From positions 1 through 47,057 of the forward strand of contig PHAM01000004.1 in assembly GCA_002841685.1 (NCBI GenBank): DNA of 47,057 nt, in the 5' to 3' direction. Below the pieces are notes generated by a model. It made no database searches. It was not told the DNA's origin and saw only the letters and a program-made list of their open reading frames with translations. Source of the DNA: Elusimicrobia bacterium HGW-Elusimicrobia-2. Lineage in GTDB: Bacteria > CG03. The position numbers and the translations under genes were made by a program. Position 1 is the stretch's first letter. Each line of letters begins with the position of its first letter. Positions 1-47,057 of the stretch are shown piece after piece.

Positions 1-148
1 TTCTCGAAAAAGCCCTTATAAATCAGTTTACCCAATGGGATCATCCTAATGAAACCCTTAAATCCTTATGCGCATCTATTTAATGCGTTGCATATAACAG
101 TTAACCGGCCAAACTCCGGAAGGAAAAAGGCAGGTATGCCCGAGGGAT

Positions 149-1546
149 TTATTTGCCTATGCAGAATTTTGAGAATATCTCGTTTATCATCTCTTCCCTG
201 AATTCCCGGCCGCTTATTTTGTCCAGTTCGGCGAGGGCCTTTTCAATGAGCCAGACGCTTTCGGCTGGCCTTCGGGAGAGGATTCCGCGGGCTTCTTTGA
301 TTTGGGAAAGACAGTTTTCCAGGCAATCGGCCTGACGCGCGGAAGTGAGGAGAGCGTCGTCTTCGGAAATAAAAGAGCCTGAAACGAGATGTCTGGCCAG
401 GCGCTTTTTGAGGCCGCTTATTCCCTCACCCTTCAGGCAGGATATATAGACAGGGCTGAACATATTTTTCGGTAGCGCTTTTTTTCCCAGGTCTATTTTG
501 TTGCCGGCCATGATGGTTTTTTTACGGAAAGGCCCGAGTATCCGGACAATGTTCATGTCCTGCTCATCGGCTTTTTTTGAAGCGTCGAAAACAAAGATTA
601 TAATGTCCGCCTTATTTATGGCATCCATGGTTTTGTCCATACCCATTTTTTCTATCACACCTCTCGGTTTTTTTCTTAAGCCCGCCGTGTCGTAGAGTTC
701 AGCGGGTATTCCGCCTATCTCAACGCTTTCCCTGATTATATCTCTCGTTGTTCCGGGAATGGCTGTGACAATTGCCCGCTCGGATGAGCTGAGCGCGTTT
801 ATGAGTGAGGATTTTCCCACATTCGGTTTCCCCGCTATCACTATTTTTACCCCTTCGCTGAAGAGCCGTCCGGCCTCGTATCCGTCAAGCAGCCGGGCGC
901 TATCTTCTTCCGCGCGCGAGATGTTCTTTTTTATTTTTGCCAGGCTCAGCGGAATATCGTCTTCGGGAAAATCTATAGCGGCGTTGAGTTCCGCGGCGGA
1001 TGTTATGAGTAGTTTCCGCAGCTCATCCAATTTTCGTGAAAGTTTTCCGCCCATCTGTGCCGCGGCGATTTTTGCCGCTCTCTCGCCACGCGCGCTTATT
1101 ATACCGGCGACGGATTCAGCCTGGATGAGATCTATGCGGCCGTTTAAAAAAGCCCGTTTTGTGAATTCTCCGGGTTCGGCGGCTCTGGAGCCGTGCTCCA
1201 GGATGAGCTGAAAGATTTTTTTTATTATAACCGGGCCGCCGTGCGATGAGATCTCGGCGACATCTTCGCGCGTGTAGCTGCGGGGGCTGCGCATAAGAAA
1301 AACGAGAACCTCGTCTACGACTTCCCCGCCGTCGTGTATGCGCCCGTATGTGACGCTGTGCGAGGCGATATCATTTATTTTTTTATGACCCGCGGGGTTG
1401 AAGATTTTCTCAAGGATTTTTGTTGTGCTTTTTCCGCTTATCCGTATCAATCCGACGCTCGCGTGTCCCCATGCGCTTATTGGTGCGGCTATGGTGTCGG
1501 GGTAATATTTTGCCTTTCCGGCGGAATGTTCCCGCGCTCCGGTCAT
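149..1546 (-). CDS. mnmE: tRNA modification GTPase MnmE (TrmE)
   Basis: G1 motif GKPNVGKSSLINAL, DTAGLR, C-terminal FCIGK. Start trimmed from the ORF-track start to the ATG at 1546, which overlaps the yidC stop (ATGA). Confidence 0.96.
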   Translation of the reverse strand: MTGAREHSAGKAKYYPDTIAAPISAWGHASVGLIRISGKSTTKILEKIFNPAGHKKINDIASHSVTYGRIHDGGEVVDEVLVFLMRSPRSYTREDVAEISSHGGPVIIKKIFQLILEHGSRAAEPGEFTKRAFLNGRIDLIQAESVAGIISARGERAAKIAAAQMGGKLSRKLDELRKLLITSAAELNAAIDFPEDDIPLSLAKIKKNISRAEEDSARLLDGYEAGRLFSEGVKIVIAGKPNVGKSSLINALSSSERAIVTAIPGTTRDIIRESVEIGGIPAELYDTAGLRKKPRGVIEKMGMDKTMDAINKADIIIFVFDASKKADEQDMNIVRILGPFRKKTIMAGNKIDLGKKALPKNMFSPVYISCLKGEGISGLKKRLARHLVSGSFISEDDALLTSARQADCLENCLSQIKEARGILSRRPAESVWLIEKALAELDKISGREFREEMINEIFSKFCIGK

Positions 1547-3036
1547 TTTATTTTTTTCAGTAAAATGTGTTCGGTCAGGGTGATGACGTTGCTTGTCAGC
1601 CAGTAAAGTACGAGCCCTGACGGGAATTTCAGGAATATGAAAGTGAAGAACAGCGGCATAAGGAGCAGCATCTTCTGGGTGGGATCCGTTATGGTTAACT
1701 TTTGCTGAAAAAACATTGTGGCGCCCATAAGGAGCGGCAGAGGCCCTATCGGCCATGAACCTATGAAAGGCAGGAAGGCGGGCAGATGGCCGAAAAGCAT
1801 ATCCGGCCTTGAAAGGTCGGTGAGCCAGAAAATAAAAGGAGCGCCCCTGAGCTCAACAAGGCCCTGGAGCATTGTGAACAAACTCCAGAAAATAGGTATC
1901 TGTATCAGCACGGGGAGGCATCCCCCCAGGGGGTTCACTTTCTGCACGCGGTAAAGATTGAGCAGCTCCTCGTTCATGCGCTTGGGGTCATCCTTGTACT
2001 GTGACTGCAGTTTTTTGACATAGGGCTGTATGCGTTTCATGGCTTCCGCGGATTTGATATTTTTCTTTGTCAGCGGAAACATGAAGAGTTGTATGATCAG
2101 CGTCAGCAGACATATTGACCAGCCGTAATTGCCGAAGATGCCGTAAAAGAAATTGAGTATCTGGATGAAGAAAACGCTTATAAAGGAAAAGAGTCCGAGG
2201 TTCAGTGTTTTCTCAAGGCCGTTTTTCCTCGCGGATAAACCGGAATAGGATTTTTCAGCCGCGAGTATTTTCAGTTTCAGCGATTTGCCTTCAGGCGAGA
2301 ACACTATTTCCGGATTCGTCTGCTTAGGGTCAACGGCGAAAGAAGTTTTCCCTGAGGGAAAGAACGCCAGCAGGAAATATCTGTTTGAAACGCTCACCCA
2401 TTCGGACAGGGCGCTTTCCAGGGGAGAAGATATTTTTTTTATTTTTTCGCCGTTGTTGAAATGGAATAGCTGCAGCTTCCGTTTTTCCTGCTCTTCCATA
2501 AGTTCGGGGTCGGTGCCTATACCGCCAGCCCAGGCCGCTTCCACATGCGCGTCTCCGGCCGGAGACAGATTGACCCTCATATATTCGTCGTTAAGCGAAT
2601 AAACGGCCGAGGCTGTTTTGTAGGAAAGATGTATCTGGGAGCCACTTTTTCTCACAACGGGGTCTTGAAGCGCTGCGCCGCTGGCATAAAAACGGAAGGG
2701 CCTTGTTTCGCCCTCTTTGATAAGATCTACCTCGCCGTTTTTTTCCCTGATGAAAAGATGGCGTATGTCGCCCGATTCTTTCCCTATAAGGCAGCGCATT
2801 GAAGAATTTGATATTTCCAGGGTATCCTCTTCGCGGGGTGCGGGGATTTCCTGAACTTCCTGGCGTTTTGTCTCAGGGGCAGCGACGGTTTTTTTCTCGA
2901 TCGGTGAAGCGCTTGTTGTTTGAGGCGCGCGCTCAGCCGGCGGATTTTGTTTTTTGGAAATAGCGCTCCACCACAAGGCCAGCACTATAAATGAGAGAGC
3001 TACTGCCAGAGCCGAGCGTTTGTCCATATCGTTCAT
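1543..3036 (-). CDS. yidC: membrane protein insertase YidC
   Basis: 497 aa; N-terminal TM, periplasmic domain, C-terminal YidC/Oxa1 core (GNYGWSICLLTLIIQLFMFPLTKK...NPLGGCLPVLIQIPIFWSLF). Confidence 0.97.
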   Translation of the reverse strand: MNDMDKRSALAVALSFIVLALWWSAISKKQNPPAERAPQTTSASPIEKKTVAAPETKRQEVQEIPAPREEDTLEISNSSMRCLIGKESGDIRHLFIREKNGEVDLIKEGETRPFRFYASGAALQDPVVRKSGSQIHLSYKTASAVYSLNDEYMRVNLSPAGDAHVEAAWAGGIGTDPELMEEQEKRKLQLFHFNNGEKIKKISSPLESALSEWVSVSNRYFLLAFFPSGKTSFAVDPKQTNPEIVFSPEGKSLKLKILAAEKSYSGLSARKNGLEKTLNLGLFSFISVFFIQILNFFYGIFGNYGWSICLLTLIIQLFMFPLTKKNIKSAEAMKRIQPYVKKLQSQYKDDPKRMNEELLNLYRVQKVNPLGGCLPVLIQIPIFWSLFTMLQGLVELRGAPFIFWLTDLSRPDMLFGHLPAFLPFIGSWPIGPLPLLMGATMFFQQKLTITDPTQKMLLLMPLFFTFIFLKFPSGLVLYWLTSNVITLTEHILLKKIK

Positions 3037-3067
3037 AATAATTTCTCCTTAAATTTTTAAACCGGCG

Positions 3068-3280
3068 CTATGGCAGATCCACGCCGCCGCGGGCGAAGGG
3101 ATGGCAACGCATCAATCTCAGAAAACTTTTAAAAGAACCTTTCACGATGCCGTATTTTTCAAGAGCCTCAAGAAAATAATTTGAGCAGGACGGATAGAAT
3201 CTGCATGAAGGCGTTCTCGGAACGGCCTGCCATATTTTCACGGGAAAACTCAGCGCGCTTTTCAACAAATTCATAAACAT
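3068..3280 (-). CDS. yidD: membrane protein insertion efficiency factor YidD
   Basis: [19 protein letters not shown]...[13 protein letters not shown]. Start trimmed to ATG 3280 ([10 protein letters not shown]). Confidence 0.95.
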
Positions 3281-3573
3281 TTGGTAAGAACCTCTTTCAG
3301 GGATTGCGAAAATTCGCCGTATTCGGCCGGCGGCGCCTTTCTCAGTGTCACGCATATATCGCTTCTTCCTTCCATGCCCAATGTCCGCGAGCTTTCCCTT
3401 ATCCATCTTTTGATTTTGTTTCTCCGCACGGCCAAAGGTATGATGCGTTTGGCTATCCTTAAACGAATATGCCCTTCCGGCGAAGGATCCCTCAGTACAA
3501 AACATCTGAAAAACTGATTTTCTGTGAATTTATTACGGTGTGAGTTTTTTTCTGCCTTTCTTGCGTCTTGCAT
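3271..3573 (-). CDS. rnpA: ribonuclease P protein component
   Basis: [22 protein letters not shown] matches the RnpA signature. In-frame TGA lies directly upstream of ATG 3573. Confidence 0.9.
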
Positions 3574-3667
3574 TCAAAACATTCACTCCGGAAGATGTCT
3601 GCATCCTCTTTCTAAAACCGTGCACCCTTGCCCGCTTTTTTTTATGTGGCTGATATGTTCTTTTCAT
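3533..3667 (-). CDS. rpmH: 50S ribosomal protein L34 (44 aa, absent from supplied ORF track)
   Basis: Manual translation [44 protein letters not shown]. Confidence 0.97.
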
Positions 3668-3674
3668 AGACAGA

Positions 3675-3703
3675 ATTCTTATAAAAAAACGGGCTTTTGT
3701 CAA
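3675..3703 (-). promoter_or_regulatory. putative rpmH promoter
   Basis: Minus strand TTGACA (3703-3698), 17-nt spacer, AAGAAT (3680-3675); ATG begins 7 nt after the -10. Confidence 0.55.
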
Positions 3704-3727
3704 TTGCCGCTTTGATTTTGTTATAAT
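3697..3727 (+). promoter_or_regulatory. putative nth promoter
   Basis: TTGTCA (3697-3702), 19-nt spacer, TATAAT (3722-3727); ATG at 3733. Confidence 0.55.
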
Positions 3728-3732
3728 ACGGG

Positions 3733-4365
3733 ATGAAAACAGAGGCTCTAAAAATATACCGTCTTTTGAAAGAACATTATCCCCGCGCCCGCATAGCCCT
3801 GCAGTATAAAAGCCCCTGGGAGCTTCTTGTGGCGACGGTTCTTTCGGCTCAGTGCACGGACAAAAGGGTGAACATGGTGACGGAAAAGCTCTTCGCCAAA
3901 TACAGGTCCGTAAAAGAATATGCCTCGGCCGATATAAATGAGTTTGAAAATGACATACACACCACGGGGTTTTTCAGGAACAAAGCCAAAAACATTTTGG
4001 ATTCCGCTAAAATAATCCTGAAAAAACATAAAGGCGAAGTGCCCCGGACAATGGAAGAACTCACCGCTCTTCCGGGCATAGGCCGGAAAACCGCCAATAT
4101 CATAAGCTTCAATGCTTTCGGCCAAATTTTCGGCATAGCCGTGGACACCCATGTGGGGCGCCTGTCTCAGAGACTGGGCTTGAGCGGCCGCAAAGATCCC
4201 CTGAAGATCGAACAGGATCTTATGGGATTATTCCCAAAAAAAGACTGGGGCAGGATATCCTATCTGTTTATAGAACACGGCCGCGCCGTTTGCGCGGCAA
4301 AGAAACCTGACTGTGATATCTGTTTTTTAAAAGGTCTTTGCCCCCGCAAACCCTATTCCAAATAG
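3733..4365 (+). CDS. nth: endonuclease III
   Basis: HhH motif [12 protein letters not shown], catalytic VDTHVGR, C-terminal Fe-S ligands C-X6-C-X2-C-X5-C. Confidence 0.97.
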
Positions 4366-4370
4366 GCGCG

Positions 4371-5159
4371 TTATATGCGGACGGGAATATTGTTCTCCCG
4401 CAGATATTTTTTTGTTTCTGTGATAGAGAATTTCCCGAAGTGAAATATTGACGCGGCCAGGACCGCGTCGGCTTTGCCCTTATCAAGGGCGTCTTTAAGA
4501 TGGATCAGCTCGCCCGCCCCTCCCGAGGCGATAACCGGCACACTGACGGCTTCCGAGACAGCAGCGGTCAGTTCTATATCAAAACCCGACTGCGTGCCGT
4601 CTTTGTCCATACTGGTGAGAAGTATTTCGCCTGAGCCGAGTTCCACGGTTTTTTTTGCCCAGTATATCACATCTATTCCGGTGGCTTTTCTGCCGCCGTA
4701 GGTATAGACTTCCCATTTCCCCGGGGCTGTTTTTTTGGCGTCTATCGCCGTGATGATGCACTGCGCACCGAATTCGCGCGAGGCTTCGCGGATGAGCGAG
4801 GGGTTCTCCACCGCCGATGTGTTCATGGATACTTTGTCCGCTCCCGCTTTCAGGAGGTCCGAGATATCGGAGAGTTTTCTTATTCCGCCGCCCACCGTCA
4901 GCGGGATGAATACCTGTTCGGCCGTTTTCGCCACTATCTCCAGCATCGCCGGCCGCTTTTCCACGGAAGCTGTTATATCGAGATAAACCAGCTCGTCGGC
5001 CCCGGCCCGCGCGTAAGCGGCGGCGATTTGCACAGGGTCACCGGCGTCCACCAGGTCAACGAAATTCACGCCTTTCACCACTCTGCCGTTTTTAACGTCA
5101 AGGCAGGGTATTATTCTTTTTGCCAGGGCGCTGCTTTTCCGCTTTTGGGGATCATTCAT
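4371..5159 (-). CDS. hisF: imidazole glycerol phosphate synthase subunit HisF
   Basis: [31 protein letters not shown]...LTVGGGIR; overlaps hisH. Confidence 0.97.
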
Positions 5160-5790
5160 TTTTTCCCCCGCATCTGGCTATGAAGTTTTTCATTATCCTC
5201 AACCCGTCCTTTCCGCTTTTTTCCGGATGGAACTGCACGGCCCAGAGATTGTCTTTAACGACGGATGAGGCGAATTCATCGCCGTAATCCGTTGTTGAAG
5301 ATACGAGAGCCGCATCTTCGGGTGACACATAATAGGAGTGCACGAAATAAAAATAGCTTTCGTCGGCTATTCCCTCGAACATTCCGCTCTCACCCGTGGG
5401 ACTGTTTTGGAATTTCACCTTGTTCCAGCCCATGTGAGGTATTTTCAGATCGTTTCTGAAAAGTTTTACCTTCCCTTTTATTATGTCCATCCCCGGCGAG
5501 GAGCCGTGTTCTTCGCTGACGCTGAAGAGCATCTGAAGGCCGAGACATATTCCCAGGCACGGTTTCCCGGCCTCTATTTGCGAGTTGATAACTTTTATGA
5601 GCCCCGCTTTTTTCAGATTCTCCATTCCTTTGCCGAAAGCGCCCACACCCGGCAGGACAATACCGTCGGAACTTTCTATTTTTTTGATTTCAGCGCTGAT
5701 GCGCACATCTCCTCCGGCAAGCGCCAGGGCCTTGCTGACGCTCCGGATGTTACCCAGGCCATAATCTATCACGGTGATGGAAGGGCTCAT
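5152..5790 (-). CDS. hisH: imidazole glycerol phosphate synthase subunit HisH (glutaminase)
   Basis: [24 protein letters not shown] nucleophile elbow, QFHPEKSG. Start trimmed to ATG 5790, overlapping the upstream stop. Confidence 0.96.
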
Positions 5791-6680
5791 CTCCATCTCC
5801 TGTGAAACCACCACCACTGCCCCGGATAGTTTCTTATGTTTTTTTCAATTTGATCGGTGAATTTCTGCGTGTTTTCGGATTCATCGCTGCCGATGGGAAT
5901 GGCTTTGCCTATGTTTATTACATGCTTTGCGCCTTTGCGGATAATGAAAGCCGGTAGTACAGTTGCGGAAGTTTTACGCGCGAGAGTGTCTGCCCCCGTC
6001 GCGGTGAGAACGTCTCTGCCGAAAAATTTTGTCATTATGCCGTTTGAAAACCGCTGATCCACAAATATGAAAAGGGAATGGCCGCTTTTTAATTCTTTAA
6101 GAGATCTTTTCAAGGCAATAAAACGCGGTTTATAATATATGATAGTTTTGGAAATATTATCGGGCTTGGCCAGACGCTGCCGGTAAACATTAAACATGTT
6201 CTCCACATATTTATTGGATACCGCCTTGAGTATGAGGTGCATATCAAATTTATCCAGAATGAATTTGCACACCATCAGAGGGAATTGGCCTATGTGCCCT
6301 GAAATGAAAAGAACGGGGCCTTTCTTCAGCGCCTCAGTGTAGTTTTCAAGACCGCTGTATTCAAATCGGCGGTTTATTTCAGCGGTCCCGCGGCAATAAA
6401 AATAACGCATCTCCAAAACGCCTCTGACAAAATTCTGAAAAGATTTTATAGCTATTTTTTTCTTTTCATTCTTTGTTTTTAAATCGCCGAAAGCTTTATC
6501 CAAATTACGGAGAGCTGTTTGTCTTCGGGGGAATAAGATAAAGTAACATAAGCAGCCGATTATGTCCGCGAGTTTGTTTAAAAAGTGTATGGAACACGGC
6601 GTCAGTAGGAAAAAAAACAATTTTAATTTTAGGAAAAGTATGAAATCCAGTATTTGTTTTGCGTTTTTTCCAACTTTCAT
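5787..6680 (-). CDS. LpxL/HtrB-like lysophospholipid acyltransferase family protein
   Basis: 297 aa; SGHIGQFPLM at the acyltransferase motif position, DQRFSNG...FFGR, C-terminal [13 protein letters not shown]. Confidence 0.85.
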   Translation of the reverse strand: MKVGKNAKQILDFILFLKLKLFFFLLTPCSIHFLNKLADIIGCLCYFILFPRRQTALRNLDKAFGDLKTKNEKKKIAIKSFQNFVRGVLEMRYFYCRGTAEINRRFEYSGLENYTEALKKGPVLFISGHIGQFPLMVCKFILDKFDMHLILKAVSNKYVENMFNVYRQRLAKPDNISKTIIYYKPRFIALKRSLKELKSGHSLFIFVDQRFSNGIMTKFFGRDVLTATGADTLARKTSATVLPAFIIRKGAKHVINIGKAIPIGSDESENTQKFTDQIEKNIRNYPGQWWWFHRRWR

Positions 6681-6691
6681 ATTTTCTTTTT

Positions 6692-6762
6692 AGCGGGTGA
6701 GGGGAATCGAACCCCCGTCTTCAGCTTGGGAAGCTGACATTCTACCATTGAACCACACCCGC
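6692..6762 (-). tRNA. tRNA-Gly(CCC)
   Basis: Minus strand GCGGGTGTGGTTCAATGGTAGAATGTCAGCTTCCCAAGCTGAAGACGGGGGTTCGATTCCCCTCACCCGCT; anticodon loop TTCCCAA; CCA not encoded. Confidence 0.95.
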
Positions 6763-6779
6763 GCAATTTTGTTTCGCGT

Positions 6780-7889
6780 TCATCCCAGCATCCGTTCGGC
6801 GCTTTCCATGTAAACGCTTATTATAAGCCCCAGGGCTATGTAAGTCGCCATGAGGTTGGAGCCGCCGTAACTCATGAACGGCAGCGCCAGTCCTTTTGTC
6901 GGCAGCAGCCCCAGTCCCACCGCGATATTGGCAAAAGCCCCCAGCGCTATGAGAGTCGTCAGTCCCCCCACGAGTATCCTCGAGAACTTGTCCCTGCACC
7001 TCTTTGCCATTTCAAAGCCGATTATAACAAAAACAGCGAATAATAAAAGAATCAGAAAAGAACCTATGATCCCGAATTCCTCGCAGATAACGGAGAAAAG
7101 GAAATCCGTGTGCGCGCAGGGAAGATAGAGCAGTTTTGAAGTCGAGGAGCCCGCTCCTTTTCCGAATACTCCGCCTGAAACAACGGCGATAAGCGATCTC
7201 GTCAGCTGATAGCCTTCGGCACTCCGGTGTTTCAAAGGTTCCATGAACGCGGTGATCCTGTCTCTGCGGTAAGCTGTCCCGAACACGGCCCAGTAGGCGA
7301 AGGGCAACCCGGCCAGCACGATGCCTATCAGCCTGCTCACAGGGACCTCGGCCAGAAAAAATACCACAAGAAACAGTAGAATAAGGGTGACAGCCGTGCC
7401 GAAGTCGGGCTGACTGTACACGAGGCCCGCCAGGCCGAGAAGCAGGATCATGGGCCCCGTTAATATTTTATAATCGTCGAGTTCGCCTCGGTGCCTGTCC
7501 AGATAATCAGCCAGGTACATAACCCATATCACTTTCAGGAATTCACTCGGCTGTATCGCAACCGAGCCGGGAAGAAACAGCCATCGGCGCGCGCCTTTTA
7601 CCGATCGTGTTATTCCGGGTATAAGAATGGCGATGAGAACGATCGTCCCCGCCAGCATCGCCCAGGGTATCACTTTGCGCATGGTCTTTATATCTATTTC
7701 CCAGAGAATGAAAAATATAACGCTGGCTGCGGCCAGCCATATCAGCTGCCGAAGAAAATAGTGGTAGGGATTATTGAGCTCAAAGGAGCTTGTCACCGAA
7801 GTGATGTCAAGGATCATGATCAGGCCCGCGCCTGACAGAAAATAAGCGATCAGGATGAAGAGCTCCTTTAAGTAAGATTTTTTAGCCAT
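6780..7889 (-). CDS. ftsW: SEDS-family cell division protein FtsW
   Basis: 369 aa multi-TM SEDS protein (GARRWL, QPSEFLK, PTKGLALPFMSYGGS) directly downstream of murD. Confidence 0.93.
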   Translation of the reverse strand: MAKKSYLKELFILIAYFLSGAGLIMILDITSVTSSFELNNPYHYFLRQLIWLAAASVIFFILWEIDIKTMRKVIPWAMLAGTIVLIAILIPGITRSVKGARRWLFLPGSVAIQPSEFLKVIWVMYLADYLDRHRGELDDYKILTGPMILLLGLAGLVYSQPDFGTAVTLILLFLVVFFLAEVPVSRLIGIVLAGLPFAYWAVFGTAYRRDRITAFMEPLKHRSAEGYQLTRSLIAVVSGGVFGKGAGSSTSKLLYLPCAHTDFLFSVICEEFGIIGSFLILLLFAVFVIIGFEMAKRCRDKFSRILVGGLTTLIALGAFANIAVGLGLLPTKGLALPFMSYGGSNLMATYIALGLIISVYMESAERMLG

Positions 7890-9178
7890 TTTTTGAAAGT
7901 TTTCCCTCTCTCCTCAAAATTTTTGAACTGGTCGAACGATGAGCACCCCGGAGACAGCAGCACTGTGTCGCCGGGGGAGCTTTTCTTAAGCGCCTTGAGA
8001 CAGGCGTCAGTGAATTTCTCCGCGGAGGTTATCTCAGTTTTTCCATTGAGCTCTTTTGCTATTTTCGAGCCGGCCTCGCCGTAAGCAACGAGCGTTTTCA
8101 CATTTTGCATGTGTCCGGACAGAGGCTTGTATGAGCTGCCCTTGTCCCGTCCCCCCATTATTAAAATCAGGGGCCTGTTTATATTTTTAAGGGCGAAGAG
8201 CACGGAAGAAACATTTGTGGCTTTTGAGTCATTGATAAAGATCCTGCCGCGGTGAGTACCCGAATATTCAAGGCGGTTTGCGAGCGGCCTGAAGCGATAC
8301 ACCCCCCGGCGGATTTTTTCAGGGGAGACGCCCATCGCCAGAGCCGCAGCGGCGGCGGCGAGGATGTTTGTTCTGTTGGCGTCAAAAAGTAGTTTCATCT
8401 TTTCTTTTTCATAGATGAGCTCTTTGGACGCGCGGAATTTTTTTGCGGCTTTCGGCGAAAATCGCATGGTGTTTCCTCGGAAATATATGTCTTTTCCGAG
8501 TCTCAGGATATCGGAGCCGTCGGATCCCGCGATTCCGCTTATGCCCACGCCCCCTCGCCTGATACCGGCGAATACGCTCTTTTTCACAGCGCCGTATTCG
8601 GACATATTCCTGTATCTTGAAAGATGGTCGCTGTCTATGTTAAGGAGGATACTCACATCAGTCCTGAAAGCTTTGCGCGAAAGATGTTTTTCAAGATTAT
8701 AGCTCGACACCTCCGCGACGAGGATGCTGTTTTTTCTGAATTTTTTCAGAAGCTCTGTCAGGGGTATACCTATATTTCCGCCGGCAAGGGCGTTTTTCCC
8801 CGCCGAGGAAAGCACGGCCGCCGTCAGAGCGGTGACGGTTGATTTTCCGTTTGTTCCGGTGACAAGGATCCTTTTCACATAAGAGGGAACAAAAGAATAG
8901 GCGAATTCAAATTCGCCCGCCACAGGTATTTTTCTGCGCTTTGCCTCACGGACAAAACTGTTTTTAGGATCTATCCCCGGAGAAAGTATCATCATATTTA
9001 TTTCCCTGAGCCGCCGGGTGATGTCATCCTGGATGATGCATTCAGCGCCCGGTATTCTGATCTTTTTAGTATCTGAAACGATCACATTCGAGTCTTTGCT
9101 GAGTAGAAACTTCGCCATCGCCCGGCCGCTCTTTCCACCTCCGCAGACGAGTATGGTTTTGTTTTTCAGTTTTATCAT
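7868..9178 (-). CDS. murD: UDP-N-acetylmuramoylalanine--D-glutamate ligase
   Basis: VTGTNGKSTVTAL P-loop, NIDSDHLSRY, INDSKATN, LSPGCSSFDQFKNFEERG. Confidence 0.95.
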   Translation of the reverse strand: MIKLKNKTILVCGGGKSGRAMAKFLLSKDSNVIVSDTKKIRIPGAECIIQDDITRRLREINMMILSPGIDPKNSFVREAKRRKIPVAGEFEFAYSFVPSYVKRILVTGTNGKSTVTALTAAVLSSAGKNALAGGNIGIPLTELLKKFRKNSILVAEVSSYNLEKHLSRKAFRTDVSILLNIDSDHLSRYRNMSEYGAVKKSVFAGIRRGGVGISGIAGSDGSDILRLGKDIYFRGNTMRFSPKAAKKFRASKELIYEKEKMKLLFDANRTNILAAAAAALAMGVSPEKIRRGVYRFRPLANRLEYSGTHRGRIFINDSKATNVSSVLFALKNINRPLILIMGGRDKGSSYKPLSGHMQNVKTLVAYGEAGSKIAKELNGKTEITSAEKFTDACLKALKKSSPGDTVLLSPGCSSFDQFKNFEERGKTFKKWLKNLT

Positions 9179-10260
9179 CTCACTTTCAGCGTCAGCAGGG
9201 CCAGTATTATACAGAATATGCCCATTATCCAGAATCTCACCACGACTTTTGACTCCGGCCAGTTTTTGAGTTCAAAATGATGATGGAGCGGAGCCATTTT
9301 GAAGAAACGCCTGGATGTTTTTTTGTAGTACAGCACCTGTATGATGACGGAAAGCGCTTCAACGACAAACACGCCTCCGGCGATGATCAGCAAAGCCTCC
9401 TGTTTTATGAGCACAGATATGGCGCCTATTACCCCGCCCAGCGGCAGAGAGCCTGTATCCCCCATGAATATCTCGGCAGGCGGCGCGTTGAACCAGAGAA
9501 AACCCAGTCCCGACCCTATGATGATGGTCAGGAAAATCGTGATCTCACCCGCCTGAGGCACATAGGGAAACTTAAGGTATCCGGCGAATTTTATATTGCC
9601 GGCTATATATGCGAGGATGGCGAAAGCCGCGCTCACCAGCATAACGGATCCGATGGCCAGGCCGTCCAGGCCGTCTGTCAGGTTCACCGCGTTGGAGGAG
9701 GCCACGATGATGATCGCGGTGAAGAGGATATAGAAAACGCCTGTGTACAGGATGATGTTCTTGAAAAACGGTATGCACACTGCCGTTTGCCCTTCGGGAA
9801 AAGCCGGATGAAAAAACATATAAATTCCCAGCCCTATCCCCGCCGCGGCCTGAAACATAAGTTTGGTTTTGGCGGAAAGGCCTTTAGCCGACTGTCTTTT
9901 GATTTTTTTGTAGTCATCCATAAATCCGCACAGCCCCAGAATAAAAAGGACGCCCACGACTATATATGTGAATTTGCAGTCCAGCCGCATCCACAGCAGC
10001 GCGTTTATGATTATGGCCGGGATGAGGATCACTCCCCCCATCGTCGGCACTGTCACTTTCTTGTGGTGATTTACGAGCGAGTCCTCTCTCACGGCCATGA
10101 GAAGTTTTTTGCTCTTAAAATAATTTATCCACATGGGTACCGCGACAACCACGAAAGCGAATGAGGTTATTATTCCGCCCAGGGCGCGGAATGAAATATA
10201 GCGGAACAGGTTGAATCCGAAGAAAAATTCTTTAAGCGGAACTAATAGCCAATAAAACAT
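9175..10260 (-). CDS. mraY: phospho-N-acetylmuramoyl-pentapeptide transferase
   Basis: PTMGGVI, DDYKK, NLTDGLDGLAIG, FMGDTGSLPLGG, APLHHHFELKNWPE. Confidence 0.97.
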   Translation of the reverse strand: MFYWLLVPLKEFFFGFNLFRYISFRALGGIITSFAFVVVAVPMWINYFKSKKLLMAVREDSLVNHHKKVTVPTMGGVILIPAIIINALLWMRLDCKFTYIVVGVLFILGLCGFMDDYKKIKRQSAKGLSAKTKLMFQAAAGIGLGIYMFFHPAFPEGQTAVCIPFFKNIILYTGVFYILFTAIIIVASSNAVNLTDGLDGLAIGSVMLVSAAFAILAYIAGNIKFAGYLKFPYVPQAGEITIFLTIIIGSGLGFLWFNAPPAEIFMGDTGSLPLGGVIGAISVLIKQEALLIIAGGVFVVEALSVIIQVLYYKKTSRRFFKMAPLHHHFELKNWPESKVVVRFWIMGIFCIILALLTLKVR

Positions 10261-10287
10261 TTAACCTCCTAATCGTTTGCCGATGCA

Positions 10288-11772
10288 TCATTTTTTTAAT
10301 ATTTTTTTTACGGTTGCTATGTCACTGTAAGGTATATTTTTAGCGCCCACTATCTGGTATTCCTCGTGCCCCTTGCCCGCTATCAATATGATATCGCCCT
10401 TTTCCGCCATGGCAATGGCGCCGGCGATCGCTTTTTTACGATCCAGCTCCACCCGCCACGGGGGGTTTCCATCCGTGAATTTAGCGCCTTCGGTTTTTCG
10501 CATACCGACTTCTATATCCAGCGCAATGGCCCGGGGATCCTCGTTTCGCGGATTATCGGAAGTTATCCACGAGAAATCCGAGTTCTCGAAAACTATTTTT
10601 CCCATCAAGGGCCTTTTCCCCCTGTCTCTGTTCCCACCGGCTCCGAAAACAGTGATGATTCTTTTTTGTGTCAGAGGTTTCAGCGACCGGATGACCTTTT
10701 CCAGGGCATCCGGCGTGTGGGCATAATCCACATAAACGGTAAAACCTTTTTCCGACGTAATTCTGCTCAGGCGCCCCTTGATGTCCAGAAGTTCCTCAAG
10801 GCCCCTTTTTATGATCTCGCCGCTGAAACCCTCTTCCCGCGCGAGAGCGAAAGCCGCCAGGGCATTCATGACATTGTGTTCACCCGGCAGCTTAAGCTCT
10901 ATTCTGATTTTTTCCCGGGAGTTTTTGACCTCAATAATTGTTCCCGCGATGCCCATGCTGATTATCTTTCCGCTGTAATCGGCGTGCTTGTTAATGCTGT
11001 ATGTGACCTTTTTGAGAGGAAGTCCGTTGAGGATTTTTTCCGACCACGGGTCATCAGAGTTTATCACCGCCAGGCCTTTATCGCCGCGGCTTTGGCAGAC
11101 TTTTTCAAAGAGCCTGCGTTTGGCAGCGGCATAGTTTTCCATGCTCCCGTGCCAGTCGAGGTGTTCCCGAGAGAGATTTGTGAACACCACGGCTTTAAAT
11201 GTGAGGGCTTCGGCGCATTTCCGGTCCAGACCCTGAGAGGACATTTCTATAAAGCAGCGCCGCCCTCCGGTTTTGACAAATTCCGCCAGCAGTTTTGATA
11301 TATCCGCGGATTCCGCCGTCGTGTTTGGCAAAGTGAAAATTTGTCTGCCGAACCTGTAATTGACGGTGCCGAAAACCGCGCTCGATTCGCCGGATGCTTT
11401 GGCTATGCTCTCCAGCATATAAGTGATGGTTGTTTTTCCGTTAGTCCCGGTGATGCCGTACAAATCAATTTTTGTTGAAGGGAAGCCGTAAAAGGCCTCG
11501 GCCATGCGCGCCATGACCGTTTTTATATCCGTCACTTTGATTGACGGCACGCCAGTTTGGTGAGATCTTTGCGAGACGACCGCTGACGCTCCTTTTTTCA
11601 CGGCCTCCGGTATGAAATTGTCACCGTCGGAGGCGCTTCCGGGCAATGCGAAGAACAAATCCCCCCTTTTGGTCGACCGGCTGTCATAAGAAATGCCTGT
11701 GATTTCAGCGTTCCCGCCGTTTACCGCGGCCGTATCGATCCCCGATTTTAAAATAAGTTCGTCAAGTTTCAT
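10288..11772 (-). CDS. murE: UDP-MurNAc-tripeptide synthetase MurE, predicted meso-DAP type
   Basis: GITGTNGKTTITYML, YAHTPDALEKV, TSDNPRNEDP (DNPR motif associated with meso-DAP specificity). Confidence 0.96.
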   Translation of the reverse strand: MKLDELILKSGIDTAAVNGGNAEITGISYDSRSTKRGDLFFALPGSASDGDNFIPEAVKKGASAVVSQRSHQTGVPSIKVTDIKTVMARMAEAFYGFPSTKIDLYGITGTNGKTTITYMLESIAKASGESSAVFGTVNYRFGRQIFTLPNTTAESADISKLLAEFVKTGGRRCFIEMSSQGLDRKCAEALTFKAVVFTNLSREHLDWHGSMENYAAAKRRLFEKVCQSRGDKGLAVINSDDPWSEKILNGLPLKKVTYSINKHADYSGKIISMGIAGTIIEVKNSREKIRIELKLPGEHNVMNALAAFALAREEGFSGEIIKRGLEELLDIKGRLSRITSEKGFTVYVDYAHTPDALEKVIRSLKPLTQKRIITVFGAGGNRDRGKRPLMGKIVFENSDFSWITSDNPRNEDPRAIALDIEVGMRKTEGAKFTDGNPPWRVELDRKKAIAGAIAMAEKGDIILIAGKGHEEYQIVGAKNIPYSDIATVKKILKK

Positions 11773-13417
11773 TCTTTTTTTCTCCGCCCCTGGCCGCGGC
11801 CGCAGGGGCTATCCCGTAAATATCTATGATCTCTTTTACTGTTTGGCGAAAAGCTTCCGCGCAGACCACGCCGCCGTAGTAGTGCTCCTGCGGCTCATCC
11901 AGAGCGATGAATATTACAAATTTCGGATCCTGTTTAGGGAAAAAACCGCCCAGCGACGAGAAATATGTTTTTTCGGAATATTTTCCGGCTTTTGTGTCGA
12001 ATTTCTGGGCGGTCCCGGTTTTCCCGCATATTTCCCATCCCTGTAATCTGACATTAATTCCGGTGCCTCCTTCCACCACCTGGAAAAGCATTTCTTTGAC
12101 CGTATCCGAGGTTTTTTTCGTTATAGCGCGGCGTATTATTACGGGCTTTGTCTTGCGGACTTTTTTCCCGGAGGCTTCGATTATGCTCTCCAGTATACGG
12201 GGTTTTATCAGCACGCCGCCGTTGGCTATCACAGCGAAAGACTGCGCTATCTGAAGCGGCGTGGCGGCGATTTCCTGGCCGAAAGAAATGTAATTGAGGG
12301 AGGTGTTCTCCCATGTGTCGATTCTTTTGAGCAGCCCCCTGGCCTCACCCGGAAGTTTGATTCCCGTAGGGCATCCGAATCCGAAATCACGGGCCGCTTT
12401 ATACAGCGCGTTCCTGCCCGCGAGATTGCCCACCTTACAGATGCCTATGTTAGATGAGAACTTTATGATATCACTGACGGTGAGCCAGCCGTAGGGGTCA
12501 TGGTCGTTTATTTTGATTCCCGCGAATTCAAAGGAGCCGTTTTCGCAGAAAAATTTATCCTCAGGCGTCACAACGCCGTTTTCTATGGCTGCGGATACTG
12601 TCACTATTTTGAAAGTTGAACCCGGCTCCACAGCGTCGGATATGATAGGATTTTTAAGCAGGTTTTCCGCGTCCGGGCCGGCCATTACGGCGGCAAGGAT
12701 TTTTCCCGTGCGGGTTTCCATGACTATGCCGTAACCGCTGCGGGCCCTGTAACGGGAGACCGCCAGGTCGATTTGCCGGTAGAGAAATTCCTGCAGCCTG
12801 CCGTTTATGGTCAGTTTTACGCTGTCACCGCCGGCATGCAGCATATCGGGGTCATTGCTCAATAGCAGTTTACCGGTGGCGTCGATCTCTATTATCTCGC
12901 CCTGTCCGCCCTCGAGCTCTTTGTTGTAGCCGTATTCCAGACCGCCGGCTCCGGCATTTTCATAGTTTGTGAAACCGCATATAGGGGAGTAAACGGGGCT
13001 GTCCAGATAAATGCGTTTTTGAGCGGGAATAAATTCCAGTTTTTGGGCAACCGGATTTTGTCTAAGAGCTTCCGTTTCCGCCGGAGAGAGGAATTTGATC
13101 AGAAGCTGTCGTGACGAGCTGGCGTCGGGAAATTGTAAATCTGTTTCCATGCGCGCAAGGAGGGCCATTTCCCCGGGAGTCAGCTGTTCGCCTTTCCTCA
13201 GGAAGATCCGCTTTCCGCGTATAGATGATGCTATGATATTTCCTTCGGAGGTGATTATATTCCCGCGGAGTTTTTTAACGCGGCCGAAGGCCCGCCTGCT
13301 GGAGATGATGACATTTTTTTTGACGGTGTGAAGATATATTATTCTTAAGCCCAGCGCTGTAAAAAGCAGCGCGAAGAATATGCTGATTATGGTGAAGCGC
13401 GCGTTACTTTGAGGCAT
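11762..13417 (-). CDS. ftsI: penicillin-binding protein / transpeptidase FtsI
   Basis: STFK (SxxK), SSN (SxN), KTGT (KTG) motifs; single N-terminal TM; dcw context. Confidence 0.95.
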   Translation of the reverse strand: MPQSNARFTIISIFFALLFTALGLRIIYLHTVKKNVIISSRRAFGRVKKLRGNIITSEGNIIASSIRGKRIFLRKGEQLTPGEMALLARMETDLQFPDASSSRQLLIKFLSPAETEALRQNPVAQKLEFIPAQKRIYLDSPVYSPICGFTNYENAGAGGLEYGYNKELEGGQGEIIEIDATGKLLLSNDPDMLHAGGDSVKLTINGRLQEFLYRQIDLAVSRYRARSGYGIVMETRTGKILAAVMAGPDAENLLKNPIISDAVEPGSTFKIVTVSAAIENGVVTPEDKFFCENGSFEFAGIKINDHDPYGWLTVSDIIKFSSNIGICKVGNLAGRNALYKAARDFGFGCPTGIKLPGEARGLLKRIDTWENTSLNYISFGQEIAATPLQIAQSFAVIANGGVLIKPRILESIIEASGKKVRKTKPVIIRRAITKKTSDTVKEMLFQVVEGGTGINVRLQGWEICGKTGTAQKFDTKAGKYSEKTYFSSLGGFFPKQDPKFVIFIALDEPQEHYYGGVVCAEAFRQTVKEIIDIYGIAPAAAARGGEKKNET

Positions 13418-13724
13418 TTGTATCGTCCATGAAAATTATTTTTGCCGGTTCGGCCCGGTGGAGATTAAAGTTCCGCTCTATAAATTTATCGGTTTTTTCC
13501 ATTCCCGTATAACTGTTTATTTTTTCCACGAGTGTCATGTGCTCAAAATTTTTTTCCTGCCAGACCGCGTTGAGTCCGGATATCTGGTAACCGATTTTTA
13601 TGGTTTCGGCGCTTTGGGCAACGATAATACCTATCAGCGTCAGCGTTGCTGCGCCCCATATGGCGGCGGTTTTTATCAGTGCGTCATGTTTGAGGCGGGA
13701 TTTGTGTCTGAGCGGTGATGTCAT
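13404..13724 (-). CDS. FtsL-like division protein
   Basis: 106 aa, one N-terminal TM, located between rsmH and ftsI; low sequence conservation, so the call is mostly positional. Confidence 0.7.
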   Translation of the reverse strand: MTSPLRHKSRLKHDALIKTAAIWGAATLTLIGIIVAQSAETIKIGYQISGLNAVWQEKNFEHMTLVEKINSYTGMEKTDKFIERNFNLHRAEPAKIIFMDDTNASK

Positions 13725-14590
13725 ATGATTTGCGCGGCTCTCAGCCTGATACTTCTCGAGCGCGGCTGTGTGCGGCTTTGAGCGTATGTCGCTTTAACAG
13801 CTTTTTTTGTCAGAAGTTCGACAGTACCGTCAGAGGCAAGTTTTTTCAGCGAAGTTTTTACAATCCTGTCCTCAAGGCTGTGAAAGGTGAGGAACACCGC
13901 CCGGGCGGAGGGCTTTAATACCGCCGGCAGAAAAGAAAAAACCTTCTGCACATTGTCCATTTCACTGTTCACGAAAATGCGCAGAGCCTGAAAAGTTTTG
14001 GTGGCGGGATGCGTTTTTCCTCCCCGCGCGCATTTTTTAATGATTTCCGCGAGCTTCGAGGCGGTGTCTATTTTATTTTTCCCCCTCTCTTCGACGATGC
14101 TTTTGGCTATACGCCGGGACCGGTGCTCTTCGCCGAATTCGTAGATGACACCGGCGAGTTCTTTCTCGGGAAACGAATTTATGACATCCCATGCCCGCAG
14201 AGGGCTCTGGCGGCTGTAGCGCATATCAAGGAAATCATCTTTCATGAAACTGAAGCCCCTGTCCGAATTGAGCTGGTATGTGCCGACGCCGAAATCAAAA
14301 AGTATACCGTCGGCTTTGGGGAGATCCCTGTTTTTGAGCAGGTTGGGCAGATCCGTGTAGTTTGAGTTTTCAATTGTTACCCTGCCGTCGCGGAAGAGCT
14401 CGTTTTTTTTAAGCAGTGAGCAGAGGTCTTTGTCCAGATCCGTCATGAGCAGTCTGCCTTTTTCGCCGAGTTCACCGAGTATCACTTCCGCAAGATAGCC
14501 CATTCCCGCGGTGGCGTCTATGTAAAAACCGTCCTTTTTGATGTTCAGATAGCGGATAACCTCTTCGCCGAGGAGCGGGCCCTCTTTCAT
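13721..14590 (-). CDS. rsmH: 16S rRNA m4C1402 methyltransferase RsmH (MraW)
   Basis: YIDATAGMGYLAEVIL, FDFGVGTYQLN, ATKTFQALRIFVNSE, TFHSLEDRIVK. Confidence 0.95.
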   Translation of the reverse strand: MKEGPLLGEEVIRYLNIKKDGFYIDATAGMGYLAEVILGELGEKGRLLMTDLDKDLCSLLKKNELFRDGRVTIENSNYTDLPNLLKNRDLPKADGILFDFGVGTYQLNSDRGFSFMKDDFLDMRYSRQSPLRAWDVINSFPEKELAGVIYEFGEEHRSRRIAKSIVEERGKNKIDTASKLAEIIKKCARGGKTHPATKTFQALRIFVNSEMDNVQKVFSFLPAVLKPSARAVFLTFHSLEDRIVKTSLKKLASDGTVELLTKKAVKATYAQSRTQPRSRSIRLRAAQII

Positions 14591-15015
14591 AATTTAATAT
14601 CCAATTTGTCGGCGTACCCGGCGTATGTTTTAGCGTTGGCGTTTTCGTATTCGGCGAATTTTTTAGGCGGCCACAGTTCGTATAAGCGGCCGATTTTTAT
14701 GATGAGCAGCTCTTTTGCGATGCCGCATTTTTTTTTGAGGGCATCAGGCAGAAGAACGCGTTTGTGGGTATCCGCTTTTACCGAACAGGAATGGGCGTAA
14801 AAGATCCTGAGGAATTTCCTGTTGTCTTTTGAGGCGTAATTGAGAAGTGAGAGTTTTTCGCGTATCCGCCGCCATTCTTTTGCGGGATACATGAAAAGAC
14901 AGCCGTCGAGGCCCAGCGTCAGGTAGAATATCCTGCCGTCTTTCAGCATTTCCCCGCGCACAGAAAACCTGTTTTTTGAATCGAGTTTATATATATTTTT
15001 AGAGTTGCTCAGCAT
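14587..15015 (-). CDS. mraZ: transcriptional regulator MraZ
   Basis: MLSNSKNIYKLDSKNRFSV start at ATG 15015; two AbrB-like/MraZ repeats; overlaps rsmH. Confidence 0.9.
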   Translation of the reverse strand: MLSNSKNIYKLDSKNRFSVRGEMLKDGRIFYLTLGLDGCLFMYPAKEWRRIREKLSLLNYASKDNRKFLRIFYAHSCSVKADTHKRVLLPDALKKKCGIAKELLIIKIGRLYELWPPKKFAEYENANAKTYAGYADKLDIKL

Positions 15016-15017
15016 TA

Positions 15018-15076
15018 TCCCACTTTCTCCCACTTCCTATCTGTAAAACTATAAATTAAACGGTGCTTTATGTCAA
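15018..15076 (-). promoter_or_regulatory. mraZ promoter and MraZ-box repeats
   Basis: Minus strand TTGACA (15076-15071), 17 nt, TATAGT (15053-15048), then GTGGGA boxes at 15033-15028 and 15023-15018 with 10-nt period. Confidence 0.7.
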
Positions 15077-15101
15077 TAAGCCACTGTGCCGGATAAAGAT
15101 A

Positions 15102-15273
15102 AAGCGTCACCCGAAAAGCGCTTTTTCGCTAGACGGAAATTTTTAACGGATAACAAATCTAAAATTCCGCAACTCGTCCGCCAGAGGTGGACTCGGACAA
15201 GCGTAATTTCTTCACGATTTTTTTCTCCTAAATTTTCCTATATCGCGCTAAATCGACTTTTCGGGTGACGCTT
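15102..15273. repeat. structured intergenic element bounded by a 17-bp perfect inverted repeat
   Basis: AAGCGTCACCCGAAAAG (15102-15118) and CTTTTCGGGTGACGCTT (15257-15273), with internal hairpins. Confidence 0.7.
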
Positions 15274-15322
15274 GTATGCGGGTTATTGAATATGGGCGCC
15301 TTGTTATGGTATTATGTGAAGC

Positions 15323-18300
15323 ATGAAACGATTTGATTTTCTGAAAACGCTCGAAGAGCGGATTATCGTCCTTGACGGTGCTATGGGAACGATGCTCCAT
15401 GCCGTGAATTTAAAGGCTGTCGATTACGGCGGAGCGGACTTCTGTATGCTGGGGGATCTGCTCAACATTTCCCGCCCGGAAGAGATAAAGAAAGTGCATC
15501 GCGCCTATCTTGAGGCAGGGGCGAATGCCGTTGAGACAAACACGTTCGGATCGTCAGCGCTCAGATTGAAGGAATACGATTTTTCTCAAATAGATAAATC
15601 CGCCTTCGGGGAATTCTTTGATAAACAGACCGCCAAAGTGTTAGACAACTACTCAATATCATACCTCCTCAGTAAAAAAGGCGCTGAAATAGCCGGAGAA
15701 AGCCTGGAAGAATATTCCAGGGGGGATTCGTACGACGGGCGGCCTCTTTTCGTCATAGGATCGATAGGCCCGTCCAACCATGTGCTTTCGCCGACAGAAG
15801 CCGATATACAAAAAGGCAGCTGGGAACTGGTGGAAAATAATTTTTATAGACAGATACTGGGCCTTATAGACGGCGGAGCCGACGTCATACTTTTTGAGAC
15901 CCAGCAGGATATTCTTGAAATAAAAGCTGCCGTTGCGGGAGCTTTGAAGGCAATGAAAGAGCGCTCAAAAAAACTGCCTGTTATGGTGCAGGTGACGGTG
16001 GACAAACAAGCCCGGATGCAGCTTTTCAACACGAGTATACAGGCCGCCGCTTGCGCAATAGAGGGGCTGGGAATTGACGTGTTCGGGATCAACTGTTCCA
16101 TAGGCCCGGAACTTATGGAAAAAGCGGTTTCGGAGATATCTTCATTTTCTCATCTGCCTATATCGGTGCTGCCGAACGCGGGAATGCCGGTATCTGAAAA
16201 CGGCCGGACGGTTTATAAACTCTCTCCTGAAGACTTCGGGGCACCGACGAAAAAATATGTTGAGATGTACGGGGTCAATATTGTGGGCGGCTGCTGCGGA
16301 ACAGGCCCCGCGCACATAAAGGAACTCGCCTCTCTTGTTAAAAACTTAAAACCTAAAAAACGGAAAACAGATCCGTGCACTTTTATCTCCGGGCCTCAGA
16401 ATATTGTCGCGCTTTCCGAAAAATCCGGCCTCATTCAAATAGGAGAGCGCCTCAATGTGAGAGGTTCTAAAAAGGTGCGGGAAGCCGTAGAAAGCGGAGA
16501 GGGCGGAATCGATTATAACGCCATTGATGAAGTGGTCAGGGACCAGGCAGAAGGACTGGGGCTGGGCATACTCGACGTGTGCATGGATTCCAATGTTGCT
16601 GATACAAAAAAGATCCTCCCGCAGGTCATACAGCATGTCTGCGCGGATTTTCGAGGAGCCCTCTGCATAGATTCCTTTGATCCCGAGGCGCTTATCGCGG
16701 GAGTAAAAGCTTATCCCGGACGGCCCATGATAAATTCGATATCACTGGAAGACTTTGAAGACGGCAAGAGCAAACTCGATGCGGTTGTATCAAAGACAGC
16801 TTTTTTCAATCCCGTGTATATAGCGCTGTCCGCCGATAACAAGGGCCCGGCTGTGGCGGCTGCGGAAAAAATACGGATAGCCGGGGAAATTATAAAACGC
16901 TGCGGGTCTTACGGGGTGAAAGCCGACCAGCTTTTCATAGATATAAACGCTTTTCCCATAGGATCTGAAAGCGATGAGAAAATAAATTTCGCCCGGGAGT
17001 CATTAAACGCCATTGCCGGAATCAAGGCTCTGTCAAAAGGAGTCAGAACAATAATCGGAGTCAGCAATCTGACAAACGGCCTGGCGAAAAAACCTTATAT
17101 GAGAAAGGTTCTGACTTCGGTTTTTCTGGATGAGGCGGCAAAAAAAGGGCTGGACGCGGTTATCGTCAATCCCGATCATTGCACTCCTGCTGAAAATATA
17201 GATAAAAAGGATTATGAGCTTGCGCGCAGAGCCATACTCCAAAAAGATATGGCGGCTTTTGCCGAACTTGAAAATATCGCTGACATGAAAAAAGGCATAT
17301 CAAAACCGCAGATGCCCTCATACGAATCCCTCTCACCCGAAGACAGGGTCAGGGAGAAAATAATCGCCGCTTACCGCCAAAGAGCGGAGGTGAAAATCAA
17401 CGGGAAGTTCTACGGCGATCTGATCGTAAGCGATGCCGCCAAGGCTCTCTCATCCCCCCGTGAAAAAACCATCGGCTCTCTGGAATTCATAAATAATTAC
17501 CTTATGCCCGCGATGGCGGAACTGGGCAAACGCTTTTCGGCCGGGACCATATCACTTCCTCATCTGTTAAGATCGGCGGACCTGATGAAACAGGTTATGG
17601 CCTGGCTGGAAGATCATATGAAAAATGAGAACGTTGTCATGCAGAAAAAAGGCGCAGTGGTTATAGGGACGGTCTATCAGGATGTGCACTGTATAGGGAA
17701 AGACCTGGTAAAGACCCTGCTTGAGAACTACGGTTACAAAGTCATCGATCTTGGCGTTCAGGTGCCCACCGCGGAATTTATCCAAAGCGCTATAAATGAA
17801 AAAGCGGTTGCCATCAGCGCAAGCGCTCTTCTTGTCCAGACCTCCGGCCATATGATAACTCTTGCCCGTGAAATGAAAAAGGCAAATCTGGACATAGCCC
17901 TCCTTATAGGCGGGGCGCCGGTTAATACGGCTCTGGCGGCAAAAGCGGCGGCGGCGGGAAGTTTAAGGGCCGGCGAATTAAAAAGAGATGTGTTCTACTG
18001 CCCTTCCGCAATGGACGGGGTGAATGTTCTGGAACGCCTGTTTTCGGGGGGAAAAGAAGCGATGCTGGCGGCCAACCTTGAAAAGCTTAAACGCGCTATG
18101 GCCCCGTCGGCCAATAAGTTATCGCGCAAAGAGGAAGGCGTGGCGCTCGCGAAAAATTCACCGCGGTACCACCCCCCTAAAATAAAACCTTTCCGCAAAA
18201 CCGGCCATACCGATATCAATGACCTGAAAATCAACTTCAAAAATTTAAAAAACTTGAATTGGAAAATGGCTAAAGAGGACGAAACCGTATTCAAGAAACT

Positions 18301-18862
18301 GGCGGATAAATGGATCCGCAGATCGAAAGAAAATAATTGGATAGCCCCCCGCGGTATATCCGCGGTCTTTCCCTGCAACGCCAAAGGAAATAAACTTTTT
18401 ATTTACAGCATAGACGAACCTGATAAAAAAATAGCGGAATTATCCTTTCCGTCATCAGTAGAAAATTCATGGTTTCTGAGTGTAGGCTCAAAACAAAAAG
18501 ACCTCTGCGGTTTTCAGATAAGCACAGCGGGAATTGAGGCGGAAAAAGCCACCGCGGAGTTTATGGCAAGCGGCGATACTGAATCCATGCTGTATATCAA
18601 GGGCCTCGCGGACAGGGTTGCCGAGGATTATGCCGAAATGCTCCACGAAGAGCTCAATAATATTGCGGGAGTCGACGATAAAAGCAGCCGAAGGGTGAGC
18701 CCAGGTTATCCCGCGATACCCGATATGGAGAACAATAAGATCATTTACGATCTCCTTGACGGGGCGAACATAGGTATAACGATAAACGACGCTGGTTTAT
18801 TCAAGCCCGAAAGCACCACCGCGGCGGTCGTCTGTTTTAACCCGGACTCAAAAAGATGGTAA
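15323..18862 (+). CDS. metH: cobalamin-dependent methionine synthase
   Basis: 1179 aa: Hcy-binding domain (GINCSIGP, GGCCGTGP), pterin-binding domain, B12 motif DVHCIGK, C-terminal activation domain (SPGYPAIPD). Confidence 0.97.
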   Translation: MKRFDFLKTLEERIIVLDGAMGTMLHAVNLKAVDYGGADFCMLGDLLNISRPEEIKKVHRAYLEAGANAVETNTFGSSALRLKEYDFSQIDKSAFGEFFDKQTAKVLDNYSISYLLSKKGAEIAGESLEEYSRGDSYDGRPLFVIGSIGPSNHVLSPTEADIQKGSWELVENNFYRQILGLIDGGADVILFETQQDILEIKAAVAGALKAMKERSKKLPVMVQVTVDKQARMQLFNTSIQAAACAIEGLGIDVFGINCSIGPELMEKAVSEISSFSHLPISVLPNAGMPVSENGRTVYKLSPEDFGAPTKKYVEMYGVNIVGGCCGTGPAHIKELASLVKNLKPKKRKTDPCTFISGPQNIVALSEKSGLIQIGERLNVRGSKKVREAVESGEGGIDYNAIDEVVRDQAEGLGLGILDVCMDSNVADTKKILPQVIQHVCADFRGALCIDSFDPEALIAGVKAYPGRPMINSISLEDFEDGKSKLDAVVSKTAFFNPVYIALSADNKGPAVAAAEKIRIAGEIIKRCGSYGVKADQLFIDINAFPIGSESDEKINFARESLNAIAGIKALSKGVRTIIGVSNLTNGLAKKPYMRKVLTSVFLDEAAKKGLDAVIVNPDHCTPAENIDKKDYELARRAILQKDMAAFAELENIADMKKGISKPQMPSYESLSPEDRVREKIIAAYRQRAEVKINGKFYGDLIVSDAAKALSSPREKTIGSLEFINNYLMPAMAELGKRFSAGTISLPHLLRSADLMKQVMAWLEDHMKNENVVMQKKGAVVIGTVYQDVHCIGKDLVKTLLENYGYKVIDLGVQVPTAEFIQSAINEKAVAISASALLVQTSGHMITLAREMKKANLDIALLIGGAPVNTALAAKAAAAGSLRAGELKRDVFYCPSAMDGVNVLERLFSGGKEAMLAANLEKLKRAMAPSANKLSRKEEGVALAKNSPRYHPPKIKPFRKTGHTDINDLKINFKNLKNLNWKMAKEDETVFKKLADKWIRRSKENNWIAPRGISAVFPCNAKGNKLFIYSIDEPDKKIAELSFPSSVENSWFLSVGSKQKDLCGFQISTAGIEAEKATAEFMASGDTESMLYIKGLADRVAEDYAEMLHEELNNIAGVDDKSSRRVSPGYPAIPDMENNKIIYDLLDGANIGITINDAGLFKPESTTAAVVCFNPDSKRW

Positions 18863-19305
18863 TAGATAAAATCGCAAACCATGGCTTATATACAGGTCTC
18901 GGCGGCAGGATAGCGCTCGCGCTTGCTTATATAAAGGAGACGGATTTCTCAGCCGCAGCGCCCGGTAAATATAAGATAGATGATGACGTTATTTTTGCGA
19001 TTGTCCAGGAATACAACACAAAGGATAAATCTGAATGCAAATTAGAGGGGCATTTTAAATATACAGATATCCAGTATATTGTTTCCGGCGCCGAACTTAT
19101 GGGTGTAACAACTTTGACAAGTCAAACACCTGTCTATAAAAACGCCGATGAGGATTATGCTTTATTTGAAAGCGATCCCGCTTTCTTTAGAATTGACCCG
19201 GGTATGTTCGCGATCTTTTTCCCGGACGACCTTCACATGCCATGTGTTCAGTTAGAGCGGAGCGCCCGTGTAAAGAAAGTTGTGGTCAAGGTGCATCTTC
19301 GGTAA
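18856..19305 (+). CDS. YhcH/YjgK/YiaL family (DUF386) protein
   Basis: EGHFKYTDIQYIVSGAELMGV...FAIFFPDDLHMPCVQ cupin-like signature; start overlaps metH stop by 7 nt. Confidence 0.88.
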   Translation: MVIDKIANHGLYTGLGGRIALALAYIKETDFSAAAPGKYKIDDDVIFAIVQEYNTKDKSECKLEGHFKYTDIQYIVSGAELMGVTTLTSQTPVYKNADEDYALFESDPAFFRIDPGMFAIFFPDDLHMPCVQLERSARVKKVVVKVHLR

Positions 19306-19415
19306 TACTCCGGTCGTTTGCGAAGGCAGGCCGAGCACAGGTTCTGTGCAGAAAAAGCATTTTCTATCATTTGAAAATATCGTCGTCGCCTAAATGACAT
19401 TTATCCAATTGCAGG

Positions 19416-19444
19416 TTGACATGACCAGTTCAAATGACTATAAT
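19416..19444 (+). promoter_or_regulatory. putative sigma70-type promoter of the TA operon
   Basis: TTGACA, 17-nt spacer, TATAAT (consensus hexamers). Confidence 0.75.
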
Positions 19445-19473
19445 CAAATGGATGGAAAAGGGAGGCGCCCAAA

Positions 19474-19701
19474 ATGAAAACTTTAGCGATTTCGGATTTT
19501 AAAGCTCATGCTCTCAAAATTTTGGATAGGATTGAGAAAACAAAAGAGTCGGTAATTGTGACTCGGCGCGGCAAACCGCTGGCGGAAGTTATTCCGTTTT
19601 CAACAAAAAAAATATTGCCGGGTAAATTGTCCGATGCTTTGGTTTTTGAAAAAGATATTGTATCTCCGCTTACTGAAGAAAGCTGGAATGCATGTAAATG
19701 A
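19474..19701 (+). CDS. Phd/YefM-family antitoxin
   Basis: 75 aa: LAISDFKAHALKILDRIEKTKESVIVTRRGKPLAEVIP; SD GGGAGG upstream. Confidence 0.9.
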   Translation: MKTLAISDFKAHALKILDRIEKTKESVIVTRRGKPLAEVIPFSTKKILPGKLSDALVFEKDIVSPLTEESWNACK

Positions 19702-20096
19702 AATATCTGCTTGATACTCATGTCTGGATTTGGTGGAACATGCGCCCCGCAAAATTGTCATCCAAAGTTCGCTCTCTTATTTCATCGCCGAAACAATATG
19801 AGGAACTTCTTATTTCGGCTATTTCACCTTGGGAGTTCAGTAAGCTCTTGGAGAAAAAAAGAATTGGAATTTCCTGCAATCCCGAAGAATGGATAGCTGA
19901 AGCGTTAAATATGCCGAAGCTTAGGCTCGTCCCCTTAACGCCAGGTATTGCATATCATTCAACATCTTTGCCGCAGCCATTTTCCGGTGATCCTGCTGAT
20001 CAAATAATTGTAGCCACGGCAAGGGAAGAGAATGCCGAGCTGTTGACCAAAGACAAAATCATTCGCAAGTACAAGCATGTCCGCAGCCTCTGGTAA
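19698..20096 (+). CDS. PIN-domain (VapC-type) toxin
   Basis: YLLDTHVWIWW, GDPADQIIVATA acidic residues; ATGA overlap with antitoxin. Confidence 0.9.
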   Translation: MKYLLDTHVWIWWNMRPAKLSSKVRSLISSPKQYEELLISAISPWEFSKLLEKKRIGISCNPEEWIAEALNMPKLRLVPLTPGIAYHSTSLPQPFSGDPADQIIVATAREENAELLTKDKIIRKYKHVRSLW

Positions 20097-20231
20097 TCCG
20101 GTGACGAAAGAACGGCAGGAGGCTTCTTTGCTGTGCTTGATTAGATTGGTTTTTGCAGAATTAGACGGAGTTTCCGCGAAGATTTATTGTTCGAAAGTTC
20201 AAACTACTGTACTAAAGAAGAGTGAATAAAA

Positions 20232-20960
20232 ATGAAGATAATGGATAAGAAGGAATTAATTCTTGCAAAAAAGCAATGGCTAAAGGAATTCAAAAAGAAT
20301 CCTGATAATGCAAAGAAAAAAAGAAATAGTATCGATAGGAAAATTGCAAAGTTATATATTTCTTGGGTTTGTGAAAAATGTGCAAATAAAAATAGTTTAA
20401 AAGTTTATCATAAATCCAATAAATATCCACCGCGTTATATTTCCAATATTAAAATTTTATGTGACAAATGCTACAAGGATGAAATTGCAATAAAACCAAT
20501 AAAGAACAAAAAAGAATTAGAAAAAGAAAAAAGCAACTGGTCAAAGAAATTAAAAAAGAATTTTAATAAATCGAGAAAGGAAAGAGTAAAAATAGATAGG
20601 AAAATTGCAATGCGATGTTTGCCATGGATATGTGAAAGATGTGGGAGTGAAAAGAATTTAGAGGTTCATCATAAATCGTGGAAGTACCCTCCTCGTGTAT
20701 TATCAAATCTTCGCGTTTTATGTAAAAAGTGTCACGATGAACTACATGTGGAAGAAAATATCTTGCCGCACATTAAATATCTAAGCAGGAAATTAGAACT
20801 TAGTCGTTCTCTACCAAAGAAAAAAGTCGAATGGATAAAAAATGCGCTGAATGCATTCTATAAATTAAAGAAAGTTGACCCGAAAATTAACAAAGTTAAA
20901 AAATTGCAGGATTTGTCTTTTAGATTGGGAATTCTGTATTATGATTTAAAAAATCTTTGA
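20232..20960 (+). CDS. tandem HNH-type protein (two 87-aa-period copies; only copy 2 has intact HNH residues)
   Basis: Copy 2: CERC...VHHKSWKYPPRVLSNLRVLCKKCHDELH. Copy 1: CEKC...VYHKSNKYPPRYISNIKILCDKCYKDE. Confidence 0.8.
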   Translation: MKIMDKKELILAKKQWLKEFKKNPDNAKKKRNSIDRKIAKLYISWVCEKCANKNSLKVYHKSNKYPPRYISNIKILCDKCYKDEIAIKPIKNKKELEKEKSNWSKKLKKNFNKSRKERVKIDRKIAMRCLPWICERCGSEKNLEVHHKSWKYPPRVLSNLRVLCKKCHDELHVEENILPHIKYLSRKLELSRSLPKKKVEWIKNALNAFYKLKKVDPKINKVKKLQDLSFRLGILYYDLKNL

Positions 20961-21055
20961 AAATTGCGTACTTTTTAATAGATTTAAATTTTAAAATTAC
21001 TGTCGTCGTAAAATTGACAAGGGGGCCTTTTATTTGATAAATTTACCTCTTGTGC

Positions 21056-21128
21056 GGCGCGGTACCCAAGTGGCTAAGGGAGAAGTCTGCAAAACTTCCA
21101 TCCGTCGGTTCGAATCCGACCCGTGCCT
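21056..21128 (+). tRNA. tRNA-Cys(GCA)
   Basis: Acceptor GGCGCGG/CCGTGCC, anticodon loop CTGCAAA, T arm GGTTCGAATCC. Confidence 0.93.
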
Positions 21129-21179
21129 TAAAATTGCAGCAATTCGGTATGTTTGAAATCCGCCGTTATCGCGGCGCGA

Positions 21180-21253
21180 GGGCGGTTAGCTCAGTTGGTT
21201 AGAGTACCACGTTGACATCGTGGGGGTCACTGGTTCGAATCCAGTACCGCCCA
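21180..21253 (+). tRNA. tRNA-Val(GAC)
   Basis: Acceptor GGGCGGT/ACCGCCC, anticodon loop TTGACAT, T arm TGGTTCGAATCCA. Confidence 0.95.
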
Positions 21254-21434
21254 AATTTTTTGGCATTTAAGGCGGTAAGCAAGCCAACTGCTTGGCTTGC
21301 GTCAGGATTCGAAGACCGCAGCGATGCGCGAGTTTGCCGAAAGGCAAGGCGAGCGCCGCGAGGGGCGGCCGGCGAGAAATTTCCGTCAGGAAATTTACTT
21401 GCGGGCGAATCCAGTACCGCCCAAATTTTTGGCA
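21236..21434. repeat. tRNA-Val 3'-end duplication flanking a three-hairpin insert
   Basis: CGAATCCAGTACCGCCCAAATTTTTTGGCA at 21236-21265 and CGAATCCAGTACCGCCCAAATTTTTGGCA at 21406-21434; hairpins at 21279-21300, 21334-21347, 21377-21396. Confidence 0.9.
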
Positions 21435-21463
21435 GGCGGCTCCGTTGCCGCCCGGAAAAAATA

Positions 21464-23236
21464 ATGAACGAAAATAAATATTCTCTTGAAACGCTGAGGC
21501 ACTCGGCCGCTCATATCATGGCTTATGCCGTGCAGAGGCTGTACAAAAATGTTAAATTCGCGATCGGCCCGTCCATAGAAAATGGTTTTTACTATGATTT
21601 TGATCTTGACACAGCCATAAAGCCGGACGATTTCAAAAAGATTTCCGGAGAGATGCAGAAAATCATCAAAGAAAAACTGCCGTTCAGGCGTTACAGCCTG
21701 AAAAAAGCTGAAGCTCTCAAATTCTTTTCGGAAAAAGGCCAGATATACAAAAGCGAACTCATAAACGAGATCAAAGATGAGGAAGTGTCGCTGTACGAAC
21801 TGGGCGATTTCACGGATCTGTGCCGCGGGCCCCATATCGAGAACTCGGGAGAGCTCAGGAATTTTCAGCTGCTCGATATCGCCGGCGCATACTGGAGGGG
21901 CTCGGAGAAAAATAAAATGCTGCAGCGTGTCTACGGGACAGCTTTTTTTACAAAAGACGATCTGATGAAATATGTAAAATTCCGTGAAGAGGCTAAAAAG
22001 CGCGACCACAGAGTCATAGGGAAACACCTTTTCAGCATACACCCCGAATCGGGCCCGGGACTTATACACTGGCATCCCGACGGCGCTCAGCTCCTTGAGA
22101 TAATAGAGGGATTCTGGAAAAAAGAGCATCTGCGCAACGGCTATCAGCTGGTGCGTACTCCGCATGTGGCCAGTGAGGAGCTCTACCGTATTTCAGGACA
22201 CCTGCAGAACTACTCCGATATGATGTATTCGAGCATGGACATAGAGGGCAAGCCTTACAGGGTGCGGCCCATGAACTGCCCCGGCCACATAAAAATATAT
22301 TCGAGCACACTCCATTCATACAGGGATCTTCCGGTGAGACTGGCGGAGCTGGGGACGGTTTACAGATTTGAAAAAAGCGGCGTGCTCCACGGCTTGTTGA
22401 GGGTGAGGGGTTTTACCATAGATGACGCTCACATCATAGTGGCGGAAGATCAGGTCATGAAGGAAATAGAGAATGTTTTTGAGTTTGCCCTGAAATTTCT
22501 TTCGTCGTTCGGCTTTAAAGAATTCAAGGTTTATATATCAACCCGTCCGGAGCAAAAATATGTGGGTGAGCTGAAAGACTGGGCGCTGGCGGAAGAATCT
22601 CTCAAAAAAGCCGTTGAGTCAAAGAACATAGAATATGAGATGGACGAAGGCGGCGGAGCCTTTTACGGCCCCAAGATAGATATTAAGATAAAAGACGCGC
22701 TCGGCAGGCTCTGGCAGTGTTCCACCATACAGTTTGATTTCAATCTGCCGGACAGATTCTCGGTATTTTACATAGACGAAAAGGGTGAGAAGCAGACGCC
22801 TTTTATGATACACCGCGCGATTTTCGGTTCAATTGAAAGATTTGTGGGGATGCTCACCGAGCAGTATGCCGCGAATTTCCCCCTGTGGCTCGCGCCGCAG
22901 CAGCTCAGGATAGTGACAATAAGTGAAAAAAACATAGCCGCCGCGGAGGCGATGCTTGAGAAATTGGCTGATGCGGGAATTCGCGTTGCTCTTGACAGCA
23001 GGAATCTGAGCCTGAATAAAAAAATCAGGAACGCGATCATGGAGCATGTACCCTATATAGGAATAGTGGGCGACAAGGAAGCGGCTAGCGGAAAGATGGC
23101 GCTCAGAGACAGGAAGGCCGATGTCGGCTCCTTCAGCAGTGAAGAATTAATCGAAAAATTCCTTGTCGCCATTGACAATTTACAGCAGAACAAGATGGAA
23201 ATTGCAAGCGCCCCGCTTGACAATTTGCAAGTATGA
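21464..23236 (+). CDS. thrS: threonyl-tRNA synthetase lacking the N-terminal TGS domain
   Basis: Editing domain RHSAAH/CRGPHI; class II core RPMNCPGHIKIY, FYGPKIDI; start trimmed to ATG 21464 because the upstream ORF extension translates tRNA-Val and the repeat. Confidence 0.95.
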   Translation: MNENKYSLETLRHSAAHIMAYAVQRLYKNVKFAIGPSIENGFYYDFDLDTAIKPDDFKKISGEMQKIIKEKLPFRRYSLKKAEALKFFSEKGQIYKSELINEIKDEEVSLYELGDFTDLCRGPHIENSGELRNFQLLDIAGAYWRGSEKNKMLQRVYGTAFFTKDDLMKYVKFREEAKKRDHRVIGKHLFSIHPESGPGLIHWHPDGAQLLEIIEGFWKKEHLRNGYQLVRTPHVASEELYRISGHLQNYSDMMYSSMDIEGKPYRVRPMNCPGHIKIYSSTLHSYRDLPVRLAELGTVYRFEKSGVLHGLLRVRGFTIDDAHIIVAEDQVMKEIENVFEFALKFLSSFGFKEFKVYISTRPEQKYVGELKDWALAEESLKKAVESKNIEYEMDEGGGAFYGPKIDIKIKDALGRLWQCSTIQFDFNLPDRFSVFYIDEKGEKQTPFMIHRAIFGSIERFVGMLTEQYAANFPLWLAPQQLRIVTISEKNIAAAEAMLEKLADAGIRVALDSRNLSLNKKIRNAIMEHVPYIGIVGDKEAASGKMALRDRKADVGSFSSEELIEKFLVAIDNLQQNKMEIASAPLDNLQV

Positions 23237-23245
23237 AACTATACT
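23217..23245 (+). promoter_or_regulatory. putative pta promoter, overlapping the thrS 3' end
   Basis: TTGACA (23217-23222), 17 nt, TATACT (23240-23245); an overlapping TATAAT sits at 23245-23250. Confidence 0.6.
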
Positions 23246-23255
23246 ATAATTGGAA

Positions 23256-24203
23256 ATGTTAGATATATTAGAAAAACTAAAATTGGAAGCGAAAAAAGCG
23301 TCCAGGCGCATTATTTTCCCTGAGGGGGATGATGAGCGTGTGGTTCAAGCCGCGCGTATTCTGTTGAGGGAAAAGCTTCTTGTGCCCGTGCTCGTGCGAG
23401 CGGATGATCTTCCGGGTATAGAGTGCGTCAGGCCTGAAGGTGACAGCGAAATTGACGCGCTAACGGATTCTTTTTATTCGGCCAATGAAAAAAAATATGA
23501 ATCTCGAGCTCAGGCCGCGGAAACGCTTAATTCCCCGCTTTTTTACGCGGCGATGAAACTTAAAACAGGCGCTGTGGACGGTTTTGTCGGAGGAGCGTCA
23601 AGTTCTACCGCCGATACCGTGCGGGCGCTGCTGAGATGCGTGGGGCTGAAAACCGGGGCTAAAATCCTTTCAAGTTTTTTTCTTATGATCCTGAAAGACC
23701 GTAATTTTCTTTTCGCCGACTGCGCTATAATACCATCGCCGACGTCAGAGCAGCTTGCCGATATAGCTCTCCGGACGGCTCGGTCATATAAAACTTTTGT
23801 AGGCCCCGAAGCGAAAGTCGCCCTCCTGTCGTTTTCTACGCTGGGTTCGGCTAAGGCACTTTCTCCCGGTAAGGTCCGCCGTGCCTGGGAAATCCTGAAG
23901 AGCGAAAAAAGAGATTTTGAGTTCATCGGCGAAATCCAGGCTGACGCGGCGCTTGTGCCAGAGATAGCCGTTAAAAAAACCGGAGGCGAATGGAAAGGCG
24001 GGGCGAATGTCCTGATATTTCCGGATTTGAACAGCGGCAACATAGGCTATAAACTTGTAGAGCGGCTCGCCGGCGCCAGTGCCATAGGCCCTATTCTGCA
24101 GGGCCTTGCAAAACCGGGCAATGATCTTTCGCGTGGCTGCTCGGAATTTGATATAATGAACGTAGCGCTTTTGACAGCGGCGCAATGCGGAGAAAATAAC
24201 TAA
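23256..24203 (+). CDS. pta: phosphate acetyltransferase
   Basis: RRIIFPEGDDERVVQAA, DGFVGGASSSTADTVRA, LSFSTLGSAK, QADAALVPEIA, NVLIFPDLNSGNIGYKL. Confidence 0.94.
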   Translation: MLDILEKLKLEAKKASRRIIFPEGDDERVVQAARILLREKLLVPVLVRADDLPGIECVRPEGDSEIDALTDSFYSANEKKYESRAQAAETLNSPLFYAAMKLKTGAVDGFVGGASSSTADTVRALLRCVGLKTGAKILSSFFLMILKDRNFLFADCAIIPSPTSEQLADIALRTARSYKTFVGPEAKVALLSFSTLGSAKALSPGKVRRAWEILKSEKRDFEFIGEIQADAALVPEIAVKKTGGEWKGGANVLIFPDLNSGNIGYKLVERLAGASAIGPILQGLAKPGNDLSRGCSEFDIMNVALLTAAQCGENN

Positions 24204-25954
24204 TGGCTAAAGAAGAACAGAAACTGGGTAAGAAAAGGCTCGGCGATCTTCTGGTTGATGTGGGCATCATAAGCGCTGAACAGCTTCAGACGGTGCTGCA
24301 GGAACAGAAAGAACGCGGCGGGAAACTCGGCCAGATACTTATGGCCATGGGTTTTATAACGGAAGACGTGCTTCTGGCCTTCCTCGGAAAGCAGTGCAAT
24401 GTTTCATATGTGAGCCTTAACGAATATGGAGATATTCCCGAAAGCGTTATACAGACGGTGCCTGAAACCATCGTCCGCCATCAGAAACTGATTCCTATCG
24501 CTCTCGAGGGAGGAGAGTTGACTATCGCCATGAGCGATCCAGCTAATGTTTTCGCTGTTGATGATCTGAAGATGATGACCGGCAGAAACATAAAAGTTGT
24601 GATAGCCAGCGAAGCTGAAATAAAAAATGCCATAGACAAATATTACGGAGCCAAGGGTTCCATGGCGGATATTCTGAAAGAAATGGACGCTCCCGAGGGT
24701 TCTGAAGATGATGTTGAACTGGTGAAAGAACAGGATACCGGTTCCGATATAATAGCGCTGGAAGCCCAGGGAGAAGACGCTCCCGTGATCAAGATAGTCA
24801 ACTTGATCCTGGGCGGCGCCGTGACAGCGGGTGCCAGTGATATTCACATAGAACCGTTTGAAACATCGTTGCGGGTGCGATACCGCATTGACGGCGTTTT
24901 ACACGAGGTGACAGCACCGCCGAAAAAACTTCAGAATGCTCTGGCTAGCCGTCTCAAGATCATGGCGAAGCTGGATATCGCCGAGCACCGCCTTCCCCAG
25001 GACGGCAGAATCAAGATAAAAGTGCAGAACAAGGGGATAGATCTGCGTGTATCGGTGCTGCCGACAGCCTTCGGCGAGAAAATCGTGATGCGTCTTCTGG
25101 ATCCCGAATCGCTGAAACTCGATCTAACCCTCCTGGGCTTTGATGAAAATTCGCTAAAAATATACCAGAAAAACATAGATGTTCCTTACGGCATTGTTCT
25201 TGTTACGGGCCCTACAGGTTCCGGCAAATCGACGACTCTTTATTCCACGCTTTCCACTTTGAACAAACCGGACGTAAATATAATGACGATAGAAGATCCT
25301 GTCGAATATGTACTTGAGGGAATCAATCAGGTTCAGGCCAACAATGATATAGGCTTGACTTTTGCGGAAGGCTTGAAATCCTTTCTCCGGCAGGATCCCG
25401 ATATCATAATGGTCGGTGAAATCCGTGACACGGAAACGGCTGAAATCGCCATAAACGCCGCGTTGACCGGTCACCTTGTTTTTTCCACGCTGCACACGAA
25501 TGACGCCCCTGGTTCCATGACGCGTCTCAATAACATGGGCATCGAGCCCTTTCTAACGACATCAACGATAGTCATGGTGATAGCCCAGAGGCTTGTGCGG
25601 TTAATTTGTCCACGATGCAAGGAGCAGTTTGAGGTGGAATACGACAAAATAAAACATCTGGGCATCACTCCGGAAATGGTGGGGGGTAAATCAAAAGTTA
25701 TGCTTTCCCGCGGCACCGGCTGTGATCTTTGTTCCAACACGGGTTACAAAGGCAGAAACGCCTGCTATGAAGTTATGGAAATCAATGATAAAATAAGAGA
25801 TCTGGTGCTCGAGCGCGCTCCGACCCATCTTCTTAAGCAGATGGCCAGAGAGAACGGCATGAAGACATTGAGAGAGGCGGCGGTTTGGAAATTGCTTAAC
25901 GGTGTGACGACGCTTGAAGAAGTGATGCGCGTGACTTTCACCGATACTGACTAA
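24203..25954 (+). CDS. pilB: type IV pilus assembly ATPase PilB
   Basis: N-terminal MshE-N-type domain; Walker A GPTGSGKSTTLYSTL; tetra-Cys CPRC/CDLC; 583 aa. Confidence 0.95.
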   Translation: MAKEEQKLGKKRLGDLLVDVGIISAEQLQTVLQEQKERGGKLGQILMAMGFITEDVLLAFLGKQCNVSYVSLNEYGDIPESVIQTVPETIVRHQKLIPIALEGGELTIAMSDPANVFAVDDLKMMTGRNIKVVIASEAEIKNAIDKYYGAKGSMADILKEMDAPEGSEDDVELVKEQDTGSDIIALEAQGEDAPVIKIVNLILGGAVTAGASDIHIEPFETSLRVRYRIDGVLHEVTAPPKKLQNALASRLKIMAKLDIAEHRLPQDGRIKIKVQNKGIDLRVSVLPTAFGEKIVMRLLDPESLKLDLTLLGFDENSLKIYQKNIDVPYGIVLVTGPTGSGKSTTLYSTLSTLNKPDVNIMTIEDPVEYVLEGINQVQANNDIGLTFAEGLKSFLRQDPDIIMVGEIRDTETAEIAINAALTGHLVFSTLHTNDAPGSMTRLNNMGIEPFLTTSTIVMVIAQRLVRLICPRCKEQFEVEYDKIKHLGITPEMVGGKSKVMLSRGTGCDLCSNTGYKGRNACYEVMEINDKIRDLVLERAPTHLLKQMARENGMKTLREAAVWKLLNGVTTLEEVMRVTFTDTD

Positions 25955-25995
25955 ACGCCGCACCTTGGCCGGCGGTTAATTAAAAGGAGATATTA

Positions 25996-27060
25996 ATGGT
26001 AGGCATTGATCAGCTTTTAAAAGAAATGATGGATAAGAAGGCGTCAGATCTTCATATCATAGACGGTTGTCCGCCCGCGATACGGCTTGACGGCGAAGTG
26101 GTGCAGATGGACTATGAGTCGCTTTCTCCCGAAGACACCCAGTCGCTCGTTTACAGTTTACTGACGGAAAAACAGAAAGCCAAATTTGAATCGGAGAGCG
26201 AGCTCGATCTCGGTTTCGGAATCAAGGGCTTGGGAAGGATAAGAATGAATGTGTACCGTCAGCGCGGGGCCGTTTGCGCGGCCATGAGGGCCATTCCCTA
26301 TGATTTTATGACTTTTGAAGAGCTGGGCCTCCCGCCTCTCATTCATCAGATCGTCAAAATGCGCACCGGGCTTATCCTTGTGACGGGCCCTACGGGTTCG
26401 GGAAAATCAACGACGCTCGCCTCGATCATCAACTATTTGAATGAAAACAGGAGTTCTCATATTGTTACGATAGAGGATCCCATCGAATATGTCCATTCGC
26501 ACAAAAAATGTCTTGTTTCGCAAAGGGAAGTCGGCGCCGACACCGAAACCTTCTCCGCTTCGCTGAAACATGTGATGCGTCAGGACCCTGATATTATTCT
26601 TATCGGCGAAATGCGCGACCTTGAAACGATTGAGGCGGCGCTGACCGTGGCCGAAACCGGCCATCTTGCTTTCGCGACTCTCCACACGCCGGATGCCGTG
26701 CAGTCCATAAACAGAATAATTGATGTGTTTCCTCCTCATCAGCAGCCGCAGATAAGGAGTCAGCTTTCTTTTGTGCTCCAGGCCGTGTTCTGTCAGGAGC
26801 TGCTGAAAAAACAGGGTGGCGGACGCGCGATGGTTTGCGAGGCCCTGCTTGTAACACCGGCTATCAGAAATATGATCCGCGAGGAAAAAGCGGAACAGGC
26901 GGCCACAGCCATGCAATCAGGCGGACGATTCGGCATGCAGACCAAGAATACAGCAATTTATGAAGCCTATAAAAAAAGATATATTACTAAAGAACAGGCT
27001 TTTGCTGTTACTAACGATGTTGAGGAATTGAAAAGGCTGCTCGGCAAAGGGGTGATGTAA
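25996..27060 (+). CDS. pilT: twitching motility ATPase PilT
   Basis: 354 aa; KKASDLHI, GPTGSGKSTTLASII, RQDPDIILIGEMRDLETIEAALT. Confidence 0.95.
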   Translation: MVGIDQLLKEMMDKKASDLHIIDGCPPAIRLDGEVVQMDYESLSPEDTQSLVYSLLTEKQKAKFESESELDLGFGIKGLGRIRMNVYRQRGAVCAAMRAIPYDFMTFEELGLPPLIHQIVKMRTGLILVTGPTGSGKSTTLASIINYLNENRSSHIVTIEDPIEYVHSHKKCLVSQREVGADTETFSASLKHVMRQDPDIILIGEMRDLETIEAALTVAETGHLAFATLHTPDAVQSINRIIDVFPPHQQPQIRSQLSFVLQAVFCQELLKKQGGGRAMVCEALLVTPAIRNMIREEKAEQAATAMQSGGRFGMQTKNTAIYEAYKKRYITKEQAFAVTNDVEELKRLLGKGVM

Positions 27061-27061
27061 T

Positions 27062-28282
27062 ATGATTTTCGGCTATAAAGTGCGTACAGCTAAAGGCGGA
27101 ACCCTCGAAGGCACTCTTGAGGCAAATGACCAGAGAGCCGCCGTTGAAAAGCTCAGGGCTCAGCAGTATATTGTTCTTGAGATCAAAGAACAGCATGCAA
27201 ACGCTTTCACGGATTTGCTTAATTCAATTAATCCGTTCAAGCCGAAAGCAAGTCCGAAAGACGTGGTGATATTTTCCAGGCAGCTCTCGGTTATGATCAA
27301 CGCCGGTATTCCCATCGTTCAGGCGATGTCTATCATAGGGGATCAGATAGAAAACCCTTATTTTAAAAATGTGATAATCACCATACGCGAAGACATAGAG
27401 GGTGGCACCTCCATAGCGGACGCGCTGGAAAAATATCCCGATTGTTTTGATACGCTCTATGTCAATATGGCCCGCGCCGGTGAGCTCGGAGGCATACTGG
27501 ATGTAATTCTTGACAGGCTGTCGACATATCTTGAGGCCGCGGAAAATCTTAAAGGCAAGGTGAAAGGCGCACTGTCATATCCGACAGTCGTTGTCTTTAT
27601 CTGTCTGGGCGTCACGATTTTCCTTATGGTTTTTGTTGTCCCTACCTTTAAAGAAGTTTTTTCATCTTTCGGCAGCGCACTGCCGGCTCCGACTCAGATC
27701 GTTGTAGATCTAAGCGATTTTTTCATACAGAATATTCTGGCTATCATAGCCGGCATAGTCATTGTTGTCGTCGGCGTTAAGAAATTCGCGGCAAGCGAGG
27801 TGGGGAGAAAATTCCTTGAACCCCGCATGCTCAAAGCGCCGATTATAGGACCGCTCCTTATAAAAACCGCCACAGCCAAATTTACCCGCACTTTCGGAAC
27901 GCTTGTTAAAAGCGGCGTGCCGATACTTTCGGCCATGGAGACCGTGGCCAAAACCGCCGGCAACTGGGCCGTTGAGGAAGCCGTGATGACGGCCCGCGAG
28001 GCCATACGCGAGGGTGAGAAAATCGCCGAACCTCTTGCCCGCTCCGGAATTTTTCCGTCAATGGTGAACCAGATGGTAAAAGTCGGCGAGGAAACCGGCA
28101 ATCTTGACGTCATGCTCACAAAGATCGCCGACTTTTATGACACGGAAGTAGATGAGGCCGTTAAAGCTATGACCTCGCTTATTGAACCGCTGGTGATTGT
28201 TTTTCTCGGCGTTGTCGTTGGCGCTCTGGTGATAGCCATGTACCTGCCTATATTCAATATGGGCTCTATGGTCGGCGGCTGA
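27062..28282 (+). CDS. pilC: type IV pilus inner membrane protein PilC
   Basis: 406 aa; two T2SF domains, FSRQLSVMINAGIPIVQAM...LGVVVGALVIAMYLPIFNMGSMVGG. Confidence 0.95.
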   Translation: MIFGYKVRTAKGGTLEGTLEANDQRAAVEKLRAQQYIVLEIKEQHANAFTDLLNSINPFKPKASPKDVVIFSRQLSVMINAGIPIVQAMSIIGDQIENPYFKNVIITIREDIEGGTSIADALEKYPDCFDTLYVNMARAGELGGILDVILDRLSTYLEAAENLKGKVKGALSYPTVVVFICLGVTIFLMVFVVPTFKEVFSSFGSALPAPTQIVVDLSDFFIQNILAIIAGIVIVVVGVKKFAASEVGRKFLEPRMLKAPIIGPLLIKTATAKFTRTFGTLVKSGVPILSAMETVAKTAGNWAVEEAVMTAREAIREGEKIAEPLARSGIFPSMVNQMVKVGEETGNLDVMLTKIADFYDTEVDEAVKAMTSLIEPLVIVFLGVVVGALVIAMYLPIFNMGSMVGG

Positions 28283-28288
28283 TAAACT

Positions 28289-29344
28289 TTGTTCCAGCAC
28301 GCTTCGCAGGGCCGTCAGGCGGATTTGGGTTTTGATGTAAACAAAAAAATACTTATGTTTACCGGCGCCTCCGGCGGTCACATAATGCCCGCGCTGGCCT
28401 TGCGCAGATATTTTCCACTGGCTCCGATCATTGCCGTCAGGACCGTCACAACCGAGGCGCTTTTGAAAGACACGGCGAATGTTGTTTTCATACGGCCGCT
28501 GGCTCTCGGAAAAATAACTTTTGACGCTCTGAAAGATCTTTTCCGCGCGATCGTCTTCGCGTTGAAATTCAAAAGCGAACGGATTCTGTGCTTTGGGTCA
28601 TATCTTAACGCTGTCGGCGTCTTCTGCGCAAAGATCGGCGGAGCCGGACTTTATTTTTTTGAACCCAATGCCGTGCCCGGGAAAGGCACGGCGCTCCTCA
28701 GTCATTTTGCCGATAAGATCTTTTATATTTTCCCGACGCGTGTGAAATACCAAAACGGTGTTTTCTGTAAATTCCCCGTCTCGGCTGTCAAATATGGCCG
28801 TGAGGAAGCACTTTCGCGCCTGGGGCTTTCTTCTGATCAGCCGCTCATTCTTATTTTCGGTGGCAGTCAGGGCAGCAGTTTTATCAATGATCTTGTCGCG
28901 GGACTGCTTTCAAAACTCAGATTCGTCCAGATAATCCATATAACGGGAGAGGCGGATTTTGTCCGCGTGAACGCCGCGTATGATGCTCATAAAGGTAAGC
29001 ATCTTATTCTGCCGGCCTGTTATTATATGAGTTTACTCTACAGCGCCGCCGATGCTGTTGTATCAAGGGCCGGCGCCGGAACACTTGCGGAACTGGCTTT
29101 CTATAAAATACCCTCTTTGCTGATACCGTATCCCCTGGCGGGAGCTCATCAGGAAAAAAACGCGGAATTTTTTTCCTCGCCGCCCGCGGCGCTTATAATC
29201 ACCCAGCGTGACGCTGAAGACGGCGTGGTCTTGAAGGCGATCGAGGAGCTTGTTTCAGGAAATTTCTGGAAATTAAAAGAGAATCTTGCTAAAATCAGCC
29301 TTTCCGATGACGGCGCCGACCTTGCGGAAAAATTGTCGGCGTAG
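28289..29344 (+). CDS. murG: MurG-like N-acetylglucosaminyltransferase
   Basis: TGASGGHIMPALAL, IFGGSQGSSFIND, VSRAGAGTLAELAFYKIPSLLIPYPLAGAHQEKNAEF; exact start uncertain. Confidence 0.85.
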   Translation: MFQHASQGRQADLGFDVNKKILMFTGASGGHIMPALALRRYFPLAPIIAVRTVTTEALLKDTANVVFIRPLALGKITFDALKDLFRAIVFALKFKSERILCFGSYLNAVGVFCAKIGGAGLYFFEPNAVPGKGTALLSHFADKIFYIFPTRVKYQNGVFCKFPVSAVKYGREEALSRLGLSSDQPLILIFGGSQGSSFINDLVAGLLSKLRFVQIIHITGEADFVRVNAAYDAHKGKHLILPACYYMSLLYSAADAVVSRAGAGTLAELAFYKIPSLLIPYPLAGAHQEKNAEFFSSPPAALIITQRDAEDGVVLKAIEELVSGNFWKLKENLAKISLSDDGADLAEKLSA

Positions 29345-29358
29345 AGCGGGGATTTTAT

Positions 29359-29757
29359 ATGGTCAAAAGCATAGAAGTAAAAACACATGATCAAACGGAG
29401 ATGGTAGATATCACGGGCGCCGTGGCAACCGCGGTAAGATCATCCGCCGTCAAGGAAGGAACGGCTTTTGTTTTTGTGCCGCACACGACGGCCGGGGTGA
29501 CGATCAACGAAAACGCGGACCCCGATGTGAAAAGGGATATCCTGTCGGAGATGAATAAGGTGATACCTTTTCACGATGATTACATGCACGCGGAAGGGAA
29601 TTCAGCCGCGCATATAAAGTCATCGCTTTTCGGACCGGGCCTGACCGTTATTGTAAGCGGCGGAAAACTTCTTTTGGGAACATGGCAGAGCATATATTTC
29701 TGCGAGTTTGACGGTCCGAGAAACAGAAGATTATACGTGAAGATTCAGGAGGGATAA
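29359..29757 (+). CDS. YjbQ/UPF0047 family protein (secondary thiamine-phosphate synthase family)
   Basis: FVPHTTAGVTINENADPDVKRDI...NSAAHIKSSLFG...GTWQSIYFCEFDGPR. Confidence 0.93.
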   Translation: MVKSIEVKTHDQTEMVDITGAVATAVRSSAVKEGTAFVFVPHTTAGVTINENADPDVKRDILSEMNKVIPFHDDYMHAEGNSAAHIKSSLFGPGLTVIVSGGKLLLGTWQSIYFCEFDGPRNRRLYVKIQEG

Positions 29758-30789
29758 ATGAGAAATTATAAAGTCGCGGTCGCCGGGTCCACCGGCGCGG
29801 TGGGCAGAGAGATGCTGAAGATGCTGGAAAGGCTTGATTTCCCGGTGGGTGAAATCCGTCTTCTTGCTTCGTCGCGGTCAGCGGGAAAGAAGCCCACTTT
29901 CAAAGGCAGAGAGATAACGGTTGAGGAGCTTTCACCGGAGTGGATCGTGAACAACGACCTTGATATGGTCATTATGTCTGCCGGCGGTTCCATTTCGGAG
30001 AAATACGCTCCCCTGTTCAGGGACAAAAAAATCTATGTTATAGACAATTCTTCCGCATGGCGCATGGATAAAGATGTGCCCCTTGTCGTGCCTGAAATAA
30101 ATTCGGCAACTTTGTCAAAAGACAAATACATTATCGCGAATCCCAACTGCTCCACCATCCAGATGGTGCACGCTCTCGCCCCGCTGCACAGAAAAGCAGT
30201 GATCAAAAGGATAATTGCCGTCACTTTTCAGGCCGTCTCCGGAGCCGGACAGAAAGCAATAAGCGAACTGGAAAAAGAAAGCCGGCAGATCGTTGAAAGC
30301 GGCTTCGCCGAAAAAAAACTTTCCAATAAAGATTTTTCGCCTTTTCCCCGCCAGATCGCTTTTAACTGCATACCGCAGATAGATGTTTTTATGGAAAACG
30401 CTTTCACAAAAGAAGAAATGAAAATGGTGAACGAAACAAAAAAAATACTCGACCCGAGCATAGAGCTTTCCGTCACCTGCGTGAGGGTGCCGGTTTTCCG
30501 GGGCCATTCCGAGGCGGTTAACATAGAGTTTTCAAATGATATCAGCGCAGACGAGGCGAGAAAGCTTCTGGAAAAAGAACCGGGGATTAAAGTTATTGAC
30601 GACACGGCTTCCCTTAAGTATCCGACGGCCATAGACGCCGACGGGGAGCTGGAGACTTTTGTCGGGAGGATACGGAAAGACGAATCCCGCCCGAACAGTT
30701 TATGGATGTGGATCGTCTCGGATAATCTTCTCAAAGGCGCCGCTCTCAATGCCGTGCAGATAGCGCAGAAACTCATTGAAATCATCTGA
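29758..30789 (+). CDS. asd: aspartate-semialdehyde dehydrogenase
   Basis: GSTGAVGREML, NPNCSTIQMV catalytic Cys, RVPVFRGHSEAVN. Confidence 0.96.
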   Translation: MRNYKVAVAGSTGAVGREMLKMLERLDFPVGEIRLLASSRSAGKKPTFKGREITVEELSPEWIVNNDLDMVIMSAGGSISEKYAPLFRDKKIYVIDNSSAWRMDKDVPLVVPEINSATLSKDKYIIANPNCSTIQMVHALAPLHRKAVIKRIIAVTFQAVSGAGQKAISELEKESRQIVESGFAEKKLSNKDFSPFPRQIAFNCIPQIDVFMENAFTKEEMKMVNETKKILDPSIELSVTCVRVPVFRGHSEAVNIEFSNDISADEARKLLEKEPGIKVIDDTASLKYPTAIDADGELETFVGRIRKDESRPNSLWMWIVSDNLLKGAALNAVQIAQKLIEII

Positions 30790-30837
30790 GTCTGTGCCAA
30801 TGGTTCCCGCCGGCGGCCTCTCCCCCGTATTTTTTCT

Positions 30838-31563
30838 ATGAGGCGCTATAAACTTTCGCTTTCTTACGACGGGAGCAGATTTCACGGGAGTCAGATACAG
30901 AATGATAAGCCGACTGTCGCGGGGAATCTCGCCGCGGCTTTGAAAAAAGTTCTCGGAGTTTCGCCGCGCGTGCTGTTCGCGTCCAGAACCGACCGCGGCG
31001 TTCATGCCAGGGAAAATGTCTGTTCTTTCGAGGCGTCTTTGAAGATGCCCGTATCCGCTCTCGTGGGCGCTCTGAATTCAAGGCTCGGAGGATATGTGAA
31101 GATCAATCGTATCAGCCGTGCCGATGATTCTTTTAATCCGCGTCACGGCTGTCTGTCAAAAACATACAGATATTATGTGAGCTGTAAGGAAAATTTTCCC
31201 TATATGCGGGATTATGTTTTTTCCGTTCCGCAAAGACTTGACCGTAAAAAAATGGAGAAGGCGGCGGCGCTTTTAACGGGAAAAAAGGATTTTCGCCGGC
31301 TGTCGTCATGCTCAGATAGAGAAAACACGATATGTCATATCCTCGATTGCAGGGTGTCAAAGGGCAGTCCTGACTTCTTTATTGAGATAGAGGGCTCTCA
31401 TTTCCTCTATAAAATGGTCCGAACGGCGGCCTCTTTTATCATAGCCTGCGGTAAAGGAGAAATAGAGCCGGATGATCTCGGCGCCATTCTGGAAGGTTGC
31501 CGCAAGCGCGTAGGCCCTGCTCCGGCCGAAGGCCTTTATCTATGGCGCGTGAAATATCTGTAA
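30838..31563 (+). CDS. truA: tRNA pseudouridine(38-40) synthase
   Basis: ASRTDRGVHARENV with catalytic Asp; FLYKMVRTAASFI. Confidence 0.95.
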   Translation: MRRYKLSLSYDGSRFHGSQIQNDKPTVAGNLAAALKKVLGVSPRVLFASRTDRGVHARENVCSFEASLKMPVSALVGALNSRLGGYVKINRISRADDSFNPRHGCLSKTYRYYVSCKENFPYMRDYVFSVPQRLDRKKMEKAAALLTGKKDFRRLSSCSDRENTICHILDCRVSKGSPDFFIEIEGSHFLYKMVRTAASFIIACGKGEIEPDDLGAILEGCRKRVGPAPAEGLYLWRVKYL

Positions 31564-31602
31564 CAGGCGCCGCGGCTTGCGGTCTCGGTGATATTTATTA
31601 CA

Positions 31603-31632
31603 TTGACATATCGCCGTCAGCTAAGGTAAAAT
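31603..31632 (+). promoter_or_regulatory. putative promoter of the lipoprotein/barrel operon
   Basis: TTGACA, 18 nt, TAAAAT upstream of SD GGGAGG and ATG 31689. Confidence 0.6.
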
Positions 31633-31688
31633 GCAGTTAGGATGCGCTAGGCATTTATTTATATGAAAAAATACAGGGAGGTTGTTTT

Positions 31689-32540
31689 ATGAGAAACAAA
31701 TTGTTTGCGGCCCTTGCCGTTATCAGTGTTTTCGCGGTGACATCCTGCGATAACAAAAACCTTTTCGGCAAGTTTCATAAAGCGGGCAGTTCCGCGAGCA
31801 TAGAAGTTCTGCTCTCCGACGCCAACTCGGCTCTCGCCAATGACAACCCCGCCGAAGCCAAGGCAATAGCGGATAAGATCCTGGCGAAGGACCCCAACAA
31901 TTCCGAAGCCCTCTATATATCGGCCGCCGCCGGCCTCAAAGTAGCCGGATTTGATGTTGCCGGAATTCTTATTTCTGTAATCGGTTCTACCGCTACGGCA
32001 GACGCTGGTTCACTCCTTGAATCTTTTGCCAATTTGGATCTTAACGCAATTTCTAAAGCAATAGATATATCGGTTCAACAGTTAAAACGGATAGCCGACG
32101 ATGGTGATACTAATGGCGCAATTGCCGATGATGATATTGATGTGAATTTGAATCTCGGGATTCTCGAAATTTTAAATGCGGCAATCAATATCATAGACTT
32201 CAATGACAATTATACTATCCTGAATGATACCAGTGATGTGGTTCAGATCGATGACAATTACAAAGTGACAGTGAAAGTAGGGACAGGAACTTATAAATCT
32301 GTAAGTGAGTTAACTGACGACGAAGTGGTTCAGTTAAAAGACCTTCATGGCGACGCTTTAGCCAATAAAGTAGGCGAGAGCATCACTCAGATTGACTCGG
32401 CGGTTAATCACTTTACTGTCGCTTCCAATGGCGTGGCCGGGGGCTCGTCTATTATGGATGATCTCAAAAATACAGTCAGCAATGATTTGAAAACTGAATT
32501 TGATGATTTTTACAGCAGGCTTACTTCTACAAGCACATAG
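31689..32540 (+). CDS. predicted lipoprotein (TPR-like N-terminal segment)
   Basis: Signal peptide with lipobox VTSC; ANDNPAEAKAIADKILAKDPNNSEALYISA resembles a TPR unit. Confidence 0.75.
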   Translation: MRNKLFAALAVISVFAVTSCDNKNLFGKFHKAGSSASIEVLLSDANSALANDNPAEAKAIADKILAKDPNNSEALYISAAAGLKVAGFDVAGILISVIGSTATADAGSLLESFANLDLNAISKAIDISVQQLKRIADDGDTNGAIADDDIDVNLNLGILEILNAAINIIDFNDNYTILNDTSDVVQIDDNYKVTVKVGTGTYKSVSELTDDEVVQLKDLHGDALANKVGESITQIDSAVNHFTVASNGVAGGSSIMDDLKNTVSNDLKTEFDDFYSRLTSTST

Positions 32541-32551
32541 GAGACAGAATA

Positions 32552-34225
32552 ATGAAATATATAAAAATAAAGTCAATCGCGGTTTTCTGTCTCGCGTGTT
32601 TTTTGTCATCCGATATAAACGCGGCGAGGGAAGAGGCTTTTATGATAAGGGGTATGCGCCCCCTGGCAATGGGCGGGGCGTTTACAGCTGTCTCCGACGA
32701 CGCAAACGCTTTTTTCTATAACCCCGCGGGCGTGGCGGCGGCTGAGAAAACGCAACTGACGCTTCTGCAGCTAGGCCTTACCATAGGCGACGATCTGAAA
32801 AAGGGCTATGACTGGTATAAGGATAATCAGGATGATTTGGATAAGATGGATGACCTCCAGGATTCAGACCCAGACAAATATAACAGGCTGATGCGCGATG
32901 TGGCGAACACAATAAGCAAATTGCGCATCGTCGCCGCTGTGGACGCGCCGCAGTTCTCACTCCTCTCGCCTAATCATAAACTGTCTTATGGCGGCGGACT
33001 TTTCGCCCAGGCCAATGTTATAGTGAATGTGAATTCAGGGATAATAGTTCCCCTGCTGGATATCCACGCACGCGCGGATGTTGTGGCTCCGGTTGCTTTT
33101 GGTATGAAGTTCATGGATCAGAGGCTCGCCGTGGGTGTGGCGCCCAAGCTCTTGAAGCGCATCAGGATAGATGAAACGCGCCTGACTTTTCTTGAGATGG
33201 AGGATTTTGATATTACAACTCAGATGGGAAGCGGCTTCGGCGTAGATCTGGGCGTGATCTATAAACTCACGAATAAAATGAATGTCGGCGCCGCGTGGAA
33301 AGACGCTACTTTTCCTTTGCTCGCCGGAACGGAAATAACATACGGCGCGGAATGGCAGGATGCGAAATCAACTTCCACAACTCCGACGCTGATTCCCGGT
33401 TATACGGCCAGAATTCCGTCGTCGCTGAATGTCGGCGTGAGCTACAGGATGAACAAACTCCTGCTCTTTTCATTTGATATTTACGATGTCTGGCGCACGA
33501 AAAACAAAGTTGTGTGGGGCACAACTTTATGGCCCAAGATCCACGCCGGCTGCGAGCTGAATCTTTTTAATTTTCTCAGGGGCCGTGTCGGTATAAATCA
33601 GGGCTATCCGACTTTCGGCTTTGATGTTAACTTATGGCTGTTCCACATAGAATATGCCAGATGGGCCGATGAACGCGGTTTTTACGCGGGCGACTTGGCC
33701 GAATGGCAGCACAAGCTCGGAATAACGATGCGGTACTCATGGGGCGGAAAGAAAAAAGAGCCGGAGCCCGTGATAGAGGAAAAGCCGCAGGAGGAAGCAA
33801 AGGCGGAAATCCCGGAAAGCGAGAAAATAAATGTAGCCGTGACGGATTTTGAGGCGCGTGCGCCTCTTTCGCAGTCGGAAACGGCCTTTATATCCGATTT
33901 TGTGCGCGGAGACCTTGTGAAAAACGGTAGGTTCAATGTCGTTGAAAAAAACAGCATGGACAAAATCCTCGCCGAGCAGGGCTTTCAGAATTCCGGCTGT
34001 TCATCGGCGGACTGCGCGGTGGCCATGGGAAAGATACTGAATGTTAAAACCATCCTTGTCGGTTCCTGCGGCAAGCTGCTGAATAATTATGTCGTTACTC
34101 TCAACGCGGTGGAAGTGGAAAGCGGTAAGATAGTTTATTCCGACAACATATCCGTTGAGAATTCCGATGATATCAGAAGCGGCGTCTCCGGCCTTGTTAC
34201 CAAATACGCAGGGTCAATAAAATAG
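32552..34225 (+). CDS. PorV/UPF0164-like beta-barrel fused to a CsgG-like C-terminal domain
   Basis: Signal peptide, RPLAMGGAFTAVSDDANAFFYNPAGVA barrel start, Pro/Glu linker, then INVAVTDFEARAPLSQSE...LVKNGRFNVVEKNSMDKILAEQGFQ. Confidence 0.8.
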   Translation: MKYIKIKSIAVFCLACFLSSDINAAREEAFMIRGMRPLAMGGAFTAVSDDANAFFYNPAGVAAAEKTQLTLLQLGLTIGDDLKKGYDWYKDNQDDLDKMDDLQDSDPDKYNRLMRDVANTISKLRIVAAVDAPQFSLLSPNHKLSYGGGLFAQANVIVNVNSGIIVPLLDIHARADVVAPVAFGMKFMDQRLAVGVAPKLLKRIRIDETRLTFLEMEDFDITTQMGSGFGVDLGVIYKLTNKMNVGAAWKDATFPLLAGTEITYGAEWQDAKSTSTTPTLIPGYTARIPSSLNVGVSYRMNKLLLFSFDIYDVWRTKNKVVWGTTLWPKIHAGCELNLFNFLRGRVGINQGYPTFGFDVNLWLFHIEYARWADERGFYAGDLAEWQHKLGITMRYSWGGKKKEPEPVIEEKPQEEAKAEIPESEKINVAVTDFEARAPLSQSETAFISDFVRGDLVKNGRFNVVEKNSMDKILAEQGFQNSGCSSADCAVAMGKILNVKTILVGSCGKLLNNYVVTLNAVEVESGKIVYSDNISVENSDDIRSGVSGLVTKYAGSIK

Positions 34226-34238
34226 CTCAGAATTCCTG

Positions 34239-35147
34239 TTAAAATTCTGCCGTTAAGGTAAAAAGGTGGCGTTGGCCTAAATACTTGTGAAACGAGAAGG
34301 CGTAATCCAGAATAAAATTATTATGCTTCACGCCTATTCCCGCCGCGGGCCGGATAAGATCCTGATAAATCAAACCGCCCCGTAACACGAGCGGCACCAT
34401 GGGATATTCAACTCCGGCGGAGAACACTTTGTTTTCTTCGGAGCTTTTCTCTATATCGCCGTTAATCGTGAAGTCATCCCCCCGGTAAGCAAGACCTGCC
34501 GAAAGCGTGAAAGGAAGGGGGCTTTCCGAGATTTTTTTACCGATGTTTCTCACGCTGGCGCCGAGACTTAAATTTTCATTGATGTCTTTTATCGCTCCGG
34601 CGTCAAATGCCGCCGCCGATGAAAGATTGTTGTCAACGCTTTCGCTGATATTTTTAACCGTCAATCCCCCTGTATAATTGTCGGAGAGAAAAGCGTAAGA
34701 GAGAAATACGCTTCTTGCGTTGACGCCGAAGCTGCCTGTTTTTATACCTGTGAGCATATCTCTTCTGTCTTCATCGCTTGAAAAACTCCTCAGGCCCAGG
34801 CATAAAAAATTGTTTATTCTTTCCACGCCGTAGGAATCACTGCTCTCAACGGAAAATGTGAATTTCGCGTCATTGAGAGAGATGCTGTCAAAATACATGA
34901 GATGCGAAAACTGCAGAGCAGCGGGAGCGTCATAAAGAGCGGCGGGATTGGTCTCCACGAAATCCGCTCCGGTAAGAGCCGTCCCCCCTCCGCCGAGAGC
35001 GAGTTTACGCGCGGAAAGAGCAACGCGCATAAACGCAGCGCCGCTTTTCCCCGGAGAAACATCAAAGAAACCGGCCCAGACAGATGAAGACGCTGTTAAA
35101 AAAAGAGCGGTCAGATTTATGCTGAGAAACTTTTTAGCGTAATTCAT
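34239..35147 (-). CDS. PorV/PorQ-like outer membrane beta-barrel protein
   Basis: Signal peptide; GKSGAAFMRVALSARKLALGGGGTALTGADFVETNPAAL; terminal aromatic residue. Confidence 0.82.
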   Translation of the reverse strand: MNYAKKFLSINLTALFLTASSSVWAGFFDVSPGKSGAAFMRVALSARKLALGGGGTALTGADFVETNPAALYDAPAALQFSHLMYFDSISLNDAKFTFSVESSDSYGVERINNFLCLGLRSFSSDEDRRDMLTGIKTGSFGVNARSVFLSYAFLSDNYTGGLTVKNISESVDNNLSSAAAFDAGAIKDINENLSLGASVRNIGKKISESPLPFTLSAGLAYRGDDFTINGDIEKSSEENKVFSAGVEYPMVPLVLRGGLIYQDLIRPAAGIGVKHNNFILDYAFSFHKYLGQRHLFTLTAEF

Positions 35148-36706
35148 TTTATTATCGCAAAATGCCCTTTGCTTTGTCCGATATTTGTTTCCGCAAAATA
35201 AAAATAAATCCCGGTCGCCACTTTTTCGCCGCGGCTGTTTTTTCCGTCCCAGCTGATCAACTGGCTTGACGGATAATATGACGACTGATCCAGTTTGACG
35301 ACCTCCTGGCCCGTAAAATCAAAAATTCTCACAACATTCACCGATGAGGGCGCAGGACTGAAAGCGAATTTCAAGGTGACGCCGGCCGAGGTTCTTAAAG
35401 GGTTCGGAAAAACCGTTACCTTTTGAGCAAGGCTTGCAATATGAGCATTGAGGTTAGCTATGCAGTCATTGGCGTTTATCACGCCATAACCCTTTTCGTT
35501 TGTGAAAGATGGATAATCCGAGCCCGAGCGTCTGATGGCTTCGGCAACATCACCCGGACCGTAGTCCGGCCGAATGGATAAAATAATTGAAGCCAGCCCC
35601 GCGACAAAAGGCGTTGCCATTGAGGTGCCGGCTTTACTTAAATAGCCCGATGCATCCCAAATATCCCATGAATCATTTGACGCGCCTCCTGGATTTGTGT
35701 CAGGAACAGTGCTTAATATGTCCACGCCCGGAGCAAGAACGTCAAGATTCGGCCCGTAATTGCTGAATGCCGCTTTGTTCCTCGCCGAATCAGAGGCACC
35801 TACTGAAAACGCGCTGGATAGACCTGCCGGATAAGAGATATAGGGTGTGCCGTCATTTCCCGAAGCCGCGGCTATAAAAACTCCGTGTTCAAAAGCATAA
35901 GCGCAGGCAGCGGCCTCGGTCGCGGAATACGAGTCGGCACCGAGGCTGAGATTTATCACCCTCGCCCCGTGTCTGACAGCCCACAGAATCGCTTCTGCCT
36001 CATCGGCTTCATCGCCGGACCCGAAGGAATCTAAAATTTTCAAAGCCATAATCCTTGAATTTATTGAAACGCCGGCTATGCCCGTGCTGTTGTTTGTCGC
36101 GGCGGCGGCAATTCCGGACACATGAGTTCCATGGCCGTTGTCGTCGAGAGGGTCATTGTCGTTATTAACCCAGTCGTAACCGTTATAGTCGTCAATATAA
36201 CCATTTTTATCATCGTCTAATCCATTGGCGGGAATTTCCCCGGCATTAATCCATATTTTTGAGGCAAGATCTTCGTGATTGTAATCCACGCCGCTGTCAA
36301 TGACGGCGATTATTATGCTTGCGGATCCGGAACTGCCATCGATGCTCCAGGCCTGCGCCATCTTTATTCCGTTGTCGCCGTTTAAACCCCACTGGGAAGC
36401 GTAATTCGGATCATCAGGCGCGAAAGCTCTTCGCCGCTGGCTTTTGTAGCAGTATTCCGTTTCATCAAAGCTCTGAAAAAAATTGACAGCGTTAAGCGCA
36501 TCCTGTTCGGCGGAGAATCTGATGCGCCAAACGGAGATTTCTTCCATAAGCGAAACAGCGGTCGGTGTTGAGCGGCTTACGAGATTTTTCTGTATATTTT
36601 CAGGAGTGCCTTCTTTGAATTTAAGAAGAACGCTTTCGTCGGCATAAAGAAAAGCCGCTTGTAAAAAAAACAGGGTGCCGAGAGCGGCACGGCGAAAATC
36701 AGACAT
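35144..36706 (-). CDS. secreted S8 (subtilisin-like) serine peptidase with FlgD-like/sorting-type C-terminal domain
   Basis: VIDSGVDYNHED (D), GHGTHVSGIA (H), GTSMATPFVAG (S); C-terminal VFPNPLR...VATGIYFYF. Confidence 0.93.
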   Translation of the reverse strand: MSDFRRAALGTLFFLQAAFLYADESVLLKFKEGTPENIQKNLVSRSTPTAVSLMEEISVWRIRFSAEQDALNAVNFFQSFDETEYCYKSQRRRAFAPDDPNYASQWGLNGDNGIKMAQAWSIDGSSGSASIIIAVIDSGVDYNHEDLASKIWINAGEIPANGLDDDKNGYIDDYNGYDWVNNDNDPLDDNGHGTHVSGIAAAATNNSTGIAGVSINSRIMALKILDSFGSGDEADEAEAILWAVRHGARVINLSLGADSYSATEAAACAYAFEHGVFIAAASGNDGTPYISYPAGLSSAFSVGASDSARNKAAFSNYGPNLDVLAPGVDILSTVPDTNPGGASNDSWDIWDASGYLSKAGTSMATPFVAGLASIILSIRPDYGPGDVAEAIRRSGSDYPSFTNEKGYGVINANDCIANLNAHIASLAQKVTVFPNPLRTSAGVTLKFAFSPAPSSVNVVRIFDFTGQEVVKLDQSSYYPSSQLISWDGKNSRGEKVATGIYFYFAETNIGQSKGHFAIIK

Positions 36707-37787
36707 TTTTCTTTTTCATGAAATAAAGCCCGGCCAGAACAAAAATCATATTTACACCCCACGCGCCTATCCAGGGGGGCAGAGCTCCCGTCTGGCCGAA
36801 AGAAAGTCCGAGCGAGTAAAGCCCCCAGTAACTGAAGCACACGACCATACTCAGTGCGATGGCGAAAATCCTCCCGAGGTGGCTGAAATAAATACCTATG
36901 GGGAAACCGAGTATTATCACAACCAGCGCCGACATCGCGGATGAAACGCGGGCCTGGAGGTCAAGCCTTTCCTGGTGAGAGGGTATTCCCGCGGCCCGGA
37001 GTTCTTTTATGTGTTTGCGTAGCCGCGCTATCCCCATTTCGCGGTAAGAAACGGTTTTTATGAGAAAATCCTCCGGTTCCTGGGCGAAATTGAAAAGCCG
37101 CGATTTGAAAGGTTCTTCTGCGATCAATTTGCCCGCATTGTCCCAGGACCTTTCAACACCGTTTCTTAATTCCCAATCCCCTTTGTAAATGAAAGTTTTG
37201 GCAAAAATATTAATGGAGCTACTTTTCCCCGTGATATCCAGATTGAAATTACTCCCGGCCCTTTTGGAGGAATCGTACAAACCTATGTAATAAAAGGATT
37301 TTCCCGCCTCTGCATTACCCGTGTGATATAGCAGATTGAAATAGCGGCCCCGCGGAGGGGGGGCGTCATGCCCTTGGATAACGACATTATAATAGCGGTA
37401 GGCCTCCTTTGAGGCCATTTTGGCCACGAACTCATCTGTTAAAAACATAATGGCCGTGATAACAATCCCGGCGGCGATGAAGGGCTTCATCAGCGTGATC
37501 ATGGAGACGCCAGAAGTCTCTATCGCCGTCAGCTCATTGTGACGTTTGAGAGCTGTTATGGTCATGACAAGGGCCAGCAGTATGGACACGGGAAGCGCCT
37601 GTAAAAACCAGGCAGGGCTTTTGCAGGCGAGGAAATAGGCGATCTGTTTTGCTGAAGCGCCGTATTCTGAAAAAACGCTGAGCCGGATGATAAGACCCGA
37701 AAAAATGAAAAGGCTCATAAAACCCGCCGCGGCTATGAAAAAAGCCTTGCCGAAGCGCAGCAGCAGGTATTTTAAAAAAAGTTTCAT
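36699..37787 (-). CDS. lptG: LPS export permease LptG-like
   Basis: YjgP/YjgQ family, MKLFLKYLLLRFGKAFF start; overlaps lptF stop. Confidence 0.85.
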   Translation of the reverse strand: MKLFLKYLLLRFGKAFFIAAAGFMSLFIFSGLIIRLSVFSEYGASAKQIAYFLACKSPAWFLQALPVSILLALVMTITALKRHNELTAIETSGVSMITLMKPFIAAGIVITAIMFLTDEFVAKMASKEAYRYYNVVIQGHDAPPPRGRYFNLLYHTGNAEAGKSFYYIGLYDSSKRAGSNFNLDITGKSSSINIFAKTFIYKGDWELRNGVERSWDNAGKLIAEEPFKSRLFNFAQEPEDFLIKTVSYREMGIARLRKHIKELRAAGIPSHQERLDLQARVSSAMSALVVIILGFPIGIYFSHLGRIFAIALSMVVCFSYWGLYSLGLSFGQTGALPPWIGAWGVNMIFVLAGLYFMKKKNV

Positions 37788-38842
37788 AAAGCCAGCAGCA
37801 CCCCGAGGGCGCACAGTATATTAGGTATCCATACCGCAATAGAGGACGGCAGCCACCCGCTTTCGGCCATGTGCGAACAGAGGCTGAAACTGAGATAATA
37901 AGCGCTTATCAAAAGAACCGCCGCGCCTATGCTGGATGCTTTTTTAGGCGATTTAAGTTTTATTCCCAGCAGCGCTCCCGCCATAGCGAGGAAGAGCGCC
38001 GCGCCGGCAAGAGCCGGGCGCATGTGATATTCCATTTTCAGATTATCGCCGCGTTTACCATTTTTTTCCGCGTTGTCTATTCTTTCGCGCAGTTTGGATG
38101 ATTCAAGTTGAGAAATATTCTGCCCGACTTCCCCGGACTCAGGGGAATTTATAAAAAATGAATATTTGTTAAAATCCACAGTTGTCAGAAGGCTGAGGTC
38201 ATCTCTGTCCCTCAGTTTCATCTGCCCGCGTTCAAGAGTCAGGCCCGCGGCTCCGTTTTCTTTTATTGTCAGGGCACCTGTTTCGGCTGTAATGGATGTG
38301 GCCGGAAAATTTTTCTCTCGGCGGTATATCCTTACATCTTTCATTTTCCGGGATGAGATTTTTTCCGCATAGAAAACATAATCTCCGATTTCGCTGAAAG
38401 CGCCTTCCTGAAAACGCAGTATATTCCTGGCGAGTATGTCCCTGACGAGAACAGTCATCGCGCGACTGCTCTTCGGCGAGAGAACGGCATTGGAATACAG
38501 CATGAAAAGGGATACTATAATGCCGGATGCCAGTACGGACCTGAGTATGATTCTCGGATTTATGCCCGATGACTGCAAGGCGAGGATCTCGGAATCCCCG
38601 GCGAGGCGGCTCACGGCGACGACCCACGACAGGACAAAAGACACTGGTATGACAAAAATGAAAGAAGACGGGATACCTGTCAGAAAAATTTTCACTATAT
38701 CGGCGATGCCGGCCCCTTTTGCGACCAGGGATGCGATAAATCCCATGGCTTCATTCACGATAAAAATGCCGATGAGAATGAAAAACGCCGAAGCAAACAC
38801 CGGTAAAAATTCTTTGAATAAGTAGCGTGAAAAAATGCGCAT
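37784..38842 (-). CDS. lptF: LPS export permease LptF-like
   Basis: MRIFSRYLFKEFLPVFASAFFILIGIF; YjgP/YjgQ family; start trimmed to ATG 38842. Confidence 0.85.
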   Translation of the reverse strand: MRIFSRYLFKEFLPVFASAFFILIGIFIVNEAMGFIASLVAKGAGIADIVKIFLTGIPSSFIFVIPVSFVLSWVVAVSRLAGDSEILALQSSGINPRIILRSVLASGIIVSLFMLYSNAVLSPKSSRAMTVLVRDILARNILRFQEGAFSEIGDYVFYAEKISSRKMKDVRIYRREKNFPATSITAETGALTIKENGAAGLTLERGQMKLRDRDDLSLLTTVDFNKYSFFINSPESGEVGQNISQLESSKLRERIDNAEKNGKRGDNLKMEYHMRPALAGAALFLAMAGALLGIKLKSPKKASSIGAAVLLISAYYLSFSLCSHMAESGWLPSSIAVWIPNILCALGVLLAL

Positions 38843-38849
38843 GATGGGG

Positions 38850-39176
38850 TCACATAATGTGGTTAGACCCCTGCTTGCCGTCACGCAGGCGGCTAGACAG
38901 GTGGACATTTGACATTGGGCCGGGTTTTGCGGGAAGATAAGCGTAATAGAGCCGGAGGTCAATGGCAACCATAATCATGTTCAGCGCGTAAAGAGCGGTG
39001 ATCCAGTCAAAAGAGTATAGGATTTTGTGAATAAGACCGCAAAAATAACCGAAACAGAGAATACCCATGAAGAGCGGGCTTTTTCCGATTACGATTCCCG
39101 TGCGCAGGGTTTTCGCGATTGAGACTGGCCAGCTTATGCCAAAGCAGATGAGCATGGCGGCCTCAAATACACTCAT
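38850..39176 (-). CDS. small multi-TM protein, possibly PQ-loop/SemiSWEET-like
   Basis: MLICFGISWPVSIAKTLRTGIVIGKSPLFMGILCFGYFCGLIHK; C-terminal ~24 aa encoded by palindromic repeat DNA. Confidence 0.6.
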   Translation of the reverse strand: MSVFEAAMLICFGISWPVSIAKTLRTGIVIGKSPLFMGILCFGYFCGLIHKILYSFDWITALYALNMIMVAIDLRLYYAYLPAKPGPMSNVHLSSRLRDGKQGSNHIM

Positions 39177-39275
39177 TGCCCCGTCCCCTGTAATAAAATC
39201 CTGATTGTTTTAACATATGGTATTCTCAATAATCGTCTGATGCAGATTAGCAAGTTTTTGGCTGTTTTTGCAAGT

Positions 39276-39328
39276 GGGGCCAGGTCTTGACATTTGACAT
39301 TACTGAGCCGATATCAAGGCCTGGCCTC
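39276..39328. repeat. imperfect 15-bp inverted repeat
   Basis: GGGGCCAGGTCTTGA (39276-39290) versus TCAAGGCCTGGCCTC (39314-39328); both mismatches are G:U-compatible. Confidence 0.7.
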
Positions 39329-39383
39329 GTCCACCCGTGTATATTTCCAGAAAAGTTTGGTAAAATAAACACTGGAGGTTCTT

Positions 39384-39704
39384 ATGATTTATATGCTGCC
39401 GGCTTTTTTGGCTGTTTTGGTTTTTGTGAAATATATTTCACTGAACCCGCTCATAGGCGTGTTTCTCGGTATTTTGTTTGCCCTCGGCGTGAATCCGCGT
39501 TTTCGAGCGCGATCAAGGAAAACATTTTGGTTCTTTCACGCTGTTTACGTGATTGTTTTTTGCGCGATGATCATCCTTCTTTCCGAATATGTTTCAGGGG
39601 AGATAATCAGCGTCTGCGCGCTATGGGCAGTTTTCTCGTCGCTGTTGGGCTACCGGGAAAGTCTTTTGATGAGCCGGTCCAGTTCGTCCGATGAGAAAAA
39701 ATGA
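39384..39704 (+). CDS. small predicted membrane protein
   Basis: SD GGAGG 7 nt upstream of the ATG; hydrophobic 106-aa ORF; tail overlaps parB end by 55 bp. Confidence 0.5.
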   Translation: MIYMLPAFLAVLVFVKYISLNPLIGVFLGILFALGVNPRFRARSRKTFWFFHAVYVIVFCAMIILLSEYVSGEIISVCALWAVFSSLLGYRESLLMSRSSSSDEKK

Positions 39705-40486
39705 ATTTTTATGTGGCCCTGATTTTTTTTGTTCGCTTTTACCTCGACTTTTGTAGACAGTGAGCTCTCTAATTTTTCGGCAATTTCCCTTATCTCGGCG
39801 GATACCTGACGGCTTTTAGGGCCTGTTTTTTTTCCGGAAGATAGAAATTCTATTTCACGCACGGAGAGATGCTCGTTAATGATCCGGTGTATGATGTGTT
39901 TTCTTTTGCGCGGATCTTTTATAATCGACAGCGCCCGCGCATGCCCCTCGCTTATTTTTCCTTCCCCGAGTGCCAGCACGATGTCTTCCGGAAATTTCAG
40001 GAGTCTGAGCGTGTTAGCCACAGTGGAACGGCTTTTGCCCACTCTTTCAGCGACGGCTTCCTGCGTCAGAGAAAATTTTTTCATAAGAGCTTCAAGCCCA
40101 CTGGCTTCATCAAGCGGGTTAAGATCCTCCCGCTGGAGGTTTTCTATCAGGGATATAAAAGCAGCCGATGCCTCGTCGGTGTCTTTTATTGTGACCGGCA
40201 CCTTTTTGAATCCCGCTATTTTGGCGGCCCGCAGGCGTCTTTCACCGGCTATGAGTTTCCATCCCGTACCCGACGGTGAAACGACCAGTGGCTGTATGAT
40301 GCCGTCCTGTTTCAGCGTTTCCGCCAGCGAAGTGATGCTGTCAGCGTTAAAACTTTTCCTGGCTTGGTGTGTGCCCGGCTGTATTTCTGAGACGCTTATC
40401 ATATGTATGCGCCCTTCTTCTTTTTCGGGGATAAGAGCCTTGAGGCCTCTACCCAGCACAGCTTTTTTCATTTTTCCGACCTCCAT
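39650..40486 (-). CDS. parB: chromosome partitioning protein ParB
   Basis: GLKALIPE, LIAGERRLRAAKIAGFKKVPV, LIENLQREDLNPLDEA, GKSRSTVANTLRLL HTH. Confidence 0.96.
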   Translation of the reverse strand: MEVGKMKKAVLGRGLKALIPEKEEGRIHMISVSEIQPGTHQARKSFNADSITSLAETLKQDGIIQPLVVSPSGTGWKLIAGERRLRAAKIAGFKKVPVTIKDTDEASAAFISLIENLQREDLNPLDEASGLEALMKKFSLTQEAVAERVGKSRSTVANTLRLLKFPEDIVLALGEGKISEGHARALSIIKDPRKRKHIIHRIINEHLSVREIEFLSSGKKTGPKSRQVSAEIREIAEKLESSLSTKVEVKANKKNQGHIKIHFFSSDELDRLIKRLSR

Positions 40487-41944
40487 TTACAATTTGATTT
40501 TCACCGGCCTGCAGTTGCCGGGCAGATACATGTTTATATAACTTAAAGGTTTTTTTTTGATGACGGCCAGTGCACCGGCGATGGCTCCTCTGTGGGAAAC
40601 AACGAGGATCTTCTCGCCGCTGTGTTTTTTTTGCACATGAGCCAGAAAGGACTTCATGCGCTCTGTCAGTTTTTCCCATGATTCGGCCCCGGGCGGCAGG
40701 TGCTTCCATGCTTCTTTTTTCCAGTTTTTGTATTCTTCCGGATATTTTGCGCTAAGCCACTGTTCTTTTTTGCCTGACCAGCTGCCGTGCGATATCTCAA
40801 GAAGCCGTTTATCCTGCCATACGGGGAGGCCGTGCTTACCCGCTATTATCAGAGCCGTATCCAGGGATCTTGATAAAGGCGAGCTGTAAACGGCGCATAT
40901 TTTTTCTTTTCGCAGCGCCGCCGCTGCACGCTGCGCCTGTTTTCTCCCTTTTGAATTGAGAGGAATGTCCTGCCTCGACTGAATGCGTTTTTCTCTGTTC
41001 CAGTCGGTTTCTCCGTGGCGCAGGAATATGATTTCAGTAGTACGGACAAGCTCGCACACGGGTTTGTAATATTTTTGAGATATTTTATAAATACTGTTTT
41101 TCGTCAGGTCATAGTAATTTTCGGAGATGGCGCTCACCCTGAGTTTTTTCACCTTCTGAGCGTAATGCAGGAATGAATGCAGCACCTCGAAGCTCATTTT
41201 GCCCAGCGCGTGCAGCGTTTGATTCCTGTGCCTTCTTTCTCCCAGGTCCGCCTGGGCGATCGCCTTTCTGCCGGCGATATGCAATATCTCAATCAGGAAA
41301 GCGACCTCGACGCCGTATCCGGAAGGTATGGACAGTTTTCTGAAAAGATCTCGTCTTATAGCGTATTCCCCCGAAAGAGGCTGTCGGATATTGGCCAGCT
41401 CCGGAAAAAAAGTGTTGAGGATGGGCCGGGCGAGAATTTCGGTCACCCTGCCGCCCTCACCCCGCTTAAACTTTCCGGAAACCATAAGAGGCCTCCTGTA
41501 AAAGGCTTTTACGAAGGAAACCTTCTTGTTTATAAGAAGGGGCCCGACAATGCCGGTTATGAAGCGGGATGTGAAATTCCTTATATCGCCGTCTATAAAG
41601 GCCAGTATGTCCCCTGTGCTGGCGAAATAACTTTTATAAAGGGCATTCCCTTTTCCTGAGAAGTTCCCTGCGGCCGGCACGATATCCGAGTCCCTTCTCA
41701 CAACAGCCCCCTCACTGCGGGCAATCGCTCTTGTCATATCCGAAGATCCGCCGTCCAGCACTATGATCTCATCAACCAGAGGGTGTTTCAGAACGAGGTC
41801 CTTGCGGATCGAGCGCACAATTTTGCCTATTGTGGCGGCCTCATTGCGGGCGGGAATGATTACGCTTATCTTTAGGCCGGATTTTTTTTTGACAAGATCC
41901 GCCGCGCTGAAATCGCGCCAGCTGTAAATGTTATTTTTGCGCAT
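40487..41944 (-). CDS. bifunctional protein: GpgS-like (GT81) glucosyl-3-phosphoglycerate synthase domain plus histidine phosphatase (GpgP-like) domain
   Basis: Residues ~24-260: ISVIIPARNEAATIG, DEIIVLDGGSSDMT, FIDGD, FVKAFYRRPL, GGRVTEILARPILNTFFPELANIRQPLSGEYA, GYGVEVAFLIE, DLGERRHRNQ. Residues ~303-485: IIFLRHGETDWN, YSSPLSRSLDTA, LEISHGSWSGK, VVSHRGAI. Confidence 0.88.
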   Translation of the reverse strand: MRKNNIYSWRDFSAADLVKKKSGLKISVIIPARNEAATIGKIVRSIRKDLVLKHPLVDEIIVLDGGSSDMTRAIARSEGAVVRRDSDIVPAAGNFSGKGNALYKSYFASTGDILAFIDGDIRNFTSRFITGIVGPLLINKKVSFVKAFYRRPLMVSGKFKRGEGGRVTEILARPILNTFFPELANIRQPLSGEYAIRRDLFRKLSIPSGYGVEVAFLIEILHIAGRKAIAQADLGERRHRNQTLHALGKMSFEVLHSFLHYAQKVKKLRVSAISENYYDLTKNSIYKISQKYYKPVCELVRTTEIIFLRHGETDWNREKRIQSRQDIPLNSKGRKQAQRAAAALRKEKICAVYSSPLSRSLDTALIIAGKHGLPVWQDKRLLEISHGSWSGKKEQWLSAKYPEEYKNWKKEAWKHLPPGAESWEKLTERMKSFLAHVQKKHSGEKILVVSHRGAIAGALAVIKKKPLSYINMYLPGNCRPVKIKL

Positions 41945-42698
41945 TTCTTTTCTCCCGGGCCAGGAATTCGTCGCCGAGCTTCATGTAACTGGCCGCCCCG
42001 GCAGAATGTCTGTCGTATTCAAAGATATCTTTTCCGAAACTTGGGGCTTCGGCGAGCCTGACATTTCTCGGAATCACGGTGTTGAAAAGCTTTTCGCCAA
42101 AGAAATTTTTTATTTCATCGGTGATCTGGGCGGTCAGATTCAAGCGGCTGTCATACATGGTGAGAACCACCCCTTTTATGCGGAGGTGCTCATTGAAAGC
42201 GTCCCTCACATATTTGAGAGTGTTCAATAACTTGCCGAGGCCCTCAAGGGCATAGAATTCGCATTGCAGAGGTATCAGCAGGCTGTCAGAAGCGGTGAGG
42301 GCGTTAATCGTAAGAAGCCCCAGCGAGGGCGGGCAGTCAATGAATATAAAATCATAGCTGCCCTTGACCGCGGTGAGGGCTTTTTTCAAACGGTATTCCC
42401 TGTCTTCCATACCCACAAGTTCTATTTCGGCCCCCGTTAGATCCCTTGTTGAAGGCACAATGTCGGGTAAGTGATCCTTCGCCGTCACGGCGCCGGCCAT
42501 AGACCCGTTAACGAGAACATCGTAAATATTTGCAGGGCTGTTTTCTACGCCCAAACCTGAGCTGCAATTGGCCTGGGGGTCGATATCGATGAGGAGGATC
42601 TTTTTTCTTCTCAGCACCAGCGCTTTAGCGAGATTGACCGAGGTTGTGGTTTTGCCCACTCCCCCTTTTTGGTTGGCAACAGCTATGATTTCACCCAT
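41931..42698 (-). CDS. parA: chromosome partitioning ATPase ParA (Soj)
   Basis: MGEIIAVANQKGGVGKTTTSVNLAKAL; IDIDPQANCSSGLG; FIDCPPSLGLLTINAL. Confidence 0.97.
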   Translation of the reverse strand: MGEIIAVANQKGGVGKTTTSVNLAKALVLRRKKILLIDIDPQANCSSGLGVENSPANIYDVLVNGSMAGAVTAKDHLPDIVPSTRDLTGAEIELVGMEDREYRLKKALTAVKGSYDFIFIDCPPSLGLLTINALTASDSLLIPLQCEFYALEGLGKLLNTLKYVRDAFNEHLRIKGVVLTMYDSRLNLTAQITDEIKNFFGEKLFNTVIPRNVRLAEAPSFGKDIFEYDRHSAGAASYMKLGDEFLAREKRNAQK

Positions 42699-43281
42699 TT
42701 TTCCAAACAAGCACGAAAGCCCTGCCGTAATCTCTTATACAGCCGGGTTCTTTCGCAAATTCTCCTTTCTTTAATGTCTTCTTGTAGTACATAACATAAG
42801 CTTCCGGTAAAACAAGCCGGAAGGCGTGTTTTAGGAATTTTCTGCCGAAAGCTCTTCCTACGACGACATTGTATAATTTTTTATCGCTTAGGGCAAATTC
42901 CCGCGCGTCTTTGTGCACTATCCGCAGGCCGTCGAGTTTCAGCGTTTCTTTGATCCTGCTCAAAAAATCCGCTTTTTTCCCGTTTGATTCGACCAGGTCG
43001 ACCTGCGTTTCGGGCATCACTATTTTAAGGATGATGCCGGGGATGCCGGCGCCGGAACCTATATCGCAAAGAGTTAAGGGGGTTCGGTCAGGCAGCATCT
43101 CGGCTATGGTGTCGGCAAAAATGACGGAGCTTTCCACGGCCTCTTCCCACAGATGTTCATCATCAAAGGAAGTGAGGTTGAAACGCTGGTTCCATTCTTT
43201 AAGCGTCTCTAAATAAATTTTTAGCTTTTCCGCCGCTACCGGTTGAATCGGAAATTGATTATTTCTTAGGAGCGTTAGCAT
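42691..43281 (-). CDS. rsmG: 16S rRNA m7G527 methyltransferase
   Basis: LKEWNQRFNLTSFDD, LCDIGSGAGIPGIILKI, VVGRAFG. Confidence 0.94.
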   Translation of the reverse strand: MLTLLRNNQFPIQPVAAEKLKIYLETLKEWNQRFNLTSFDDEHLWEEAVESSVIFADTIAEMLPDRTPLTLCDIGSGAGIPGIILKIVMPETQVDLVESNGKKADFLSRIKETLKLDGLRIVHKDAREFALSDKKLYNVVVGRAFGRKFLKHAFRLVLPEAYVMYYKKTLKKGEFAKEPGCIRDYGRAFVLVWKNG

Positions 43282-44176
43282 TTTTTGAAAAAAGCCTTCC
43301 GGGAAAAGTCCTGATTTTCGCCCGCGAAACAGCGGTACGGAGTTCTTGCAGGCTCTCTTGGGCCGCGATCCGGCCTTTTTCTATACAATAGTCCATTTTT
43401 TGAAAATCAGCCCAGTGGATGTCGTGCGTGTCCGGTTTTATGATAAAATCCGCCTGCTCTATCTGCATGTCGGAAAGCTTATAAGAAGAAATTGCATCGC
43501 TGCGGGAGAGAATTGCCAGGCCCTGGTCAAAGCGGGCGATTGTTTTTCGCCGGGGCCGCGCATCGCAGGCTATAACAAAATCACAGCAGGATTTGAGTAC
43601 GGAGACGGGAACGGAATTGACCGAGCCGCCATCAAGATAGTACGAGCCGTCGATTTTAACGGGAGGAAAGATGCCCGGGATTGAAGAAGACGCAAGAACG
43701 GATGTCTTAAGCTTGCCGCTGCAGAAAACCTTCTCGTCTCCCAGCCCTATATCCGTGGCCACTGAGTAAAAAGGTATCTTTAATTCCTCAAAGGTTTCCG
43801 GCAGCTGAAGTTCGCTGAATATGTCTGCCGCCTGATCGCCGCTGATAATAGAAGGGCCGGTCACAGCCCTGTTCATTATAAAGAATTGTTTTGCCGCAGA
43901 CAGAATTTTTCCGAAAGGTCGCGATGAAACTTTTTGCGAAAAGTACGCGGCGGCTTCTTTAACAGGCGCACTGCTTATAAATTTCGCAAGTTTTTTCTCA
44001 ACCGCTCTTCCGTTTGTCTCAGCGGCATACAGCGCGCCGATCACCGCGCCCATGCTTGTGCCGGATACGGCATCAGCAGGCAACCCGCTTTTACCGATAA
44101 TTTCCAGTATCCCTATGTGGGCCAGTCCCCTGGCGCCGCCGCCCCCCAGGGCAATTCCCAATTTAAATTTTTTCAT
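43259..44176 (-). CDS. patatin-like phospholipase family protein
   Basis: GGGGARGLAHIG oxyanion motif, GTSMG nucleophile elbow, DGG dyad. Confidence 0.92.
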   Translation of the reverse strand: MKKFKLGIALGGGGARGLAHIGILEIIGKSGLPADAVSGTSMGAVIGALYAAETNGRAVEKKLAKFISSAPVKEAAAYFSQKVSSRPFGKILSAAKQFFIMNRAVTGPSIISGDQAADIFSELQLPETFEELKIPFYSVATDIGLGDEKVFCSGKLKTSVLASSSIPGIFPPVKIDGSYYLDGGSVNSVPVSVLKSCCDFVIACDARPRRKTIARFDQGLAILSRSDAISSYKLSDMQIEQADFIIKPDTHDIHWADFQKMDYCIEKGRIAAQESLQELRTAVSRAKIRTFPGRLFSKNANAPKK

Positions 44177-44197
44177 AAGCAATGCTCCTTTCTGCGC

Positions 44198-44217
44198 ATT
44201 GTTTCATGTGAAACAAT
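44198..44217. promoter_or_regulatory. parS-like palindrome
   Basis: ATTGTTTCATGTGAAACAAT; the core TGTTTCATGTGAAACA differs from the TGTTNCACGTGAAACA consensus at one central base. Confidence 0.8.
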
Positions 44218-44403
44218 CCAAACCTGTCTTGTTACAGAAGATGGACAGGGGCGCATAATGCTATTATGGTAGAAAATTTTTGGCCCAAAAACAATTGTTA
44301 GCCCCCGCTTTAATTGTTTACCGGACGGAGCTATACCTTGTCGGCAATTGTATAATACAAAGATTCCTAATTATTCCAATTAAATCGCAGGAATGGGAAC
44401 TTT

Positions 44404-45144
44404 TTATTCTTCTTCCGGCTCGTCTGATTCATCAAACTCATCGCCCGAGTCGTCAGTTTTTGATTCTTTAACGGCCGCGGATTTCTTAGAATCTTTTTTT
44501 GAACCCGCACAAATGAACCGCTCGCTTTTAATCAGAATATTAATATTTTTCTTCCATGCGCCTTTTGCCGTGGCGAAGGCGTAACTGGTTTTTCCGCTTT
44601 TTGTCTCGTAAGAGATATCTTTCAGGCCGTCGATTGAGGAAAAAGGCCTGTTGTCAACTATACGCTGAGCGTTTACTTTTGATATCCCGGGCAGTGCCGT
44701 CAATTCTGCAACAGTCGCGCTGTTTATATCCCGGGGTTTCGGAAACAGGTGCTTGTAGAGCGCGTTCTGGTCGACAACGCCGACGCCGCCGCTGACGGTG
44801 AAAATATCGGCGTCTATAAGGAGTTTCATGGATTTTGACCATGCCCCTTTTTTCGTGGCGAAGTCATAGCTCATTTTTCCGCTTTTGGTTTCATGGCTTA
44901 TTTCTTTCAGATCGTCAAGAGATTTAATTTTTCCTTTTTCGTCGCGGTAGGCGATAAGAGCCTTTGCTTTAGACGAAGAAATGCCCGGTATTTTCTTTAA
45001 ATCATACTCGTTGACTTCATTCAGATTGATTTTTTCAAAGCCTGATTTTACCGCGGACTTGGACACTTTTTTCGTTTTTGCCGCGATGTCAGACGGAAAA
45101 GTCAGCGCAATAGCGCAAAATGTTGCCAGAATAACTCGTTTCAT
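44404..45144 (-). CDS. secreted helix-hairpin-helix (ComEA-like) protein with two repeats and acidic tail
   Basis: Signal peptide; INLNEVNEYDLKKIPGISSSKAKALI and [23 protein letters not shown]; repeated KEISHETKSGKMSYDFATKKGAW / KDISYETKSGKTSYAFATAKGAW. Confidence 0.82.
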   Translation of the reverse strand: MKRVILATFCAIALTFPSDIAAKTKKVSKSAVKSGFEKINLNEVNEYDLKKIPGISSSKAKALIAYRDEKGKIKSLDDLKEISHETKSGKMSYDFATKKGAWSKSMKLLIDADIFTVSGGVGVVDQNALYKHLFPKPRDINSATVAELTALPGISKVNAQRIVDNRPFSSIDGLKDISYETKSGKTSYAFATAKGAWKKNINILIKSERFICAGSKKDSKKSAAVKESKTDDSGDEFDESDEPEEE

Positions 45145-45173
45145 ACAATGTACCTCCTAAATAGGGTTCTCAA

Positions 45174-46875
45174 GTGCCTTTCACGAAACTAATTCTCCGA
45201 CGACAAAATTCGCATCAAAAATATTTTTGCCCTCCTGTCGATTTTCTCGTCGATAAAATACTCGTTTAACTTCACGTTTAGTCCGTTTTACCCCGTTTTT
45301 AACCCCTGTTTTAGGGGGAGGAGGGCAATTTTCACATCTTTTTTGTTTCGTGAAACCCTCCGGTTTTCCTAAATTTTCTCGTCTCAGCGTTTTTACCTCC
45401 ACCCCTCTTTTCACTTTCTCCGATGCGTGTTCTTTTATGTATACTTTCACGAAACTCGAACAGGAGGTATTTATCATGTTCCAGCCATACATTTTGTTGC
45501 CTGATAGTCGGCTTAAAAAATTCGAATTCATCCTTTCGCTTCTGCCGGATATTCCCTTATTCCATTCTTCCGGCAGAAACCCGTATCCACCTTCATCTGT
45601 CGTCAAAGCGCTTGTCCTTAAAAATCTCTTTGCCTTATCTAATTTATCCGACCTCGTAAGATTTTTATATGACTTCCCCATCTTAAGACAAATTTGCTCC
45701 TTCGATTCTTTTCAAACTTCTCTCCCCGTCGAACGTTTCTCTCATTTTCTCAAATCTTTTCCCAATTCCATCCTCCAAACCTGCAGAATAAATCTCGTCC
45801 ATCAACTAATCTCATATGACCAAATCTCAGGAGAACTTATTTCTGCCGACTCCTGCCCGGTTATTTCCCCCGTCAAAGAAAACAATCCCAAAACTACCGT
45901 CAAAGATCGCTTTAATAAATATAAATCCTGCACAGGAGACCCTGACGCAAAACTCGGTATTACTGTTTCTTTTCTTAAATCAAAAAAATCCATTTCTTTT
46001 TTCTGGGGTTACCGCAATCATATTATCAACGACGCTTTGTCTGAACTTCCCATCGACGAAATTACAAAACCCGCCAATATTCATGACTCCCAATTTCTCA
46101 TACCCCAACTTAAACTTATTTCTTCCACTTTCAATTTGAAAACCCGCGCTGTTCTCGCCGATTCCGCTTACGACTCCTCTCACATCCTCACCTTTATCGT
46201 CAATGAATTTCACTCTTCTCCTGTCATCGCCCGCAATCCGAGAAATTCTGCTTCGGCTTCTTCTTTTTCTCTCTCTTCGAATGGTATCCCTATCTGTCTC
46301 GCCGGTTTTGAAATGGTTTCCAAAGGCATCTTCTTTGACAAATCCCAGAATAGAAAACGGCATAAATTTATCTGCCCTATCAAAGGAGCCAAAAAGTTTG
46401 CCAGAAAGCATCCTTTCTGCCCGTGGAATCATCCTAAGTTTTTCTCTAACCGCTTCGGATGCTCCACTTATATTCGGCTTGATATAGATAACTCTATCCG
46501 AAAGTCCATTAATTATGGCTCGCAACTTTTTAAGAAGATTTATTCTCATCGCACTTCTTCTGAAAGAATCTTTTCCCGTTTGCTTTCCCTCTCTATGCAA
46601 AAACCTTCCGTTAAGGGACTCAATGCCATTTCCAATATTTGCACCATTGCTCATATTACTGTTCTTCTTGTCGCTCTTGCCGCCGTTAAATCCGGCAACT
46701 CCGATAAAATCCGCTTTGTAAAAAAACTCATTCCTAATCTTTAGCTCCTTTCCATCTTTTAGTATCTATTATCATCTATTTTATACCCATCCTTGCTTCT
46801 CTCGTCGAGAAATTATTTCTGACTTTTTTCTCCTCGTCGAGAACTATTTTTTACCCCCCGTTTCGTGAACGGCTA
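45174..46875 (+). mobile_element. complete 1702-bp insertion sequence, IS4-superfamily-like
   Basis: 16-bp imperfect TIRs (GTGCCTTTCACGAAAC / TAGCCGTTCACGAAAC, 13/16) flanked by 11-bp direct repeats AGGGTTCTCAA (45163-45173 and 46876-46886); intact transposase ORF. Confidence 0.9.
45476..46744 (+). CDS. DDE transposase (IS4/IS1182-like)
   Basis: SADSCPV..., AVLADSAYDSSHI, YSHRTSSERIFSRL (YxxRxxxE); SD AGGAGG before ATG 45476; between TIRs. Confidence 0.88.
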   Translation: MFQPYILLPDSRLKKFEFILSLLPDIPLFHSSGRNPYPPSSVVKALVLKNLFALSNLSDLVRFLYDFPILRQICSFDSFQTSLPVERFSHFLKSFPNSILQTCRINLVHQLISYDQISGELISADSCPVISPVKENNPKTTVKDRFNKYKSCTGDPDAKLGITVSFLKSKKSISFFWGYRNHIINDALSELPIDEITKPANIHDSQFLIPQLKLISSTFNLKTRAVLADSAYDSSHILTFIVNEFHSSPVIARNPRNSASASSFSLSSNGIPICLAGFEMVSKGIFFDKSQNRKRHKFICPIKGAKKFARKHPFCPWNHPKFFSNRFGCSTYIRLDIDNSIRKSINYGSQLFKKIYSHRTSSERIFSRLLSLSMQKPSVKGLNAISNICTIAHITVLLVALAAVKSGNSDKIRFVKKLIPNL

Positions 46876-46912
46876 AGGGTTCTCAATAAAACTGTGAACA
46901 GAACAACCATTT

Positions 46913-46942
46913 AATGTATCACATAAGTTTATCCTGTGTCAA
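46913..46942 (-). promoter_or_regulatory. putative original promoter of the HhH gene, now separated by the IS
   Basis: Minus strand TTGACA (46942-46937), 18 nt, TACATT (46918-46913). Confidence 0.4.
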
Positions 46943-47057
46943 ACCGTTGTTCAACATGCTGAAGTTTTGCCATAAGGATTTTTTGATAAAAAAACGCCGT
47001 TCACTTTTTGCCGCGAATTAAATCGTATTCATGTCTAAATTTATCAGGATTGGTATT

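Follow-up and report, generated by a model that had tools for sequence, protein, structure and literature searches.

A miniature non-coding element at the 3′ ends of tRNA genes in an uncultured bacterial group, with inferred target-primed copying of its ends

Identification of the element

The insert between the tRNA-Val(GAC) and thrS genes is interpreted here as a miniature, non-coding, and non-autonomous element whose insertions are confined to the 3′ ends of tRNA and tmRNA genes, and whose own ends are inferred to be acquired by target-primed copying. We assign a probability of about 0.55 to this explanation as a whole. One part of it, that the insert is a mobile element of tRNA ends, is held with high confidence. 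The tRNA genes are favorite landing sites of bacterial mobile DNA, and the known cases are kilobase islands with an integrase gene. The elements described here are 100-200 bp long, carry no genes, can follow as many as about half of a genome's tRNA genes, and are missed by the usual island filters. They bear on tRNA 3′ processing and on the fast turnover of tRNA 3′ flanks.

The source genome (G000) is a 1.78-Mb metagenome-assembled genome, and the window, i.e., the whole stretch of 47,057 nucleotides that was analyzed, lies on its contig C31. The host gene, tRNA-Val(GAC), was located by ARAGORN at 21180..21253 on the forward strand (Rfam RF00005, 69.6 bits), with tRNA-Cys (21056-21128) on its 5′ side. 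The thrS gene (21464..23236, forward strand, ATG at 21464) is a neighbor and lies outside the element. Based on thrS, the closest named genomes are PEUP01 (Elusimicrobia bacterium CG03_land_8_20_14_0_80_50_18; 91%) and VMTI01 (bacterium isolate 01_128; 85%). The lineage may belong to the GTDB candidate phylum CG03.

The duplicated target is the 3′ part of tRNA-Val(GAC), starting from C56 of the T-loop. Target copy 1 (X; 21236..21265, forward strand) comprises the T-loop to the tRNA 3′ end and 12-13 nt of the tail. Its sequence, CGAATCCAGTACCGCCCAAATTTTTTGGCA, runs from C56 to GGCA in the tail, ends with TTTTTTGGCA, and is found as a single copy at the empty site of genome G003. Target copy 2 (X′; 21406..21434, forward strand) lies 170 bp downstream of the first and repeats it minus one T. 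It begins with CGAATCC and passes into the native flank as in the empty site; upstream of the T-loop, the two copies diverge. The initial annotation had described this 29-30 bp repeat with its one-T difference, 170 bp spacing, and upstream divergence, and the description proved exact in sequence. The insert of ~140 bp is non-coding, as had also been noted.

Some other features of this locus were recorded. Just 5′ of the tRNA-Cys/tRNA-Val pair, a 242-aa ORF (20232-20960) contains an HNH endonuclease domain (Pfam PF01844, E = 2e-5) and consists of two similar halves. Further upstream (19698-20096), a PIN-domain protein is encoded (Pfam PF01850, E = 1.3e-18), which is possibly the toxin of a toxin-antitoxin pair. 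In VMTI01, the gap between tRNA-Val and thrS is filled, in place of the element, by an ORF of ~200 aa with weak HNH-endonuclease-like similarity (L035:3349-4014).

Distribution of the element among tRNA genes

A blastn search with the insert gave at least seven sites in G000 and additional ones in G001-G004 and G006, with no match in 92 other genomes. A covariance model was built from 12 copies and run on 16 genomes of the phylum. It gave eight matches in G000, six in G003, four in G002, two each in G001 and G004, and one in G006, and none in the 10 other genomes of the phylum. Besides G000, the carriers are three congeners and members of two other genera. No match to the element was found in phage and plasmid collections, and no viral contig contained its long exact patterns.

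The hosts in G000 are Val(GAC), Val(CAC), Val(UAC), Ser(CGA), Ser(GCU), Met, Tyr, and tmRNA. The genomes were all assembled from metagenomes and are fragmented, with several of the copies at contig ends. Every copy with a readable flank lies directly 3′ of a tRNA or tmRNA end, the remaining ones being cut by the contig end, and each copy duplicates the 3′ end of its own host. One exception-like match in G003 (L031) follows an apparently disrupted 3′ end of tRNA-Ser(GCU). Tandem arrays of elements also occur. The initial annotation had proposed a non-autonomous element targeted to tRNA 3′ ends, and had suggested searching for multiple copies, each beside a tRNA 3′ end and each duplicating the tail of that tRNA. 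The result of this search is positive (8 copies in G000, and those in relatives), and a single copy without homologs at other tRNAs, which would have refuted the proposal, was not what we observed. The proposal is further supported by the restriction to tRNA genes, empty sites, host-specific duplication, and the lack of coding capacity.

A family-agnostic test was also performed, in which the own 17-nt 3′ end of each tRNA was searched for within 400 nt downstream, allowing up to two mismatches. In nine genomes of the phylum, 30 of 241 tRNA genes were positive, and in none of the 241 was the 17-nt end repeated upstream. As a control, the 3′ end of another tRNA was found downstream in 1 of 723 trials. 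A chance origin of the repeat is excluded. The genome G009, from another family of the phylum, carries such inserts at 14 of its 30 testable tRNAs; G005 and G007 gave none (0/26 and 0/17 tRNAs, respectively), and none of 25 tRNAs from other phyla, a small control, was positive.

Empty sites and insertion junctions

The tRNA tails of G000 and G003, and later also those of G001, G002, and G006, were compared one by one. The empty orthologous sites found in this way prove insertion. For Val(GAC), the site is empty in G003 (L271) and G002 (L034, L370), where thrS stands right behind the tRNA, and the G003 tail reads CGAATCCAGTACCGCCCAAATTTTTGGCAGGCGGCTCC, which is the exact flank behind the second copy in the window. 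At Ser(UGA), G000 has no insert, and the G003 insert comes with an 18-bp duplication ending at the last tRNA base. The Tyr site is empty in G003 and filled in G000 by a short core-less form, also with an 18-bp duplication. The Val(CAC) site is empty in G003, and in G000 the two copies are identical over ~53 bp; this duplication is local, because both copies share G000-specific changes. At Leu(CAA), G000 has an empty site and G003 a filled one, in which ~29 bp are duplicated.

On the right, the junction invariably falls at the T-loop (C56 or G57). The left junction is variable, from the tRNA 3′ end to ~35 nt beyond it, and sometimes lies within a pre-existing element stub. The insert starts at the tRNA 3′ end or slightly downstream and stops precisely at the T-loop of the second tRNA 3′ copy, and the host tRNA is left intact by each insertion.

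A conserved thrS leader or T-box was ruled out by the empty Val(GAC) sites, in which thrS follows the tRNA directly. The element is therefore not a thrS leader, and the initial annotation's refuting case, in which all relatives share it as a conserved leader, does not hold, since the sites in G002 and G003 are empty.

At the tRNA-Phe gene of G003 (L288), a different short insert (CAGGGA...TCCCTG) with a duplicated tRNA end was found; the corresponding site is empty in G000.

Secondary structure of the insert

From 5′ to 3′, the order is tRNA, short tail, hairpin 1, P1′, core stem, hairpin 2, and second tRNA 3′ part starting with CGAATCC; all parts below lie on the + strand. A spacer on the element side (21266..21278), missing from the G003 L271 empty site and unconserved among the copies, precedes hairpin 1 (21279..21300; GCAAGCCAA-CTGC-TTGGCTTGC). 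In hairpin 1, paired changes were found among the copies: five of nine pairs changed on both sides, with 100% of the cells paired. P1′ (21305..21313), GGATTCGAA here and in most copies, is antisense to the host T-loop and T-stem. According to the predicted fold, it is the 5′ strand of the closing stem and pairs with CGAATCC of X′; its host matching was assessed by permutation, as given below. The core domain (21314..21369), GACCGCAGCGATGCGCGAG...GGCGAGCGCCGCGAGGGGCGG, is conserved in the 12 copies and contains a variable apical hairpin at 21334-21347. The hairpin 2 domain (21370..21405) has the loop GTCA, arms at 21377-21384/21389-21396, and an extended stem. Paired stem exchanges occur in it among the copies (8/17 pairs changed on both sides), and the loop is invariant.

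The three hairpins of the initial annotation are all present (21279-21300, 21334-21347, and 21377-21396). In the predicted fold, they are parts of one larger structure, a three-way junction closed by the P1 stem (P1′/CGAATCC), which includes an antisense T-arm copy that had been overlooked. The segment 21275-21412 folds with -67.3 kcal/mol (z = -4.6) on the tRNA-sense strand, and none of 200 dinucleotide shuffles was as good. The opposite strand folds similarly (z = -4.5). In the 12 copies, 99.3% of the pair cells are standard, and 15 of 45 pairs changed on both sides. Judged from the alignment alone, the paired changes favor this structure, although they are also what template switching within DNA palindromes could produce. 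The G-U pairs at columns 60/86 and 111/137 of the 12-copy alignment are invariant on the tRNA-sense strand, which argues for this strand as RNA or single-stranded DNA. Except for tRNA/tmRNA, no Rfam family was found at gathering scores in the window and 12 loci.

Further element families

A second family of bodies shares this architecture and was found, within the genus and in G006, at Leu(GAG), Leu(UAA), Gly(CCC), Gly(GCC), and Thr(UGU). The family-2 search gave 88 positive genomes, mostly with mere tRNA matches, because the query included the tRNA gene; matches covering the element were confined to this family. In G009, six elements resemble family 2, and their P1′ match six different T-arms; in three of them, the repeat runs through P1′ into the 5′ part of the element. 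In another G009 group (Ala, Pro, Thr), the whole T-arm is duplicated.

Two G006 elements from different families (L014, L397) share an inserted structured block (GGTGCCGGTCGCGATGAATAAAGAGC...), which resembles part of the Leu(CAA) insert of G003. For this reason, the bodies look modular.

Host matching of the element ends

P1′ matches the T-arm of its host beyond what is seen with shuffled hosts. The permutation p was about 5e-5 for family 1 and 4e-4 for family 2. In family 3, 59 of 60 positions matched, a result reached in 2 of 720 permutations, and the six hosts were nearly perfect. These p-values are optimistic, because orthologous copies are not independent, and no correction was made. The matched T-arms varied (AAATCC, GATTCCC, AAGTCC, GAACCCC, and GAGTCCC). 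We take this variety, as read from the sequences, as direct evidence that the ends follow the host.

The bodies behave differently from the ends: they group neither by tRNA nor by genome, and both ends always match the local tRNA. The body at Ser(CGA) of G000 and that at Val(UAC) of G003 are 94.4% similar, more than the two bodies of the Ser(CGA) pair (89.4%). Other similarities across tRNAs are 90.2% (Val(GAC) of G000 and Met of G001) and 89.9% (Met of G000 and Tyr of G001). As the most similar bodies are often at different tRNAs in different genomes, the body moves between tRNAs, with both ends fitted to the new host. The initial annotation had also considered an att-type scar. This became less likely, since a tRNA-specific attachment site leaves the similarity of bodies across tRNAs unexplained.

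In the tmRNA copy, P1′ is GGCGGGA-TTCGAA, compared with GGCGGGA-GTCGAA in the antisense of the target. It thus consists of the target stem and the element's own TTCGAA, which tmRNA lacks, as terminal extension predicts. This is the sharpest single hint of end copying, and it rests on one case.

Proposed mechanism and alternative explanations

The junctions and the host-matched ends together are best explained by copying primed at the palindromic T-loop sequence TTCGAA. Target-primed copying is the best mechanism that we can propose, but only tentatively, as it is inferred without data on transcription, activity, or an enzyme. The folded element, either RNA or a single DNA strand, would end in CGA(A) and anneal to the T-loop of a new tRNA gene at its near-universal TTCGAA, where it would prime the target or be primed by it. 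The T-arm, the acceptor, and part of the tail of the target would be copied onto the 3′ end of the element to give the second tRNA end, and the other end would obtain a short antisense copy of the T-stem, that is, P1′. The outcome would be SINE-like, with an enzyme supplied in trans that may recognize the folded body. If it is true that both ends are copied from the target, we could match this mode of movement to no described system, and a new insertion should carry the sequence of the new tRNA at both ends. Against simple priming, some duplications reach the element's own 5′ part (67 bp at Lys of G009 and 63 bp at tmRNA), which it does not predict.

No enzyme linked to the element was found. 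In eight assemblies, no RVT_1 protein was detected in a search for a reverse transcriptase; multicopy introns often drop out of metagenome bins. At the end of contig C78 of G000, a weak match to the 5′ end of a group II intron (GTGCGCC..., Rfam RF02005, E = 4.6e-4; L005:1670-1779/L339:1392-1451) begins only a few bases into the gene that follows the tRNA-Met element, just past the start codon. The contig ends there, and the reverse transcriptase of this intron is missing from the bin. The weak match beside the Met copy hints that a reverse transcriptase may lie outside the bin. An autonomous relative was not found either: no second tRNA-end copy was observed beyond 250 nt except for a tandem repeat at Pro(CGG) of G009, and no distant copy enclosing genes was present within 1.5 kb. 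It is possible, although less likely than not, that these short structured elements form a new class of bacterial selfish nucleic acid. Such elements would spread among tRNA genes by adding a copied piece of each new host tRNA to both of their ends, an antisense T-arm on one side and the T-arm plus acceptor on the other, with the tRNA kept functional and the closing stem re-formed from the sequence of the new host; several body families of this architecture are present in one candidate phylum.

Among the alternatives, a cryptic satellite of tyrosine-recombinase islands survives best, although we consider it unlikely. Here, the attachment site would be the T-loop, attP would contain the tRNA 3′ end, the integrase would act in trans, and the repeats would be attL and attR. 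The junction layout, from the T-loop to the tRNA 3′ end with the native flank behind the displaced copy, is indeed that of tDNA islands, and T-loop attachment is documented for phage Ms6 (PMC1762012; PMC4383910). Tandem arrays occur, and every genome tested has one to four tyrosine recombinases. Nearly all of these in the genus are, however, of about 290-320 aa, which is the size of XerC/XerD. Moreover, near-identical bodies are found at at least 10 different tRNAs, each with a matching identity block, and which tRNA they occupy does not predict their similarity; insertion of a body with a mismatched attP would disrupt tRNAs that are mostly single-copy. P1′ also remains unexplained.

It is rather improbable that the element is a REPIN-like single-stranded DNA moved by a Y1 (HUH/RAYT-type) transposase, with P1′ as a guide pairing with the T-arm. 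In IS200/IS605, a guide pairs with the cleavage site, which is comparable to the proposed P1′/T-arm pairing. The element has hairpins beside a target-complementary strand, its Tyr form, which lacks the core, is similar to fused palindromes that have been reported for REPINs, and Y1 transposase genes are present in the carriers G000-G004 and missing from the element-free G005. G006 has elements without a Y1 match, and G007 has Y1 without elements. No element-like repeats flank the Y1 genes at six Y1 loci, and we know of no target duplications of 18-60 bp in this transposase family.

We also doubt that the inserts arose without dedicated mobility, with the palindromic sequence spread by template switching or ectopic gene conversion at the TTCGAATCC T-arm common to tRNA loci, during replication or repair. 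All right junctions do lie in sequence common to most tRNA genes, the host-matched P1′ and perfect hairpins fit quasipalindrome correction, and the duplication length varies. What speaks against such events is the large number of copies (in G009, 14 of the 30 testable tRNAs), the recent gain and loss between species, the confinement to some lineages, and the conserved, unrelated-looking cores with invariant G-U pairs.

A non-mobile functional RNA (a tRNA 3′ trailer or thrS leader) would fit a fold that is stable, conserved, and sense-oriented downstream of tRNA genes, but it is already contradicted by the empty sites, i.e., by presence and absence at orthologous tRNAs of congeners, and by differing neighbor genes and the lack of an Rfam family match, and we set it aside as very improbable.

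Comparison with known mobile elements

The element shares with tyrosine-integrase tDNA islands the tRNA 3′ half as a target, the boundary at the T-loop, the intact tRNA, tandem arrays, the use of tmRNA, and a displaced tRNA 3′-end copy in direct orientation downstream. It differs in its size of 100-200 bp and in the absence of an integrase or any other gene. One body family is found at Val, Ser, Met, Tyr, and tmRNA instead of having the identity block of a single-tRNA attP, and the element contains a host-matched antisense T-arm. In phage Ms6, the attachment is in the T-loop of tRNA-Ala, which matches the attP core (PMC1762012). In Islander, island candidates below 2 kb or without an integrase are discarded (PMC4383910), so such elements would be filtered out.

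Like REPINs/RAYT (PMC3116915), the elements are short, hairpin-forming, non-coding repeats, presumed to be mobilized in trans, with tandem copies. REPINs are scattered in extragenic regions, whereas the element is restricted to tRNAs and has long target duplications, and no repeats were found beside Y1 genes (six Y1 loci). Bacterial MITEs and small repeats (e.g., YPAL/RU-2) are similar in being below 200 bp, non-coding, folding, and multicopy, with empty sites and target duplications, which vary from 3 to 26 bp in YPAL (PMC2229807). Unlike these, the element is tRNA-specific and lacks fixed transposon termini; its ends are local target sequence, its inverted ends (P1′/CGAATCC) follow the host tRNA, and no autonomous partner was found. 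We place it among the miniature non-autonomous mobile elements, as a new form, and outside the islands, REPINs, and MITE-like repeats. No description of such elements was found in the published literature, although most subscription journals were not covered.

The eukaryotic SINEs and tRNA-targeted non-LTR retrotransposons have a precise 3′ junction, a variable 5′ junction, variable target duplications, and a structured RNA-like body, and the element is alike in this. It differs in being bacterial, in having no oligo(A), and in that no reverse transcriptase was found in the eight assemblies.

Other repeats and remnants at tRNA tails

In G009 (L449, L453, L460, L463, L466), many tRNA genes are followed by hairpins whose first bases are the CCA (CCATGAACCACGTGGGGTTCATGG and variants); these may be a further tRNA-linked repeat. 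In G000, converging ORF remnants with weak similarity to a PHROG integrase (phrog_95, E about 4e-4) were found 3′ of tRNA-Pro and tRNA-Ser (L331:62-613 (-) and L333:327-737 (-)); they look like a separate phenomenon. A tail motif, AATTTCGGTGAGCxxxGCTCACC, is common to Ala, Leu, and Pro tRNAs of several genomes and suggests larger tRNA-integrated elements.
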